Positions 1 through 64,000 of a stretch of DNA of 64,000 bases are shown here, piece by piece. The stretch is from the NCBI RefSeq assembly GCF_021088345.1, contig NZ_CP088156.1, positions 5,022,001 through 5,086,000 of the forward strand, written 5' to 3'. Position 1 is the first letter of the stretch; each line of letters begins with the position of its first letter. A program made the position numbers and the translations under genes. This DNA is from Bradyrhizobium ontarionense (lineage in GTDB: Bacteria > Pseudomonadota > Alphaproteobacteria > Rhizobiales > Xanthobacteraceae). The notes below the pieces were generated by a model that was given only the letters and a program-made list of their open reading frames with translations, did no database searches and had not been told where the DNA came from.

Positions 1-1130
1 TCGACGATGCCGAGCCCGATGTCGCGCACCACGCGCAACAACGACGACTTGTTCGAGAACAGGAAGTTCAGCGAATTGGTCGCGACGCCCATCGCCATGG
101 TGTCGAAGCGCCGCCAGCGCTGATAGCGCTCCAATACGTCGACCTGGCCCGGATCAATCCCCATGCGTGCGGCGTCGACGACGACCTCGGCCAGCGCGGC
201 GACGTCCTTCAGCCCCATGTTCAGCCCCTGGCCCGCGATGGGGTGGATCACATGGGCCGCATCGCCGACCAGCGCCAGCCGCGGCGCAATGAAGGATCGC
301 GCGACGAAATAGGACAGCGGAAACGCGCGCGGCTGATCGAGCACCTTGAGCTCACCGAGATGCAGGCCGGCGCGCCTTTCCAGCTCGGCATGGAATTCGT
401 CGGCATTCAGCGCGACGAGACGCTTCGCCTCCGCGCGCCGCTCGGTCCACACCAGCGAGGAGCGTTTGCCGGTCAGCGGCAGCATTGCGAACGGGCCGGA
501 CGGAAGGAAATGCTCCTCGGCGCGGCCGCCATGGTCGCGCTCGTGACCGACGGTGACGACGATGCCGGACTGGTTATAGTCCCAGCCATGGGTCGGAATG
601 CCGGCCCGCTCACGCAGCTTCGAGCGCGCGCCGTCGGCTGCGACCAGCAAGCTGGCCTCACACCGTCCGCCATCGGCCAAGGTCACCGCGATGGCGTCGC
701 TGCGGGTCTCGAAGCCCGTCACTGCCGTCGCCTTCAGCTCGATTCCCGCCGCCTCGGCGTGCCGGACCAGTGCATCGATCAGGAGCCGATTCTCGACCAT
801 ATGGGCGAACGGCTCACCGGCCTCGACCTGCCCCGCGAAGGTCAGGAACGCCGGGCGCGTCGCATCGTCCAGCTTGGAATCGGTGATGACCATGTCGAGG
901 ATCGGCTGCGCGTCGGGCGCGACGTCGGCCCAGACCCCGATCGCATCGAACAGCTTGCGGCAGGCCGCGACGATGGCGCTGGCGCGCGGATCGCGGCTCG
1001 GCCGGTTCGCCAGCGCCGGATCGGCCACGATCACGGGCACGTCAGCGCCCAGCCCCTGCCGGAGCGCCAACGCCAGAGCCAGGCCGGCAAACGCGCCGCC
1101 GCCGATGACAATGCTTCGCTGTGTGGTCAT
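1..1130 (-). CDS. UbiH/UbiF-family FAD-dependent ubiquinone biosynthesis hydroxylase (C-terminus outside window)
   Basis: Flavoprotein monooxygenase of the UbiH/Coq6 family, which hydroxylates the aromatic ring during ubiquinone synthesis at the inner membrane. The frame is open from the ATG at 1130 to the window edge, about 376 codons. It starts with an FAD-binding GGGAFAGLALALAL (GxGxxG-type) loop. It contains a DG-type segment (VAADGARSKLRE) and the second FAD motif GDAAHVIHPIAGQGLN, both typical of the family. The usual length is about 400 residues, so only the last few tens are missing. Transcribed divergently from the thioesterase gene. Family is clear; which ring position it hydroxylates cannot be told from sequence alone. 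Confidence 0.88.
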   Translation of the reverse strand, partial: MTTQRSIVIGGGAFAGLALALALRQGLGADVPVIVADPALANRPSRDPRASAIVAACRKLFDAIGVWADVAPDAQPILDMVITDSKLDDATRPAFLTFAGQVEAGEPFAHMVENRLLIDALVRHAEAAGIELKATAVTGFETRSDAIAVTLADGGRCEASLLVAADGARSKLRERAGIPTHGWDYNQSGIVVTVGHERDHGGRAEEHFLPSGPFAMLPLTGKRSSLVWTERRAEAKRLVALNADEFHAELERRAGLHLGELKVLDQPRAFPLSYFVARSFIAPRLALVGDAAHVIHPIAGQGLNMGLKDVAALAEVVVDAARMGIDPGQVDVLERYQRWRRFDTMAMGVATNSLNFLFSNKSSLLRVVRDIGLGIV

Positions 1131-1285
1131 GCCAACCTGCCTACGGTTACTCTTGCGGGCGGATTATAGCTGGGCGAAACAGGGGCGTGAACCAAGGGTC
1201 GCCACCCAAGGCCATCAATTCCGGATGCCTGATCCCGCCATAACGGGGCCGGAGCCGACGGCCGAGCCAGCGAAAGCACCACGCC

Positions 1286-2161
1286 ATGTCCAAGGGACTG
1301 ATCGACCTGATCTCGATTCTCGACCTCGAGCCGATCGAGGTGAACCTGTTCCGCGGCAACAGCCCGAAGACCAGCTGGCAGCGCGTGTTCGGCGGCCAGG
1401 TGATCGGCCAGGCGATGATGGCGGCCTGCCGCACCGTCGAGGGGCGGCTGCCGCATTCGCTGCACTGCTATTTCATCCTGCCGGGCGATCCGCAGGTGCC
1501 GATCATCTACGAGGTCGAGCGGCTGCGCGACGGCAAGAGCTACGCGACCCGGCGCGTGACCGCGATCCAGCACGGCAACGCGATCTTCTCGATCATGGTG
1601 TCGTTCCACAGCGACGAGGCGAGCGCGTTCAATCATCAGGACAAGATGCCGGAGGTGCCGCCGCCGGAGAAGCTGACGGCGGAGGAGATCTCCAAGCAGC
1701 CGATGTTCCAGGAGATGTTCCGGCAGATGCCGGACTTCATCCGCCGCTATTATGAATCGGATCGGCCGATCGAGTTGCGTCCGGTCGAGCTCGACCGCTA
1801 TTTCGGCAAGAAGATCGAGGACGGCCGCATCCACGTCTGGATCAGGACGGCGGCCAAGCTGCCGGACGACCCGACGCTGCATTTGTGCGCGCTGGCCTAT
1901 GCGTCGGATTTCTCGCTGCTCGATGCGGCGATGGCGCGCTACGGCCGCACGCTGTTCGACAAGCGCATGATGCCGGCCTCGCTCGACCACGCGATGTGGT
2001 TTCACCGGCCGTTCCGCGCCGACGAATGGTTGCTCTACGCGCAGGATTCGCCGAGCGCGCAGGGCGGCCGCGGGCTGACCCGCGGCTCGATCTTCACGAC
2101 GGACGGCACGCTGGTCGCGTCGGTGGCCCAGGAGGGCTCGATCCGCGAGCGGCGGTCCTAG
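1286..2161 (+). CDS. tesB: Acyl-CoA thioesterase II (TesB family)
   Basis: Hydrolyses medium- and long-chain acyl-CoA to free fatty acid and CoA in the cytoplasm. The 291-residue length and the double-hotdog layout match TesB. The N-terminal hotdog has RVFGGQVIGQAM and LHCYFILPGDP; the C-terminal hotdog has SLDHAMWFHRPFRADEWLLY and ends with GLTRGSIFTTDGTLVASVAQEG, all family signatures. The ATG at 1286 lies directly before a conserved N-terminus; a weak ribosome site precedes it. It stands alone between the divergent ubiquinone hydroxylase and a convergent membrane-protein gene. Nothing in the context narrows its substrate. Confidence 0.95.
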   Translation: MSKGLIDLISILDLEPIEVNLFRGNSPKTSWQRVFGGQVIGQAMMAACRTVEGRLPHSLHCYFILPGDPQVPIIYEVERLRDGKSYATRRVTAIQHGNAIFSIMVSFHSDEASAFNHQDKMPEVPPPEKLTAEEISKQPMFQEMFRQMPDFIRRYYESDRPIELRPVELDRYFGKKIEDGRIHVWIRTAAKLPDDPTLHLCALAYASDFSLLDAAMARYGRTLFDKRMMPASLDHAMWFHRPFRADEWLLYAQDSPSAQGGRGLTRGSIFTTDGTLVASVAQEGSIRERRS

Positions 2162-2166
2162 CCACA

Positions 2167-3042
2167 TCACATCGGCCGCGTGCCCCGCTCGACCAGCGCG
2201 AACTGCGACACGTACCAGGTGCTGTACCAGCGCAGCAGCCACGGGATCGGAATGATGAACGCGCAGCCGAACCCGAACAGCAGGGTGCGCCACAGCACCT
2301 GGAGGCCCGAGGCGTTGAACACGACCTCGCGCCGCGTGCCCTGGATGTTGCGGCAGACCCAGCGCATCCAGGCCGTCAACACCCAGGCCCAGCCGATGAT
2401 GGTGATCGCGGACACGAGCGTCAGCAGGTACCAGCCGAAATAGACCACGGGGCTGCCTTCGAAGCGGATCGGCAGCGGCTCGCCATTCGAGGCGATCCTG
2501 CTCAGCACCCAGCGCAGGATCATCCAGCCCAGGAATGCCTCGCCGACCAGGGCGATGAGCTGCACGAAGGGCCGGTCGCTCATGCCGACATAGGTCAGGA
2601 CGCCCATGCCGATGAAGACGTACCAGATGTCGAGCGGCTGCCCGGTGAAGCTCAGGTTCGGCCGGCCGGGCACCCGGATCCGCTCGATCACGTAGCGATA
2701 GAGGTAGACCGCGGTCCACGGCGTGAGAACGATCACGAGCTGGCCCACGACGTACAACAGGGCCCAGCCGAAATAAGGCCAGGTGTCGAGCCTGGCCGAG
2801 AGCGCGCCGCCCGGCTCGGACGGGCCGGCCTCGAACGCGGGCGGACCGGCCGGGGAGATGCTGGGCACGTCCGATAGCAGCCCGGGGATGCGTCCGGCCT
2901 TCTCCCAGCCGGCCATGCCATCGCTCCAGACCAGCGTTTCCGCGGTCAACGCGCCCCGCGCGATCAGGTCGCGCAGTTCGCTTTCCGAGACGGGCCCCTG
3001 TTGCTGACCTTGTGCCGCGTAATACCAGGAACGATTCGACAT
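2167..3042 (-). CDS. GYF_2 (DUF4339) domain protein with DUF898-like membrane region
   Basis: The first ~55 residues form a GYF_2 domain (WYYA..GQQQGPVSESELRDLIARGAL, then VWSDGMAGWEKAG), thought to mediate protein contacts. A Pro/Ala-rich linker follows, then a multi-helix membrane region from about residue 90. That region seems to hold two diverged copies of a DUF898/YjgN-like unit: FTGQPLDIWYVFIGMG and later FNASGLQVLWRTLLFGFG, the second ending near WYSTWYVSQFALVE. Function is unknown for the family. It converges on tesB with only 5 bases between the stop codons. DUF898 is a pattern judgement; the GYF_2 domain is clear. Confidence 0.75.
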   Translation of the reverse strand: MSNRSWYYAAQGQQQGPVSESELRDLIARGALTAETLVWSDGMAGWEKAGRIPGLLSDVPSISPAGPPAFEAGPSEPGGALSARLDTWPYFGWALLYVVGQLVIVLTPWTAVYLYRYVIERIRVPGRPNLSFTGQPLDIWYVFIGMGVLTYVGMSDRPFVQLIALVGEAFLGWMILRWVLSRIASNGEPLPIRFEGSPVVYFGWYLLTLVSAITIIGWAWVLTAWMRWVCRNIQGTRREVVFNASGLQVLWRTLLFGFGCAFIIPIPWLLRWYSTWYVSQFALVERGTRPM

Positions 3043-3144
3043 AATGTGTCCTTGAATGGAAAGGCGGGGTGAAATCTCTTCATTCTGTCGGGCGATGTCG
3101 TCTTGCGTTCAGTGATATCGATCACTCCTGACGTTTTCGCTTAA

Positions 3145-3588
<444 letters not shown>

Positions 3589-3672
3589 GCCGACCCGATC
3601 GCTGCAAGCCGGCCGCAACGACGCGGGCGGACGAAAATTCCTGATCTGATCTGACATGCCGGGGGGACTGTC

Positions 3673-4983
3673 ATGGGGACCTGCGCGTCTCGTTGCCTGC
3701 GCGCGCCTGCTGCACTCGTTGCAACGGCCGCTGTCGCCTTCACCACACCAGCACTGGCCGCAACGCCATCCACCATCGATCCGGCCGACACCGCCTGGAT
3801 GATCGTCGCCACCGCGCTGGTGCTGATGATGACGATCCCGGGACTGGCGCTGTTCTACTCGGGCATGGTGCGCAAGAAGAACGTGCTGGCGACCATGGCC
3901 CAAAGCCTTTCCGCGGTCATGATCATCTCGATCCTGTGGGTCGCGTTCGGCTATTCGCTCGCCTTCGTCGGCGACGGCACCTGGATCGGCTCGCTCGACC
4001 GCGCTTTCCTCGCCGGCATGGGCATGGACAGCGTCCATCCGGGCGCCAGGACCATCCCGGAAGCCCTGTTCATGCTTTACCAGATGACATTCGCGATCAT
4101 CACGGTGGCGCTGGTGGCGGGGTCGGTGGCCGACCGCATGCGCTTCTCGGCCTATCTGCTGTTCGGCATCGCCTGGTTCATCTTCGTCTACGTTCCGCTC
4201 GCGCATTGGATCTGGGGCGGCGGTTTCCTCGCCCAGATCGGCGTCGTCGACTTCGCCGGCGGCCTGGTGGTGCACCTGTCCGCCGGCACCGGCGGGCTGG
4301 TCGCGGCGCTGGTGATGGGCCGCCGCCAGGGCTACGGCAGCGAGAATCTCTCGCCATTCGACCTGTCGCTCGCCGTGGTCGGCACCGGCCTGCTCTGGGT
4401 CGGCTGGTTCGGCTTCAACGGCGGCTCGGCGCTCGGCGCCAACGCGCACGCCGTCATGGCGATCCTGACCACGCATCTGGCGGCCTGCGCCGGCGCGATC
4501 ACCTGGGGCGCGCTGGAATGGTCGACCCGCCGCAAGCCGTCGGTGCTCGGCATGATCTCCGGCGCCGTCGCCGGCCTCGGCACCATCACCCCGGCCTCCG
4601 GCTTCGTCGCGCCCTGGCATGGCCTCGTCATCGGCGCGCTGGCCGGGATCATCTGCTACTGGGCCTGCACCTCGCTGAAGCACCGCTTCAACTACGACGA
4701 CTCGCTCGACGTGTTCGGCGTCCACGGCATCGGCGGCCTCACCGGAACCCTGCTGGCCGGCGTGTTCGCGACCGCAGCGATCGGCGGCACCGCCGGGCTG
4801 ATCGAGGGCAACCCGAAGCAGCTGCTGGCCCAGCTCTACGGTGTCGCCGTCACCCTGGTATGGTCGGGCGGGGTGACGTGGGGGCTCCTGAAGCTGGTCA
4901 GCGCCTTCGTGCCGCTGCGGGTGTCCCGCGAGCATGAACTCGAGGGGCTCGACATCTCCCAGCATGGCGAAGCGCTGCAGTAA
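3673..4983 (+). CDS. amtB: Ammonium transporter AmtB, first copy
   Basis: Trimeric ammonium channel of the inner membrane, 436 residues. A cleavable signal peptide (about 1-29, ending PALAA) precedes the channel domain. Family marks are GLALFYSGMVRKKN, the pore residues in YQMTFAIIT, and the two histidines of the conduction path in DFAGGLVVHLSAG and DVFGVHGIGG. The C-terminal tail ends ELEGLDISQHGEALQ, the segment that docks GlnK. It directly follows its own glnK, so channel and regulator should be co-expressed under nitrogen limitation. The 40-residue loop insertion found in the second copy is absent here. Confidence 0.95.
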   Translation: MGTCASRCLRAPAALVATAAVAFTTPALAATPSTIDPADTAWMIVATALVLMMTIPGLALFYSGMVRKKNVLATMAQSLSAVMIISILWVAFGYSLAFVGDGTWIGSLDRAFLAGMGMDSVHPGARTIPEALFMLYQMTFAIITVALVAGSVADRMRFSAYLLFGIAWFIFVYVPLAHWIWGGGFLAQIGVVDFAGGLVVHLSAGTGGLVAALVMGRRQGYGSENLSPFDLSLAVVGTGLLWVGWFGFNGGSALGANAHAVMAILTTHLAACAGAITWGALEWSTRRKPSVLGMISGAVAGLGTITPASGFVAPWHGLVIGALAGIICYWACTSLKHRFNYDDSLDVFGVHGIGGLTGTLLAGVFATAAIGGTAGLIEGNPKQLLAQLYGVAVTLVWSGGVTWGLLKLVSAFVPLRVSREHELEGLDISQHGEALQ

Positions 4984-5179
4984 TTGGCGCCATTTGATTT
5001 GTTCTGAGTCGGCCAACTCTGCCCTTGCAGTGAGCAGCATTGTGTCTTGAGCCTGACATGCGCAGAAAATGCGCAGATATGCCCATTCCTTAGGCGCGAC
5101 CGAATAACGCAGGTCCGAATGGGCCCCCTCAGGGCGGAAAAGGCCCGTGTTCACTGCTCGTTAGCCCTCACGAGCCGTC

Positions 5180-5195
5180 TGGCACGGCATTTGAT
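5180..5195 (+). promoter_or_regulatory. Candidate sigma54 (-24/-12) promoter of glnK2-amtB2
   Basis: TGGCACGGCATTTGAT matches the RpoN consensus TGGCAC-N5-TTGCW except that the -12 GC reads GA. The GG and GA elements are exactly 10 bases apart. It lies about 112 bases before the second glnK start, in a gene-free stretch, the expected place for an NtrC-activated nitrogen promoter. Inferred from sequence only. Confidence 0.6.
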
Positions 5196-5306
5196 TATAG
5201 GCCCCTGGCTGTGCCCGCGTCGTGAAGATTTCTCCCGCGTGGTGAACCTCAGTCGACAAGAAGCGCTCGGTAACGTCCGTGCCGGGCCCAAGCGGGGATA
5301 GGACCC

Positions 5307-5645
5307 ATGAAAATTGTTATGGCGATCATTAAGCCATTCAAGCTCGAAGAAGTCCGGGACGCCCTGACCGCCATCGGCGTTCATGGTCTCACGGTGACCG
5401 AAGTGAAGGGGTACGGCCGGCAGAAAGGCCATACGGAAATCTACCGCGGCGCCGAATATGCGGTGAGCTTCCTGCCCAAGATCAAGATCGAAGTCGCCAT
5501 CCCCGCCGACCAGGTCGACAAGACCATCGACGCGATCTCCACGGCCGCCAAGACCGGACAGATCGGCGACGGCAAGATCTTCGTGATCGGCCTCGACCAC
5601 GCCGTGCGTATCCGCACCGGCGAGGCCGACGCTGCGGCCCTTTGA
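5307..5645 (+). CDS. glnK: Nitrogen regulatory protein PII (GlnK type), second copy
   Basis: Second 112-residue PII protein. It starts [16 protein letters not shown], has the same T-loop [17 protein letters not shown] with Tyr51, and ends RIRTGEADAAAL. It differs from the first copy mainly in residues about 52-90 (SFLPKIKIEVAIPADQVDKTIDAIS), which may change partner choice or effector affinity. A ribosome site (GGATAGGA) sits just before the ATG. It is followed 39 bases later by the second amtB and preceded by a sigma54-type promoter, so it is probably the more strongly nitrogen-controlled of the two PII copies. Confidence 0.96.
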   Translation: MKIVMAIIKPFKLEEVRDALTAIGVHGLTVTEVKGYGRQKGHTEIYRGAEYAVSFLPKIKIEVAIPADQVDKTIDAISTAAKTGQIGDGKIFVIGLDHAVRIRTGEADAAAL

Positions 5646-5684
5646 TTTCGCGCTCAAACCAGAACACTTACGGAGTAGAAGAAA

Positions 5685-7187
5685 ATGACGTTCAAGCGTC
5701 CAACCAGCGCGGGATGGGTTACGCTCGCAATTGCAGGGCTCTGCGTCGCAGGCCTCGCCGATGTGGCGTTCGCTGAAGACGCGCCTGCCGCCGCCGCCGC
5801 AGCCGCCCCCGTTCCCAACAAGGGCGACGTCGCCTGGATGCTCGTGTCCAGCGCCCTCGTCCTGATGATGTCGGTCCCCGGCCTCGCTTTGTTCTATGGT
5901 GGCCTCGTCCGTACCAAGAACATGGCCTCGGTCCTGACCCAGGTGTTCGCGATCGTCGCCATGGTCGGCGTCATCTGGACGCTCTACGGCTACTCGATGG
6001 CCTTCACCGACGGCGGCAGCATGACGTCGTGGATCGGCGGTTTCTCGAAGGCCTTCATGCACGGCGTCGACGCCAACTCGACCGCGGCCACCTTCTCCAA
6101 CGGCGTGGTGATCCCGGAACTCGCGTACTTCGTGTTCCAGATGACCTTCGCGATGATCACCCCGGCCCTGATCGTCGGCGCCTTCGCCGAGCGCATCAAG
6201 TTCTCGGCCGTGATGCTGTTCATCCTGCTCTGGGTAACCTTCATCTACTTCCCGATCGCGCACTGGGTCTGGTACATCGCAGCTCCCGATGACATCGCGG
6301 CCGCCGCCAAGGCGCTCGCGGCTGCCACCGATGCTGCTGCCAAGACCGCGGCCCAGGCCAAGCTCGACGAAGTCACCGGCGCTGTCGGCTGGCTCGCCGG
6401 TGCCGGCGCCCTCGACTTCGCGGGCGGCACCGTGGTGCACATCAATGCTGGCATCGCGGGCCTCGTCGGCGCCGTGCTGATCGGCAAGCGCACCGGTTAC
6501 GGCAAGGACCTGATGGCTCCGCACTCGCTGACCATGACCATGATCGGCGCTGCGCTGCTGTGGGTCGGCTGGTTCGGCTTCAATGCGGGTTCGAATCTGG
6601 AAGCCAACGGCGTCACCGCGCTGGCCTTCGTCAACACAATGGTCGCCACCGCCGGTGCGGCGCTGTCCTGGCTGCTGTGTGAATGGGCCGTCAAGGGCAA
6701 GCCCTCGCTGCTCGGCATCTGCTCGGGCGCGGTCGCCGGCCTCGTCGCCGTCACTCCGGCCTCCGGCTATGCCGGCCCGATCGGTGCGCTGGTGCTCGGC
6801 CTGATCGTCTCGCCGGTCTGCCTGTTCTTCGTCTCCACCGTGAAGAACGCGCTCGGCTATGACGATGCGCTCGACGTGTTCGGCGTGCACTGCATCGGCG
6901 GCATCATCGGCGCACTCGGCACCGGCATCCTGGTCAACCCCGCGCTCGGTGGCGTCGGCATCACCGACTACACCAACATCACGGGCAACAACGCCGGTAC
7001 CTACGACTTCGCCGCGCAGATGATCGCACAGGGCAAGGCCGTTCTCGCCACGCTGCTGTGGTCGGGCATCGGCTCGGCGATCCTCTACAAGATCGTCGAC
7101 GTGATCATCGGCCTGCGTCCGACCGTGGAGCAGGAGCGCGAAGGTCTCGACATCACCGACCACGGCGAGCGCGCCTATAACTACTGA
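5685..7187 (+). CDS. amtB: Ammonium transporter AmtB, second copy, with Ala-rich loop insertion
   Basis: Ammonium channel of 500 residues, longer than the first copy. A signal peptide is followed by an Ala/Pro stretch, then GLALFYGGLVRTKN. The pore histidines are in DFAGGTVVHINAG and DVFGVHCIGG. The tail ends GLDITDHGERAYNY, the GlnK-docking segment. Between HWVWYIAAP (about residue 195) and ALDFAGG (about 242) there is an Ala/Lys/Asp-rich insertion of roughly 35 residues, absent from copy 1 and from E. coli AmtB. It would lie in an extramembrane loop. The GGAG site before the ATG supports the start. A strong terminator follows. Confidence 0.95.
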   Translation: MTFKRPTSAGWVTLAIAGLCVAGLADVAFAEDAPAAAAAAAPVPNKGDVAWMLVSSALVLMMSVPGLALFYGGLVRTKNMASVLTQVFAIVAMVGVIWTLYGYSMAFTDGGSMTSWIGGFSKAFMHGVDANSTAATFSNGVVIPELAYFVFQMTFAMITPALIVGAFAERIKFSAVMLFILLWVTFIYFPIAHWVWYIAAPDDIAAAAKALAAATDAAAKTAAQAKLDEVTGAVGWLAGAGALDFAGGTVVHINAGIAGLVGAVLIGKRTGYGKDLMAPHSLTMTMIGAALLWVGWFGFNAGSNLEANGVTALAFVNTMVATAGAALSWLLCEWAVKGKPSLLGICSGAVAGLVAVTPASGYAGPIGALVLGLIVSPVCLFFVSTVKNALGYDDALDVFGVHCIGGIIGALGTGILVNPALGGVGITDYTNITGNNAGTYDFAAQMIAQGKAVLATLLWSGIGSAILYKIVDVIIGLRPTVEQEREGLDITDHGERAYNY

Positions 7188-7267
7188 GTTCTCCCGGGAC
7201 TTGGTCGTAAGCGACCAGGTCCGCAACTTCGGTTCGGGCAAATACCCGGCAATGCCCTGACCGTTGA

Positions 7268-7302
7268 GGGGCTCCAGCGCAAGCTGGGGCCCCTTTCTTT
7301 TT
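7268..7302 (+). terminator. Rho-independent terminator after amtB2
   Basis: An 11-bp GC-rich stem (GGGGCTCCAGC / GCTGGGGCCCC, one T-G wobble) closes a GCAA tetraloop and is followed directly by TTTCTTTTT. It lies 80 bases after the amtB2 stop codon and would end the glnK-amtB transcript. Confidence 0.9.
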
Positions 7303-7373
7303 GGCGGACTGGCTTGCTTGCGACGGCTTCACGGATCGATCGTGAAGGCCAATGGCGCGCCAAAACAACAGGC

Positions 7374-7490
7374 GTCGTCCCTGCGAACGCAGGGACCCAT
7401 ACTGCGTGATGTCTGAAAAGGGCATGCTGCTAGTCCCGCGCAAGACAACTGGCCCCTGTGGTTATGGGTCCCCGCGTTCGCGGGGACGAC
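7374..7490. repeat. Inverted pair of short palindromic repeats (REPIN-like)
   Basis: Two related 28-base palindromic units face each other: GTCGTCCCTGCGAACGCAGG... at 7374-7401 and its near reverse complement at 7463-7490. The arrangement, two small hairpins in opposite orientation about 60 bases apart, is that of REPIN elements common in Bradyrhizobium genomes. No gene overlaps. Confidence 0.75.
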
Positions 7491-7539
7491 AGCGGTGGGT
7501 GGCGTGGTGAGTGTTGCCTCTGAGAAAATTGGAAGCATG

Positions 7540-8120
7540 CGACGTCATCCTCGCCGCGCATCCGCGCCCGAGCTGTGCTGAACTCATCGCCCTCGACATC
7601 ATGAGGGCGCAGGGAAGGCCGGGCGCTGGCCGCGCCCGTGGCCCGCCTGCGGAAGAAAATGCAGGCGGCAGGTACCACAGGTCTGGCCGAAGACGCCCGG
7701 CCCTCCCTGCGCAACGGTTTTAACGGCTGCTTCGCGTTCTCCCTGGTGCGCCGGGCTTGTTGGCCACCATCCCCACGCGAAGCGAAGCCTCAACGTGAGT
7801 TGACATCAGCATCGGGATATCAGGACCGCGCGACTTGACCGTACGTGCATCGCCGTTCGTCCGCGCAGTCTGAACTACGCTGCGGCAACACACGCCCATC
7901 GCATCCCGCTGCCAACGATCCGTGACGGTCGCGAAACGCCCCTCATGCGGCAGCAGGACGAGCGGAAATGTGAAGGTGATTTGCCCGACGGCGCAAGCGC
8001 CCGCACCTGCGACAAACTAACACGACGGGCAATTGGCACATGTCGGGAATGCGGAAACTGCCCGACGGGCAACAGCGCAGGCTTTGATCCGCCCAATAGC
8101 GCGGGAGGCCAGTCCGATTG
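7540..8120. repeat. Gene-free region with interspersed Bradyrhizobium-type repeat sequence
   Basis: About 900 bases between the amtB2 terminator and the DUF2059 gene hold no credible gene on either strand. Short open frames here are low-complexity and do not resemble proteins. The stretch 7600-7790 has the look of a dispersed non-coding repeat. The segment CAAACTAACACGACGGGCAA at 8013-8032 recurs with one change at 8776-8795, which shows that at least this part is a repeat. Confidence 0.45.
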
Positions 8121-8232
8121 CAATGGCAGAAATACAACCCACTAGTACTGTTCGCTGGCTCCGGCTAATCCTTGGAATTGGAACCCGACCGCAGCTGCGA
8201 TCGTCGCTGCAGCCGGCCTGTGGGGGATCAGG

Positions 8233-8736
8233 ATGAAGCATCGCTGTCGGTACGTCGTCGTCGCCTCCGCCATTTGGCTTGCCGCCGCAACGCCGCCATC
8301 GGCAAGAGCCCAAGCGACATCACCGGAGTCCATGGCGGCTGCGAAAGAGCTGGTGTCCGTGATGCATATGAATGACCAGGCGACAGCCCTGTTGCCGATC
8401 GTTCTGAAGAACCTGAGACCGACGATCGTCCAGGGGCGCGCCGAGGTCGCTCTGCAATATGATGCGTTGATCCCGAAGTTCACCCAGGCCTTTCAGGGCA
8501 GGGTTTCCGAATTCTCGGATGCGATCGCGGTCGTCTACGCCAGGAACTTCTCGGCGGACGACCTCAGGACCATGGCTGAGTTCTACAGGAGCCCGACAGG
8601 TCAAAGAGTCCTGCAGAAGCTGCCGTCCGTCACCCAGGAGTCGAGCATTGCCGGGCAGAAATTTGGTCAAGCTCTCGGCGAAGAGATCAGGAAGCAGATG
8701 GTCGATGAGCTGAGGAAGAAAGGTCTGGATCTCTGA
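8233..8736 (+). CDS. Exported DUF2059 domain protein
   Basis: A 167-residue protein with a signal peptide (MKHRCRYVVVASAIWLAAA..ARAQA, cleaved near residue 27). The helical body has the DUF2059 hallmark FSADDLRTMAEFYRSPTGQRVL at about residues 113-135 and a charged C-terminal helix. A strong ribosome site GGGGATCAGG precedes the ATG. DUF2059 proteins are periplasmic and of unknown role. It stands alone between two repeat-bearing gaps. The family call rests on the FY.SP.G motif and is fairly safe; nothing indicates a specific function. Confidence 0.88.
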   Translation: MKHRCRYVVVASAIWLAAATPPSARAQATSPESMAAAKELVSVMHMNDQATALLPIVLKNLRPTIVQGRAEVALQYDALIPKFTQAFQGRVSEFSDAIAVVYARNFSADDLRTMAEFYRSPTGQRVLQKLPSVTQESSIAGQKFGQALGEEIRKQMVDELRKKGLDL

Positions 8737-8775
8737 TCCGAATTCCCGATCGTCATGCACCGGCCCGCCCTGCGC

Positions 8776-8805
8776 CAAACTAACACGACGGACAATTGCG
8801 CATGG
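8776..8805. repeat. Second copy of the CAAACTAACACGACGG repeat segment
   Basis: CCAAACTAACACGACGGACAATTGCGCATG closely repeats 8012-8041. The two copies flank the DUF2059 gene in the same orientation, about 760 bases apart. Confidence 0.6.
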
Positions 8806-8972
8806 CATGCATCCACTCCAACCTGGAAAGGTCTTCAAGTCCGAACAGATCGAATTCGTTGTAAGTATCAGCAGCGGACGACGCGGTCCGCTGCTGACGA
8901 TCGATCTCCGTACGCGACAAAGCCAGCTCGGCCTCCTTCAGCAATCTGGCCGGAAGGGGAGCCCAGGTGAAC

Positions 8973-9188
8973 TCACGAGCCCTCGAACTTGAAGGACACG
9001 TTGATCTTGGCACGGTAGGCTTCTACTTTTCCCTTGGGGTCCAATTGCATGTCGAGCTTGACGACCTCTGCAACGCGCAAGTCTCGGAGTGATTTTGCGG
9101 CCTGCTCGACCGCGTTGGCGGCCGCCCTTTCCCAGGATTCACTGCTGGTACCGATCAGTTCAATGGTCTTGTAGACGCTCTCGGACAT
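8973..9188 (-). CDS. Dodecin family flavin-binding protein
   Basis: A 71-residue protein starting MSESVYKTIELIGTSSESWE and ending FKFEGS. This is the complete dodecin fold: a three-strand sheet with one helix, forming hollow dodecamers that store flavin or CoA. The Trp in SSESWERAAANAVEQAA is the flavin-stacking residue. The frame is open upstream, but residues before MSESVYK are unrelated to dodecins, so the ATG at 9188 is used. Length matches the family (about 70). Single gene with no obvious operon partner. Confidence 0.93.
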   Translation of the reverse strand: MSESVYKTIELIGTSSESWERAAANAVEQAAKSLRDLRVAEVVKLDMQLDPKGKVEAYRAKINVSFKFEGS

Positions 9189-9356
9189 GTCGTCCTCCCG
9201 TTCGGTATGGAACAGGGAGCAGGTGCTCCCTGCCGCAGGTGAACGTAGCACCATGGCGCGGTGCCTGAAAGGACGCAGCCTGCTCACGACGGCCGCAGGT
9301 CCGGCGCTACCACGAATGGCGCTAACGCCTTGCGTGTCTCACAAGCGCTTAGGCGC

Positions 9357-9770
9357 CTATACCCCGCCCAGCTTGCAGACATACTTCCACTCCTCCGGCG
9401 TCACCGGTTGCACAGAGAGCCGCGACTGCTTCACCAGCGCCATCTCCGACAGCGTCTTGTCGACCTTGATCGCGGCGAGCGTCACCGGGGTCTTGAACGC
9501 CTTGTGCGCCTTGATGTCGACGCAGACGAACTTGCCGGTCTTGTCGGTCGGATCGGGATAGGCTTCCTTGATGATCTCGGCGATGCCGACGATCTCCTTG
9601 CCCTCGTTGGAATGGTAGTAGAAGGCAAGGTCGCCCTTCTTCATCGCCACCAGGTTCTGCCGCGCCGTGTAGTTGCGCACACCGGTCCAGGCCTCGCCCT
9701 TCGCGCCCTTCCCCACCTGCTGGTCCCAGGACCATACCGAGGGTTCGGATTTCACCAGCCAGTAGTTCAT
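9357..9770 (-). CDS. EVE domain protein (PUA-like)
   Basis: A 137-residue single-domain protein that starts MNYWLVKSEPSVWSWDQ and contains GVRNYTARQNLVAMKKGDLAFYYHS, the EVE/YTH-like signature of proteins that bind modified bases. The aromatic cage residues (Trp15, the Tyr of RNYTARQN, the FYYH stretch) are present. In this order the protein is a common single-gene housekeeping product; related domains recognise methylated or hydroxymethylated cytosine or modified RNA. Its ligand here is unknown. Confidence 0.93.
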   Translation of the reverse strand: MNYWLVKSEPSVWSWDQQVGKGAKGEAWTGVRNYTARQNLVAMKKGDLAFYYHSNEGKEIVGIAEIIKEAYPDPTDKTGKFVCVDIKAHKAFKTPVTLAAIKVDKTLSEMALVKQSRLSVQPVTPEEWKYVCKLGGV

Positions 9771-9960
9771 GTGTGCAGAGTCCTATAGATCGCGGCAACG
9801 CCGGGCCACCGCGGCAACGCGTGGCGGGTTCGGCCGGATCAAAGAAGACGGGAGTGGCCGGGTCAATATCCTAAACCGCGCGCGTCGCGCTTTTGCCCAG
9901 CCATGACGTAAGGCCAATGCATATGGACGAGAGCAGGGAGGCGGTAGCGCCCCGCGGTCG

Positions 9961-10073
9961 TCCTTCGAGACGCGCGCCGGCGGCGCGCTCCTCAGGACGA
10001 GGTCTGAATTCTGGGCGAAATCCAAGACCCTCATGGGGGGAGCGCCGCTTGCGGCGCGTCTCGAAGCACGAGG
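9961..10073. repeat. Inverted pair of palindromic repeats in the EVE-gpsA gap
   Basis: CCTTCGAGACGCGCGCCGGC... at the left and ...GGAGCGCCGCTTGCGGCGCGTCTCGAAGCACGAGG at the right are near reverse complements, each with an internal GC hairpin. This is the REPIN layout and fills most of the 331-base gap between the EVE gene and gpsA. No gene is seen in the gap. Confidence 0.7.
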
Positions 10074-10101
10074 CCCGGCGACATACCCACGCGAAGCAGC
10101 C

Positions 10102-11082
10102 TCACTCCTCCGCCTTGAATGGCCGCAGCATCAGCGCCTCGATCGCGGCGTCGATCGTGACTGTGCCCGCCAGGATCGCGGCCACGGCCTGCGCCACCGG
10201 CATCTCGACGCCGCGTGACGCAGCGAGCTCGACCAGAACGGGCGCGGTGTATTGCCCCTCGGCGAGCTTGCCGGCGGGCAGCGGCTCGCCGCGGCCGAGC
10301 GCGAGGCCGGCGGCGAAGTTGCGCGACTGCGGACCGGCGCAGGACAGGATCAGATCGCCGAGGCCGGACAGGCCGGTCAGGGTCTCGCCGCGGGCACCAA
10401 AGGCGCGGCCGAGCCGCACCAGCTCGGCAAAGCCGCGCGTCGTGAGCGCCGCCAGCGCCGAGGCGCCGAGCTTGCGGCCGGCGACGATGCCGGCGGCGAT
10501 CGCCAGCACGTTCTTGGCGGCGCCGCCGATCTCGACGCCGCGCACGTCGGTCGAGTGATAGGGCCGGAAGGTCGGCGAGCCGAGAGCCTGCACGAGATCG
10601 GCAGCCAGCGCCTCGTCCTGGGCGGCGAGCGTGACCGCCGTGGGCAAGCCGCGGGCGACGTCATCGGCGAAGCTCGGCCCGGACAGGATCGCTGCCGTCG
10701 CGTGCGGTGCGGCCTCCGCGATGACCTCGGTCATGAATTTGTGGGTGCCGTGCTCGATGCCCTTGGCGCAGGCGACGACCGGCGTGCCGTCCGGGAGCAG
10801 CGGCGCCAGATGCATGACGGCGCCCCGCAGATGCTGCGCGGGCACGACGATGAGCACGGCGGCGGCACGGGCGGCCTGGGCGAGGTCGGCGGTGATACTG
10901 ATGCTGTCAGCGAGCGGAATGCCGGGCAGACGCGGGTTCTCGCGCGCGGCTGCGATGCGCGCCGCGTGGTCGGGGTCGCGGGCATAGAGCGTGACACCGC
11001 GGCCGGCACGCGCGGCGACAGCGGCGAGCGCGGTGCCCCACGCCCCGGCGCCGATGATGGAAATCGTTTGGAAGCGCGTCAT
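10102..11082 (-). CDS. gpsA: NAD(P)-dependent glycerol-3-phosphate dehydrogenase
   Basis: Makes sn-glycerol-3-phosphate from dihydroxyacetone phosphate for phospholipid synthesis, in the cytoplasm. The 326 residues start with an NAD-binding [12 protein letters not shown] loop. [24 protein letters not shown] and the catalytic-lysine region [14 protein letters not shown] follow. [12 protein letters not shown] and SRN are the substrate-domain motifs. The ATG at 11082 is preferred over the GTG one codon upstream. It lies downstream of tsaD on the same strand, a pairing common in Rhizobiales, with a 235-base repeat-filled gap between them. Confidence 0.97.
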
Positions 11083-11099
11083 CACCCCACGCTCAACTG

Positions 11100-11275
11100 C
11101 GCTCCCTCTCCCCGTTCTTCACGGGGAGAGGGTTGGGGTGAGGGGCACACGCACGGGTGGTGTTCGTGGTGAGACCTGTACCCCCTCACCCGGATTGCAT
11201 CTGGCGATGCAATCCGACCTCTCAGCGCGAGCGAAGCTTGTCGCGCCCCCGCAGGCGGGGAGAGGTTGAAGAGTG
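11100..11275. repeat. Composite palindromic repeat between tsaD and gpsA
   Basis: Contains the hairpin CTCTCCCCGTTCTTCACGGGGAGAG, then GGATTGCATCTGGCGATGCAATCC, then the CGCCCCCGCAGGCGGGGAGAGG half. These GC-rich modules (hairpins with CTCTCC/GGAGAG ends) resemble dispersed Rhizobiales repeats. The element accounts for the whole intergenic gap. Confidence 0.65.
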
Positions 11276-11317
11276 CCCCGCTTGCGAGTGACGATTGAGG
11301 AAACAGCTTACCCACTC

Positions 11318-12409
11318 TCAAAACCCCGCGCGCGTCTTCGCGAACTTGCCGGGCACGCTGGCGTTGGCATCGAGCAGCCAGCGCGCGCGTGGCGCGGCGT
11401 CCATGCCGTCGACGAGACCGAGCGCCAGCCGCTCCAGTCCGGCCCACGCGATCATCGCGCCGTTGTCGGTGCACAGCGCCGGCGGCGGCATGATCAACCG
11501 GGTGCCGGCATTCTGCGCGACCGTATCGAGCGCACCGCGGATCGCCTGATTCGCCGCGACACCGCCGGCGGCGACCAGCGCGGTCGGCGCGCCGAAGCGC
11601 TGCTTGAACAGATCGAGGCCGACGCGCAGCCGGTCGGCGGTCGAATCGAGCACCGCCGCCTGGAAGCTGGCGCAGAGATCGGCGATGTCCTGCTCGCTGA
11701 TCTGATCGAGCCGGCCGATCTCGTTGCGCACGGCCGTCTTCAGGCCGGACAGCGAGAAATTGGCATCGCTGCGGCCCTGCATCGGACGCGGAAAGGCAAA
11801 GCGCTCGGTGTCGCCGTTGCGCGCCGCCTGCTCGACCTGCGGGCCGCCCGGATAGGGCAGGCCCAGCATCTTGGCGACCTTGTCGAACGCCTCGCCCATG
11901 GCGTCGTCGACGGTGGTCCCGAGCCGCACATAGTCGCCGACCCCGGCGACCGCGACGATCTGGGTGTGGCCGCCCGAGGCCAGGAACAGGCAGTAGGGGA
12001 AGTCGATTGCATCGGTGAGGCGCGGGGTCAGCGCATGGGCTTCGAGATGGTTGACCGCGATCAGCGGGGTGTTGTGCACCATCGCAATGGCTTTTGCCGT
12101 CGTAAGGCCGACGATGACGCCGCCGATCAGGCCCGGCCCCGCCGCCGCTGCGATACCGCCGAGCTCGGCATAGTCGATGCCAGCTTCGCGCATCGCGGCG
12201 TCGATGAGATGATCGAGCATGTCGACATGGGCACGCGCCGCGATCTCGGGAACCACGCCGCCATAGATGGCATGCTCGTCGGTCTGCGAGCGCACCACAT
12301 TGGAGAGGATCTGCCCCTTGCCGTCGGAATCGCGCGTGACCACGGCCGCGGCGGTCTCGTCGCAGGTGGTCTCGATGCCCAGCACCAGCGTTTTCGAATC
12401 GTTACCCAA
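11318..12409 (-). CDS. tsaD: tRNA N6-adenosine threonylcarbamoyltransferase TsaD
   Basis: Transfers threonylcarbamoyl to A37 of ANN-decoding tRNAs (t6A). ASKHA-fold metalloprotein of 363 residues starting [23 protein letters not shown]. The metal-binding HxxxH lies in [10 protein letters not shown]. Other marks are [14 protein letters not shown] and [10 protein letters not shown]. No ATG lies near the conserved start; the TTG at 12409 is chosen because GAAGGG sits six bases upstream of it. A longer frame upstream is open but not TsaD-like. Divergent from hemD with a 115-base gap. Confidence 0.95.
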
Positions 12410-12524
12410 TCTCAACCCTTCGGCTATTATGAGTGCGCGGAACCGCCTAACACCACGAGGTCGCCAGGTGCAATCTTTCGTCCGTTGCAGCCGGGCCGAT
12501 CCGTATTCGACGGGAGCATAGCAC

Positions 12525-13262
12525 ATGGCCGTGCTCGTGACCCGTCCCGCCCCCGACAATGAACGGACCGCGACCGCGTTGCGCGCGCGCGGCTTCGACG
12601 TGCTGCTGGCGCCGATGCTGCGCTTCGAGCCGGTCGCCCTGCCTGACGACGCGGGCCACGACGCCGCAGCCGTCATCGCGACGTCGTCGAACGCGCTGCG
12701 TGCGGCGGCGCCGCAGCTCGCGGGTTCCGCGCTGCTCGACCGGCCGCTGTTTGCGGTCGGCGATCACACCGCGAGCGCGGCGCGCGCGGCCAAATTCACC
12801 CAGATCATCTCTGCCGACGGCGACGCGGCGGCATTGCGCGCGGTCATCATGGAGAGCGTCGCGACCGGTCTCATTGAAGCGCGCGCGACATTGCTCTATC
12901 TCGCCGGCGCCGACATCTCGCGCGATCTCGCCTCCGAGCTCGCCGAACGTGGCTTCGACGTGATCACGCAGACAGTCTATCGCATGGCGCAGGTCACGAC
13001 GTTGCCGCGCCAGGTCTGCGAGGCGTTTGCGGCGAGCGCGATCGACGCGGTGCTGCACTATTCGCGGCGAAGTGCCGCGGCCTTCGTGGCAGCCTCGCGG
13101 GCCGACGGCGTCGAAATCTCGGCGCTGGCGGTGCCGCATTGCTGCATGTCGGCCAATGTCGCCGAGCTGCTGCGCGAAGCCGGCGCGACCCAGGTCACAA
13201 TCGCGGCGCATCCGGATGAAAACGACATGCTGGAGGGGCTGGCTCGTGCGCTACGGTCGTGA
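12525..13262 (+). CDS. hemD: Uroporphyrinogen-III synthase
   Basis: Cyclises hydroxymethylbilane to uroporphyrinogen III in heme, siroheme and cobalamin synthesis. The 245-residue length and two-lobed arrangement fit HemD. Marks include [21 protein letters not shown] at the N-terminus, the [12 protein letters not shown] segment and the [12 protein letters not shown] motif in the C-terminal lobe. HemD is poorly conserved, so the call rests on these and on the context with mitofilin and hemY downstream. In many alphaproteobacteria hemC lies between tsaD and hemD; here there is no room for it. Confidence 0.9.
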
Positions 13263-13312
13263 ATGGCGTAAGAGGGCCTGCTCAATCTTGCCTCAGCCAG
13301 GGAACTTGCACC

Positions 13313-14617
13313 ATGGTCGATGAACCCGACACCGCTGCACCGGCCTCCGATACCGGGCGGCCGAAACGGCCGCCGCCGACCATCGATCTCGAGCCGACCT
13401 CGCGCGAGGAGCGCCCAACCGCCGCCGAGAGCGCAGCCGAGCGGCCGACCGCCTCGCCGTGGTCCGCCCCGGCCACTGCAATGGCCGAAGGATCGTCGGA
13501 TACGGCGAACGAATCGCACCCCCATACGGCGCCCGACCCCGACCCGGTCACGGCCGCCGGAGAGACTGCCGATGAGACGGTCGCCGCCGCCGAGCGGCCG
13601 CGCATGGATGCGCCGCCCCCGTCCCGCCCGGTGTCGCGGCCGGTGTCGCCCTGGATCATCGCACCGTTCTCCGGCGCGGCGGCGGCGGCGCTCGTGATCG
13701 GTGTCGGCTGGATGCTCGGCTGGCCGCAGGTCGTGCCACCCTCGGCCACGCCGCCGCTGGCATCGGCCGTCGACGACCTCACATCCCGTGTCGCCGGGCT
13801 GGAGCAGCGCATCGGCAAGCCGGATAGCGCCATCACCGGCCGGCTCGACGCCACCGACAAGGCGATCGCCGCGGTGCGGAGCGATGTCGCCGGCTTGCGC
13901 GCGCAGTCCGACAAGACCGTGGCCGCCCTCAACGACGTCAAGGCGCAGCCGCGCGACGGCAGCGCGCCGGCGCCGGCAACCGAACCGGTCGACCTGTCCG
14001 GCCTCACCGCCCGCATCGATGCGCTGGAGCGTGCCAGCAAGAGCCAGAGCGCGGCGCTGGAGAGCCGTAAGATTGCGGACGCCAAGCCCGCCGACGATGC
14101 GCCGCTGCGGCGCGTGGTCGCCGCCACGCTGCTCGATGTCGCCGTTCGCCACGGTGATCCCTATGGAGCGGCGCTGACGACGGCGAAATCGCTGGCGCCT
14201 GATGCCGGCGCGCTGAAGTCGCTGGACGGCTTTGCCGCGACCGGCGTGCCGAGCCCGGCGGCGCTCAGCCGCGAGCTCCTCACCATCGTGCCGAAGCTGA
14301 CGCCGCCGCCGGCCGACGGCGCCATCACGGGCACCTCGATCGTCGACAAGCTGTCGGCCGGTGCCGCGCGGCTGGTCAAGGTCGAGCGCACCGACGGCGT
14401 GGGCACCGACCGCGGCGCGGTCGTGGCGCGGATCACCGCAGCCGCGCTGCGCAATGATTTCTCCGAGGCCCGGCGCGAGCTGAAGGGATTGTCGCCTGAG
14501 GATCGCGCGCCGGCCAAAGACTGGCTCGAGAGAGCCGATGCCCGCGACGCCGCGCTGTCAGCCTCCCGCAAATTCGCCGACGATGCGATGACCGCGCTCG
14601 CCAAACCCGCGCAATAG
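13313..14617 (+). CDS. Mitofilin-like inner membrane protein (COG4223)
   Basis: The first ~110 residues are Pro/Ala/Glu-rich and disordered. One membrane helix follows (WIIAPFSGAAAAALVIGVGWMLG, about 122-145). Then comes a predicted coiled-coil periplasmic region (DLTSRVAGLEQRIG..LNDVKAQ) and a C-terminal helical domain ending REL..LSPEDRAPAKDWLERADARDAAL, the bacterial mitofilin/Mic60 signature. Alphaproteobacterial Mic60 shapes intracytoplasmic membranes and is almost always encoded between hemD and hemY, as here. Start at 13313 is chosen because the upstream in-frame codons continue the hemD gap and lack similarity. The protein is 434 residues. Confidence 0.88.
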   Translation: MVDEPDTAAPASDTGRPKRPPPTIDLEPTSREERPTAAESAAERPTASPWSAPATAMAEGSSDTANESHPHTAPDPDPVTAAGETADETVAAAERPRMDAPPPSRPVSRPVSPWIIAPFSGAAAAALVIGVGWMLGWPQVVPPSATPPLASAVDDLTSRVAGLEQRIGKPDSAITGRLDATDKAIAAVRSDVAGLRAQSDKTVAALNDVKAQPRDGSAPAPATEPVDLSGLTARIDALERASKSQSAALESRKIADAKPADDAPLRRVVAATLLDVAVRHGDPYGAALTTAKSLAPDAGALKSLDGFAATGVPSPAALSRELLTIVPKLTPPPADGAITGTSIVDKLSAGAARLVKVERTDGVGTDRGAVVARITAAALRNDFSEARRELKGLSPEDRAPAKDWLERADARDAALSASRKFADDAMTALAKPAQ

Positions 14618-14624
14618 GACGCCC

Positions 14625-16544
14625 ATGTTCCGGATCGTAGTCTTCCTCATCCTGGTCGGGCTCGCCGCCGCCGGCGCCACCTGGGTCGCCGAGCAGACCG
14701 GCGACGTCGTGCTGAACTGGGGACCCTGGCGGATCGCGATGACCCTGCCGGTGTTCGTGCTCGCGCTCGGCCTCTCCATCGCCGCCTGCGTGCTGGTGTG
14801 GAACCTGATCAGCGCGCTGCTGCGCGCGCCCGGCCGCATCCGCAAGCATCACCGCGCCCGCCGTCATCAGCGCGGGCGGCACGCCATCACCCACGGCCTG
14901 CTCGCGATCGGCCATGGCGATTCGACCGCGGCGCGCCAGCATGCCGACGTCGCGAAACGGCTGGCCGGGGACGATCCGCTGACGCTGCTCCTGCATGCGC
15001 AGGCGGCGCAGCTCGAGGGCGACCGCGCGGGCGCGCAGCGCGCGTTCCGCGCGATGGCCGCGCGTCACGATACGAGGCTGCTCGGACTGCGCGGGCTGTT
15101 CATCGAGGCGCAGCGCGCCGATGACGCGATGGCTGCGGTGGTCATCGCCGACGAGGCGCTCAGGCTCGCGCCCAACGCGACCTGGGCCTCGCATGCGGTG
15201 CTCGGCTTCCGCTGCGCGCAGGGCGACTGGAACGGCGCGCTGGCGATCCTCGACGGCAACTACACCGCCGGCCTGCTCGACAAGCCGACCTACCGGCGCC
15301 AGCGCGGCGTGCTGCTGACCGCGCGCGCCATCGCGCTGGAGACCGAGAACCGCGACCTCGCGCGGTCGAGCGCGATGGAGGCGGTGAAGCTGGCACCGAC
15401 GCTGGTGCCGGCGGCCGTGCTGGCCGCGAAATTCGAGAGCGAGGCGCACCAGGTGCGGCGCGCGATGAAGATCATCGAGGCGGCCTGGGCGTCCTGCCCG
15501 CACCCCGATCTCGCCGACGCCTATGCCCATGTGCGGCTCGGCGATTCGGCGCGGCAGCGGCTGGCGCGGATCGAGAACCTCGCAGGCCGCACGCCGGGGC
15601 ATGTCGAAGGCGCGCTGGCGCTGGCCCGCGCGGCCATCGACGCCGCCGAGTTCAGCCGGGCCCGCGAGGCGCTGGCGCCGTTCACGGATGAGCCGACCCA
15701 GCGCGTGGCGATGCTGATGGCCGAGCTGGAGCGCACCGAGCATGGCGACGCCGGCAAGGCGCGCGAATGGACCTTGCGGGCGGTGCGTGCCCGCCACGAT
15801 CCGGCCTGGACCGCGGACGGCTATGTCAGCGACCACTGGCGGCCGGTCTCGCCGGTCACCGGCCGGCTCGACGCATTCCAGTGGCAGACGCCGGTCGCGA
15901 GCCTGCCGTCGGAGCGCAACAGCGTGATCGAGAGCTCGGCCTTCGCCGAGGCCATGCTGGCGCCGCCGAGCCGGCCGGCCATTGCCGAAGGGCTCGTCGA
16001 GCCGCCGCGCGAGGCCGCCAGCCAGGCGATCGTGATCACGCCGGCCTTGCAGGACAATGTTCCGCAGCGCTCCATCGACGCCGTCCCGCCCGAACCACAG
16101 CTCCAAAAGGCTGTTGAAGAGGCGGTGGACAACCCTGTCGACAAGCCGGTGGATAGCGCTGTTGAAAACGCTGGGGACGGCAGGCTGATCGAGGCGGCGG
16201 TGATCACCCCCGCCGCGCCTGCGGCCGAACCGGCGCCACCGCTGCAGGCCGCGGCCCCCAGCGAGCCCGAATCGCTCGAAGCGGACACCGAAGCCGAGCT
16301 GGACACGGGGGCCGCGAAGCCGGCCGAAACGGCCGCCACCGCAGCGACGCCGCTGTTCCGGACCCGCAACGATCTCGGCCGGCCGCCGGAGGGGCCTGTT
16401 CCGGCGATCGTCCCGATCATGCGGCCCCCGGACGATCCAGGCGTCGACGACGATGAGCAGCCGCGCGACGAATTCGCCGAGCAGATCGCCCCCAAGGCCC
16501 AGGCCGGCGGCTGGCGCGGGTTCTGGTCGCGTTTCGGCAGCTGA
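14625..16544 (+). CDS. hemY: Heme biosynthesis-associated TPR protein HemY
   Basis: Inner-membrane protein of 639 residues with two N-terminal helices (about 1-22 and 40-65) forming the HemY_N domain, followed by tetratricopeptide repeats from about residue 95 to 420. The family mark WGPWRIAMTLPVFVLALGL lies in the first region. The last ~200 residues are acidic and Ala/Pro-rich without clear domains. It starts seven bases after the mitofilin stop, so the two are co-transcribed. HemY of this type (not protoporphyrinogen oxidase) has an unsettled role in late tetrapyrrole synthesis or envelope organisation. Confidence 0.92.
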   Translation: MFRIVVFLILVGLAAAGATWVAEQTGDVVLNWGPWRIAMTLPVFVLALGLSIAACVLVWNLISALLRAPGRIRKHHRARRHQRGRHAITHGLLAIGHGDSTAARQHADVAKRLAGDDPLTLLLHAQAAQLEGDRAGAQRAFRAMAARHDTRLLGLRGLFIEAQRADDAMAAVVIADEALRLAPNATWASHAVLGFRCAQGDWNGALAILDGNYTAGLLDKPTYRRQRGVLLTARAIALETENRDLARSSAMEAVKLAPTLVPAAVLAAKFESEAHQVRRAMKIIEAAWASCPHPDLADAYAHVRLGDSARQRLARIENLAGRTPGHVEGALALARAAIDAAEFSRAREALAPFTDEPTQRVAMLMAELERTEHGDAGKAREWTLRAVRARHDPAWTADGYVSDHWRPVSPVTGRLDAFQWQTPVASLPSERNSVIESSAFAEAMLAPPSRPAIAEGLVEPPREAASQAIVITPALQDNVPQRSIDAVPPEPQLQKAVEEAVDNPVDKPVDSAVENAGDGRLIEAAVITPAAPAAEPAPPLQAAAPSEPESLEADTEAELDTGAAKPAETAATAATPLFRTRNDLGRPPEGPVPAIVPIMRPPDDPGVDDDEQPRDEFAEQIAPKAQAGGWRGFWSRFGS

Positions 16545-16701
16545 CGGCGGCGACGGCCATTCGATCCGGCCGCACGGCCGGTGAAATCGCGCTCCGTCGG
16601 GCTGGACGCTCCGGGTTGTCCTTGCCAACCGGCCGTTCGCCCGATATCAGGAGCGCGATTGCGTGGTCCGGCGTCGAGCCGGACGCGCGCTGTTCCGGTT
16701 C

Positions 16702-16777
16702 GCCGCAATAGCTCAGCTGGTAGAGCACGTCATTCGTAATGACGGGGTCGGGGGTTCGAGTCCCTCTTGCGGCACCA
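16702..16777 (+). tRNA. tRNA-Thr (CGT anticodon)
   Basis: A 76-base cloverleaf: acceptor GCCGCAA/TTGCGGC, D arm AGCTCAGCTGGTAGAGC, anticodon stem CGTCA/TGACG enclosing TTCGTAA with anticodon CGT (reads ACG), T arm GGGGGTTCGAGTCCCTC, and encoded CCA end. It lies 157 bases after hemY. Confidence 0.97.
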
Positions 16778-17175
16778 GCAGTTCTTCCCAGGTCCTCTCC
16801 CGACATTTGCCTTCGGATGCAATCGTCGCAGCCGGCACCCCGTCGCGCGGCGCATGCGAAGTTGCACGCGCTCTTGGAATCAGAATCGTCCAGCACGGCA
16901 ACCTCGCCCGGGCCTCGGCTCACGGCCCGACAGTCTCATCGCTCGCCTCAGATCGGAAAACCCAAGAAGTTTTCCCGGCGCGCATGCGTTGCGCAGCCCC
17001 CCGTAGAACTACTGAGAAAATCTGCGCCGCGTTGCCTATTTCCCGGCATTGGACGCCGCCACGTAATACGCACGTAACCGTATTCGGCATTCCGGCTGCG
17101 GCGACGGACCGCCTTTAACTCTACCCCAACAGCCAACCTCAAGGATTTCCCGAACGATCGACCGTTCTGGGAATC
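16778..17175. other. Gene-free gap, nothing recognised
   Basis: About 400 bases between tRNA-Thr and the GGDEF-EAL gene. No credible gene, hairpin terminator or repeat pair was seen on either strand. The promoter of the downstream receptor gene probably lies here. No integrase or direct tRNA-end repeat was found, so the tRNA does not look like a used attachment site. Confidence 0.5.
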
Positions 17176-19893
17176 ATGCTTCTGACCGCTCGGGCATTCA
17201 AAAATTTGTCGGCGAGGTTCGCGCGAGAGGAACAATCGCCTCTGATCCGCCGAACCGGCGCGTCGCGGCCCGTTGCCGTCATGATGCTGTGCGGCGCATT
17301 CCTGATTGCGCTCGTCGTATGTACCATCGCCCTCATCCTGTCCCACCTGCGCGATCACGCGATCGAGGAGAGCAAGCGGCAGCTGCTGTCGACCGCGACG
17401 GTGCTGGCCAAGCAGGCGGCGCGTGACTTCGATGCCGTCAACCTGATCGAGGCGAGCCTGATCGAGCACATGCAGACGCTCGCGGTCGTTTCCGACGAGG
17501 TCTATGCGCGTGCCATGGCGGGCCGCGATATCCATCTCATGCTGCAAGACAGGATCAGCGGCTTCCCGCATATCGAGGCGGTGATGCTGGTCGGGGCCGA
17601 CGGCAGAGTGATCAATTCGTCCGTGGCGTGGCCCACGCCGCCCCTCAATGTCGCGGATCGCGAGTATTTCCAGGCGCTCAAGGCCGAACCGGCCTTGAGC
17701 TCGAAGCTCGGCCGGCCGGAGAAGGGCCGGCGGATCGGCGCCTCGACGATCCCGCTTGCTCGGAAGCTCATGGGATCTGACGGCGAATTCCTGGGTCTCG
17801 TGGTCGGCACGATCGAGTCCGAATATTTCGAGGGGCTGTACCGGACGCTGCTCCGTGGCCCCGATGAGTCGATCGCGCTGCTTCGGCAGGACGGCGTGAT
17901 GCTCGCGAGCCATCCCCATGTCGACGCACTGACCGACGACTCGCTGTCCGGGGGAAAGCTGGCCGAGATCACGCGATCCGGCGCCGGCGTGGCCCGACGG
18001 CTCGACGCTGTCGACGGCTCCGACCGGTTGATCGCGGCAGCACGCCTTGCCGGCTTCCCCGTCCACCTGACCACCAGCACGACGGTCTCCGCCGCGCTCG
18101 CCGGCTGGTGGACGGAGGCCTCGCGCCTGATCGGCCTCACGATCGTGCTCGTCGTCGGCATCGGCGGCACCGGGGTCGTCGTCGTGCAATATTTCCGCAA
18201 GCAGAGCATTCAGCTCGACGCGACGCTGAACAATCAGTCGCAGGGCGTATGCATGTACGACGCCCATCACCGCCTGATCGTCTGCAACGACCGCTACGCG
18301 GAGATGTTCAACCTCCCTGCCGAATTCAAAAGACCTGGTACGTCGCTGCGACAGATCCTCGACCACCAGATTTCGCAGGGCCTCCCTCTCGACAACGGCT
18401 CCGATGGCTATGTCGGCGGGCTGATGACCATGGTCACGGCCGACAAGCCGGCGAGCATCGTGGCGGAACTCTCCGATGGGCGGGCCGTGGTGATCGTATT
18501 CAGGCCGGTCCCGGGCGGCGGCTTCGTGATGACGGCAGAGGACGTCACCGAGCAGAAGCGCACGGAGAAACGGATCGCTCACATTGCGCATCACGATGCG
18601 CTGACCGGCCTGCACAACCGCGCGTCGTTCTCCGACTATCTCGCGACGACGGTCGACGAGGCGGTCCGCACCGGCGGCACGTTCGCGATTCTCTGCCTCG
18701 ATCTCGACCGCTTCAAGGAGATCAACGACCTGCATGGCCACTTCGTCGGCGACGAACTGCTGCGCGAGGCGGCACGTCGCCTGCAGGCGGTCGCGAGCGG
18801 CGCCTTCCTGGCGCGGGTCGGCGGCGACGAATTCATCGTGGTTCTGCTCGGCGATGCGCAGGCTGCGGCGGCCGGCGAGTTGGCGGAGCAGCTGCGGACG
18901 TCCCTCGGCGGCGACATCGAGATTGCCGGACGGCAGCTGCGGATCGGCTTGAGCATCGGAATTGCGCGCGCGCCGGCCGACGGAAACGACCCGACCACGC
19001 TGCTGGCCAATGCCGACATCGCGCTCTACCGCGCCAAGGCCGACGGACGCAACGCGATCCGCTTGTTCGAACCGGATATGGCGGCGCAGTTGCGCGACCG
19101 CCGCGAATTGCAGCACGACCTGCAGTCCGCCGTTGGAAATGGCGAGCTGCGGCTCGATTACCAGCCGCTGATGCGCGTCGGCGGCGACATCGTCGGCTTC
19201 GAGGCACTGGCCCGCTGGCAGCATCCGCGGCGTGGCCTGGTCCCGCCCGGCGTCTTCATTCCGCTTGCCGAGGAGAGCGGGCTGATCGTCGCCATGGGCG
19301 AATGGATCCTGCGCGCGGCGTGCCGCGAGGCCGCATCCTGGTCGAAGGAATTGAAGATCTCGGTCAATCTGTCGCCGGTGCAGTGCCGCAACGACGACAT
19401 CGTGCGGCTCGTCCACGAGGTCCTGATCGACAGCGGATTGAGCCCGGGACGGCTCGAGCTCGAAATCACCGAGGGCGTGCTGATCGACGACTTCTCCGGC
19501 GCCGTCTCCATCCTGCGCAGGCTCAAGGCGCTCGGAGTGCGCATCGCACTCGACGATTTCGGCACCGGCTACTCATCGATGTCCTATCTGCAGGCGTTCC
19601 CCTTCGACATGATCAAGATCGACCGCAGCTTCATTTCCAACCTCGACCGCGCACAATCGAAGGCGATCCTGAGCGGCATCATCGGGCTGGCGCGCGGGCT
19701 CGAGCTTCCGGTCACCGCGGAAGGCGTGGAGACGCAGGCGCAGCTCGATGTTCTCGCCTGCGCAGGCTGCGATTTCGCCCAGGGCTTCCTGATTGGAAGG
19801 CCGGCCTCGATGAAGCAGTACGCGCAGATCGTGGAGCAGGCGGCCCGCCCCGATCGGCGGAGCGCATCGGCGGGCTACGCGTCCACGGCTTGA
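17176..19893 (+). CDS. Membrane receptor with periplasmic Cache-like, PAS, GGDEF and EAL domains
   Basis: Turns over the second messenger cyclic di-GMP. A membrane helix (about 35-57) leads into a ~230-residue periplasmic sensor of Cache type (AVMLVGADGRVINSS, ADREYFQALK, GLVVGTIESEYFEGLY). A second helix (about 315-338) is followed by a PAS domain (GVCMYDAHHRLIVCNDRYAEMF). The GGDEF domain has an intact GGDEF at residues 549-553, so synthesis is possible. The EAL domain starts at EAL 676-678 and keeps DDFGTGYSS and EGVETQ, so hydrolysis is also possible. 905 residues. Single gene, followed by an amino-acid binding protein that might relate to its ligand. Confidence 0.95.
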   Translation: MLLTARAFKNLSARFAREEQSPLIRRTGASRPVAVMMLCGAFLIALVVCTIALILSHLRDHAIEESKRQLLSTATVLAKQAARDFDAVNLIEASLIEHMQTLAVVSDEVYARAMAGRDIHLMLQDRISGFPHIEAVMLVGADGRVINSSVAWPTPPLNVADREYFQALKAEPALSSKLGRPEKGRRIGASTIPLARKLMGSDGEFLGLVVGTIESEYFEGLYRTLLRGPDESIALLRQDGVMLASHPHVDALTDDSLSGGKLAEITRSGAGVARRLDAVDGSDRLIAAARLAGFPVHLTTSTTVSAALAGWWTEASRLIGLTIVLVVGIGGTGVVVVQYFRKQSIQLDATLNNQSQGVCMYDAHHRLIVCNDRYAEMFNLPAEFKRPGTSLRQILDHQISQGLPLDNGSDGYVGGLMTMVTADKPASIVAELSDGRAVVIVFRPVPGGGFVMTAEDVTEQKRTEKRIAHIAHHDALTGLHNRASFSDYLATTVDEAVRTGGTFAILCLDLDRFKEINDLHGHFVGDELLREAARRLQAVASGAFLARVGGDEFIVVLLGDAQAAAAGELAEQLRTSLGGDIEIAGRQLRIGLSIGIARAPADGNDPTTLLANADIALYRAKADGRNAIRLFEPDMAAQLRDRRELQHDLQSAVGNGELRLDYQPLMRVGGDIVGFEALARWQHPRRGLVPPGVFIPLAEESGLIVAMGEWILRAACREAASWSKELKISVNLSPVQCRNDDIVRLVHEVLIDSGLSPGRLELEITEGVLIDDFSGAVSILRRLKALGVRIALDDFGTGYSSMSYLQAFPFDMIKIDRSFISNLDRAQSKAILSGIIGLARGLELPVTAEGVETQAQLDVLACAGCDFAQGFLIGRPASMKQYAQIVEQAARPDRRSASAGYASTA

Positions 19894-19955
19894 GCGGGCG
19901 AAATGATCGATCCGCTCCAAACACGACTGGTCGATTCTGAATGAGGAGCTGCAAC

Positions 19956-20876
19956 ATGCACGTCAAGATCATCCTGGCCGCGGCCGCGTTGAGCATCGTG
20001 AGCCAGGCAGCGATCGCCGAGGAGCTGACCGGCACGCTGGAAAAGATAAGGAGCACCGGCACCATCACGCTGGGACACCGGGAATCATCGACCCCGTTCT
20101 CCTACTACGGCGACAACGAGAAGGTCATAGGCTATGCCATGGACCTCTGCGACCTGGCCGTCGACGCGGTGAAGGCGCGGCTCGGCCTGCCGAAGCTCGA
20201 CGTCAAACTCGTGCCCGTCACCCCTTCGGGCCGGATCCAGTCGGTCTTGAGCGGGGCCATCGATCTCGAATGCGGAACGACCACCAACAACATCGAGCGG
20301 CAAAAGGTGGTGGCGTTCTCGACGACCTATTACGTGGCCGCGAATCGTTTCGCGGCCAAGGCGGCAGCCGGACTGCGGACGCTGGACGACCTCAAGGGCA
20401 AGATCGCCGTGTCCACCATCGGCTCCACCAATATCAAACAGCTCAGTGAGCTCAACGCGCGCCGCGACCTCAATCTCACCATTCTGGCCGCCAAGGACAA
20501 CGGGGAGGCGTTCCGGATGCTGGAATCCGATCGCGCCGACGCTTTCGTGATGGATGATATCCTGCTCTACAGCCGGATCGCCGAGTCGGCGACGTCCGGC
20601 GACTACACCGTGTCGGAGGAGGCGTTGTCGATCGAGCCGTACGGCATCATGATGCGCCGCGACGATCCGGCCTTCAAGAAGGTGATCGATGATGCGGTCG
20701 CGACCGTCTATCGCAGCGGAGAAATCCAGAAGATCTATGCCAAGTGGTTCCTGGCTCCGGTTCCGCCGAAGAATGTCAATCTCAACGTTCCGATGAGCGC
20801 GCCCCTCAAGCATGCGGTCGAGCATCTGATCGATAGTGGCGATCCCGAAGCGTATCGCGTGGGAAACGCACGATGA
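19956..20876 (+). CDS. Periplasmic amino-acid-binding protein (family 3, GltI-like)
   Basis: Substrate-binding component of a polar amino acid ABC importer, 306 residues. Signal peptide MHVKIILAAAALSIVSQAAIAEE. The body has the family marks GTITLGHRESSTPFSYYGDN, GYAMDLCDLAVDAV and DLECGTTTNNIERQKVVAFS, the last typical of glutamate/aspartate binding proteins. GAGGAG lies a few bases before the ATG at 19956; an in-frame ATG 15 bases earlier would put that site inside the gene and is rejected. No permease or ATPase gene is near, so it works with a remote transporter or as a sensor for the neighbouring cyclic-di-GMP receptor. Confidence 0.9.
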   Translation: MHVKIILAAAALSIVSQAAIAEELTGTLEKIRSTGTITLGHRESSTPFSYYGDNEKVIGYAMDLCDLAVDAVKARLGLPKLDVKLVPVTPSGRIQSVLSGAIDLECGTTTNNIERQKVVAFSTTYYVAANRFAAKAAAGLRTLDDLKGKIAVSTIGSTNIKQLSELNARRDLNLTILAAKDNGEAFRMLESDRADAFVMDDILLYSRIAESATSGDYTVSEEALSIEPYGIMMRRDDPAFKKVIDDAVATVYRSGEIQKIYAKWFLAPVPPKNVNLNVPMSAPLKHAVEHLIDSGDPEAYRVGNAR

Positions 20877-21215
20877 GCGCGCGAGGAGGATCTGTCGCGG
20901 GCAACCCCGTCAGGCGCATTGGCAGCAGCCGGCGGTCCGGGCTAACTTGGTCCCGAGTTCGAATCAGCCCGGTTGTCGGCCGCGCAAAGCGTACGCTGGC
21001 GACAGGTCCGTTAGCGATTCGTTAACCAAAGTGTCCAAAGGTTCTCGTCGAGACGTCTCGCGCGCGGGTTGCAGCGCGTGCGAAAATCATGCCTCGACGC
21101 TCAGAGACCATGCGAGCGCGGACCGGCAGCGACAGCGTCTACGCTGCACGGCTGCCAACGGCCGCGGCGAATCGGATCAGCGCCGAAGCGCAACAAGAGA
21201 AGGCGAAACCTCGAT
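20877..21215. other. Gene-free gap before the GSCFA gene, nothing recognised
   Basis: About 340 bases. The frame of the downstream gene is open through part of it, but the encoded residues are Arg/Ser-rich and unlike the family. No terminator or repeat pair is obvious. Confidence 0.4.
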
Positions 21216-22619
21216 ATGAGCACGACTGCCCTCGACAACCACACCCAGTTCCAATCCATCGTCGGCCAGATCAGGACGCTCGCCTACAAATACATCGAGG
21301 ACAAGGACTTCGTCAGCGCCCAGCTCGCATTCCAGAAGCTGCTCGAGCTCGATCCCAAGGACATCAATGCGCGCTTCATCTATGCACAGCTGATCGACGA
21401 CGGCTCGCACAAGAAGCGCGCCGAGGCCCGCGACATGATGCTCGCGATCCTCGACGAGCATCCGGAAATCTTCGACGATCCCAGCGAAGGCAATCTCCAT
21501 CTCATTCGTAGCGCGGCGGTGCGCTGCAGCCATGTCGGCCCGTTCACGCGCTCGATGGAGCTGTTCCGCAAGCTCGCCCGTGCCTCCAACCAGGCTGCGG
21601 ACTATTTCTCGCTCAGCGAAATCCTGACCCAGGGCAACGAGTTCGAGGAGGCGGTCGCCGCGCTCGAAAAGGCGATCAAGCTCAACCCGGCCTACGACAA
21701 CCCGATCAACCGCGAGACGCTGGAGCTCGCGCGGTCGAACGCCAAGAAGGGCAAGGTCAAGGAAGCCAAGGGGCGAGCCAAGGTCGGCCGCTATCCGGAG
21801 ACCAAGGACTTCCTGGGCGACCTGCAGACGCTGATCACCAGCCACATCGCGGTCAACCTGAACGCCGCGCCGAAATTCCTCGACAAGAGCACGCGTTTCT
21901 TCACGATGGGCTCCTGCTTCGCACGCAACCTCTCCAAGAGCCTCACCGACAGCGGCTACGCCAGCCATCACATGGAAATCTCTGAGTACATCAACACGAC
22001 GTTCGCCAACCGCGTGTTCGTGGACTGGCTGCGCGATGCTGACATCGATCCCGAGATCCGCGAGCGTATCGTCGAGCTGCTGCCGCCGGGATCGAGCAAG
22101 GAGAACACGCTCGATATCATCAAGCAGGCCGATGTCTTCATCCTGACGCTCGGCGTGGCCGCCGCCTTCTTCGATCGCGAGACCGGCGCCTTCGTGCTGC
22201 CGCGGCCGACCGCGCTGAACTCCAGGGCGCTGGCGGAGAAGTACAAGTTCCGCACCGCAAGCGTGCAGGAGAACGTCGACAATGTGCTCTATCTGATCGA
22301 CTTCGTCAGGAGCATCTCGCCCGGCATCAAGGTGATCGTCACCGTTTCGCCGGTGCCGCTGCTCACCTCGTTCGAGTATGAATCGGTGGTCCAGGCCGAC
22401 TGCCTGTCGAAGAGCACGATGCGGCTGGTCGCCCACGAGGTCGTCAACAATTCGAACCTTCAGGACATCTGGTACTGGCCGTCGTTCGAGGTGTTCCGCT
22501 GGGGCGGCTCCAATGCCTCTAGCTTCTTCGCCGCCGATGACGGCGCCGCCTGGCATGTCTCGGAGGACAAGGTGTCGGCCACGGTGCGCGCCTTCGTCCA
22601 GACCTTCTCGCCGGCCTGA
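21216..22619 (+). CDS. TPR protein with C-terminal GSCFA domain
   Basis: 467 residues. The N-terminal ~190 residues are helical repeats of TPR type (KDFVSAQLAFQKLLELDPKDINARF; FEEAVAALEKAIKLNPAYDNP). A basic linker (KKGKVKEAKGRAKVGRYP) leads to a GSCFA domain beginning FFTMGSCFARNLSKSL with the namesake motif at residues 232-236. GSCFA domains are SGNH-hydrolase-like and are often linked to polysaccharide or glycan acylation. A signal peptide is absent, so it is probably cytoplasmic. Start at 21216 (MSTTALDNHTQ) is supported by the change in composition there. Exact substrate unknown; single gene. Confidence 0.88.
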   Translation: MSTTALDNHTQFQSIVGQIRTLAYKYIEDKDFVSAQLAFQKLLELDPKDINARFIYAQLIDDGSHKKRAEARDMMLAILDEHPEIFDDPSEGNLHLIRSAAVRCSHVGPFTRSMELFRKLARASNQAADYFSLSEILTQGNEFEEAVAALEKAIKLNPAYDNPINRETLELARSNAKKGKVKEAKGRAKVGRYPETKDFLGDLQTLITSHIAVNLNAAPKFLDKSTRFFTMGSCFARNLSKSLTDSGYASHHMEISEYINTTFANRVFVDWLRDADIDPEIRERIVELLPPGSSKENTLDIIKQADVFILTLGVAAAFFDRETGAFVLPRPTALNSRALAEKYKFRTASVQENVDNVLYLIDFVRSISPGIKVIVTVSPVPLLTSFEYESVVQADCLSKSTMRLVAHEVVNNSNLQDIWYWPSFEVFRWGGSNASSFFAADDGAAWHVSEDKVSATVRAFVQTFSPA

Positions 22620-22656
22620 CCGCGCGATCGACACGGGGCCATTCGGAACGGCTGCC

Positions 22657-23235
22657 TCAGGGCATCCGCTTCTTCCAGAGCCTGATAATCAGGATGCCGG
22701 CCTGGGCATAGCCCGGCGGCGAGCTCTCGGCGCCGAACGGCGTCTTCGAATAGAGCGAGCTGGAGATCAGGAAGCCGCCGACATAAGGCTCCGGCAAGCC
22801 CGACAGCGCCAGGAAGCAGCGGTGGGTGAGGAGGCCTTCCTCCGGCAGATTGCCGCGCACCATCCGGCAATCCCCGACGCCGGTGAACGCGATGCCGTTG
22901 AACTGGCCTTCGGTGTAAGTGCCGAGCACGGTGGGATCCATGGCCTGGCCGATGCAGACCCGCATCTCGCCGATGCTCTTGTCGTTGGTATCGGTCATGC
23001 GGCCGTCCGCCGCACGCACGCTGACGGAATGGATCGAGAGCAGATCCTCCAGCGCCGGCGCGAAGCCCGTCTTGGTCGGCGCGCAAAAATCGGACGGCAC
23101 CACACGGCCATGGCGCAGGCTCCGCGCGACATAGATCTCTTCGACCCCATCCTCGCCGCCCTGCGTTCGCCCCTGTCCGTTGCTGGCGAGCAACGTGACG
23201 GCCGACAGTAACACCGCAATGATCACCCGGCGCAT
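22657..23235 (-). CDS. Exported hypothetical protein
   Basis: 192 residues with a clear signal peptide (MRRVIIAVLLSAVTLLASNGQG). The mature part has four Cys (in SDFCAPTKTG, MRVCIGQAMD, GDCRMV, HRCFLALSG), compatible with two disulfides in the periplasm. I do not recognise a family. The pattern of a polar globular domain with a central GTYTEGQFNGIAFTGVGDC stretch suggests a small secreted beta-rich protein. It converges on the GSCFA gene (37-base gap), so no operon clue is available. Confidence 0.75.
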   Translation of the reverse strand: MRRVIIAVLLSAVTLLASNGQGRTQGGEDGVEEIYVARSLRHGRVVPSDFCAPTKTGFAPALEDLLSIHSVSVRAADGRMTDTNDKSIGEMRVCIGQAMDPTVLGTYTEGQFNGIAFTGVGDCRMVRGNLPEEGLLTHRCFLALSGLPEPYVGGFLISSSLYSKTPFGAESSPPGYAQAGILIIRLWKKRMP

Positions 23236-23664
23236 GCGCCCACCCTTCTCCCGAATCGAGCGTTTCCCCTATCGGATTGGGCGAGTTTTATGAACAGCAC
23301 CAACGAAAAGGACGTATGCATACGGTGATGCCTCGCTTGGGGTCGTCCCCGAAATATGGAACACCGCTGCGTGACGGTAATGTGGTAGCAAACTCGAACG
23401 AACGGAATTGCAGCGCGACCCTGACGTGCGTTCTGCAATCGTTCACTGTTCTGATGTCCGCGGGCTCGCCCCGAGCTCTCTTCGCCCTGCAGGGAAGTCG
23501 CTGCGAGCGCCAAAAGGTTCTGAAAAAAATGGTGTCTGGTGCGGACACCGCGTGCCGGACCGCATGACTCAATTCACGCTTGCACCTCGAAGCGTGACAG
23601 GCATCACATCCGAACGGCGCACCGGCGCCTAGCTTCCCGTCAGTCAACGAGGGGAGCTTTCACG
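23236..23664. other. Gene-free gap, nothing recognised
   Basis: About 430 bases between divergent genes. No credible gene on either strand; promoters for both neighbours must lie here. Somewhat lower GC than the flanks around 23270-23410. Confidence 0.4.
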
Positions 23665-24087
23665 ATGCGCAAGATGATCCTGATCGGAGCCATGGTGCTC
23701 GCGTCCGCCACGGCCGCACAGGCCGAGGGGACACGCAGCCTGTCACTCTCACCGGGTGACGCCGCCGCACCGGCGCCACGGCCGGTCTATGTCCAGCAGG
23801 CCGGCGAGGTCACGATCACGCCGGCCCCGGCGCCGGCGGTTGCAGCGCCGGCCCAGCCCGCTCTTCCGCCCGTTGCGCCCGCCGCGCCGATGGCAGCGAC
23901 ATCGACACCTCCGGCCGTCACGACGTCGGCACCGCAGTCCGCCGCAACGCCGGCGGCCGAGCCCACCCGCGCGCTACAGACGACGTCGAGATCCTCGAGA
24001 TCAGCACGCGCCGCGAAGCCCAGGAGCAAGAGCTGGACCGAAGCGCGCATCGTTCGCGAGCTGCATCGCCACGGCATCTATTGGTGA
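23665..24087 (+). CDS. Small exported Ala/Pro-rich protein
   Basis: 140 residues. Signal peptide MRKMILIGAMVLASATAAQAEG. The middle (about 40-110) is a low-complexity Ala/Pro/Thr stretch, likely extended in the periplasm. The end is basic (SSRSARAAKPRSKSW) followed by a short conserved-looking tail TEARIVRELHRHGIYW. A strong ribosome site (GAGGGGAG) precedes the ATG. No family recognised. The C-terminal W-TEARIVRELH..GIYW tail may be the functional part; the rest looks like a spacer. Confidence 0.75.
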   Translation: MRKMILIGAMVLASATAAQAEGTRSLSLSPGDAAAPAPRPVYVQQAGEVTITPAPAPAVAAPAQPALPPVAPAAPMAATSTPPAVTTSAPQSAATPAAEPTRALQTTSRSSRSARAAKPRSKSWTEARIVRELHRHGIYW

Positions 24088-24192
24088 ACGGACGGTTGCG
24101 GGCGGGCAGGCTCACCCGACATGGAGTGCAGTTGACAGGCCTTCAACCTGAGGTAGTCTCCGGCCATTGCTGCAGCCGTGTCCGGGGGAAAC

Positions 24193-24591
24193 ATGATTTT
24201 TAGATCTGCTCTGCTTGCAAGCGTGGTCCTCGTGGCGTCAACCATCGGCGCCGCGGCGCAAAGTGTTGCGCTGACCTTCAACATCCCCGGCCAGCCGCCG
24301 GTGAGCCATCCGGCCAAATGGCGGCCGGGCATCACCGTCGAGCAGGCGATGCAGCGTGCGGGGATCAAGTATGTCACGGCCTGGTATCCAGGCCTTGGAA
24401 ATGCGCTGGTCATTGCCGAGGGCACGCCCTTGGTGACCAACGGGGCGCTCGGCTCACCGTTCTGGTGGTTGTGCGTCGACGGCAGGGCGCCCAAACGAGG
24501 TAGCCAGGATGTCGGAATGTCGCGCGCGCTCATTCCTTCCGCGCGCTCGACCGTGGTGTGGTCGTGGACGGTCGAGCCGACCTGTAAATAG
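24193..24591 (+). CDS. Small exported protein with DUF4430-like fold
   Basis: 132 residues. Signal peptide MIFRSALLASVVLVASTIGAAAQS. The mature part has the pattern of DUF4430/transcobalamin-C-like domains: a GITVEQAMQRAG helix, an NALVIAEG strand, then GSPFWWLCVDGRAPKRG and a final RSTVVWSWT strand. Start at 24193 is preferred over a GTG 15 bases upstream because GGGGGAA lies just before it. These domains often bind small ligands; the role here is unknown. Confidence is high for the gene, moderate for the fold. Confidence 0.72.
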   Translation: MIFRSALLASVVLVASTIGAAAQSVALTFNIPGQPPVSHPAKWRPGITVEQAMQRAGIKYVTAWYPGLGNALVIAEGTPLVTNGALGSPFWWLCVDGRAPKRGSQDVGMSRALIPSARSTVVWSWTVEPTCK

Positions 24592-24755
24592 CCGGAAGAC
24601 CGAAGCGACCCAAGCGCGCCTTGCGAGGCGGCCGGCGCATCCACATCGGCTGCCAACGTCCATACGTTGGCTGCGGTGGGACGGTCGATTGCGGCGATCA
24701 AATGAAAGGCCGGGCAAGCGCCCGGCCTTTCGCGTGAGAACCGTCGAGCGGGGCA

Positions 24756-25799
24756 TCACTGCGAGATGGTCTGGATCACGCTGGAGATCGGCCGCGCATT
24801 GGTCATGGTCGTCGGCAGCTTCGGGTCCTGCCCGATCATCGCGTCATATTCCGGCAGCGTATCGAGCGTGCCCTTCGGCTTCATTGCAACGACCTTGTAG
24901 CCGCCGGCCTTGAGCCGCCGCAGCAGGGTCGGCAGCGCCAGCGCCGTATTCTTCTGGAAGTCGTGCATCAGGATGATGCCCTTGCCCTTCTTGTCGAGCC
25001 CGGTCATCACCGTGTTGACGACCTGATCGGCATCCTTGGAGCGGAAGTCGAAGCTGTCGACGTCGCAGGAGAACATCGCGACGTTGCGCTCGCCGAGATA
25101 GGCGACGGCGGACGGGCGGTGCTGCAGCTGCGGGAAGCGGAAGAACGGCGCCGGGTTGGTGCCGAGCGCGAACTTGACCGCGCTGAAGCCCTTCTCGAGC
25201 TCCTCTTTCGCCGACTGATCGGTCATCTTCTTGCCGTTGAGATTGGCGTGCGACCAGGTGTGCACGCCGACGACGTGCCCTGCCGCCAGCACCTGGCGCA
25301 GAATCTCCGGATGATAGGTCGCGTGCTTGCCGATCGAGAAGAAGATGCCGGTGGTGCATTCGTCGGCCAGCGCCTTCAGCACGGCCGGCGTGTTGCCCGG
25401 CCACGGGCCGTCGTCGAACGTCAACACCACCTCGCGGTCGGCGAGGAAGTCGAACTGCTTGAAATGGTCGAGGCCGAAGCCGGGGCCGCCGGTGGTGTCG
25501 ACCACGACGGTGCGGGAGATGCCGAGCGCATCCGGATTGGCGCAGGTCGATTTCGGCGTCGGCGCCGGAGGCGGCATTGTCGGCTTGGCCGTGACGGTGC
25601 CGGTATACTCGACGTCGTCCTTGGCGGTGCTCTTGGTCGCCAACCTGTTGGCGGGCGCAGCTGCCGGCTCGGACGACCGGGCCGCCGCGATCTGCGCCGC
25701 GGCCTTGGCGGCGTTGGGCTTCGACACATAGTACCACACACCGGTGATCGCCAGCGCCGCGACGACGGTGGCCAACAGCAAGCCTAACGCATTACGCAT
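24756..25799 (-). CDS. Membrane-anchored polysaccharide deacetylase (NodB homology)
   Basis: 347 residues. An N-terminal helix (about 5-25) anchors the protein; an Ala/Pro-rich linker follows. The catalytic NodB domain shows the metal and catalytic motifs in order: VVLTFDDGPWPGNT, the GVHTWSHANL metal histidines, FFRFP, and the C-terminal MHDF. All are intact, so the enzyme should remove acetyl groups from a cell-surface polysaccharide or peptidoglycan in the periplasm. The ATG at 25799 is chosen since residues upstream are not signal-like. Single gene; substrate not predictable. Confidence 0.92.
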   Translation of the reverse strand: MRNALGLLLATVVAALAITGVWYYVSKPNAAKAAAQIAAARSSEPAAAPANRLATKSTAKDDVEYTGTVTAKPTMPPPAPTPKSTCANPDALGISRTVVVDTTGGPGFGLDHFKQFDFLADREVVLTFDDGPWPGNTPAVLKALADECTTGIFFSIGKHATYHPEILRQVLAAGHVVGVHTWSHANLNGKKMTDQSAKEELEKGFSAVKFALGTNPAPFFRFPQLQHRPSAVAYLGERNVAMFSCDVDSFDFRSKDADQVVNTVMTGLDKKGKGIILMHDFQKNTALALPTLLRRLKAGGYKVVAMKPKGTLDTLPEYDAMIGQDPKLPTTMTNARPISSVIQTISQ

Positions 25800-26120
25800 G
25801 GTTACTCTTCCCGAAAACGCGAGACACCCGACGGCGGACGCAACACTGTCCGCCCCCTTCAATTAGCTTCCATTAGTGCCAACGAATCCTTAACGCGGTG
25901 CCAACACGGCCAGGATCGGCCAAGATTTCCAGGATGATGCACGCGCAAAATCGGGATTTCACCGGAGCGACATGTCGCCGCGCCCACACGGCTCTGCCCG
26001 CAAGGCGCGGGAACGCGATCTGGCGTGACCCGCATCACGGTTGCTGGAAAGCGATCAGGCCATGATGGGCGCATTGAAACACCGGGCCCCGCGATGATGC
26101 GGCGCCGATGGGAGCGAGCC
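25800..26120. other. Gene-free gap with divergent promoters
   Basis: About 320 bases between the deacetylase gene and the first Cys-rich protein gene, which diverge. No gene, terminator or repeat was recognised. Confidence 0.4.
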
Positions 26121-26408
26121 ATGACGAAGTCCTTCCCTCTCCTGCGCAAGGCCGTTCTGACGGCCGTCAGCGTCGCCGCCGTCTCGACCTTCACCTCGAG
26201 CGCCAGCTTCGCGTTCAGCGCCGAGGCGCAGCAGATGTGCACCGGAGACGCGTTCCGTCTCTGCAGCAGCGAGATCCCCAACATCCCGGCGGTCACGGCC
26301 TGCATGATCAAGAACCGCTCCTCGCTGAGCTCCGGCTGCCGGGCCGTGCTCGACCGCGAGGTCTCCGGGCGGAGCGGCAAGGTCGCCGCGGCCGGCGACG
26401 CCAATTGA
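26121..26408 (+). CDS. Small exported Cys-rich protein, copy 1
   Basis: 95 residues with a signal peptide (MTKSFPLLRKAVLTAVSVAAVS..SFAFS). The mature part carries the spacing C-x6-C...C-x9-C: MCTGDAFRLCSSEIPN then AVTACMIKNRSSLSSGCRAVL. This resembles the Cys-rich GLG1-type repeat, with two disulfides in a helical hairpin. The next gene carries the same pattern. GGAGCGAG lies before the ATG at 26121. Such proteins are frequent in Bradyrhizobium, exported and of unknown function. Confidence 0.78.
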   Translation: MTKSFPLLRKAVLTAVSVAAVSTFTSSASFAFSAEAQQMCTGDAFRLCSSEIPNIPAVTACMIKNRSSLSSGCRAVLDREVSGRSGKVAAAGDAN

Positions 26409-26524
26409 GACGCGCTTCCAGCTCCCTGCTGCGCGTCGCGGCTGCGACCGAGGCGCTTGCGACGGCCGGTTGTGACGCCTAAAAGCGCCGCCAAACCTTC
26501 AATGCTGGGAGCGAGGCGCCGGTC

Positions 26525-26740
26525 ATGAGCAGAATCTTGGTGGTCATTCCTTTGGTCCTGATGGCGTCGGCGGCGTCAGCCCAGCAGCAGCCCGGCCAGG
26601 ATGCCTGTGCGCGCGACGTGTCACGGCATTGCCGAGCCGTGATGGGTAACGGCGACCAAGCGGTACTGGCCTGCCTCAAGGAGCATCGCGCCAAGCTGTC
26701 CAAGGCCTGCGAGAAGGTGCTGACCGAGCACGGCCAGTAA
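26525..26740 (+). CDS. Small exported Cys-rich protein, copy 2
   Basis: 71 residues. Signal peptide MSRILVVIPLVLMASAASAQ. The mature 50 residues have DACARDVSRHCRAVMGNGDQAVLACLKEHRAKLSKACEKVL, i.e. the C-x6-C...C-x9-C spacing of copy 1. It lies 116 bases after copy 1 on the same strand, so both may share a transcript. Function unknown; a periplasmic metal- or redox-linked role is possible but not shown. Confidence 0.8.
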   Translation: MSRILVVIPLVLMASAASAQQQPGQDACARDVSRHCRAVMGNGDQAVLACLKEHRAKLSKACEKVLTEHGQ

Positions 26741-26802
26741 GAGCAGTCCCGCCCCGTTCGGGGAAGCAAGCAGCCGGTTCGAGGCGAACTGAATTTGCCG
26801 GC

Positions 26803-28485
26803 CTAAGGCCCGCTGCGGGTGCCGGTCGCAACGGCCGGCGCCTGCTCCGCGGTCCGATCGATGTCATCCTTGGCGCGGACCGAGCCGAATGGCCGCTCCA
26901 GCATGCGGCGGATGCGCACCGGATCCGAGCCGATGTGGAAATCGATCGCTCGCTGGTGCAGCTCGCGCTCGGCGCGCGTCGAGCGGTTGCGCTGGCGCAG
27001 ATAGTCGATCCAGGTCGGACAGTGATAGCGCTCGGTCCAGAGTTCGGGATCGGCGATGTCGCGGGCGATCGACCAGCCATAGGCGCCGTTGCGCTGGCGG
27101 CTGAGCTGCACCTCCTGCATCAGATCATGGAAGGCGCGGGCGCGGTCCTCAGTGACGCGGTACTCGATCTCGACCACCAGCGGACCTGAGCGTGGCGTCA
27201 GCTCGAGCTGCACCTCCGGATCGGCCAGCGTCTCGCCGTCCTCGTTGCGGGCGCCGACCGGCGGCATCCGCAGCCACAGGCCGAGCAGGGGCGAGGCCAT
27301 CATCAAGGCGCCCGAGACGAGCAGGGCGACCTCGACGCCGGCGGCGTCGGTGAGACGGCCCCAGCCCCAGCTGCCGATCGCAATGCCGCCGGAAATCGCG
27401 GCCTGGAAGGCGGCGAGCGCGCGGCCACCCACCCAGCGCGGCGCCGACAGCTGCACGCCAATGTTGAATAGCGCGACCGCGAGCATCCACACCGCACCGG
27501 CCACGACCAGCGCGGCCGCGGTCAACACCGGCTCGGTGCTCAGCGCCACCGCCGCCGTCGCGGCGCCCAAGGTGAGCGCGCAGGCGCGGATCGCGGCCTC
27601 GCCGGACAGCCGCTTCCTGATCTCGCCGATGTTGAGCGCGCCGACCACGGCGCCCATGCCGAACGCACCGAGCATGATGCCGTAGGTCTGCGCGCCGCCA
27701 TGCAACAGGTCGCGTGCGACGAGCGGCATCAGCGCCGAGATCGAGCCGCCGATGATGCCGGTGACGAGCGTGCGGATCAGCACGATCCGGATCGACGGCG
27801 AATGGATGATGTAGCGGACGCCCGAGACGATGGCGCGGTTGAGCGGCTCGCGCGGCAGGCGGCTGGGCTCGACCACGCGCCGCCACAGGAACAGCGCCGC
27901 CAGCAGCGGCAGATACAGCAGCGCATTGGCGGCGAATGCCGCGACCGCACCAGCGGCAGCAACGACGACGCCGCCGATCGCCGGGCCGAAGCTGCGCGCG
28001 ATGTTGTAGCTGATGCCGTTCAAGGCGACTGCGGCCGGCAGTGTTTCCGGCGGCACCTGCTCGCTGACCGAGGATTGCCAGGCCGGGCCCATCAGCGCCA
28101 TGCCGCTGCCGATCACGAAGCACAGCGCCAACAGACGCTCCGGGGTGACGAGCCCGAACCACGCCAGCGCCGTCAGGGTCGTGGCACCGCCCAAGGCAAC
28201 GACGAGCGCGACCAGCGCAACGATGCGCCGGTCGTACATGTCGGCGATGGCTCCGGCCGGCATCGAGATGAACATCACCGGCAGCATCAGCGCGGTCTGC
28301 ACCAGCGCCACCTTGTCGGCCGACGACGTCATCTGCGTCATCGCCCAGGCGGCGCCGACCGCCTGGATCAGGAGTCCGAAATTGGACAACAGGCTCGCCA
28401 GCCAGATGCGGCGGAACACCGCGTGTCGCAGCGGCGCGGCAATGCCCTCGGCCGCGAACAGCTCACGTTTTTGCGGCGCATTCAT
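26803..28485 (-). CDS. MFS exporter (MFS_3 / EntS type) with C-terminal cytoplasmic domain
   Basis: 560 residues. The first ~415 form a 12-helix MFS transporter starting LRHAVFRRIWLASLLSNFG; it keeps MSIPAGAIADMYDRR (loop 2-3) and GPAIGGVVVAAAG. The type matches EntS-like exporters of siderophores or drugs. Residues about 430-530 form a soluble domain (LVVEIEYRVTEDRARAFHDLMQEVQ..GAYGWSIARDIADPELW) with an ABM/monooxygenase-like ferredoxin fold, found in this MFS subfamily. Divergent from the Tat-exported hydrolase. Substrate unknown. Confidence 0.9.
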   Translation of the reverse strand: MNAPQKRELFAAEGIAAPLRHAVFRRIWLASLLSNFGLLIQAVGAAWAMTQMTSSADKVALVQTALMLPVMFISMPAGAIADMYDRRIVALVALVVALGGATTLTALAWFGLVTPERLLALCFVIGSGMALMGPAWQSSVSEQVPPETLPAAVALNGISYNIARSFGPAIGGVVVAAAGAVAAFAANALLYLPLLAALFLWRRVVEPSRLPREPLNRAIVSGVRYIIHSPSIRIVLIRTLVTGIIGGSISALMPLVARDLLHGGAQTYGIMLGAFGMGAVVGALNIGEIRKRLSGEAAIRACALTLGAATAAVALSTEPVLTAAALVVAGAVWMLAVALFNIGVQLSAPRWVGGRALAAFQAAISGGIAIGSWGWGRLTDAAGVEVALLVSGALMMASPLLGLWLRMPPVGARNEDGETLADPEVQLELTPRSGPLVVEIEYRVTEDRARAFHDLMQEVQLSRQRNGAYGWSIARDIADPELWTERYHCPTWIDYLRQRNRSTRAERELHQRAIDFHIGSDPVRIRRMLERPFGSVRAKDDIDRTAEQAPAVATGTRSGP

Positions 28486-28659
28486 GCAGGTCCGTCCACG
28501 TCGCCAGATCGCATCGAGCTATGCCGCCTTGAACTATCGCTTGATTCCGCCCGGACCTATGTGATGCCTGCGAATGTCTGCCGCTGTCCAGTGCTCGATC
28601 TCGGGATCTGGACTGCGGCCAACGAACACAAAATGAACGAGACCAAGGGGAGACCGCCG

Positions 28660-30033
28660 ATGAAGCTGACGCGCCGCAACATTCTGCAGGGCATGGGAAC
28701 CCTGCCCCTGCTCACGAGCGGTCTGACCTTACCTGTCGCAGCGCAAACGGCGGCGGCGACCGCATCGGCGGGCGAAATTCCTCCCATCCTGTTCGTGCAC
28801 GGCAATGGCGACCACGCGGCGCTCTGGATGACCACGCTGTGGCGGATGGAATCCAACGGCATGCCACGGTCGCGGCTCGCCGCTCTGAATTTCACCGATC
28901 CGCTCGCCCGCAACGACGACGCCGTGGCGCAGCCGAACCGCTCATCGACCGACGACCAGCGCCGCGAGCTCTCCGAGGCGATCAAGACGCTGAAGGAACG
29001 GACCGGCGCTGCGCGCGTCGCGCTGGTCGGCAGCTCGCGCGGCGGCTATGCGATCCGCAATGTGATCAAGAACGGCGGCGGCACGGATGTCAGCCACGCG
29101 GTGCTGTGTGGCACCCCCAATCACGGCGTGTTCGACTGGGACGACAGTCCAGGCAGCGAGTTCAACGGTCGCGGCCCGTTCCTGCGCGGGCTGAATGCCG
29201 GCGACAGCGAGGTCACCGAAGGGACCGCCTTCCTCACGCTGCGCAGCGACGGCTTCGACAAATATGCGCAGGCCGACGGCCGCCTGATCGGCAAGCCGGG
29301 TGTGCCGAGCGGGATTACCGCAGAAGGGCCCGCCCTGAAGGGCGCCACCAACCTCGTGCTCGGCGCGCTCGACCATCGCGAGGTCGCGTTCCATCCGCGC
29401 GCATTCCGCGAGATCTACAAATTCATCGCCGGCCACGAGCCGACGCAGATCGCAATCCAGCCTGAGCAGCAGGTGCGCATCAGCGGCCTGGTGACGGGAA
29501 CGCCGGGCGGCGCGCCGACCAATCGCCCCGTCGCCGGTGCGAGCGTGGAGATCTATCGCGTCTCCGCCGAGACCGGCGCACGCAATGGCGAGCCGGTGTA
29601 TCGCGGGCAGACCGGTGCCGACGGACGCTGGGGTCCGGCCGAGGTCGATCCGGCGTCCTATCTCGAGATCGTGCTGACCTCGCCGGGCGCGCCGGTCACG
29701 CATATCTACCGCTCGCCGTTCCCGCGCTCGTCGGAGGTCGTGCATCTGCGCGCCGCGCGGCCGCTCGGCCAGGCGGACGCAGGTGCCGGTGCGATCATCA
29801 TCATGTTGCGGCCGCGCGGCTATTTCGGGCTGCCGCGCGACATCGTGCTGCTCGACGGCAAGGAGCCCACCGACATCCAGAAGGGAGTACCGACCGATGC
29901 GGCAACGACATTGCGGCTGCCGGCGGGCGAGATGGGGCGCACCGTCATCGGTCTGTTCAATGAGGAACGCATCGCCGCCCGTCTTTGGCCAGCATCGGAA
30001 AGCAGGATTGCGATGATCGAGCTGACTAATTAG
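28660..30033 (+). CDS. Tat-exported alpha/beta hydrolase
   Basis: 457 residues. A twin-arginine signal (LTRRNILQGMG then a hydrophobic stretch ending PVAAQT) sends it folded to the periplasm. The hydrolase core has the oxyanion HGNG (47-50) and the nucleophile elbow VGSSRGGYA with Ser126. A second region from about residue 270 has a beta-sandwich look (VRISGLVTGTPGG..VAGASVEIYRV) followed by a C-terminal strand-rich part. AAGGGGAG before 28660 supports this start; an ATG nine codons upstream is possible. Lipase or PHB-depolymerase-like, substrate unknown. Confidence 0.82.
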   Translation: MKLTRRNILQGMGTLPLLTSGLTLPVAAQTAAATASAGEIPPILFVHGNGDHAALWMTTLWRMESNGMPRSRLAALNFTDPLARNDDAVAQPNRSSTDDQRRELSEAIKTLKERTGAARVALVGSSRGGYAIRNVIKNGGGTDVSHAVLCGTPNHGVFDWDDSPGSEFNGRGPFLRGLNAGDSEVTEGTAFLTLRSDGFDKYAQADGRLIGKPGVPSGITAEGPALKGATNLVLGALDHREVAFHPRAFREIYKFIAGHEPTQIAIQPEQQVRISGLVTGTPGGAPTNRPVAGASVEIYRVSAETGARNGEPVYRGQTGADGRWGPAEVDPASYLEIVLTSPGAPVTHIYRSPFPRSSEVVHLRAARPLGQADAGAGAIIIMLRPRGYFGLPRDIVLLDGKEPTDIQKGVPTDAATTLRLPAGEMGRTVIGLFNEERIAARLWPASESRIAMIELTN

Positions 30034-30255
30034 TTACCGGAGTACGATGACACATGACAGCCAGGAAGAGCGCGGGATCGCGCTCTCTTCCGCACGTTGC
30101 GGGCGAGGCCGCTCAATTGCCTCCGGCGCGAAACGACCGACCCGACCGGTTGTTCCGCGACTGCCGGCCTCGTGCTCCAGCGGCGCGCTTGTGAGACGCC
30201 GCGCTGACGATGCCGATCGACCGTTTCCGCCCGTGACAGCATCGTGAGGCCGTGA

Positions 30256-31638
30256 ATGACCACCGCAGAAGTCCACTATCTGCCTCAAGTCCGATCGCCC
30301 CTGATTCCTCCGACGCCGCCGCGCGCGCCCGACAGCATGGGCGCGTTCCGTCGCGTGTTGATGATGGGCGAGAATGCGATCGCGACCTGGAGCCAGCGCG
30401 CCTATGAGGACGAGATCATTCGCGGTCGCTTCTTCGGCAGCTCCAGCTACATCCTCAACACGCCTGATACCATCAAGCATGTGCTGGTCGACAATTGGGA
30501 GAACTACGCCCGCACCGTCGGCGCCATCCGCGTGCTGCGTCCGGTGCTCGGCGACGGCCTGCTGATCGCCGAGGGCAAGGCGTGGAAGCATCAGCGCCGC
30601 ACCTTGGCGCCGGCCTTCACGCCGCGCGCCGTGTCCGGCATGATCCCGCATATGGTTGCGGTGACCGACGAGACCGTCGTCCAGCTGCAGCAGCAGTGCG
30701 GGCAGCCGCTCGATCTGCGCGAGATCATGCAGCGCATGACGCTCGACATCGCCGGCCGCACCATGTTCTCGTTCGAGATGGGCCGCCACGGCGCCACCCT
30801 GCGCGATTTCGTCTACGAGTATGGCGCGCGGCTGGCCAGCCCGCATCTGCTCGACATCGTGCTGCCCTTGTCCTGGCCGACGCCGCGCGATTTCGCGCGC
30901 CGACGGTTCCGCAAGCGCTGGACCGATTTCATCGCCATGCTGATGGCCGAGCGCCGCGCGGCCGGCAAGCGCGAGGATGCGCCGCCGCGCGACCTGTTCG
31001 ACCTGATGGGCGCGGCGCGGGATCCCGAGACCGGCGCGGCGTTCACCGATGCGCAACTCGCCGACGAGGTCGCGACCATGATCCTCGCCGGCCATGAGAC
31101 CACCGCGACGGCGCTGTTCTGGGCGCTCTATCTGCTTGCGCTCGATCCGGCCAATCAGGAGCAGCTCGCGCAGGAGGTTCGCGCCGCGACGGACCTGAGC
31201 GATCCCGACGGGCTGCCGTTCACGCGCGCCGTCATCGACGAAACGCTGAGGCTCTATCCGCCGGCCTTCCTGATCGCGCGCGCCGCGACCGGGCCGGACC
31301 GCATCGCAGAGTTCCAGGTGAACCGCGGCGACGTCGTGCTGATCTCGCCCTGGCTGTTGCACCGGCACGAAAGGCTGTGGCAAACGCCCAACGCCTTCAT
31401 GCCCGATCGCTTCATGCCCGGCGCGCCACCGCCGGAGCGCTTCGCCTACCTGCCATTCGGCGCCGGCGCCCGGGTCTGCATCGGCGCCCATTTCGCCCTG
31501 GTCGAGGCCGTGCTGGCACTGGCCCGGCTGGTCGACGCCTTCCGGATCGAGCTCGTCGATCGCGCGCCGGTCATGCCGGTGGGAGTGGTGACGACCCAGC
31601 CCGACCGATCGCCTCTGTTCAGGATCACGCCGCGTTGA
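30256..31638 (+). CDS. Cytochrome P450
   Basis: Soluble heme monooxygenase, 460 residues. All P450 marks are present: I-helix AGHETTATALFWALY, the K-helix ETLRLYP, and the heme loop FGAGARVCIGAHFA with the thiolate Cys at residue 408. No membrane anchor is seen at the N-terminus. It has the closest feel to the CYP102/fatty-acid-hydroxylase-like bacterial group (no fused reductase). It follows the Tat-exported hydrolase by 222 bases on the same strand; no ferredoxin gene is near, so redox partners are remote. Substrate unknown. Confidence 0.95.
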   Translation: MTTAEVHYLPQVRSPLIPPTPPRAPDSMGAFRRVLMMGENAIATWSQRAYEDEIIRGRFFGSSSYILNTPDTIKHVLVDNWENYARTVGAIRVLRPVLGDGLLIAEGKAWKHQRRTLAPAFTPRAVSGMIPHMVAVTDETVVQLQQQCGQPLDLREIMQRMTLDIAGRTMFSFEMGRHGATLRDFVYEYGARLASPHLLDIVLPLSWPTPRDFARRRFRKRWTDFIAMLMAERRAAGKREDAPPRDLFDLMGAARDPETGAAFTDAQLADEVATMILAGHETTATALFWALYLLALDPANQEQLAQEVRAATDLSDPDGLPFTRAVIDETLRLYPPAFLIARAATGPDRIAEFQVNRGDVVLISPWLLHRHERLWQTPNAFMPDRFMPGAPPPERFAYLPFGAGARVCIGAHFALVEAVLALARLVDAFRIELVDRAPVMPVGVVTTQPDRSPLFRITPR

Positions 31639-31685
31639 GCGGCGTGATCTGGTAAGGTGCTGTATAGTTTTTTCTTTTGACCGGA

Positions 31686-33101
31686 ATGTCCATGAACGCC
31701 ACGGCCGTGCAGTTTTCTGCCCTCAGCGAGGCTGCCGATCCGCCGGTCACGGATGCGATCGCAAAGCTGATCGCCGACGGCGCCGATCACGAGCTCAACC
31801 GGATCAACCTGCTCGATTTCGCCAGCCGGACCAGGCTCGACGAGGAGCGGGTGATTTCCGGCTTCATCCATGCGTCGCGCGTCGGCCTGTTCGACCTGAC
31901 CTGGAACGTGCTCTGCCCCGGCTGCGGCGGCGTGCTCGATGCGCACGGCACGCTGAAATCGCTGCGGTCGGACGAATATCAATGCGGGCTCTGCGCCTGC
32001 GGCTATGAGGCGACCGTCGACCAGCAGGTCGAGGCCGCCTTCACGGTGAGCCCGCGTGTCAGGCGGATCGCGGCCCACGATCCGCATTCGCTTGGCGTGT
32101 GGGACTATTTCAAGCAGGTGTTCTGGAGCTCCGGCGTCGAATTCGACGAGGCATCGATGGCCGCGCTGTCGACCGAGGTCGTGCTCGACACGCGCGAGCT
32201 CGCCGCCGGCGATCATACGACCGTGTCGCTGACCCTGCCGCCGCAGTTCATCATCGTGTTCGAGCCGGTGACCCACAAGGCCCATTTCATCGACGTGCAG
32301 GGCGAGCCGACCGACGAGGCGCAGCAGCTCGCCATCAAGTATGACGGCGCGCGGTCCACGGTGGAGACCACGGTGCTGCGCCCGGGGCCGCTGCAGCTCA
32401 CACTCGACAACAAGGCCAAGGTGCGCACGCTGCCGACGATCATGGTGGCGGCGGACGCGCTGCATCACCTGATCGGAAGGCGCAAGCCGTTCCTCACCGC
32501 CAAGCGGATGCTGTCCAACCAGACCTTCCGCGACGTGTTCAAGGCCGACAATCTCAACATCGACCAGCGGCTGAAGATCACCTCGCTGACTTTCCTGTTC
32601 ACCGACCTCAAGAGCTCGACCGCGCTGTACGAACGGGTGGGCGATCTCGCCGCGTTCGATCTGGTGCGCGCGCATTTCCGCGCGCTGCTCGAGATCATCA
32701 ATGCCGAAAAGGGTGCGGTGGTGAAGACCATCGGCGACGCCGTGATGGCGACCTTCATCCAGCCCGAGCATGCGCTGTCCGCGGGCCTGCGCATGCGCGC
32801 GGCGATGCAGCGGCTCAATACCGAGCGCGGAACCGAGGATCTCGTGGTCAAGATCGGCATCCACGAAGGGCCGTGTCTCGCGGTGATGCTGAACGACCGC
32901 CAGGACTATTTCGGCCAGACCGTCAACATCGCCGCCCGCGTGCAGAGCCTGTCGACGGCGCAGGAGATCCATCTCACCGCGCCGGTCATCGACAGCCCGG
33001 GGGTGGCCGACATCCTGCGGACGGCGCGGATCACGCCGATCCAGAAGCACGCGGCGCTGCGCGGCATCGCCGACAAGATGATGGTGTATGAGATCCCGTG
33101 A
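31686..33101 (+). CDS. Class III adenylate/guanylate cyclase with N-terminal DUF5939 region
   Basis: Cytoplasmic nucleotide cyclase, about 471 residues. The N-terminal ~280 residues match the DUF5939 type: a winged-helix-like start, then a zinc-ribbon-like pair CPGCGGVL and CGLCACGYEA, then a beta-rich part. The catalytic domain from about residue 295 has TFLFTDLKSSTALYERVGD (metal-binding Asp), VVKTIGDAVMATF and YFGQTVNIAARVQ. Either ATG 31686 or 31692 could be the start; a GGA site favours 31692. It makes cAMP or cGMP; the specificity is not clear from sequence. A TerB gene follows after 180 bases. Confidence 0.92.
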   Translation: MSMNATAVQFSALSEAADPPVTDAIAKLIADGADHELNRINLLDFASRTRLDEERVISGFIHASRVGLFDLTWNVLCPGCGGVLDAHGTLKSLRSDEYQCGLCACGYEATVDQQVEAAFTVSPRVRRIAAHDPHSLGVWDYFKQVFWSSGVEFDEASMAALSTEVVLDTRELAAGDHTTVSLTLPPQFIIVFEPVTHKAHFIDVQGEPTDEAQQLAIKYDGARSTVETTVLRPGPLQLTLDNKAKVRTLPTIMVAADALHHLIGRRKPFLTAKRMLSNQTFRDVFKADNLNIDQRLKITSLTFLFTDLKSSTALYERVGDLAAFDLVRAHFRALLEIINAEKGAVVKTIGDAVMATFIQPEHALSAGLRMRAAMQRLNTERGTEDLVVKIGIHEGPCLAVMLNDRQDYFGQTVNIAARVQSLSTAQEIHLTAPVIDSPGVADILRTARITPIQKHAALRGIADKMMVYEIP

Positions 33102-33281
33102 GCCGGGCCGCTCGTCGGAAGCGGTGGCATGCCCGTCGAGAGACTTACCGACCAGAGACTTACCGAAATGTCATGCGGCCCGAATGTCGCGGCGGATTGC
33201 CGAAGGTGGCCGTCGCACGCATATCCAACGATGCAGGCCGGTCCACGGTCGGCAGCGACCTCGAAGAGCACGAAGGACCCC

Positions 33282-33749
33282 ATGCTCGAAGGACTGCGCC
33301 AATTCATCGCCGACGTAGTTTCGCCGCAACAGACGCCGGTCTTCGACGACAACGGCTATCAGCTGGCCGCGACCGCGCTGCTGATCCACGTGACCTCGCT
33401 GGACGGCGAGCCGACCGACCTCGAACGGCGCAAGCTGCACGGTCTGATCGAGCTGCGCTTCGGGCTCGATCCCGGCAGCGCCGACCGGCTGATCGCCCAG
33501 GCCATGCTGGTGGAGGGTGACGCCGTCGATCTGTACCGGTTCACCAGCGTCATCATGCGCGAGCTGGATGAAGCCGGGCGCCTGCGTCTCGTCGAGATGA
33601 TGTGGGAGCTGGTCTATGCCGACGGCAAGGTCACCGAATTCGAGGACAACGTGGTCTGGCGCGCCTCCGAGCTGCTCGGCATCTCGACCCGCGACCGCAT
33701 CGATCTGAAGCATCGGGTGGCGGCGCGCCGGTCCGGTCAGCCGGCCTGA
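33282..33749 (+). CDS. TerB family (tellurite resistance-like) protein
   Basis: 155 residues, all helical. Family marks are the acidic metal-binding spots in THVTSLDGEPTDLERRKLHGL-type and MMWELVYADGKVTEFEDNVVWR-type helices, with the repeated D-G-x-x-x-x-E arrangement (DGEPTDLE and DGKVTEFE). TerB-like domains bind calcium or other metals near the membrane; function beyond tellurite is unknown. Residues upstream of 33282 in the open frame are not conserved. Same strand as the cyclase gene, so the two may be linked. Start supported by GAAGGA before the ATG. Confidence 0.87.
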   Translation: MLEGLRQFIADVVSPQQTPVFDDNGYQLAATALLIHVTSLDGEPTDLERRKLHGLIELRFGLDPGSADRLIAQAMLVEGDAVDLYRFTSVIMRELDEAGRLRLVEMMWELVYADGKVTEFEDNVVWRASELLGISTRDRIDLKHRVAARRSGQPA

Positions 33750-33951
33750 GCGTTCCCGCGCGGGAACCGGAGATGAACAAACTTTAATTTTGCCGTGGGT
33801 CGGCATTGTTCATCTAAACCTATGTGAATCCGAGACTATTACCGCTGGTGTGCGGGTTGCCGCAATTTGCGGCGGCTTGCATGTTCCCGCCTGCCTATGC
33901 TCTCGTCCGCCGCATCAGATGATGTTCGGAATGTGATCAAAGAGCACAATC

Positions 33952-34731
33952 GTGGGTGAACGTGTCACGCTCGTAACGGGTGCCTCGGCCGGGATCGGCA
34001 CCGAATTGGCGCGTGTGTTCGCCGCGAACGGACACCGCTTGGCGCTGACCGCCCGGCGCGAAGACCGGCTCGCTGCGCTGGCGCAGGAGATTGCCGCCAA
34101 GGGCGGCCCGGCGCCCATCGTGATTCCCTGCGATCTCACCGCCCCGGATGCCGGCCAGACCATCGAGGCCGCTTTATCGGCTGCCGGCGTGGAGCTCGAA
34201 TTCCTCGTCAACAATGCCGGTTTCGGCCTCTTCGGCAAGGCGGTGCAGCTCGACCGCGCCGAGCAGCTCGACATGATCGCCGTCAACGTGCGGGCCCTGA
34301 CCGAGCTGTCGCTGCGCTTCGCCGATCAGCTGATCCGGAACAAGGGCGGCATCCTCAATCTCGGATCGGTGGCCGGCTTCCTGCCGGGACCGGGCATGGC
34401 CGTGTACTACGCTTCCAAGGCCTACGTGATCTCGTTCACCGAGGCGCTGCGCAAGGAGCTGGCGCCCCACGGCGTCCGGGTCACCGTGCTTTGCCCGGGG
34501 CCGGTGCCGTCGGAATTCCAGGACCGCGCCGGCTTCAAGCCGGGTGTCGATTCGGTGATCCTCAACGTGCCGCCAAAGGCCGTTGCCGAAGCCGGCTATC
34601 GTGGCCTGATGGCCGACAAACGCGTCGTGCTGCCCGGGCTCGGCATCAAGATCGTGCCGTTCATGCTGCGCTGGTTCCCGCGCGGCTTCATCCTCGACGC
34701 GGTCGGACGGCTGCAGCTGAGACGCAACTGA
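33952..34731 (+). CDS. Short-chain dehydrogenase/reductase
   Basis: 259-residue classical SDR. Cofactor motif TGASAGIG (9-16), NNAG (87-90), and the catalytic Ser139, Tyr152 and Lys156 (LGSVAGFLPGPGMAVYYASK). ALTARRE after strand 2 has Arg residues suited to NADPH. The last ~30 residues form a hydrophobic-basic tail (KIVPFMLRWFPRGFILDAVGRLQLRR) that may associate with membranes. GTG start at 33952 is needed because no nearby ATG precedes TGASAGIG. Substrate unknown; single gene. Confidence 0.93.
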   Translation: MGERVTLVTGASAGIGTELARVFAANGHRLALTARREDRLAALAQEIAAKGGPAPIVIPCDLTAPDAGQTIEAALSAAGVELEFLVNNAGFGLFGKAVQLDRAEQLDMIAVNVRALTELSLRFADQLIRNKGGILNLGSVAGFLPGPGMAVYYASKAYVISFTEALRKELAPHGVRVTVLCPGPVPSEFQDRAGFKPGVDSVILNVPPKAVAEAGYRGLMADKRVVLPGLGIKIVPFMLRWFPRGFILDAVGRLQLRRN

Positions 34732-34811
34732 CGACACTGGCCCGACGCTTGCTTTGCAAGGTGCGCTCGCTCACGCACCGTTAACCTTCGCTTAGCTATG
34801 ATCGTCAGGTG

Positions 34812-35621
34812 ATGCTCAGGCAAAACCCTTCGCGACAGCCGATCGGGACCGCCCAGTCGGACGTTCGGCCGCTGTTTTCAAGCCCGTCTCCGGCACCCGC
34901 GCCGGGTCGGCCGGTTCTCGTCATCCTGCATCAGGAAAGCTCGAGCCCCGGCCGGGTCGGCAACGCGCTGCGTGCCCGCGGCTACCGGCTCGACATCCGC
35001 CGACCACGCTTCGGCGATCCCCTGCCACAGACACTCGATGAGCATTCCGGTGCCGTTATTTTCGGCGGTCCGATGAGCGCTAATGATCCGGATGCATTCG
35101 TCCGGCGCGAGATCGACTGGATCGAGGTGCCGCTACGCGAGCAGCGGCCGTTTCTCGGCATCTGCCTCGGCGCGCAGATGCTGGCGATCCAGCTCGGCGC
35201 GCGCGTCGCGCCGCATCCGCAGGGACGCGCCGAGATCGGCTATTATCCGATCCGCCCGACCCGCGCGGGACGCAAGCTGTGCCCGCATTGGCCCGATCAC
35301 GTCTATCACTGGCACCGCGAGGGCTTCGACCTGCCTGATGGCGCCGAGCTGCTCGCCGAGGGCGGCGACTTCCCGGTCCAGGCCTATCAATATGAGAACG
35401 CCACAGGCCTGCAATTTCACCCTGACGTGACCTACGCGATGATGTGCCGCTGGACCACGCGCGGCCACGCCCGGATGGACACGCCCGGCGCCCGATCGCG
35501 GCATCACCATTTCGAAGGCCGCGCCGTACACGATGCGGCCGAGCGGGCTTGGCTGATGCACTTCCTGGATGGGTGGCTGAAGCGCGAGCCGGTGACGAGG
35601 ATGTCGGAGGCGGCGGAATAG
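34812..35621 (+). CDS. Class I glutamine amidotransferase domain protein
   Basis: 269 residues, a stand-alone GATase related to GuaA-type domains. Nucleophile Cys118 in FLGICLGAQML is intact. The partner histidine is His203 in LQFHPDVTYAM; the usual HPE triad glutamate is replaced by Asp205, a conservative change worth noting. The first ~30 residues look disordered. Starts at ATG 34812 (or the GTG one codon earlier). The synthetase partner is absent, as is usual for this subgroup, so it may cleave gamma-glutamyl amides or act on other ligands. The adjacent SDR gene is 80 bases upstream. Confidence 0.88.
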   Translation: MLRQNPSRQPIGTAQSDVRPLFSSPSPAPAPGRPVLVILHQESSSPGRVGNALRARGYRLDIRRPRFGDPLPQTLDEHSGAVIFGGPMSANDPDAFVRREIDWIEVPLREQRPFLGICLGAQMLAIQLGARVAPHPQGRAEIGYYPIRPTRAGRKLCPHWPDHVYHWHREGFDLPDGAELLAEGGDFPVQAYQYENATGLQFHPDVTYAMMCRWTTRGHARMDTPGARSRHHHFEGRAVHDAAERAWLMHFLDGWLKREPVTRMSEAAE

Positions 35622-35713
35622 GACCGGCGTCATCCTCGGTCGATTTATTGGTCAGTCGATTGATTGGGGATCTTCGGATCGAGCCCGGCTTCGCCAAGAG
35701 GCTACGCCGGGCA

Positions 35714-35773
35714 CCACGCTTCGCCCTTTGGGCACTACGTGGCTGCGCCACGCGTAGCCCAAAGGGCGAAGCG

Positions 35774-35776
<3 letters not shown>
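35714..35776. repeat. Long hairpin repeat touching the tRNA-Ala 3' end
   Basis: Perfect 20-base arms CCACGCTTCGCCCTTTGGGC (35714-35733) and its reverse complement (35757-35776), with further pairing of TACGTGGC/GCCACG in the loop. The right arm runs into the encoded CCA of tRNA-Ala (35774-35776). It has the sequence of a Bradyrhizobium REP family and may serve as tRNA terminator. Confidence 0.8.
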
Positions 35777-35849
<73 letters not shown>

Positions 35850-36055
35850 GAATCACGACTGCTAGAAATGGCCGCGCGTTTGGGAAGGCGGCCGGCAGAT
35901 CGGGCGCCATTTACAGTCGGTGCCGAGGTCAAGTCAAGAACGGTCACATCCCGCGTTAGCCTTGACGGGCGGCTTCCCTTGTTTGCGCCGGGGGGAACCG
36001 ATATCTACCGCTTAACCCTGGTCGAATTCGCGACCGAGCCCCCGAGTGGACCCGC

Positions 36056-36346
36056 ATGCGTGCCGTTCTCGACATCGTTCTCATCATCCTCGACCTCTAT
36101 GTCTGGCTGCTGATCGCCTCGGCGATTCTGTCCTGGCTGATCGCCTTCAACGTCGTCAACACGCGCAACCAGTTCGTCGCCGCGGTGGCCGATTTCCTCT
36201 ACCGAATCACCGAGCCGGTGCTGGCGCCGATCCGCCGCATGCTGCCGAATCTCGGCGGCCTCGACATCTCGCCGATCGTGCTGATCCTGATCATCATGCT
36301 GATCCAGCGGGTGATCACCTACTACATCTACCCGTTCGTTTTCTGA
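36056..36346 (+). CDS. YggT family inner membrane protein
   Basis: 96 residues with two membrane helices (about 5-30 and 68-95). Family marks: SAILSWLIAFNVVNTRN, then FLYRITEPVLAPIRRMLPNLGGLDISPIVLILII. YggT proteins help membrane organisation and are usually encoded beside DUF167 (YggU), as here, 20 bases downstream. Osmotic or cell-division links are reported for the family; exact function is unsettled. Confidence 0.95.
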   Translation: MRAVLDIVLIILDLYVWLLIASAILSWLIAFNVVNTRNQFVAAVADFLYRITEPVLAPIRRMLPNLGGLDISPIVLILIIMLIQRVITYYIYPFVF

Positions 36347-36366
36347 CCGCTTCGGCCGCTGTCGCC

Positions 36367-36696
36367 ATGGATCCCTGGCGCGCAGCCGCTGGCGGCCTCA
36401 CCGTCGCGCTGCGGGTGACGCCGCGCGGCGGCCGCGACGCGATCGACGGCGTCGAGACGCTGTCCGACGGCCGCAGTGTGCTCAAGGTGCGGGTGCGCGC
36501 CATCGCCGACGGCGGCGAGGCGAATCGGGCCGTGACCGAGCTCCTGGCCAAGGCCATCGGCGTGACCAAGGCGTCGGTGCGAATCACCTCGGGCATGACC
36601 TCGCGGCTGAAACAGGTCGCGATCTCCGGCGATCCTTCAAAGCTCGATCAGGCCTTGCGCGACCTCTCTGCAGCCCATAAGCCGACCGGGAAATAG
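36367..36696 (+). CDS. DUF167 (YggU) family protein
   Basis: 109 residues, soluble. Family marks VALRVTPRGGRDAIDGVETL, LKVRVRAIADGGEANRAVTELLAKAIGV and VRITSGMTSRLKQVAISGD are all present. Follows yggT after 20 bases, so co-transcribed. YggU forms a small alpha/beta fold with unknown role. Start ATG 36367 is chosen because the upstream in-frame residues overlap yggT in another frame and are not conserved. Confidence 0.93.
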   Translation: MDPWRAAAGGLTVALRVTPRGGRDAIDGVETLSDGRSVLKVRVRAIADGGEANRAVTELLAKAIGVTKASVRITSGMTSRLKQVAISGDPSKLDQALRDLSAAHKPTGK

Positions 36697-36752
36697 ACAG
36701 AGCAGACGCAAGGCAGCAGCGAGGCAGCGGATCGGTTGCTCCAACAGCGGTC

Positions 36753-36775
36753 CTCACCCTCCCCTGGAGGGTGAG
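36753..36775. repeat. Short palindrome CTCACCCTCC-CCT-GGAGGGTGAG
   Basis: A perfect 10-bp stem with 3-base loop between the DUF167 and folD genes. The sequence resembles the dispersed CTCACCC/GGGTGAG repeat seen again near 11100. No T tract follows. Confidence 0.6.
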
Positions 36776-36839
36776 AGCGCGCGGCAAGCGTCTTGCCCGA
36801 TCAAGACACGAGTGAACGACGGCACAGGGGAGCCTGACC

Positions 36840-37724
36840 ATGACCGCACGCATCATCGACGGAAAAATCATCGCAGCCGACCTGCGCGCCCAGGTCGCGC
36901 GCGAGGTCGAGCGGGTCAAGCGTGATCACGGCCTGACCCCCGGCCTCGCTGTCGTGCTGGTCGGCAACGACCCGGCCTCCGAGGTCTATGTCCGCAGCAA
37001 GCACACCCAGACGCAGGCCGCCGGCATGGCCTCGTTCGAGCACAAGCTGCCCGCTGATGTCTCGCAGGACGAACTGCTGGCGCTGATTGCCAAGCTCAAC
37101 GCTGACCCCACGGTGCATGGCATCCTGGTGCAGCTGCCGCTGCCGAAGGGGCTCGTCACCGAGACTGTCGTCAACGCGATCGATCCGGCCAAGGACGTCG
37201 ACGGCCTGCATCCACACAATGCCGGACGGCTCGCCGGTGGCCTGCCTGCACTGGCGCCCTGCACCCCGCTCGGCTGCATCATCCTGAGCAAGACGGTGCA
37301 TGCCTCGCTGGAAGGCTTCAATGCGATCGTGATCGGCCGCTCCAACCTGGTCGGCCGTCCGCTGGTGCAGCTGCTGCTGAACGAGAACGCGACGGTGACG
37401 ATCGCGCATTCGCGCTCGCGCGACCTTGCGGCGCTCACCGCGCGCGCGGATCTCGTCTATGCCGCCGTCGGCCGTCCCGAGATGGTCAAGCGCGACTGGA
37501 TCAAGCCCGGCGCGACCGTGATCGACGTCGGCATCAATCGCATCCCGACGGCGGAGGGCAAGACGAAGCTGGTCGGCGACGTCGCCTATGCTGAAGTGGC
37601 GGAAGTGGCCGGCGCGATCACGCCGGTGCCGGGCGGCGTCGGCCAGATGACCGTGGCGTGCCTCTTGGTGAACACGCTGCGCGCCGCCTGCGCGATCGCC
37701 GGACTGCCTAAGCCGGCGGTGTAG
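36840..37724 (+). CDS. folD: Bifunctional methylenetetrahydrofolate dehydrogenase / methenyltetrahydrofolate cyclohydrolase
   Basis: Interconverts 5,10-methylene-, methenyl- and 10-formyl-tetrahydrofolate in one-carbon metabolism. 294 residues with the family marks [21 protein letters not shown] (catalytic Tyr and Lys), [31 protein letters not shown], and the NADP-binding [33 protein letters not shown] is the C-terminal signature. Start at ATG 36840, preceded by AGGGGAG. Convergent with ppa across a large palindrome. Confidence 0.98.
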
Positions 37725-37732
37725 TCGTCGCA

Positions 37733-37814
37733 GTCATTCCGGGGCAGCCGCGTAGCGGCTGAACCCGGAATCTCGAGATTCCGGGTTCGGCTCTGCGAGC
37801 CGCCCCGGAATGAC
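37733..37814. repeat. Large nested palindrome between folD and ppa
   Basis: Outer arms GTCATTCCGGGGC (37733-37745) and GCCCCGGAATGAC (37802-37814) enclose a small GCCGCGTAGCGGC hairpin, a perfect 28-bp palindrome GAACCCGGAATCTC|GAGATTCCGGGTTC (37761-37788) and a GGCTCTGCGAGCC hairpin. It can form a three-armed cruciform. No T tract; a REP-type element. Confidence 0.85.
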
Positions 37815-37847
37815 CTTGTGAGCGTTGAACTCAACGCTCACAAGGTC
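37812..37847. repeat. 17-bp perfect inverted repeat overlapping the ppa stop codon
   Basis: GACCTTGTGAGCGTTGA (37812-37828) and its exact reverse complement (37831-37847) are separated by two bases. The right arm covers the first bases of the ppa stop codon (37846-37848). Directly abuts the nested palindrome on its left. Likely transcript end for the convergent pair, though no T tract is present. Confidence 0.8.
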
Positions 37848-38382
37848 ACTTCTTCGCCGCCTTGGCGCGCGCGATGCCCTCGGTGATCAGCTGGTGGGCG
37901 TCGTCGGCATTGCCCCAGCGCAGCACCTTGACCCATTTGCCGGGCTCGAGATCCTTGTAGTGCTCGAAGAAGTGCTGGATCTGCTGCAGCGTGATCTCGG
38001 GCAGGTCGCTGTAGCTGCGCACCTTGTCATAGCGCTGGGTCAGCTTCGACGACGGCACCGCGATGATCTTCTCGTCGCCGCCGGCCTCGTCCTCCATGAT
38101 CAGCACGCCGACCGGGCGCACGCTCATGACCGCGCCGGGCACGATCGCGCGGGTGTTGGCGACCAGCACGTCGCAGGGATCGCCGTCATTGGACAACGTG
38201 TGCGGGATGAAGCCGTAATTGCCGGGATAGCGCATCGCCGTATAGAGGAAGCGGTCGACGATCAGCGTGCCGGCTTCCTTGTCCAGCTCGTACTTGATCG
38301 GCTCGCCGCCCACCGGCACTTCGATGACGACGTTGACGTCGCGCGGCGGATCTTTCCCAATCGGGATTGCGTCGATGCGCAT
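37846..38382 (-). CDS. ppa: Inorganic pyrophosphatase
   Basis: Family I soluble pyrophosphatase, 178 residues, splitting PPi to two phosphates. Starts [23 protein letters not shown]. The active-site run is [20 protein letters not shown] (metal-binding Asp residues) with [32 protein letters not shown] before it and the [14 protein letters not shown] segment after it. All key residues are present. The stop codon lies inside a palindrome. Single gene. Confidence 0.98.
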
Positions 38383-38525
38383 GGAGGGCTCCGTAGAACT
38401 TGAACGTTGCGGGTCGGACGCTCGCGAGAATGAGCGCTGTCATTCGCAGTCGCAAAAAAATCGCGACCGCGCAACAGCTACCTCGATCCCCGGCCTTCAG
38501 TTCAATTCGCCGGTGGCGCTCAAGC

Positions 38526-39035
38526 TTAATTGGTCCAGGCGAAGGCGACCTTGTCGAGCGACTTCGGTCCGAATCGCTCCGACGACCGCGCGACCATACG
38601 GCCACCCAAAGCGCGGTAAAACTCGGTGGCGGGATCGTTGTCGGACAACGCCCACACCACCATGCTCTTCAGGCCGCTTTGCGCGAGGTCGCGCTTGGCT
38701 GACTGAAAGAGCCGGCGACCGAACCCCAGCCCCTGAAATTCCGGTCGCAGATAAAGCTCGTAGACTTCGCCGTCGAAATGCAGGCTGCGGGCGCGGTTGC
38801 GGCCGTAATTCGCATAGCCTGCGACCTTGTCGTTGAACACCAGCACGCTGACGCGGCTGCCTTTGCGGATCGCGCTGTCCCACCATTGCGGGCCGCGCCG
38901 ATTGATCAGCTTCTCAAGCTCCGCGCCAGGGATGATCCCCTGATAGGCGGAACGCCAGGCTTCATCATGGGCTGACGCCACCGCCGCCGCATCTGCAGCC
39001 TTGGCCGGACGGACTTCGATAAGGGTTGTGCTCAT
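38526..39035 (-). CDS. GNAT family N-acetyltransferase
   Basis: 169 residues, one GNAT domain. Starts MSTTLIEVRPAKAADAAAVASAHDEAWRSAY; the acetyl-CoA loop is LRPEFQGLGFGRRLFQSA (R/Q-x-x-G-x-G/A). The C-terminal FYRALGG motif is also present. The ATG at 39035 matches the usual GNAT start; a longer in-frame extension is unlike the family. Substrate unknown; single gene. Confidence 0.92.
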   Translation of the reverse strand: MSTTLIEVRPAKAADAAAVASAHDEAWRSAYQGIIPGAELEKLINRRGPQWWDSAIRKGSRVSVLVFNDKVAGYANYGRNRARSLHFDGEVYELYLRPEFQGLGFGRRLFQSAKRDLAQSGLKSMVVWALSDNDPATEFYRALGGRMVARSSERFGPKSLDKVAFAWTN

Positions 39036-39275
39036 GACCAGATCAAAGCAAGTCGGCGGCGCGCCTTCAAGGTGCCACGTTAAAGATCGGTTAACCTGTG
39101 GACTTTCGGCATCACCGCGGCGGAAAGCTGTGCCGAAAAGGGACAATTTCGCAACATTCTCGGGCGACGACGGTGTCCTGTCACCGCACGTTCACGCCGC
39201 GGCCGAAAAACTGCAGCTGCCGGGCCGCAGCGTCGGCTAGTGTGGCGTGAGCTCAACATCTTCACGCCCGGCTGA

Positions 39276-40184
39276 ATGGTGCTGCTTCGCTGCGTCTCCT
39301 GGTTGCTCGCGTTCGTCGTCCTGTCATGCGCCGACGCAGGGGCGCAGCCGTTCGGCCCGACCTCCTCCGAGGGCGGCCCAGCGCGACGTCAGGCGTGGCT
39401 GGTGCCGTCCACCGAGCGGGGAATCCCTGCGCATGCGCTGTTATATCGGCCGGCCGGTGATGGACCATTTCCACTCGCACTGATCGCACATGCCTCTACG
39501 CAGAATGCGCTGCGGCGAGCGCAGATGCCGCAGCCGGCCTATGCTGCGCTGGCGAGCCAGCTGGTCGCGCGCGGCTATGCGGTGCTGGTCCCGGAGCGGC
39601 TTGGGCATGGGCGCACCGGCGGGCCTTATGTCGAAGACCAGGGTGGCTGTGCTGATGCGAACTACGAGACCGCAGGACGCGCGACCGCCGCGCAGATCTC
39701 TCGCGCGCTCGCCTTCATGCGCGAGCAGCGGTTCATCGCCAGACATGGTGCCGTCGTCATCGGACATTCGGCCGGCGGCTGGGGGGCGCTGGCGCTCACC
39801 GACCAGCCGCCGCAGTTCGTCTCGGCGATCATCGTGTTTGCCCCCGGCCGCGGCGGCCACGCCGACGACGTGCCGGGACGCGTCTGCGCAGAAGCCCGTC
39901 TGCGCGACGCCATCAGCGCCTTCGGACGCAGCGCGCGGGTGCGCGTCACCTGGCTGGTCGCCGCCAATGACAGCTATTTCCCACCGGCGTTCTCGCGACA
40001 GCTGGCCGATGCGTTCACTTGGGCTGGCGGACGCGCGAACTTCAGCGTGCTGCCTTCGTCAGGCGACGAAGGTCATTGGCTCATCGAGCGCGACGCCGGC
40101 GTGGCGCTCGCTTCCGATGCGCTGGCGCACGCCCTTACCGTACCGCTCGCGCCGCGATCGACCCGCCTGGCGCCGGATGAGTAG
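39276..40184 (+). CDS. Exported alpha/beta hydrolase (dienelactone-hydrolase-like)
   Basis: 302 residues. Signal peptide MVLLRCVSWLLAFVVLSCADAGAQ. Catalytic triad visible: Ser in VVIGHSAGGWGAL, Asp in WLVAANDSYFPP, His in SGDEGHWLIE. The cap is small and PVERLGHGRTGGPYVED-type loops suit a serine esterase. First gene of a tight four-gene run (6-, 10-base gaps, then an overlap) with a DUF2269 protein, an SDR-DoxX protein and a DCC thiol protein. Together this suggests a membrane-linked redox or detoxification operon. Confidence 0.87.
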   Translation: MVLLRCVSWLLAFVVLSCADAGAQPFGPTSSEGGPARRQAWLVPSTERGIPAHALLYRPAGDGPFPLALIAHASTQNALRRAQMPQPAYAALASQLVARGYAVLVPERLGHGRTGGPYVEDQGGCADANYETAGRATAAQISRALAFMREQRFIARHGAVVIGHSAGGWGALALTDQPPQFVSAIIVFAPGRGGHADDVPGRVCAEARLRDAISAFGRSARVRVTWLVAANDSYFPPAFSRQLADAFTWAGGRANFSVLPSSGDEGHWLIERDAGVALASDALAHALTVPLAPRSTRLAPDE

Positions 40185-40190
40185 GCCACG

Positions 40191-40658
40191 ATGACGCTAT
40201 ATTTCCTGGTCAAATATCTGCACGTGCTCGGCGCCATCGTCATTCTCGGCACTGGGACGGGGATCGCATTCTTCATGCTGATGGCGCATCTGAGCGGCGA
40301 GGCCGCGTTCATCGCGCGCACGGCGCAGGTGGTCGTGATCGCGGACATGCTGTTCACGCTGTCGGCGGTGCTGCTGCAGCCGGTGACCGGCGGCATGTTG
40401 ATGATGCTGTCGTCGACAGCGCTGACCGAAGGCTGGATCCTCACCTCGCTCGTCCTCTATGCGCTTGCCGGCCTATTCTGGGTGCCCGTCATCTTCATGC
40501 AGATCGAGCTGCGCGATCTCGCGCGCGCCGCGGAGGCCAAGGCACAGCCGCTGCCGCTGCGCTATTTCACCGTGTTCCGCCGCTGGCTCCTGTGCGGCAT
40601 TCCCGGCTTCGGCGCGGTCATGGCCATTCTCTGGCTGATGATCGCGAAGCCGTTCTGA
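40191..40658 (+). CDS. DUF2269 family membrane protein
   Basis: 155 residues with four membrane helices. Family marks: LYFLVKYLHVLGAIVILGTGTGIAFFM, QPVTGGMLMMLSS, and LFWVPVIFMQIELRDLARAAEA. The His in YLHVLGA and the Gln in MQIELR are the usual conserved residues, hinting at heme or quinone contact. It starts six bases after the hydrolase stop and precedes the SDR-DoxX gene by 10 bases, so it is co-transcribed. Function unknown. Confidence 0.92.
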   Translation: MTLYFLVKYLHVLGAIVILGTGTGIAFFMLMAHLSGEAAFIARTAQVVVIADMLFTLSAVLLQPVTGGMLMMLSSTALTEGWILTSLVLYALAGLFWVPVIFMQIELRDLARAAEAKAQPLPLRYFTVFRRWLLCGIPGFGAVMAILWLMIAKPF

Positions 40659-40668
40659 TGAGGCGCGC

Positions 40669-41997
40669 ATGACCGCTGCTGCGAGCCCCCGAATCCTCGT
40701 GCTCGGCGCCTCCGGCCTGATCGGCCGCTACGTTACGGATGATCTGCGACGGCGCGGCTTTGCGACCGTCGGCGTGGCCCGCGCGTTCTCCGGCTCGCAG
40801 CGTGTGTCTGCGCTCGATATTGAGCTGCCGATCATGGTGCTGGACATCGCAGCGCTGGCGCAGCTGATCCGCACGCACGAGATCGACGTCGTCGTCAACT
40901 GCCTCGGCGTGCTGCAGGATGGCCCCGGCAGCGACACCAATTCGGTGCATCGCGATTTCGTCGCGCGGCTGCTCGAAGCCATCGCGACCTGCGGACACAG
41001 CGTTCGTCTCATCCACCTCTCGATTCCCGGAACGGCCGATGAAGACCGCACGGCTTTCGCCACCACCAAGCGCGCAGCCGAACGGCTGATTGCATCGTCG
41101 GGCATCGCCTCCGCGATCCTGCGCCCGGGCTTCGTGATCGCACCATCGGCCTATGGCGGCAGCGCCATGGTGCGGGCGCTCGCGGCGCTCCCATTCGATC
41201 TGCCGGCAAAGGATGCGGCAACGCCGTTCCAGCCGGTGGCGGTGGGAGACATCGCGGCGACCATCGCCTGGCTCGCCACGCGTCCGATCGACGACGAAGC
41301 CACACGTGCGGTGAGCTGGGACTTGATGCAGCCGCAGCCGGTGACACTGGGCGATGTCATCGGCGCGTTTCGCCGTTCGCTCGGCACTGCGGATGGGCCG
41401 CGCATCGCGGTGCCCGTGCCGCTCATCAATCTCGGAGCTCTCGCCGGCGACCTGTCGAACCGGCTCGGCTGGCTGCCACCGATGCGCACGACTGCAATTG
41501 CCGAGCTTAGACGCGGCGTCAGCGGCGATCCGACGCCTTGGATCGCGTTGACGGGCATCACGCCAACGACGTTGGCGGCAGCCGTCGGCGCGCATGGCGC
41601 TGCCATCCAGGACAAATGGTTTGCGCGGCTGTTCCTGATCAAGGCGCTGATCATCGCAAGCCTCGCGCTGTTCTGGATTGCCTCCGGCGCCATCGCGTTG
41701 TTGATCTCCTTTCCAGCCACGACGGCGATCCTGACCACGCGCGGCTGGCCGGAGAGCTTTGCCGTTCCGTTCGCAGCAATCACCAGCATGATGGACATCT
41801 CGATCGGCGTGCTGATCGCGTTCCGCAGGACCGCGGCCTTCGGCCTCGCCGCGGGCATGTTCGTCTCGCTCGGCTACATGATCGGCTGCGCGCTGTTCAC
41901 TCCCGACCTCTGGCTCGAGCCGCTCGGCGCGCTGGTCAAAACGGGACCAGCGATCGTGCTGATGCTGGTCGCACTGCTCACCCTGGACAATCGATGA
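40669..41997 (+). CDS. NAD(P)-binding SDR-like protein fused to a DoxX-like membrane domain
   Basis: 442 residues. The N-terminal ~290 are an atypical/extended SDR (RILVLGASGLIGRYVTDDLRRRG, NCLGVLQDG, TKRAAERLI, LRPGFVIAP). Residues about 320-440 hold four helices of DoxX-like type (WFARLFLIKALIIASLALFWIASG, ITSMMDISIGVLIAF). The fusion is known in proteobacteria and probably couples an NAD(P)H-dependent reaction to the membrane. The stop overlaps the next ATG by four bases (ATGA), showing tight translation coupling with the DCC protein. Confidence 0.9.
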   Translation: MTAAASPRILVLGASGLIGRYVTDDLRRRGFATVGVARAFSGSQRVSALDIELPIMVLDIAALAQLIRTHEIDVVVNCLGVLQDGPGSDTNSVHRDFVARLLEAIATCGHSVRLIHLSIPGTADEDRTAFATTKRAAERLIASSGIASAILRPGFVIAPSAYGGSAMVRALAALPFDLPAKDAATPFQPVAVGDIAATIAWLATRPIDDEATRAVSWDLMQPQPVTLGDVIGAFRRSLGTADGPRIAVPVPLINLGALAGDLSNRLGWLPPMRTTAIAELRRGVSGDPTPWIALTGITPTTLAAAVGAHGAAIQDKWFARLFLIKALIIASLALFWIASGAIALLISFPATTAILTTRGWPESFAVPFAAITSMMDISIGVLIAFRRTAAFGLAAGMFVSLGYMIGCALFTPDLWLEPLGALVKTGPAIVLMLVALLTLDNR

Positions 41998-42407
41998 TGA
42001 CGAACTGGCCCGACGATGACGTGATCCTCTATGACGGCGTCTGCGTGTTCTGCTCACGCTGGATCCAGTTCGTGATCGCGCGCGATGCCGCCAGGCGCTT
42101 CCGCTTCACGCCGATCCAGTCGCCCTACGGCGTCAGGCTGGCGCAGGCGTTCGGCATCGATCCCCACGAGCCCGACACCAATGCGGTCGTGCATGGCGGC
42201 AAGGCGCACCTGAAATCCGACGCCGCGCTGACCGTGCTGTCGAACCTCTCCGGCTGGGGCTGGACGCGGGCGCTGTTCAGCGTACCGAAGCCGCTGCGGG
42301 ACGCAGTCTATAGCGTGGTCGCGCGCAACCGCTACCGGATTTTCGGCAAATACGAATCCTGTTTCATACCCGATGCCGAGTTGCGGAAACGGGTGCTCGA
42401 GGAGTGA
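41994..42407 (+). CDS. DCC family thiol-disulfide oxidoreductase (DUF393)
   Basis: 137 residues. Starts MMTNWPDDDVILYDGVCVFCSRWIQFVIARD, with the family mark DGVCVFCSRW; the CxxC pair should be redox active. HGGKAHLKSDAALTVLSNL and YRIFGKYESCFIPD are the other family parts. Overlaps the upstream SDR-DoxX gene by ATGA. DCC proteins are often fused to or encoded next to DoxX/vitamin-K-type membrane proteins, as here. Confidence 0.92.
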   Translation: MMTNWPDDDVILYDGVCVFCSRWIQFVIARDAARRFRFTPIQSPYGVRLAQAFGIDPHEPDTNAVVHGGKAHLKSDAALTVLSNLSGWGWTRALFSVPKPLRDAVYSVVARNRYRIFGKYESCFIPDAELRKRVLEE

Positions 42408-42446
42408 TCTCGACCCAGCCCCGGCAAACCGCCAAGTCCGCAATTA

Positions 42447-42495
42447 ATCGATTGAACCGAACATAACATCCAGTATAATTCGTTGGATCGATTGA
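42447..42495 (+). promoter_or_regulatory. Candidate sigma70 promoter of yeiH with flanking direct repeats
   Basis: TTGAAC (42452-42457), 16 bases, then TATAAT (42474-42479). The 9-mer ATCGATTGA occurs twice, at 42447-42455 overlapping -35 and at 42487-42495 near the predicted +1, 40 bases apart. This AT-rich block stands out in a GC-rich region. Repeats on one helix face around the promoter look like regulator sites. Confidence 0.55.
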
Positions 42496-42510
42496 TCATA
42501 GCATGAAATT

Positions 42511-42537
42511 CTCCTCCAAACCGTTGGTTTGGGAGAG
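42511..42537 (+). promoter_or_regulatory. Hairpin holding the yeiH ribosome binding site
   Basis: CTCCT-CCAAACC-GTT-GGTTTGG-GAGAG folds into a 12-bp stem with one mismatch and a 3-base loop. The right arm contains GGGAGAG, the ribosome site of yeiH (ATG at 42544), and five T's follow. It could sequester the ribosome site or act as an attenuator. Confidence 0.5.
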
Positions 42538-42543
42538 TTTTTC

Positions 42544-43614
42544 ATGGCGGCCTCCTCGCATGACTTCGTTGCTGATGCGCCCGTTTCGCTGTCTCATGGA
42601 CGTGGCGCTGCTCCGGCGCAGTCCGTCATATCGACGCTGCTGCCGGGACTGGCGCTGTCGGCGGCGATTGCGGCCGGCGCCTTCGGCCTGCGCCAGCTGC
42701 CGGGGCTCGGCATGTTCAGCCCGATGATCGTGGCCATCGTCGCGGGCATGGCGTTTCATAACGTCGTCGGCACGCCCGCGCGCGCCAAGCCCGGTGTCAC
42801 GTTCTCGATGCGCCGCCTGCTGCGGGTCGCAATCATCCTGCTCGGCCTGCAGCTGACGGCGTCCCAGATCGTCGAGGTCGGCGCCCGCGGACTTGCCGTG
42901 ATCGCGCTGAGTCTGACCGGCACCTTCCTGTTCACGGTGTGGATGGGACGGCTGCTCGGCGTCGACCGCAAGCTCGCCGAGCTGATCGCGGCAGGCACCT
43001 CGATCTGCGGCGCGTCCGCCGTCATCGCGACCAACACGGTTACGCGCGCGCATGACGAGGACGTCGCCTATGCGGTGGCCTGCGTCACCGTGTTCGGCTC
43101 GATCGCGATGTTCGCCTATCCGATGCTCCCTGCCCTGCTGCATCTCGACGCCCATGCTTTCGGCCTGTGGAGCGGCGCCTCGATCCACGAGATCGCGCAA
43201 GTGATCGCAGCTGCGTTCCAGGATGGACAGCAGGCGGGCGAGTTCGGCACCATCGCCAAGCTGGCGCGCGTGATGCTGCTGGCACCGGTCGTCCTTTCGC
43301 TTGGCGTGCTCGCGACACGCCGTGCGCGCCATGGCGGTCACGGCTCGGCCAGCGCTCAGCCGCCGCTGCCCTGGTTCGTGTTCGGCTTCATCGCGCTGGT
43401 CGGCGTCAACAGCATCATCACCGTGCCGGCCGAGGCGAAGACCGTGATCGTGACCGCGACCACGTTCCTGCTGTCGATGGCGCTGGCGGCAATGGGGCTG
43501 GAGACGGATTTTGCCAAGCTCAAGGCCAAGGGCCTGCGGCCGCTGGCGCTCGGCCTGGCAGCCTTCCTGTTCATCGCGGGCTTCAGCCTGGCGCTGGTGA
43601 AGCTGACGACATAG
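42544..43614 (+). CDS. yeiH: YeiH family putative sulfate/sulfonate-related exporter
   Basis: 356 residues, about 10 membrane helices. Family marks: [68 protein letters not shown] and [17 protein letters not shown]. In E. coli the neighbour yeiE encodes a LysR regulator for this gene; the same pair lies here with seven bases between. Proposed to export sulfite or a related anion, though the substrate is not settled for the family. Regulation probably involves the adjacent LysR protein and the leader hairpin. Confidence 0.92.
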
Positions 43615-43621
43615 GACGCAT

Positions 43622-44506
43622 GTGACGCTCGAGCAGCTCAGGATCTTCGTTGCGGTCGCGACCCGCGAGCATGTCACGCAGGCGGCGCGCGCGCTCAACC
43701 TGACCCAGTCGGCCACGTCGGCGGCCGTGGCTGCGCTCGAAGCGCGTTACCAGACCAAGCTGTTCGATCGGGTCGGCCGCCGCATCGTGCTCACGGCGGC
43801 CGGCAAGGCCTTCCTCGTCGAGGCCAGGAGCATTCTCGCGCGCGTTGCCAGCGCCGAGACCGTGCTGAACGATCTCGCCGGCTTGCAGCGCGGGCAGCTG
43901 GCGCTGGCCGCGAGCCAGACCATCGCCGGATACTGGCTGCCCGCCTTCATTCACCGCTTCAACGCCGCGCATCCGGCCATCACGCTGTCATTGTCGATCG
44001 GCAACACCGAGCAGGTGGCGGCTGACGTGCGGGAGGGCTCGGCCGACCTCGGCTTCGTCGAGGGCCATGTCGATGATCCCGTGCTCGCCGCGCAGCCGGT
44101 GGCGGACGATGAGCTGGTGCTGGCCGGGCCGCCCGGTCATCCGCTGTGCCGCGCATCAACGGTCACGGCCGATGATCTGAAATCGGCACGCTGGGTGCTG
44201 CGCGAGCAGGGCTCCGGGACGCGCGCGATGTTCGAAGCCGCGCTCGACCAGCTCGGCATCGATCCCGGAGAACTCGTTGTGGCGTTCGACCTGCCGTCGA
44301 ACGAGGCCGTGCGCGGCGCGGTCGAAGCCGGCGCGGGTGTCACGGTGCTGTCGCGCCTCGTCGTCATGCGCGCCGTGAAGGCCGGCTTGCTGGCGATCGC
44401 CGATGTCACCCTGCCCAAGCGACATTTCTACAGCCTGCGCCATCGGGAGCATCACCAGACCCAGGCGGCGCGGGAGTTCTTGCGGATGGTTGGGGAAACC
44501 GGTTGA
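43622..44506 (+). CDS. LysR family transcription regulator (YeiE-like)
   Basis: 294 residues. The N-terminal winged helix-turn-helix reads LRIFVAVATREHVTQAARALNLTQSATSAAVAALEARYQ. The effector domain (from about residue 90) starts GQLALAASQTIAGYWLPAFIHRF, typical of the YeiE/CysB-related branch that senses sulfite or sulfur compounds. GTG start at 43622, seven bases after yeiH. Co-transcription with the putative target is less usual for LysR genes, which are often divergent. Confidence 0.93.
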   Translation: MTLEQLRIFVAVATREHVTQAARALNLTQSATSAAVAALEARYQTKLFDRVGRRIVLTAAGKAFLVEARSILARVASAETVLNDLAGLQRGQLALAASQTIAGYWLPAFIHRFNAAHPAITLSLSIGNTEQVAADVREGSADLGFVEGHVDDPVLAAQPVADDELVLAGPPGHPLCRASTVTADDLKSARWVLREQGSGTRAMFEAALDQLGIDPGELVVAFDLPSNEAVRGAVEAGAGVTVLSRLVVMRAVKAGLLAIADVTLPKRHFYSLRHREHHQTQAAREFLRMVGETG

Positions 44507-44514
44507 TTGGGGCT

Positions 44515-44589
44515 CGTCATCGCGAGCGCAGCGATCCAGAATCCCACTGCGGCGACAGTCTGGATTGCTTCGCTGCGCTCGCAATGACG
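44515..44589. repeat. Imperfect inverted repeat of CGTCATCGCGAGCG type
   Basis: CGTCATCGCGAGCGCAGCGATCCAGA at the left and TCTGGATTGCTTCGCTGCGCTCGCAATGACG at the right are near reverse complements about 25 bases apart. A dispersed Bradyrhizobium repeat; another copy lies at 63631-63712. Fills the gap between the LysR gene and the convergent amine oxidase gene. Confidence 0.8.
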
Positions 44590-44598
44590 GTGGATAGA

Positions 44599-45843
44599 CT
44601 AGCGCTTAACCGACAAAGACAGTGCTTCCCTCGCCGCCCGTTCACCGCTGTCGCGCGCACCATGCGCGGTCGAGAAGAAATCCAACGGTGTCGCCTCGCC
44701 GGCGAAGAACAGGCGATCATCGACGGGCGCGGCAAGCACCGCGCGCTTGTCGGCATGGCCCGGCAACGCGTGCGAATAGGCGCCGCGCGCGAAGGGATCG
44801 GCGCCCCAGCGTGACTCGGCGAGCGGCTTGAGGCTCTTGCGGATATCGCTGCCGAGCAGAGCGACGACATCGTCGATCGCCTGCGCGGCCAGCGCACCGT
44901 CGCCTGCCGCCTCGATCTCGCGCGCGAAGCTGCCGCCGTAAAAGCCCTCGATGCAGGGCTGGCCGAACGGGCGCAGTTGAAAGCTGCCGACCCGCGCGCT
45001 GCTGCTCCGGCCGCGCATACCGGAATCCTTGGGCAGGTGTTCCCAGCCGTCGAGTCCCAACGTCACCTTGTTGTCGAGCCCGAGCGGCAGGCCGGCGGCG
45101 GCTTCGAGCTTGCCGGGGAGCGCCGGGACGAAACGGATCGCTTCATCGGCGATCAGGTTGGTCGGCACGGTGACGATGACCTTGTCGGCGGTCAGCGTAC
45201 CCTGCGAGGTCATGATACGGATGCGCTTGTCGCTGTGATCGATCAGCGTCACGCTGCAGTTCAAGGCGACCGGCAGGCCCGCACCGTAGGCGGCGACCAG
45301 AGTGCCGTAGCCGCTACGGACGCGCCAGTTCAGCTCGGTGTCCTCATAGGCCTCGAAGTCGAGCAGCGACATCTGGTCGAGCTCGCAGCCGTTGAGATAG
45401 CTGCAGATCGCATCGATCATGCCGTTCCAGCGATTGCCGGGCTCGAGATAATCGCTGGCCGGCGCATCGCGGCCGCTCTCTGCGGCCTTCGCCGTGCGGG
45501 TGAAGAACGCGTCCAGCGCGCGGATGAAATCCTCGCGCTCGGGCTTCGGGAACGCCGCGTCATAGGCCTGGTCGCGCCACGGCGGCCGGCTCTTGTCGAT
45601 GGCGAAGGAAAGCTGCTCGGCGATGGCGACGAAGGAGTTGCGGTCGGCCGAATGCAGCCAGCCGCAGCCGAGGTCGAACGTGACATCAGGCGAGGCCATG
45701 ATGGTGTGGGCACGGCCGCCGATGCGGTCGCGCGCCTCCAGCACGATGAAGGAGACACCCTTGTCCTGCAGCGCATGCGCCGCGCCGAGGCCGGCCGCGC
45801 CGGCCCCGATGATGGCAATGTCGATGGAGGATGGGAAAGACAT
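44599..45843 (-). CDS. FAD-dependent amine oxidase family protein
   Basis: 414 residues. Starts MSFPSSIDIAIIGAGAAGLGAAHALQ with the Rossmann GAGAAG; VLEARDRIGGRAHT follows, then GCGWLHSADRN and the C-terminal FAD motif DRLFFAGEAT. The RSGYGTLVAAYGAGLPV segment is typical of flavin monoamine oxidases. GGATGAG before the ATG at 45843 supports the start. A longer frame reaching 45942 is open, but its residues are encoded by a dispersed repeat, not by the gene. Substrate unknown. Confidence 0.93.
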   Translation of the reverse strand: MSFPSSIDIAIIGAGAAGLGAAHALQDKGVSFIVLEARDRIGGRAHTIMASPDVTFDLGCGWLHSADRNSFVAIAEQLSFAIDKSRPPWRDQAYDAAFPKPEREDFIRALDAFFTRTAKAAESGRDAPASDYLEPGNRWNGMIDAICSYLNGCELDQMSLLDFEAYEDTELNWRVRSGYGTLVAAYGAGLPVALNCSVTLIDHSDKRIRIMTSQGTLTADKVIVTVPTNLIADEAIRFVPALPGKLEAAAGLPLGLDNKVTLGLDGWEHLPKDSGMRGRSSSARVGSFQLRPFGQPCIEGFYGGSFAREIEAAGDGALAAQAIDDVVALLGSDIRKSLKPLAESRWGADPFARGAYSHALPGHADKRAVLAAPVDDRLFFAGEATPLDFFSTAHGARDSGERAAREALSLSVKR

Positions 45844-45861
45844 TGGCTCATCCAGCTCCGT

Positions 45862-45946
45862 CGTCATGCCCGGCCTTGTGCCGGGCATCCACATCGTTCG
45901 CGCAAGCCCCAAAACGTGGATGGCCGGGACAAGCCCGGCCATGACG
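45862..45946. repeat. Inverted repeat of CGTCATGCCCGGCC type
   Basis: CGTCATGCCCGGCCTTGTGCCGGG and the facing CCGGGACAAGCCCGGCCATGACG are near reverse complements with CCACATCGTT/AACGTGG pairing inside. A dispersed Rhizobiales repeat in the gap between typA and the amine oxidase gene; it causes a spurious N-terminal extension of the latter. Confidence 0.8.
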
Positions 45947-45969
45947 AGATTGAGAGCTGAGGACGGAAA

Positions 45970-47796
<1,827 letters not shown>

Positions 47797-48021
47797 GGTC
47801 GGTGTCTTCTAAGCTTTCTCAAGAGCCCGTGCTCTGTCCCCGGCGGGGCGCGCGCTTTATGATAATCGAATCAAGCTGTTAGCTTTGCGACGCGCGCTCG
47901 CGAAACTCGTTCGGCGGCAGGGGCCGGCAGCCCCAAATAGGAAACCCGGCCAATGGACCGGGCAAACCTCACGCGTTGCGGCGCAATATAGGCAGAAAAT
48001 GCCAAAAAACAATGACTGGTT

Positions 48022-48762
48022 TCAGGACTCGGAAGCGGTTTCATCGGCGCGCCGACGGGGCCGGGCCGTGCCCAGCACGATGGCCCCGACCGTGCTGGCC
48101 AGAAGTCCCGCAAGGAAGGGCGGAGACAGTACATCGTTGAACCAGACGATCCGGCTCAGCCCATAGAGAACGACGTAGGTGCCGGGAATGAGCAGCATCA
48201 GCCCGGCCATAACCGTCAGGCCGACAATGCCAGGGAGCCGCCGACGCAGCCGCAACCTCGCGCCAATTCCGGCCGCGCCGAGCAGGAAGCCTGCGATCAC
48301 CACGCCCTGGTCGTCGATGTCGTTGTAGGTCGCCAGGGCAATGCAGCCGAGCACCAGCGACCAGAGGCCCGGCAGCAGCAGCGCGACTGCCGCGACCGAC
48401 GTGACGGTTGTCGGCCAGCCGTTCGCCGGCGAAACCGTCGCGGTGGGCGGTCCCCCGCCGTTGCGCCGCCCACGCCGGATCAGGACGGCGCCCGCGGTCG
48501 CGGCGGACAGGCCTGCGAGGAAGAAGCCCAGATAGCCTCCCATCGTCCATCCGTCGGCAATGGCGGCCTGGACGGTCGCGTAAAGGCCCCAGCAGATCAT
48601 CGCAAGGCCGGCGAGCTGGATGATGGACATCAGACAACCGCCGCCACCCGACGCCGCTGCGACCGGATCCGGCGCGCCCCCGGGCGGCCCTTTCCAGCGC
48701 TCCCGTGGCAGCGGCGGGCGCGCGCGTTCAGCGTCATTCTGGCCTGACTCATTCGGCGACAT
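48022..48762 (-). CDS. Membrane protein made of three fused two-helix LLLPG-type units
   Basis: 246 residues. After a ~35-residue disordered start come six helices in three diverged units. Unit 1: LAGLAMICWGLYATVQAA..FFLAGLSAATAGAVLIRRGRR. Unit 2: VALLLPGLWSLVLGCIALA..VVIAGFLLGAAGIGARLRLRRR. Unit 3: GLMLLIPGTYVVLYGLSRI..FLAGLLASTVGAIVLGTARPRRR. Each unit has a LLxPG-type first helix, an AGL/AGF second helix and a basic end, like the single-unit proteins encoded just upstream (49187-49680). Last gene of the minus-strand lipid-type operon. The ATG at 48762 has GAGG upstream. No known family recognised. Confidence 0.75.
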   Translation of the reverse strand: MSPNESGQNDAERARPPLPRERWKGPPGGAPDPVAAASGGGGCLMSIIQLAGLAMICWGLYATVQAAIADGWTMGGYLGFFLAGLSAATAGAVLIRRGRRNGGGPPTATVSPANGWPTTVTSVAAVALLLPGLWSLVLGCIALATYNDIDDQGVVIAGFLLGAAGIGARLRLRRRLPGIVGLTVMAGLMLLIPGTYVVLYGLSRIVWFNDVLSPPFLAGLLASTVGAIVLGTARPRRRADETASES

Positions 48763-49039
48763 CGCGATGCCTCGGCTCAGCGCCACCGGCGGTAGAGCGC
48801 CAACGCGATCTGCATGAGGCCGGGAATGGCAAACCGACCAGAATCAATCCCGGGCCCGACAGGCCGCCGGCGACGATGTCGGAGCGGAACATAGCGAATA
48901 CGCAGCCGACGGGAAACAGCAGGGCGAGACCGCCAAGCACCGCCAGAACGGTCGCCAGCAGGCTGACCGGCTGCCGAACCCGGGGCAGCTCCTGCAGGAA
49001 GGGCGACAGGATCGGACGACGATCGTCTGGATCATTCAT
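48749..49039 (-). CDS. Small membrane protein of the LLLPG family with an apparent frameshift near its end
   Basis: As it stands, 96 residues: two helices (VSLLATVLAVLGGLALLFPVGCVFAMF; GGLSGPGLILVG) then an unnatural tail PFPASCRSRWRST. In the next frame the sequence continues FAIPGLMQIALALYRRWR and stops at 48777, a normal helix plus basic end with strong GC3. One base seems lost in the run at 48831-48833 (GGTTT on the coding strand). The repaired gene would end 14 bases before the next start instead of overlapping it. Start MNDPDDRRPILSPF at 49039. Confidence 0.7.
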   Translation of the reverse strand: MNDPDDRRPILSPFLQELPRVRQPVSLLATVLAVLGGLALLFPVGCVFAMFRSDIVAGGLSGPGLILVGLPFPASCRSRWRSTAGGAEPRHRDVAE

Positions 49040-49045
49040 GATCGT

Positions 49046-49186
49046 TCATGGCCGCGTTGGACCCATGCGATGGATGGCGAACAACATCACGACAAGGCCG
49101 GCCGCCGCCAGTCCCAATCCGGGCCCGTCAACGGATCGAAGAGCGGTTGGGACGAAGCCGCGAGGGTCACCGTCATGCAGCGTCCG
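49046..49186 (-). pseudogene. Start-less relic of an LLLPG-family small membrane protein
   Basis: Directly after the TGA of the upstream gene, and in the same frame, the minus strand reads GDPRGFVPTALRSVDGPGLGLAAAGLVVMLFAIHRMGPTRP and stops at 49046. This matches the second half of the protein at 49423-49680 (ADPRGALPLTGLAFVIAGGGLLMIIAAVGRM). No start codon or first helix is present, so it is the 3' half of a lost copy, probably after deletion in a tandem array. Confidence 0.55.
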
Positions 49187-49426
49187 TCAACGACGCCACG
49201 CTGTCATGATCAGCCAGATCCCGCCGGCGCCGATCGCCAGGCCGGCGACGACCCACGCCGTCAACGCGTCCGGCCAGCTTTTCTCCTGCAACCCGAGATA
49301 GCCGAAGACCACGGCGCAGGCGCCGGGCAGCAGCAGGATCACGCCGGCCACGAACAGAAACGCCGCCAGGCAGCCACTGCGCTGCTCCGGGGGTGTCGCG
49401 GGAGGGGGCGCGTCGGGTGTCGTCAT
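49187..49426 (-). CDS. Small two-helix membrane protein of the LLLPG family
   Basis: 79 residues: a Pro-rich start MTTPDAPPPATPPEQRSGC, helix 1 AAFLFVAGVILLLPGACAVVFGYLG, a short loop with EKSWPDAL, helix 2 WVVAGLAIGAGGIWLIMTAW, ending RR. The ATG overlaps the upstream stop by four bases (ATGA at 49423-49426), so translation is coupled. Clearly paralogous to the upstream 85-residue protein (shared P-P/E start, GC(L)(T/A)AFL, LLLPG). No known family recognised. Confidence 0.75.
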   Translation of the reverse strand: MTTPDAPPPATPPEQRSGCLAAFLFVAGVILLLPGACAVVFGYLGLQEKSWPDALTAWVVAGLAIGAGGIWLIMTAWRR

Positions 49427-49680
49427 TGCGGTGGCTTCCGGCGTTTCATCCTGCCGACGGCGGCAATGATCATCAGGAGGCCGCCGCCTGCGATAACGAA
49501 GGCCAGTCCGGTCAACGGCAGCGCGCCGCGCGGATCGGCGATGACGCACAGCACGCCGGGGAGCAGCAGGATGATGCCGAAGACGATCAGAAAGGCAGTG
49601 AGGCAGCCATTGCCGGCCTCCGGCGAGCCTGGACCGCGAGCCGGCGGCCAGACCGGCAATTTCTGCTCCGGCTCGCTCAT
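49423..49680 (-). CDS. Small two-helix membrane protein of the LLLPG family, first in the array
   Basis: 85 residues: MSEPEQKLPVWPPARGPGSPEAGNG start, helix 1 CLTAFLIVFGIILLLPGVLCVIA, DPRGALPL loop, helix 2 GLAFVIAGGGLLMIIAAVG, basic end RMKRRKPPQ. Its ATG overlaps the stop of the radical SAM gene by four bases (49677-49680), which ties it functionally to that enzyme. Possible partner or lipid-handling subunit. No family recognised. Confidence 0.77.
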   Translation of the reverse strand: MSEPEQKLPVWPPARGPGSPEAGNGCLTAFLIVFGIILLLPGVLCVIADPRGALPLTGLAFVIAGGGLLMIIAAVGRMKRRKPPQ

Positions 49681-51092
49681 GATCGGCCGCCTTTCGCCAG
49701 TCGCGCCCTGATGCCGTCGATGGCGCCGTTGCGGTAGAACAGGTTGTAGGTGTCGAACGGGATGATCTCGCCGCGCTCGGTGACGAAATGGATGCAGGAA
49801 CGCTTGACGTTGCCGATGCAGAAATTGAAGCGGTCGAGAAACTGCACGATGGTGACGCGGAAGACGTGCTCATAGCCGAGATCGTCGGGCACCTCGACGG
49901 TCGGCAGGCAGCACAGGAATTCGGCAACGCGCTGGCCGGTGTTGAGCGCGCCGGACGACAGCGAGAACAGCTCGACGAATTTTTCGCGCAGCACCGGATA
50001 TTTTTCCGGGCTGATCGTGTTCGGCATCACCGACAAGAGCTCTTCCTGCGGCACCATCGAGGTCAGCGGCAGCACCGTGGTGCCGTTGCGCAGGCCATAG
50101 CCGATCGAGATGCTTTCGGGATTGCAGGGCAGCGGGATCATGTCGGTGTCGCCGAACACGCCGGTCTCGACGACGCGGCGGCGGATCTCCGACAGCATGA
50201 TGCGGTCGGTGTCCTTGTTGAAATCCGCGTTGCGGCCGGCGTCCTGCACCGGCTGCAGCGTCACCCCGCGGACGCATTTCCATTCGAGCGCGTGGCGGAC
50301 GATGTCGCCGATCTCGTCGTCATTGACGCCGCGCTTGATGGTCGCGACCAGCGTCGTCGAGATGCCCTCGCGCTCCAGATTCTCCAGCGCCTGCTGGCGG
50401 ATGCGGCGCAGGTCAGCGCCGCGCAGATTGGTGAGCCCGGCGCGCGACAATGAATCGAACTGCAGGTAAACCTCGAGGCCACGCTTGTTTTCGGCCAGCC
50501 TTGCCACGAAGTCCGGCTCGCGGGCGATGCGCAGGCCGTTGGTGTTGATCATGACATGGCGGATCGGACGCGCCCGCACCGCGGCGAGGATGTCGAAGAA
50601 GTCAGGATGCAGCGTCGGCTCGCCGCCGGAGATCTGCACCAGGTCCGGCTCGCCCTCGCTTCTCACCAGCGCGTCCAGCATCCGCTCGACGGTGGCGAGC
50701 GGGGTGAAATGCGCCCGCTGCGGCGAGGACTCCGCGAAGCACACCGGGCAGGTCAGGTTGCAGTGATCGGTGATCTCGATCAGCGCCAGGCAGGAATGCT
50801 GCTCGTGGTCGGGGCACAGGCCGCAATCATAGGGGCAGCCATACTCGGTGCGGCGCTGGAAGCTGAGCGGCGTGTCGCCGGGCTTGATGAAGTCCTTGCA
50901 GCGACGCCAATAGGCGGCATCGTCGGAGACCAGCGTCGACTGCACGCCGTGATCCGGGCAGCGCTTCTCGTACCAGACCTCGTTGTCGAGGATCTGGATC
51001 TTGGTCGGCACCAGCGCGAGGCAGGTCTCGCAGAGCGATTGGGTCTGCCCCCAGAACACGTAGGGACGTGACTTACGCAGCGGCGCGTTCAT
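49677..51092 (-). CDS. Radical SAM protein of the tetraether lipid synthase (Tes)/COG1964 type
   Basis: 471 residues. The radical SAM cluster motif is C111-x3-C115-x2-C118 (ITDHCNLTCPVCFAES). In front lies C86-x3-C90-x2-C93...C101 (YGCPYDCGLCPDHEQHSC), and at the start a rubredoxin-like C21-x2-C24...C45PDH. This order is that of archaeal Tes, which joins lipid tails by C-C bonds. Further marks are QISGGEPTLHPDFFDIL and the C-terminal FNFCIGNVKRSCIHFV with more cysteines. Overlaps the Lgt-like gene by 20 bases and the small membrane gene by four. Substrate is inferred to be a membrane lipid; other COG1964 roles are possible. Confidence 0.85.
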   Translation of the reverse strand: MNAPLRKSRPYVFWGQTQSLCETCLALVPTKIQILDNEVWYEKRCPDHGVQSTLVSDDAAYWRRCKDFIKPGDTPLSFQRRTEYGCPYDCGLCPDHEQHSCLALIEITDHCNLTCPVCFAESSPQRAHFTPLATVERMLDALVRSEGEPDLVQISGGEPTLHPDFFDILAAVRARPIRHVMINTNGLRIAREPDFVARLAENKRGLEVYLQFDSLSRAGLTNLRGADLRRIRQQALENLEREGISTTLVATIKRGVNDDEIGDIVRHALEWKCVRGVTLQPVQDAGRNADFNKDTDRIMLSEIRRRVVETGVFGDTDMIPLPCNPESISIGYGLRNGTTVLPLTSMVPQEELLSVMPNTISPEKYPVLREKFVELFSLSSGALNTGQRVAEFLCCLPTVEVPDDLGYEHVFRVTIVQFLDRFNFCIGNVKRSCIHFVTERGEIIPFDTYNLFYRNGAIDGIRARLAKGGRS

Positions 51093-51801
51093 GCAGAACC
51101 TTTGCTCGTGGCGCCGTCGCCAGCATGGCCATGGCGTAAGCCGCGATGGCGAGCGACAGCAGATGAAACAGCGTGAACGGGCCGATCACCGGCCCATAGG
51201 GCTTGAGGAATTCCCAGGCGAAGCGCTGCAGCCCATAGACGAGCAGTGCGAGATAGAAGCCATTGGCGATCACGGTCGCGTTCCGGCGCAGCACGGCGGC
51301 GACATAGAAGGCTGCGAATATCGCCATCGCGAGGCTCTCATAGAGCTGCACCGGATGGCGCAGGATGCGGTCGCCGAAATCATGGCCCCAGGGCAACGCC
51401 GTCGGCGTGCCATAGGTGAAGTCGTCGAGCCCCGCGGCATAGCAGCCGATGCGGCCAACGGCGATGCCGACCGCCATCGGCAGCGCAAAGCGCGCGCCGG
51501 TGCGCACCGCAATGCCGTGACGCCATTTGTACAGCTCGACCGCGATGATGCCGCCCGCTAGCGCGCCTTCGACCGAGCGGGCCACGCCAGCCAGGCCGGA
51601 GAACCACAGGTTCAGGCTACCGAACAGGTACGCGCCGATCCCGGCGCCGAATACCAGCGCCGCGACATACGGCCATTCGGTCGCCTGTCCGGGAAAGCGC
51701 AGCCCCTGGAGACGCGACAGCCACCAGCCGGCAGCGCCGGCGGTGAGCCACGCGGCAACATCGAAGATTGCGTGAAGCGCAGCCCCGCCCATGAACCCCA
51801 T
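51073..51801 (-). CDS. Divergent prolipoprotein diacylglyceryl transferase (Lgt)-like membrane protein
   Basis: 242 residues, about seven helices. Lgt marks kept: GRIGCYAAGLDDFTYG (Lgt GRxGNF-type, with N replaced by C), HPVQLYES, and RFAWEFLKPYGP near the end. The HGG motif that holds the essential histidine of true Lgt is not seen; the matching place reads SVEGALAGGIIAVE. It is therefore probably not the housekeeping lipoprotein enzyme but a relative acting on phosphatidylglycerol or another lipid. First gene of the operon, 70 bases after the Crp/Fnr gene, overlapping the radical SAM gene. Confidence 0.8.
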   Translation of the reverse strand: MGFMGGAALHAIFDVAAWLTAGAAGWWLSRLQGLRFPGQATEWPYVAALVFGAGIGAYLFGSLNLWFSGLAGVARSVEGALAGGIIAVELYKWRHGIAVRTGARFALPMAVGIAVGRIGCYAAGLDDFTYGTPTALPWGHDFGDRILRHPVQLYESLAMAIFAAFYVAAVLRRNATVIANGFYLALLVYGLQRFAWEFLKPYGPVIGPFTLFHLLSLAIAAYAMAMLATAPRAKVLHERAAA

Positions 51802-51802
51802 C

Positions 51803-51820
51803 GTCCGATCGTTGTCGGAC
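51803..51820. promoter_or_regulatory. Short palindrome just before the Lgt-like gene
   Basis: GTCCGA-TCGTTG-TCGGAC: perfect 6-base arms with a 6-base spacer, two bases upstream of the predicted start codon at 51801 and inside the 70-base gap after the Crp/Fnr gene. Could be an operator or leader hairpin; not a canonical Fnr or Crp box. Confidence 0.35.
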
Positions 51821-51871
51821 TATGACAAGTTCGGCCCATGGAAGGCAATGCCGTCCGGGTGCGGGAGCCGC

Positions 51872-52633
51872 TCAGCCGGTCGCGGCCTCGTCGGCCGGAT
51901 AGACACCGCGCAGGACTTCCTCGAAATGAGTCTTCACCGCCTCGTTGCACAGACATGACCGGCGCTTGAGCGCGTCGAAGTCTCGCACCACGAAGGCGCC
52001 GCGCCGGGTCTCGAGGATGCCGTCCGCCCGGAAGCTCTGGATCACGCGGCTGACGTAGCTGCGGCCGACACCGAGCAGCGTCGCGAGTTGCTCATGGGTG
52101 AGCGGCACGACGTCGTCCCCATCGGTGCGCTCCATCGCCGCGACGATCCATTTCGCCGTGCGCTGGTCGATCGAGTGGATGGCATTGCAGGCCGTGGACT
52201 GGAACATCTGCGCCAGCATGCAATCGGCATAGCGCGCGAACACGTTGCGCAACGTCTTCGATTGCAGCTTGGCGGCTGCCAGACGGGACAACGGCAGCCT
52301 TGCAAACGGGCCGCCGAACTTGACCACGATCCGGGTATAGGCCGGCAGAAAGCCTTCGCTGACGATGCCGCCGACCGCGCCCTCGCGGCCGACCAGGATG
52401 GTCTCGACGTCGCGGCCGTCCTCATTGGGAACGAGATAGGACGCGAGCGCCGGCCCGCAGGGAAAATGTACGATCTGCACGTCATCTCCCGGACTGTAGA
52501 TCAGATCGTTCGGCGCCGCCTCGTCCGCGGACAGATATGGGGCGATCAGCGCGTAGTCGGCCGGGCTCAGCCGCCGCAACAGGTTGTTGTAGGGCCGCTC
52601 CCGGGCGAGCGTCGTGACACCTTGGCTCAGCAT
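51872..52633 (-). CDS. Crp/Fnr family transcription regulator
   Basis: 253 residues. N-terminal cyclic-nucleotide-binding-like domain (LIYSPGDDVQIVHFPCGPALASYLV; ETILVGREGAVGGIVSEG) and C-terminal winged helix (LTHEQLATLLGVGRSYVSRVIQSFRADGILETRRG). The cluster cysteines of Fnr are absent, and the cAMP-pocket RxxS pattern is not evident. Related proteins in Bradyrhizobium are numerous and respond to varied signals. It lies 70 bases upstream of the Lgt-like gene on the same strand and could control or be part of that operon. Confidence 0.92.
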   Translation of the reverse strand: MLSQGVTTLARERPYNNLLRRLSPADYALIAPYLSADEAAPNDLIYSPGDDVQIVHFPCGPALASYLVPNEDGRDVETILVGREGAVGGIVSEGFLPAYTRIVVKFGGPFARLPLSRLAAAKLQSKTLRNVFARYADCMLAQMFQSTACNAIHSIDQRTAKWIVAAMERTDGDDVVPLTHEQLATLLGVGRSYVSRVIQSFRADGILETRRGAFVVRDFDALKRRSCLCNEAVKTHFEEVLRGVYPADEAATG

Positions 52634-52800
52634 TTGTCACCCCCGCGCTACGCATGTGCGTGATACGTGCCCTCTGTGTTCACAAGTGCACCGACACAGG
52701 AACTCTGATATGCTGGTTTCCGTTCCAGGAACCCGCCGGCGTGCTCGATAGGAGGCGCGGGCTGCGGAGCCGTCCTTCACCCTGGAACCCCGCAAATCCC

Positions 52801-53175
52801 ATGACCTGCTCGCAACCCCGCGTGCCCGAGCTGTATCAGGACGTGCTGGTCGTTGAAGACGACCCGATCATAGCGCTCGGCCTCGAAGACACCATCGCCG
52901 ACCTCGGCATTGCCGCTGTCCGGGTCGCCTCCAATGTCGCGACCGCGCTCGCGATGATCGCCGAGCGCGCGCCGGAATTCGCGCTGCTCGATGTCGGCCT
53001 GGTGCGCGAAAAGAGCTTCGCGATCGCCGAACGCCTGACGACGCTCGGCATTCCCTTCGCCTTTTCGACCGGCTACGGCGCAGACCGCGTACCGGCCGCA
53101 TTTTCCGACCGGCCACGGCTGCCGAAGCCGTGCCCGACGGACGCATTGGAGGCAGTGCTGCAACGACGCGATTAG
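52801..53175 (+). CDS. Single-domain response regulator (receiver)
   Basis: 124 residues, a CheY-like receiver without output domain. Acidic pocket D20/D21 (VVEDDP), phosphoacceptor D64 (FALLDVGLV), T90 (FSTGYG) and K109 (RLPKPC) are all present, so phosphorylation is expected. The FAFSTGYG pattern is that of receivers paired with HWE/HisKA2 kinases in Rhizobiales. No kinase is near. Divergent from the Crp/Fnr gene. The start is ATG 52801; in-frame codons upstream are not receiver-like. Confidence 0.92.
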   Translation: MTCSQPRVPELYQDVLVVEDDPIIALGLEDTIADLGIAAVRVASNVATALAMIAERAPEFALLDVGLVREKSFAIAERLTTLGIPFAFSTGYGADRVPAAFSDRPRLPKPCPTDALEAVLQRRD

Positions 53176-53216
53176 GCGCCGTCGCCGCACTTGCTCGCCT
53201 TCGGAGCGAGCAGACT

Positions 53217-54791
53217 TCAGGCCAGTTTCGGGTCCAGCGTGGTCGACCACAGCGCGACGTCGGCGCGATCGCGCAGGGTCACCGTCATCTGTCCCGTTGG
53301 GCCGTCGATCTTGACATGACCGAAGAACTGCATCCCGGCCGAGGGCGGCAGGTTCTGCTTGTCGAGGCCGGGCGCCTTGATGAAACGCACTTCGGGGCCG
53401 AAGGTGTTGTCGAGCTCGTTCGGGCCGAACGTGCCGGCGTGCAGCGGGCCCGAGACGAACTCCCAGAACGGCTCGAAATCCTGGAATTGGGCCTTGTTCG
53501 GATCGTAGTAGTGCGCGGCCGCGTAGTGCACGTCGGCCGTGAGCCACACCGTGTTCTGGATCGGTGCGGTCTTGATGAAGCGCAGGATCTCGGCGATCTC
53601 GAGCTCGCGGCCGCGCGCCGGACCGTCACCCTGCGCGATCGCTTCCGAACCCTTCTTATTTGCTGCATCATCATAGACGATCAGGCTCAGCGGCATGTCG
53701 GAGGCGATCACCTTCCAGGTCGCGCGCGAGTTCAACAGCTCGCGCTTCAGCCAGCGCATCTGGTCCGGTCCGATGAAGTAGGACGACGGGCCGTAGCTGG
53801 TCTCCAGATTGGCGCCGTTGGCGCCGCGATAGCTGCGCTCGTCCAGCACGAACACGTCGAGATGCGGACCGTAGTTGATGGTGCGATAGACCCGGCCCGG
53901 CTCATTGATGCTCTCGCGCATCGGGTACATCTCGTGGAAGGCGCGCGCCGCACGCGCCGCGAGCAGCTCGATGTTGCGCTCCTTGTAGGCCGCCGGCAGA
54001 TCCTTGGAGGCCGACCAGTTGTTGGTCACCTCGTGGTCGTCCCACTGCACGAAGATCGGCACCTCGGCATTGAAGCCGCGCACATTCTCGTCGAGGAAAT
54101 TGTACTTATGCGCGGCACGGAATTCGTCCAGCGTCTCGGCGACCTTGGCCTTCTCCTGCACGGTCAGGTTCTTCCACACCTTGTTGTCCGGCAGTTTCAC
54201 CTCGGACAGGATCGGGCCGTCGGCGTAGATGGTATCGCCGGAATGGAGGAAGAAGTCCGGCCGGTGCTTCTTCATCGTGGCGAAGGTGAACATGCCGCCG
54301 TCGTCGGGGTTGATGCCCCAGCCCTGCCCCGCGACATCGCCGCCCCAGACGAACGAGACGTCGCGCTTGTTGCCAGGCGCGGTACGGAAGCGGCCGACGA
54401 TGGACTCGCTTTCGACGGCCGTGTGCGAGAGGTCGCGGAATTTGACGCGGTAGAAGATGTCCTGGCCGCTCGGCAGATTGTCGACCAGCATCTTGGCGGT
54501 GAAGTCGCTCTCAGGCAGCGCCGCGATCGGAGGCAGGCTGCGCGCGTCCTTGAACGATTCGGTGGTGGCAACCTCGACCATCATCTGCGACGGCCGGTCG
54601 GCGCGCGCCCACACCACGCCGCCATCCATGCTGACGTCGCCCGACTGGACGCCATGCGTCAGCTGCGGCCGGTCGGCCGCGCGGCTGAGATAGGGCATCG
54701 ACAGCGTCGTGACGCCGGCTGCGGCAGCGGTCGACAGGAAGCGGCGGCGGGACAGCTTGTGAAGCTGCGGGCGAGGGACGTGGACGGTCAT
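53217..54791 (-). CDS. phoD: Alkaline phosphatase D (PhoD), Tat-exported
   Basis: 524 residues. Twin-arginine signal KLSRRRFLSTAAAAGVTTLSMP. PhoD N-domain (LTHGVQSGDVSMDGGVVWARAD) precedes the calcineurin-like catalytic part: FVWGGDVAGQGWG, FFLHSGDTIYADG, WDDHEVTNNWS and LTADVHYAAAHYY. These supply the Fe/Ca ligands. Releases phosphate from mono- and diesters in the periplasm, usually under phosphate starvation; I did not find a clear Pho box. Single gene. Confidence 0.96.
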   Translation of the reverse strand: MTVHVPRPQLHKLSRRRFLSTAAAAGVTTLSMPYLSRAADRPQLTHGVQSGDVSMDGGVVWARADRPSQMMVEVATTESFKDARSLPPIAALPESDFTAKMLVDNLPSGQDIFYRVKFRDLSHTAVESESIVGRFRTAPGNKRDVSFVWGGDVAGQGWGINPDDGGMFTFATMKKHRPDFFLHSGDTIYADGPILSEVKLPDNKVWKNLTVQEKAKVAETLDEFRAAHKYNFLDENVRGFNAEVPIFVQWDDHEVTNNWSASKDLPAAYKERNIELLAARAARAFHEMYPMRESINEPGRVYRTINYGPHLDVFVLDERSYRGANGANLETSYGPSSYFIGPDQMRWLKRELLNSRATWKVIASDMPLSLIVYDDAANKKGSEAIAQGDGPARGRELEIAEILRFIKTAPIQNTVWLTADVHYAAAHYYDPNKAQFQDFEPFWEFVSGPLHAGTFGPNELDNTFGPEVRFIKAPGLDKQNLPPSAGMQFFGHVKIDGPTGQMTVTLRDRADVALWSTTLDPKLA

Positions 54792-54930
54792 GCGAAGCTC
54801 CTGGTCGGATAGGCGCGCGGACAGGCGCTGCCCAAGACATCGCAGACCTAGAAAAGATTGATGACGCTTGAATTACACCGGTCGCTCGCAGCGACGCGCC
54901 ACACAGTCGTGCATCGGCTGCGGCGCAACG

Positions 54931-56352
54931 TCAGGTGCTGGCCGCGCGCAATTGTGCGCCGGTGCGCTGCAGGTTCGCCGGCATGCTCATCAGGATCAGC
55001 TTGCGGTCGGCGACCGCGTTGTGGAACTGCTCCAGCGCGATGTTGAAAGCGGTGAGCGCGGCATGCTCGATCGCGCCGTCCTCGAAGCAGGTCAAGGTGT
55101 TGCGCAGGATCTCGTCGGCCTCGGCCTGCAGTTGGTCGAGCTCGTCGGTCGAATCGCTCTTGCGCGCGATCGGGATCATCTCGAGCAGCCGGTCGCGCAG
55201 CGAGGTGTTGATGGTGCGTTCGTCGCGCTTGAGGTAGCCGGCGAACCAGGCGCCGGCTGAGCCCGTCGCCGACAGCGCCATCAGGCCCCACCAGATGTAG
55301 TCGCTGTAGCGATCGAGGAACGTCTTCTCTTCGCCGTCGACGAACGCCGCCGCGCCGGGATGCGCCGGAATCGCGGCGTCCTTGTCGGTGTCGGGGGTCT
55401 CGATCTTGGCAGCCAGCGGGAACTCCGACAGCAATTGCTGACGCACCGAAAACAGCTGATGCGTGAATGTGGACACGGTCGAATCCGACAGGCCTTTGCG
55501 CGCCACGATGTGATGGTTGAAGCTGATCGTCTTCACCTCGTCCTCGGGACGATCGGGCGAGCCGCCGAAGGCGCCGGCGGGAATTTCGGTCGCCTCATAT
55601 TCGGGGTGGTTCTGCGCGATGGCTTCGGCCGAATCGATCGCCAGAAACGTCGGCGTGCCGCCGTCCTTGGTGGCGGCTGCGATCGCGTCCGCCGTGATCT
55701 TGCTGTTGATCGGCCCGGCCGCAAGATAGACGTCGGCCTTCTGGCTGCGGACGGCTTCGGTGGCCTCGGTGATCGGGAACTGGACGATTTCGACCTTGCC
55801 CGCGTCGACCCCGTACTGATGCAGAATCACCTTCAGCAGGTTCGCGTTGGCCGGCGTGCGCCCGATGATGCCGACCTTGTGGCCGGCCAGCTGCGAAATC
55901 TTGGTGATCTTGGCGGCGCCCTTGCGGCTCTTGCCTTTGCCTGCCGGCGGCACCCAGAGAACAGCGACGTTCTTGCGCAGAGTCGCGACGGCCTGTGCGT
56001 TCTTCGGGACATCGAGGTCGCCGCGAACGATCGCGAGATCGACCTTGCCGGCAGCCAGCGCCTGAGCGCTTTCGGCCGCGCCCTCGGTCGGAACAGGACG
56101 AAGCCGCACGGACGCATGAGACTGCGCGAACGCCTGGGTCAGGGCCTGAACCACCTTGAGATCGTCGCTGTTGGACGGGCCGACCGCGATCTTCAGCACC
56201 ACCGGGCGCATCGCGAAATAATAGGCACCCGTCACAGCACCGACGATCGCAAGGATCCCGGCAATGACGATGAACACGGCAGGGCGCACCTGCGAGCGCT
56301 GCGCTGGCGTGGTCTGAGGGTCTGCCAGGTCCCGTCCTCCGGTCTCTTCCAT
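54931..56352 (-). CDS. TAXI family TRAP-type solute-binding protein, membrane-anchored
   Basis: 473 residues. An N-terminal helix (about 25-47) is not a cleavable signal. The TAXI domain (about 50-330) has LKIAVGPSNSDDLKVVQALTQAFAQ, VDLAIVRGDLDVPKNAQ and VGIIGRTPANANLLKVIL. A second helix (YIWWGLMALSATGSAGAWFAGYL, about 350-375) leads to a cytoplasmic helical region of ~95 residues. So both ends are inside the cell and the binding domain is in the periplasm, unlike free TAXI proteins. No TRAP permease gene is near. It may be a sensor. Ligand unknown. Confidence 0.9.
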   Translation of the reverse strand: MEETGGRDLADPQTTPAQRSQVRPAVFIVIAGILAIVGAVTGAYYFAMRPVVLKIAVGPSNSDDLKVVQALTQAFAQSHASVRLRPVPTEGAAESAQALAAGKVDLAIVRGDLDVPKNAQAVATLRKNVAVLWVPPAGKGKSRKGAAKITKISQLAGHKVGIIGRTPANANLLKVILHQYGVDAGKVEIVQFPITEATEAVRSQKADVYLAAGPINSKITADAIAAATKDGGTPTFLAIDSAEAIAQNHPEYEATEIPAGAFGGSPDRPEDEVKTISFNHHIVARKGLSDSTVSTFTHQLFSVRQQLLSEFPLAAKIETPDTDKDAAIPAHPGAAAFVDGEEKTFLDRYSDYIWWGLMALSATGSAGAWFAGYLKRDERTINTSLRDRLLEMIPIARKSDSTDELDQLQAEADEILRNTLTCFEDGAIEHAALTAFNIALEQFHNAVADRKLILMSMPANLQRTGAQLRAAST

Positions 56353-56663
56353 CGGCTCAGAAGCGGCGCCGGCGGCGCGGCTTCGTCTGGTTCCTATTCG
56401 CTAACGTCAATCTGTAGCAAATTTCTTGTCGGTCCGGGGTTACATCTGCGTCATGGTTACCGGAGCCCGAGTGGATGAAGGAGGGACAGGCGGGATGAGC
56501 CCCCCGGGCCGGCCGGCGTGGCAATACGCTGATCCCGATGAAGGATTCGATCGCGCCGGGGCGCGAGACGCCACCAGCGCTATCGGCTAACCTGTCCCGT
56601 AGAGTTCCGGATGCGTCAACGCGTCCGGTGATGCGTCAGGGATCGACGGGATGGAGGCTTGAT
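56353..56663. other. Gene-free gap before phhB
   Basis: About 310 bases between divergent genes. A partial palindrome CCGGATGCGTCAACGCGTCCGG sits at about 56607-56628. No other feature recognised. Confidence 0.4.
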
Positions 56664-56960
56664 ATGACGGAACGGTTATCGGTCGAGGCCCGCGCCAGCG
56701 CCTTGCGGGAGCTTTCGGGCTGGTCGGAACTGGACGGCCGTGAGGCCATCACGCGCATCTTTACGTTCAGCGACTTCAACGAGGCGTTCGGCTTCATGAC
56801 CCGGGTTGCCCTGGCGGCCGAGAAGCGCGACCATCATCCGGAATGGCGCAACGTCTATCGCACGGTCGAAATCGTGCTGACGACGCATGACGCCGGCGGC
56901 GTGACGCTGCGCGATATCGAGCTGGCCGGGGCGATCGATGCGATCGCGGCGGCCGCCTGA
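56664..56960 (+). CDS. phhB: 4a-hydroxytetrahydrobiopterin dehydratase
   Basis: 98 residues. Pterin-4a-carbinolamine dehydratase, recycling the pterin cofactor of phenylalanine hydroxylase. The signature [30 protein letters not shown] contains the catalytic His-His pair; the start [27 protein letters not shown] is also typical. ATG at 56664 with GGAGG upstream. No phenylalanine hydroxylase gene is in the window. It shares direction with the following YkvA gene, 98 bases away. Confidence 0.96.
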
Positions 56961-57058
56961 GAATCCACGCCCACCCACGCGTCTTGCAGCAGCAGGCGCA
57001 ATCCCCACATCACCCGCGGAGGGCGCTAGCGGCGCCATCCGGGATGGGGAGAGCAGAC

Positions 57059-57460
57059 ATGGCGTCCGATACGACCGACTATAGCGTTGGCTTCGAGCCG
57101 GCCGACCGGCTGGCGCGGGACCGCGACAGCATTCGCCGCCGCTTCTGGATCAAGTTCAAGCGGGTCATGGCCAAGCTGCCCTTCGCCGAGGATCTGCTCG
57201 CCGCCTATTACTGCGCCTTCGACAAGGAAACGCCGCGACACGTGCAGGTCGCCCTGCTCGGCGCCATCGCCTATTTCATCCTGCCATTCGACTTCGTGCC
57301 CGACGTGATGCCGGTTCTCGGCTTCACCGACGACGCCGCAGTGCTCGCCACCGCCATCCGCATGGTGGCCTCGCATATCACGCCGGATCATCACGCGGCG
57401 GCGCGGGCGGTGCTTGCGCGCGGTCTCGATCCGAAGACGGACGTCGAGGACGCCGGCTGA
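57059..57460 (+). CDS. YkvA/DUF1232 family protein
   Basis: 133 residues. The DUF1232 core reads VQVALLGAIAYFILPFDFVPDVMPVLGFTDDAAVLATAIRMV, with the P-D-F-V-P-D and GFTDD marks and one membrane helix. Basic N-terminal half. Function is unknown for the family; small membrane proteins found next to many gene types. Start ATG 57059 chosen by conservation. Followed by a strong terminator. Confidence 0.92.
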   Translation: MASDTTDYSVGFEPADRLARDRDSIRRRFWIKFKRVMAKLPFAEDLLAAYYCAFDKETPRHVQVALLGAIAYFILPFDFVPDVMPVLGFTDDAAVLATAIRMVASHITPDHHAAARAVLARGLDPKTDVEDAG

Positions 57461-57500
57461 ATCCAGCTGCAACGCGCCACCGTCGAACGGCAGACAAACA

Positions 57501-57528
57501 AAAAGCCCCGCGGTGACGCGGGGCTTTT
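57501..57528. terminator. Bidirectional rho-independent terminator
   Basis: AAAAGCCCCGCG-GTGA-CGCGGGGCTTTT: a perfect 12-bp stem with GTGA loop, A-rich on the left and TTTTCTC on the right. It lies between the convergent YkvA gene and the TAXI gene (stop at 57579) and can end both transcripts. Confidence 0.92.
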
Positions 57529-57578
57529 CTCTTGGGTCTACTCTCTTGGGTCTGCCGGGAGCAGCTCCACGATATGGT

Positions 57579-58754
57579 TCAGCGCTGGGGACGCGCCTGC
57601 GCGCGGGCGTTGCCGTTCTTGTCGGCCTCCCAGGCCTGATATTGCTTGAACAGGGCTTCCCGCTCGGCCTCGTTCTGCAGGCCCTTGCCGGCGTTGCTCT
57701 GCTTCAGGAAGTCGTCGAACCGATCACGTTGCGCCCCTTCCATCGCGTGGCTCTCGAGCCATTTGCTCGCGGAAGGCAACCGCTGCCAGCCGGCCAGCGG
57801 CGCCGACAGAGAGACTTCCTTCCACTTCGGATGGAAGGGCGGGTTCTGGAACGCCGGGAACTTGGTGAAGAAGGCGTCGACGAAGGTCGCGAGCTTGCGA
57901 TAGCGGTCGGTGTTCGGCGCCCAGTTGTAGGCCGCGAGCACGGCCGGAACCGCGATCGTGTCGACCTTCTCGCCCTCGGCGATCAGGTTCGGATAGTCCT
58001 TCGCCGTCAATGTTGCCGGCAGATAGTCGGTCTGCAGCGGACGGTCGTAGTCGACGTTGACGAGATGGAAGCGGCCGTCATTCACGAAGGTCGAGACCGA
58101 CTTGTAGGGTTTGCCGCCGACGACGATCACCGCGTCGAGCTCACCCCGCTTCAGCTTCTCCATCGCGATGCGCTGCTCGATGTAGAGGAAATTCGCGCGC
58201 AGCCCGAGACGTTCGAACACGGTGAGCGCGGTCACGAAGGTGCCGCCATTCGGCAGATCGACGCTGACCCGGCGGCCTTCGAGGTCGCGCAGATTACGTA
58301 CCGCGCGCGGCGCGATCACCTGCATCTCCTCGTTGTACAGCTTGGTGACGTATGTGAACTGCTTCTTGATGTCCTTGGCGAACCCCTTGCGCTCCAGATA
58401 GTCGAGTGTGTCGGCGCGGACGACGCCGAGATCGACGCCCTGCAGGAACAGGATGTCGGCCACGCTCTGCACCGAGCCACGACCGACGATCGGCAGCACG
58501 CGCAGATTGGTTCCGTCGTCCAGCAGCGAGGCCAGATCGGCGCCGAACTGCACATAGGTGCCGCCGATGGTGCCGGTGATCAGCGTCACGGTGTTGGCGT
58601 TGAGCGCCTGCTTGGTCTGCACCGAGCCGAACTGGAAGATCGCCTTCAGGCTGTCGCTGACCTTGGCCGGATCAAATTCGCTTTCTTCCGCGTGGGCAGA
58701 AAATCCGCACGCTATCATCATTGCGGCGATGGCCGCTCCAACTAGACGTCGCAT
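57579..58754 (-). CDS. TAXI family TRAP-type solute-binding protein, exported
   Basis: 391 residues. Cleavable signal MRRLVGAAIAAMMIACGFSAHAEE. TAXI domain with TVTLITGTIGGTYVQFGADLASLLDDG, QSVADILFLQGVDLGVVRADTLDYL, LRDLEGRRVSVDLPNGGTFVTALTVFERLG and GELDAVIVVGGKPYKSV. The C-terminal ~60 residues are charged and helical. GAGGGGGA before the ATG at 58754 supports the start. No permease gene is nearby. It differs strongly from the anchored TAXI protein at 54931. Confidence 0.9.
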   Translation of the reverse strand: MRRLVGAAIAAMMIACGFSAHAEESEFDPAKVSDSLKAIFQFGSVQTKQALNANTVTLITGTIGGTYVQFGADLASLLDDGTNLRVLPIVGRGSVQSVADILFLQGVDLGVVRADTLDYLERKGFAKDIKKQFTYVTKLYNEEMQVIAPRAVRNLRDLEGRRVSVDLPNGGTFVTALTVFERLGLRANFLYIEQRIAMEKLKRGELDAVIVVGGKPYKSVSTFVNDGRFHLVNVDYDRPLQTDYLPATLTAKDYPNLIAEGEKVDTIAVPAVLAAYNWAPNTDRYRKLATFVDAFFTKFPAFQNPPFHPKWKEVSLSAPLAGWQRLPSASKWLESHAMEGAQRDRFDDFLKQSNAGKGLQNEAEREALFKQYQAWEADKNGNARAQARPQR

Positions 58755-58901
58755 GTGTCCCCCTCGAGCAAGGCTGTCACATGATTGCGTTGCCGCAACG
58801 CGCGCAACGCCAAGTCTCAATCGGCGTTGCCGAGAACGGCTCGATGATCATGCGTAAAACAAAAAAATGAAACGCGCCGGCAAGACTGCCGTCGCGTGGG
58901 T

Positions 58902-59909
58902 TCAGTTCTGCAACTGGTCGAGCCTGCGCTGCGCTTCGGGCGAACCGAGCTGGGCGGCCCGGCGATACCAATTGCGCGCCGCAGCCGGATCGGCATTGAT
59001 GTTGCGGATGTCCTTTGTTCCCAACACGTGGGGATCATAGGTCTGCGCCAGCATCAGCGCCGCAGCCGGCTCCTGCGCCTCGGCAGCGCGCTCGAGAAGA
59101 AGGCGTGCGGAGGGAATGTCGCCGGCGGCGAGCAGGCCCTTGGCGCGTTTCATAATGCCGGCGAGCTCATCGGGATCGAGCCGGCGTGCCTGTGCCGGCG
59201 GCGGGGCCGCCGTCACAGCGCCCAAGCCTGGCGCCACGATTGCCGCCCCAGCCCCCGGAGAGTTGATGGAAGCCGGCGCCATCGCCGACGGTGCGGCCGG
59301 AGCCGTCGCCGCGCTGGGTGCCGGGGCCGGAGCCGGCGTGGCGCGGTTCTGAAGGGCCGTCTGATAGGCGTTGGCGATGTCGTCCCGGGTCGGAGCGACG
59401 GCGGCGGTCTGCACCGGCGTCGCCGCAGCCGGCGGCTCCGGCGGCAGCCGCGCCGGCTCGTTCAGCTGCATGTCGCGCGCCGTCAGCTGTGTGCCGCTCG
59501 GCTGCGGTGGTGCCGTCGGGTCCGGCGTGGCGCCAATGATCGAAGCCTTGGCACTGGCGATCAGGTCGCGCGTCGCATCCGAGGTCACGAGGGCGAACAG
59601 CACCGCAACGCCCGCTGCGGCCACAACTGCGAGAAGGATGCGTGACGAGACCGACGTGCGGCGCGCCCGCGCCGGCCACTGATCTTCGAAATGCGTGCTG
59701 TCGATCTCGTGGCCGCTCTCGTATTCGGAGAGGAACATCGGCATCGATTCATCGGCCGGATATTGGTCCTGGGCAGACCTTTGGTCCTGGGCAGACCTCC
59801 CGAACCGATAGTGCGATGGCCGTTCCTGCGGAGGATCGCCGGGGAAAGGGCTAAATTCGGGACTAGTTGAATTTCTGTCGGTAAACCGCCCGCGCGTCCG
59901 CTCAGCCAT
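58902..59909 (-). CDS. Membrane protein with C-terminal Sel1-like repeats
   Basis: About 335 residues. A cytoplasmic hydrophilic start is followed by one helix (SSRILLAVVAAAGVAVLFALVTS, near residue 90), then a long Ala/Pro-rich periplasmic linker. Two Sel1/TPR-like repeats close the protein (AKGLLAAGDIPSARLLLERAAEAQEPAAALMLAQTYD; DPAAARNWYRRAAQLGSPEAQRRLDQLQ). The start could also be 59918 or 59942; GGGGA favours 59909. An 18-base tandem duplication (59763-59798) repeats RSAQDQ. Function unknown; likely a scaffold. Confidence 0.82.
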   Translation of the reverse strand: MAERTRGRFTDRNSTSPEFSPFPGDPPQERPSHYRFGRSAQDQRSAQDQYPADESMPMFLSEYESGHEIDSTHFEDQWPARARRTSVSSRILLAVVAAAGVAVLFALVTSDATRDLIASAKASIIGATPDPTAPPQPSGTQLTARDMQLNEPARLPPEPPAAATPVQTAAVAPTRDDIANAYQTALQNRATPAPAPAPSAATAPAAPSAMAPASINSPGAGAAIVAPGLGAVTAAPPPAQARRLDPDELAGIMKRAKGLLAAGDIPSARLLLERAAEAQEPAAALMLAQTYDPHVLGTKDIRNINADPAAARNWYRRAAQLGSPEAQRRLDQLQN

Positions 59910-59942
59910 GGCCTTCATTCCCCATCTCACTTCACGCAACAT

Positions 59943-60396
59943 ACTTTCGGTCCCGCGCCCGTCAGAAGCCCGAGACCCGTCGCGAATGCTGGAGGCACCC
60001 CACTGCCGACAACTAATTGACTAATTGAATCCGACTAAAAGTGGACGAGACCCGGCATGATTCTGGAAATATTTTGATCTCATTGTGACGACGCACGTGC
60101 GAATTCGCACCGCGGAAAATCCAGAAACGTTGAGATAACAACGACTAACATCGCAAATTAACCCTGCCACAATCCGCTTTGGTTGCGTTAACCAAAACAC
60201 GCTCGTTTTCGGATTTTCGGCTTCAGGTTGCGGTTCCAGCGAGCTGGGCGCGCTGGAACCGGCCCGTGTGCGCCGGTTGCACCCCCATACAATGCCACCA
60301 CGTTGACGCATTCGAGCCCGGGCGATCCTGGCGGGACGACCGCTCAGGGGATGACCGGGCTCGGTGGATCCCATGAGATGAATGGAAAGCGAAGCG
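59943..60396. other. Gene-free gap, AT-richer than surroundings
   Basis: About 450 bases with no credible gene. Holds a tandem 8-base repeat CTAATTGA CTAATTGA at 60013-60028 and a run of lower GC to about 60200, likely the promoter zone of the Sel1-repeat protein gene. No terminator seen for the gene at 60397, whose stop borders the gap. Confidence 0.4.
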
Positions 60397-61371
60397 TCAG
60401 GGATGCAGGATCACCTTGCCCATCGCCTGACGGCCGGCGAGCACCTTCAATGCGTCGGCGGTCTGCGCAAGCGGGAAGGTGCGGTCGACATGCGACGACA
60501 GCTTGCCTTCCGCGGTCCACTGCACGAGCTTTTCGAGATTGGCGCGATTCTTTGCCGGGTTCAGACGGGTCCACGCCCCCCAGAACACGCCGCGGATATC
60601 GCAGCCCTTCAATAGCGCGAGGTTGAGCGGCATTTTCGGGATGTCGCCGGCGGCAAAGCCGATCACCAGGAAGCGGCCTTCCCAGGCAATCGAGCGCAGC
60701 GCCGCCTCGGCGTAAGTACCGCCCACGGGATCGAAGATGATGTCGGCCCCCTTGCCGTCGGTCAGCCGGCGCAGACCTTCCTTCAGATCTTCCTTCGCGT
60801 AGTTCAAGGTCAGCGTCGCGCCGTGCTGCCTGGCGAATGCGAGCTTCTCGTCGGAGGACGCGCAGGCGATGACCTTCAGCCCCATCAGATTGCCGAGCTC
60901 GCAGGCGGCAAGACCGGTGCCGCCGGCGGCTCCGAGCACGGCCAGCGTCTCACCCGGCTTCGGGCTGGCGCGGTCCTCCAGCGCATGCAGCGCCGTGCCG
61001 TAGATGATGATGATGCCGGCGGCCCGATCGAAATCGAGATTATCGGGGATCTTGACGATGGCGGCGGCGGGGAGCGCGATCTTCTGGCGGGCGCCGTTAT
61101 ATCCGCAGGACGCAACCACGCGATCACCGACCTTCAGATCGGTGACACCGTCGCCGACGCTCTCGATCACGCCGGCGACCTCCGCCCCCGGCGAGAACGG
61201 GAACGGCGGCTTGATCTGGTACTTGCCCTGGATCATCAGGATGTCGAAGAAGTTGAGCGCCGCAGCCTTGACCGCAATCACAGCTTCGCCGGCACCGGCC
61301 ACCGGATCGGGAACGTCGGTGAAGACGAGATCGTCGGGCTGGCAGAATTGCGAGCAGAGAACGGCTTTCAT
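60397..61371 (-). CDS. NADPH:quinone oxidoreductase family (zinc-free MDR)
   Basis: 324 residues, medium-chain dehydrogenase/reductase. MKAVLCSQFCQPDDLVFTDVPDP start; AALNFFDILMIQGKYQIKPPFPFSPGAEVAGVI is the quinone reductase signature; the cofactor loop is VLGAAGGTGLAACELG. No zinc-binding Cys cluster is present. End QTADALKVLAGRQAMGKVILHP is typical. Reduces quinones or enones with NADPH in the cytoplasm. Single gene. Confidence 0.94.
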   Translation of the reverse strand: MKAVLCSQFCQPDDLVFTDVPDPVAGAGEAVIAVKAAALNFFDILMIQGKYQIKPPFPFSPGAEVAGVIESVGDGVTDLKVGDRVVASCGYNGARQKIALPAAAIVKIPDNLDFDRAAGIIIIYGTALHALEDRASPKPGETLAVLGAAGGTGLAACELGNLMGLKVIACASSDEKLAFARQHGATLTLNYAKEDLKEGLRRLTDGKGADIIFDPVGGTYAEAALRSIAWEGRFLVIGFAAGDIPKMPLNLALLKGCDIRGVFWGAWTRLNPAKNRANLEKLVQWTAEGKLSSHVDRTFPLAQTADALKVLAGRQAMGKVILHP

Positions 61372-61647
61372 GGGCGCTCCTTGTTGGTTGCTGCCGGATC
61401 GGGCCCGGCTTTGGCAACGTCATGCCGGATTTGCAGCTGCGCCACAATCGCCAAGAGATGACGCCGGGAGGCGACGGGAAGCCGGACCTCGTCAGCAATG
61501 CCGCTCGCGGTCATGCGTGGCCGGCGGGTTCGCACGCTTTGCAAGCTGTGGGTTTAGCCGCTATCCATCGCCGCAGCGGGGCGGCGATTCCAGGCCATTT
61601 TCCAGTCACAATATTGGTGGAACGAAGTCGCGGGGAACATAACGTAC

Positions 61648-62271
61648 ATGTTGTTTGGGCGATTATTGACAGCGCTGGCGAGCGGCGTGCTGCTGGTCGG
61701 AGTTCCGGGGTTGGCGGCGGCGCAAAGTGCCGCGCCGAAGGCGTCGAAGGCTGCGCCTGCGCCACAGCCGAAAGCGGCGCCAAAGCCCGACGCGAAACCG
61801 GCGGTCCCGAGCATCGGCGGCGCGGAACCCACGCTGATCGGCCAGTTCGGCGGGTGGGGGGCGTACACCGCGATGCCCGCCGGCAAGAAGGTCTGCTTCG
61901 CGCTGGCCAAGCCGACCTCCTCGAAGACCAATCCGCCGAACCGCCCACGCGACCCGGCCTATGCCTTCGTGTCGACCCGTCCTTCCGAGAAAGTGTTCAA
62001 CGAGGTCTCGATCATGATCGGTTACGCGATCAAGCCGGGCCTCGAGGCGGCATTGGACGTCGGCGGCGCGTCGTACGCGATGTATACCCAGGGCGACGGG
62101 CTGTGGATCAAGAACGCGGCCGAGGAGGAGCGCATGGTCGACGCCATGCGCAAGGCGCCGGAGGCCACGGTCAAGGGCGTCTCCGCCAAGGGCACCGAGA
62201 CCACGGACGTGTTCTCGCTGAAGGGGCTGGCCCAGGCGCTCGACCGCATCGCCCAGGAGTGCCGGCGTTAG
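61648..62271 (+). CDS. Invasion-associated locus B (IalB) family exported protein
   Basis: 207 residues. Signal peptide MLFGRLLTALASGVLLVGVPGLAAAQS, an Ala/Pro/Lys-rich linker, then an IalB-like beta domain: FGGWGAYTAMPAGKKVCFALAKP, YAFVSTRPSEKVFNEVSIMIGY, and the close TTDVFSLKGLAQALDRIAQECRR with the paired Cys. IalB proteins are periplasmic and widespread in Rhizobiales; the Bartonella protein is linked to host-cell invasion, but most homologues have unknown roles. Confidence 0.88.
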   Translation: MLFGRLLTALASGVLLVGVPGLAAAQSAAPKASKAAPAPQPKAAPKPDAKPAVPSIGGAEPTLIGQFGGWGAYTAMPAGKKVCFALAKPTSSKTNPPNRPRDPAYAFVSTRPSEKVFNEVSIMIGYAIKPGLEAALDVGGASYAMYTQGDGLWIKNAAEEERMVDAMRKAPEATVKGVSAKGTETTDVFSLKGLAQALDRIAQECRR

Positions 62272-62395
62272 CGCTGGACGCCCGGCGCCGAGGCCGCCCT
62301 TGCGCGTACGGGTCGCATTTGCCGGCCGGATCGTTATATAAGCCAGCTGAAAGCCTTCGGCCGCTGCGGCCGGGCAGCATTTTGGGCCCCTCGAC

Positions 62396-63607
62396 ATGCC
62401 ACCGACCGCCGGGCTGCGCGAACCCTCCGCGCCCCTCGAAAAGATCCCGCTCGAAACCTACGTGCCGCCGGCGAAACCCTCGCTGATCGGCCTGTCGCGC
62501 GCGGAGCTGGCGGCGAAGCTCGGCGAGATCGGCGTACCTGCGCACCAGCAGAAGATGCGCGTGCAGCAGCTCTGGCATTGGATCTATTTCCGCGGCGCCC
62601 GCACGTTCGACGAGATGACGTCGGTGTCGAAGGACACACGCACCGCCCTGGCCGAGCACGTCACGGTCGACCGTCCCGAAGTCGTGGCCGAGCAGATCTC
62701 CAACGACGGCACCCGCAAATGGCTGCTGCGGCTGCCGAGCGGCGACGATCTGCAGAAGGCGCACGAGGTCGAATGCGTCTACATCCCCGAGACCGACCGC
62801 GGCACCTTGTGCGTCTCCTCGCAGGTCGGCTGTACGCTCAATTGCTCGTTCTGCCACACCGGCACGCAGCGGCTGGTGCGCAACCTCACCGCCGGCGAGA
62901 TCGCAGGCCAGGTGATGGTGGCGCGCGACCGTCTCAATGACTGGGCCGACCGCGAGACGCCGCTCGGCAACCGGCTGATCACCAATGTCGTGATGATGGG
63001 CATGGGCGAGCCGCTCTACAATTTCGATGCGGTGCGCGACGCGCTGCTCGTCGTCTCGGACAATGAAGGCATCGGCATCTCCCGCCGCCGCATTACGCTG
63101 TCCACCTCCGGCGTCGTGCCGAACATCAAGCGGGCCGGCGAGGAGATCGGCGTGATGCTGGCGATCTCGCTGCATGCGGTGCGCGACGAGCTGCGCAACG
63201 AGCTGGTGCCGCTCAACCGCAAATATCCGATCGCCGAATTGCTGCAGGCCTGCCGCGACTATCCCGGCGCGTCCAACGCGCGCCGCATCACCTTCGAATA
63301 TGTGATGCTGAAGGGCGTCAACGATTCGCTCGATGACGCCCGGCTGCTGGTCAAGCTGCTCAAGGGCATTCCGGCCAAGATCAACCTGATCCCGTTCAAT
63401 CCGTGGCCCGGTTCGGCTTACGAATGCTCGGACTGGGAGCAGATCGAGAAGTTCTCCGAATACGTCTTCAACGCCGGCTATTCCTCGCCGGTGCGCACGC
63501 CGCGCGGTCGCGACATTCTCGCCGCCTGCGGCCAGCTGAAGTCGGAGACCGAGAAGCTGTCGGCCCGCGAGCGCCAGGCGCTGCGCGCGATGGCGATGAC
63601 GGATTGA
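62396..63607 (+). CDS. rlmN: 23S rRNA / tRNA (adenine-C2) methyltransferase RlmN
   Basis: Radical SAM methyltransferase making m2A2503 in 23S rRNA and m2A37 in tRNA. 403 residues. N-terminal HhH-like domain, then the cluster motif C146-x3-C150-x2-C153 ([13 protein letters not shown]). [47 protein letters not shown] and [11 protein letters not shown] follow. The methyl-carrying Cys lies in the [20 protein letters not shown] end. Complete. Single gene. Confidence 0.98.
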
Positions 63608-63630
63608 TGCCGATGTCGACCAACATGCTC

Positions 63631-63712
63631 CGTCATGGCGAGCGAAGCGAAGCAATCCAGAGCTGACCCTTGGCACTGGATTGCTTCGTCGCTAACGCTC
63701 CTCGCGATGACG
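63631..63712. repeat. Imperfect inverted repeat of CGTCATGGCGAGCG type
   Basis: CGTCATGGCGAGCGAAGCGAAGCAATCCAG faces CTGGATTGCTTCGTCGCTAACGCTCCTCGCGATGACG. It is the same repeat family as 44515-44589. Lies between rlmN and the last gene. Confidence 0.8.
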
Positions 63713-63731
63713 ATGAGGAGATATCTTCGCC

Positions 63732-64000
63732 ATGGCGCTGATCGGCCGGCTGATCGTGATCGTATTCGCGTTTCTCGCCGCGTGCTTCGTGGCGGGGCTG
63801 ATCGTCGTGACCGCGATCCTGTTCCCGGAATTCTCCGATCTCGGCAACGGCCCGATCGACCAGGGCGCTTTCGACGTGATCATCGGCTTCGGCTTCATCT
63901 TCGTCTCGGGTTTCGCGCTGATCCCGGCGCTCCTGATCGCTGTTATCACCGAGGCATTCTCGATTCGCAGCGTGCTCGCCTATGCGATCGGCGGCGGCGT
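63732..64000 (+). CDS. Hypothetical multi-helix membrane protein (C-terminus outside window)
   Basis: Open from the ATG at 63732 to the window end, 89 codons visible. Starts MALIGRLIVIVFAFLAACFV; helices at about 5-30, 52-75 and from 82. The first helix and the loop ILFPEFSDLG suggest a small integral membrane protein seen in Bradyrhizobium. No family recognised with certainty. Confidence 0.7.
   Translation, partial: MALIGRLIVIVFAFLAACFVAGLIVVTAILFPEFSDLGNGPIDQGAFDVIIGFGFIFVSGFALIPALLIAVITEAFSIRSVLAYAIGGG

Follow-up and report, generated by a model that had tools for sequence, protein, structure and literature searches.

A Bradyrhizobium locus of Lgt-like, Tes-related radical SAM and small cysteine membrane proteins looks like an undescribed route for altered lipids on membrane proteins

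The closest described relatives of the proteins analysed here belong to the Lgt pathway and to the tetraether lipid synthases. The Lgt fold normally works on a thiol acceptor, and in the E. coli enzyme both H103 and N146 are needed. Tes is a radical enzyme that fuses archaeal lipids. GDGT-MAS is described as having a lipid tunnel and as forming C-C bonds via an S-C intermediate, and its Met439 and Tyr459 could both be replaced with activity retained (PMC9433317). Bacterial Tes relatives have been proposed as makers of membrane-spanning lipids (PMC8941075), and their function is elsewhere described as unconfirmed (PMC11868695). For Lgt, it is reported that H103 is not universal, even among true Lgts, and that N146C Lgts are known, at least one of them partly functional; N146C is also reported for MSMEG_5408, a second mycobacterial Lgt homologue with presumably low Lgt activity (PMC13251419). 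The literature we searched treats Tes alone, with neither an Lgt-like partner nor cysteine proteins, and the system presented below is not described in it apart from one incidental sighting of the gene pair.

The window we analysed is a stretch of 64,000 nucleotides from Bradyrhizobium ontarionense, and the genes of interest all lie on its minus strand, as an earlier note on this DNA had claimed. An Lgt-like membrane protein of 242 residues with seven long predicted helices (51073..51801) is followed by a Tes-related radical SAM enzyme of 471 residues (49677..51092). Two small two-helix proteins come next, the first (49423..49680) with its hallmark cysteine in LLPGVLC and the second (49187..49426) with it in LLPGAC. 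The overlaps that the note had listed are all present: 20 bases between the Lgt-like and radical SAM genes (51073-51092), and two of the four bases ATGA, between the radical SAM gene and the first small gene (49677-49680) and between the two small genes (49423-49426). In this genome the note's "array of tiny membrane proteins" is made up of these two intact genes and three further parts: a probable remnant of a further copy (49052..49186), an open stretch without a start that weakly matches the second helix alone; a copy with the motif FPVGC (48749..49039) whose second helix is out of frame, through damage or a sequence error, and which has full-length relatives in loci L023 and L024; and a protein of three hairpin-like units (48022..48762). 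A Crp-like regulator (51872..52633) lies upstream on the same strand, outside the conserved core, and has a homologue upstream in most Bradyrhizobium loci. The host genome also keeps a separate canonical lgt.

We tentatively read these genes, from their sequences, as a dedicated membrane-protein lipidation system in which the small cysteine proteins would be the substrates of the Lgt-like and radical SAM enzymes. Neither enzyme has all of the tested features of a canonical Lgt or Tes. The Lgt-like protein matches the Pfam family LGT (PF01790) well over its cut-off (E 4.6e-17; 62.6 bits, cut-off 24.9) and reaches 39.8 of 334 bits or less against the NCBIfam Lgt equivalogs, while a Foldseek search with its structure model gave no significant match. 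Like Lgt, it retains the counterparts of E. coli R143, G154, Y235 and R239, which all rows aligned at these sites (92 or 93) have, and the window's protein has that of E243 as well. Unlike Lgt, it has replaced the other two residues, with E78 at the H103 position and C120 at the N146 position. Across 92 rows the H103 position holds E (45), A (17), V (17), L (11) or I (2) and never His, and the N146 position is Cys in all 92. In this exchange it resembles MSMEG_5408, and on a mycobacterial plasmid an Lgt-like gene of the N146C type adjoins a Tes-like radical SAM gene.

The radical SAM protein matches PF23545 and PF04055 above their cut-offs and has the cysteine layout that the note had read from it. 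In 35 aligned rows the Tes rubredoxin motif CX2CX20CX2H (C21, C24, C45 and, in addition to the note, H48), the N-terminal cluster of three cysteines and a histidine (C86, C90, C93, H96) and the radical SAM motif CX3CX2C (C111, C115, C118) are invariant, and C101 is likewise present in the window's protein; two actinobacterial relatives do not have the cysteines of the N-terminal cluster. These motifs and the overall fold are shared with Tes/GDGT-MAS (MJ0619) and its bacterial homologues. In a Foldseek search, the structure model (pLDDT 79.9) matched GDGT-MAS/Tes at E 4.4e-36, with a TM-score of 0.81 by query length and an rmsd of 5.2, which supports a Tes fold; the protein ranked second had E 6.6e-10. 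The differences lie in Met439 and Tyr459, which are conserved in archaeal homologues and are V416 and F436 here, and in the score of 262.5 bits against the NCBIfam Tes model, under its cut-off of 450. The best-scoring NCBIfam model is TrsS (NF045646), yet its 303.5 bits are also under the cut-off of 490. With both scores short, the protein does not fall firmly into a group whose known substrate is something other than a lipid, the outcome that the note had named first as a refutation. Antiphage defence was considered on account of partial-coverage PADLOC pVip (viperin) matches to this protein (E 4.1e-12 and 2.8e-11) and one weak match to the second small protein (E 0.0085), and was set aside because the full-length match is to GDGT-MAS. 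The idea of a selenoprotein was also rejected: the two in-frame TGA codons of one relative sit only at its end.

The same structure search returned weaker matches to peptide maturases such as SuiB and SkfB. Tandem small proteins next to a radical SAM enzyme have the look of precursor arrays, and the one to six small units per locus resemble such arrays. The radical SAM enzyme might then modify the small protein directly, for example by a thioether at the cysteine, with the Lgt-like protein as a membrane partner. We consider this quite improbable, as the match to GDGT-MAS runs along the length of the enzyme, the cysteine is predicted to lie across the membrane from the cytoplasmic enzyme, and an Lgt-like partner is left without explanation.

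The linkage of the genes across genomes speaks for the lipidation reading. In 78 of the 80 named loci, the gene immediately upstream of the Tes-related radical SAM gene is the Lgt-like one, mostly with an overlap; the remaining two loci start at a contig end. The pair is also found in other proteobacterial classes, in Bacteroidota and in Actinomycetota, and the linkage is conserved far beyond the Rhizobiales. All 12 genomes with the radical SAM gene in a phylum-wide sample of 398 had the pair, as did seven of nine such genomes among 274 sampled from another class; among nine plasmid records, three of the five opened had it. From the 80 loci we made alignments of 35 rows including the window (A2) and of 32 rows (A3). 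Over 34 chosen loci, the pairwise distances of one protein correlate with those of the other (r 0.80; none of 500 shuffles exceeded 0.32). In a tree with very long branches, used solely for this purpose, the pair-bearing rows cluster (two changes, against a shuffled mean of 4.8 and none of 500 shuffles as low). When other neighbours were clustered over 46 loci, none recurred as regularly as the pair; the real families that came closest occurred in at most 13 loci, at scattered positions. No match to the Lgt-like gene was found in a phage collection. At locus L146 the radical SAM gene is present and the Lgt-like gene absent, and at L147, L149 and L150 more distant radical SAM relatives lie beside SDR or methyltransferase genes.

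The small proteins are the third constant part, and the linkage of all three spans phyla. A profile of them matched in 89 of 94 loci (L059, whose radical SAM gene is cut by a contig end, was excluded), with 149 units. Because of this and the frequency of the pair, the gene set is more than chance. Four of the five loci missed by the profile have a transmembrane cysteine protein adjoining the pair, and the fifth is L146. Among 41 Bradyrhizobium relatives, all 12 pair-bearing genomes match the profile at the same locus (E <= 9.6e-10), and the 29 without the pair gave at most three weak matches (best E 0.0026). Close-homologue searches had given the impression that the small proteins are specific to Bradyrhizobium, which a search on shape and position overturned. 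For 26 aligned members no above-threshold match to Pfam or NCBIfam is known, only weak ones such as Phage_holin_3_6 in five of the 26 (best E 8.6e-5).

Of the 149 units, 146 carry a single hallmark cysteine. It sits at the outer end of a helix, usually within G-x-C, a median of 21 residues after the last K or R (interquartile range 20-21; 126 units). Two-helix reading frames just downstream on the same strand, picked regardless of cysteine, have a first-helix cysteine in 78 of 79 cases, against 4 of 16 at distances above 3 kb, and on the opposite strand no frame met the two-helix criterion. Mean K+R counts in 77 sequences are 1.4 before the first helix, 0.69 in the loop and 3.3 after the second helix, and the predicted topology is N-in/C-in. 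In distant lineages, differently shaped membrane proteins that adjoin the pair (L141, L142, L148, L151 and L152) also have a cysteine, 16-21 residues after K or R, at the outer end of the last helix. As in the Lgt pathway, a helix with a positively charged N-terminal flank thus carries an acceptor-like cysteine at its outer end, and judged from sequence the geometry of this site is that of an uncleaved lipobox. In contrast to that pathway, the site is mostly off the lipobox, whose canonical pattern matched only 32 of 138 distinct units, and the helix belongs to a hairpin. The presence of dedicated acceptors beside the enzyme, the radical SAM partner and the separate canonical lgt of the host are further differences. 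Two units of the three-unit protein (48762-48022) lack the cysteine: units 2 and 3 have W or Y at the hallmark position.

The near-invariant, lipobox-like cysteine and its presence as one shared site on differing proteins are the reasons why we favour an enzyme-substrate relation. The note had taken the small proteins for subunits or lipid chaperones, which is no longer the likeliest role, although their place in the system is borne out; it had also named attachment of lipids to a protein as an alternative. In a rival reading along the note's line, which we regard as rather unlikely, the product of both enzymes would be a free phospholipid, modified by coupling of its chains or in another way, and the small proteins would serve as subunits or handle lipids without being substrates. 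The Tes fold, the retained counterparts of the phosphatidylglycerol-contacting arginines of Lgt, the linkage of the small proteins to the locus and the membrane-spanning lipids proposed for bacterial Tes relatives would all agree with this. It gives no account of why conservation is highest by far at the cysteine or why the helix-cysteine element alone is common to proteins of other shapes, and the usual thiol acceptor of the Lgt fold speaks against it. A role of the cysteine in redox or metal chemistry or in disulfide-linked oligomers, in a system that senses or repairs oxidised membrane lipids, seems highly improbable. The Crp-like regulator gene adjoins the system in Bradyrhizobium and a lone cysteine could pair between subunits, but the small proteins have no second conserved ligand apart from Gly and the cysteine position fits an acylation site.

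If lipidation is the correct reading, the radical SAM enzyme would take hydrogen from a phospholipid acyl chain inside a hydrophobic tunnel and then make a new bond at that chain, with sulfur or a second chain as the partner. Transfer of the diacylglyceryl part, probably from phosphatidylglycerol, to the G-x-C thiol near the membrane's outer face would fall to the Lgt-like enzyme, one cysteine being offered by each small protein. The helix before the cysteine would stay uncleaved, leaving a lipid-bearing hairpin that might locally stiffen or tether the membrane. In favour of this we count the partly functional N146C Lgt, the retained R143, G154, Y235 and R239, and the lipid tunnel of GDGT-MAS. 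Against it we count the infrequent lipobox matches, the absence of H103 and N146, the replaced Met439 and Tyr459, the cysteine-poor three-unit protein, L146 without an Lgt-like gene, and the gene contexts of L147, L149 and L150. The lipidation reading also leaves unexplained how a cytoplasmic radical SAM enzyme and an outward-facing Lgt-like site would act on one lipid. It is possible, though we think it unlikely, that the product is a new post-translational modification, spread horizontally across Pseudomonadota, Bacteroidota and Actinomycetota, in which a Tes-type enzyme provides membrane hairpin proteins with joined or sulfur-linked lipid chains on a transmembrane G-x-C thiol, as tetraether-like and possibly membrane-spanning anchors.

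Taken as a whole, the locus looks like an undescribed bacterial route by which membrane proteins receive altered lipids. This leads to an easily tested prediction, a lipid bound to a single cysteine in proteins some 80 residues long. If true, it would provide the orphan bacterial Tes relatives, and likewise the Lgt paralogues with Cys for Asn146, with a set of partners and a role that can be tested, and would point to a class of membrane proteins whose dedicated lipidation site differs from the classical lipobox.

The window sequence bears out what an earlier note describes: the genes and their strand, the overlaps between them and the layout of the cysteines. Profile searches place the Lgt-like gene (51801-51073) above the Pfam LGT cut-off and find both PF23545 and PF04055 on the radical SAM gene (51092-49677). 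The top NCBIfam model for the radical SAM protein is TrsS, at 303.5 bits against a cut-off of 490, and Tes is also among the best (262.5 bits against 450); because both scores fall under cut-off, the protein is a member of neither family as curated. A canonical second lgt lies elsewhere in the host genome. Upstream of the pair, on the same strand, is a Crp-like regulator (52633-51872), and its homologues are found upstream in most Bradyrhizobium loci. Among the small-protein copies, one at 49039-48749 loses its frame before the second helix and another, at 49186-49052, is reduced to a second-helix remnant; the array therefore seems to gain and lose copies.

A scan of public genome contigs retained at least 80 loci with the radical SAM gene. 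Bradyrhizobium dominates, followed by Rhodoplanes and other Rhizobiales, with further loci in Rhodospirillales, Reyranella, Sphingomonadales, Caulobacterales, Rhodobacterales and one Lysobacterales MAG. A same-strand Lgt-like gene lies upstream in 78 of the 80 loci listed, and in the two exceptions (L066 and L098) the contig starts 23 and 106 bases ahead of the radical SAM match. The two genes overlap in most loci, and in four (L078, L079, L085 and L093) they are separated by more than 400 bases. In two of these, gaps of about 0.43 kb are filled by similar multi-helix ORFs (L079:5786-6226 and L085:7901-8455, with NRADFWCR or SRADFWCR). The radical SAM gene is rare in evenly drawn genome samples, occurring in 4 of 385 from the class (E <= 1e-60), 12 of 398 from the phylum (E <= 1e-40) and 9 of 274 from another class; the Lgt-like companion is present in all 12 bearers of the phylum sample and in 7 of the 9 in the other class. 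The genus sample has the gene in 11 of 24 relatives. The locus collections partly overlap, so that these counts are not fully independent (L127 and L095, for example, are apparently one contig). We also observed, at L147:5634-9689 in another proteobacterial class, two distant Tes-like radical SAM genes in tandem. No Lgt-like gene accompanies them, and by eye their neighbours resemble SDR reductase genes; this is perhaps a different pathway.

The pair is also found outside Proteobacteria. Searching plasmid records at E <= 1e-40 gave nine matches to the radical SAM protein, and among the five inspected an Lgt-like gene adjoins the radical SAM gene in Persicobacter (Bacteroidota), Nonomuraea and Mycobacterium avium. 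More distant radical SAM relatives are followed instead by a methyltransferase gene, on plasmids of Mycolicibacterium vanbaalenii (L149:4998-7366) and the haloarchaeon Halorarius (L150:5004-7167). The best 120 of 1992 protein matches to the Nonomuraea Lgt-like protein, taken without gene context, come from Nonomuraea, Nocardia, Microbispora, Mycolicibacterium, Mycobacterium and others. Pairwise distances for the radical SAM and Lgt-like proteins correlate across 34 chosen loci (r 0.80; shuffled maximum 0.32). Radical SAM sequences from pair-bearing loci group together in a tree whose long branches rule out finer claims, and the mixing of classes suggests horizontal transfer.

The small membrane proteins form a third part of the locus. 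Ignoring cysteine, we counted the same-strand ORFs that encode 55-130 aa, have exactly two hydrophobic segments and start no more than 1.6 kb downstream. There are 79 in 52 of 94 loci, and none on the opposite strand of the 94; 78 of the 79 carry a first-helix cysteine, compared with 4 of 16 ORFs of this type lying over 3 kb away. A profile built from them detects 149 units, one to six per locus, spread over 89 of 94 loci. The figure of 89 is not independent of the 79 ORFs, since the training set of the profile came from the same neighbourhood. The hallmark cysteine is present in 146 of the 149, and most units have glycine two places ahead of it (116 of 138 distinct units). Of the five loci missed, L093 carries a protein of this kind placed between the enzyme genes, L141 and L142 encode differently shaped membrane proteins that end in FGGC, FSGC or FGSC, and L143 has a hairpin just upstream. 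On inspection L146 has neither such a protein nor the Lgt-like gene; the protein encoded after its radical SAM relative begins with what resembles an ordinary lipobox (LSAC; L146:5018-7386). Among 41 relatives, all 12 pair-bearing genomes have profile matches at the pair locus (E <= 9.6e-10), and the 29 pair-less genomes give three (E 0.0026-0.0057).

We tentatively favour a lipid modification of the small-protein cysteine, with lipid chains changed by the radical SAM enzyme. The structure model of that enzyme (pLDDT 79.9) matches the archaeal Tes GDGT-MAS (E 4.4e-36), and the ligands of the rubredoxin site, the N-terminal cluster and the radical SAM site are invariant in 35 sequences. That the small protein is itself the direct target of radical modification is unlikely. 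Met439 and Tyr459 of GDGT-MAS align with V416 and F436 here; in GDGT-MAS each reportedly tolerated substitution without loss of activity (PMC9433317). C323, C394 and C433 are invariant in the 35-sequence alignment and in a six-sequence set including Actinomycetota, and they may hold a C-terminal cluster, residues 394-400 being modelled with low confidence. That the cysteine serves redox or metal chemistry seems to us improbable. Zeng et al. describe 456 Tes homologues in bacteria, Proteobacteria included, and suggest brGDGT synthesis (PMC8941075); a free-lipid pathway, with the small proteins as accessories, is a doubtful alternative, though the first to consider after lipid modification of the cysteine. 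Full-text searching of open-licence PMC literature gave no description of the gene set among the matches examined. One paper incidentally records that, of four Pseudarthrobacter single-cell genomes, one lacks a stretch of some 3.5 kb bearing radical SAM and prolipoprotein diacylglyceryl transferase genes (PMC12010503).

The geometry of the cysteine bears on its proposed role as an acceptor. Charge distribution in 77 sequences points to N-in/C-in hairpins, and because the median distance from the last Lys or Arg to the cysteine is 21 residues (126 units), the cysteine would lie nearer the outer side of the membrane. Seven stretches in differently built proteins of L141, L142, L148, L151 and L152, chosen by eye beside the pair, have a cysteine 16-21 residues after Lys or Arg, where the last helix ends, and a short outside tail beyond it. 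The actinobacterial proteins beside the pair carry AG[IY]CTG[LI]NP. LspA cleavage would not be expected for most units, because only 32 of 138 fit a canonical lipobox pattern. Another class offers a possible further acceptor: in two of its genomes a lipobox-like cysteine protein (GGTGC, GSLGC) adjoins the Lgt-like gene (L125:4835-5653 and L145:3789-4484). To judge from sequence, a small cysteine site common to otherwise differing proteins resembles the target of a modifying enzyme. Under the lipid modification that we favour, a lipid would be put on this cysteine of the small proteins, and the radical SAM enzyme would change the lipid chains.
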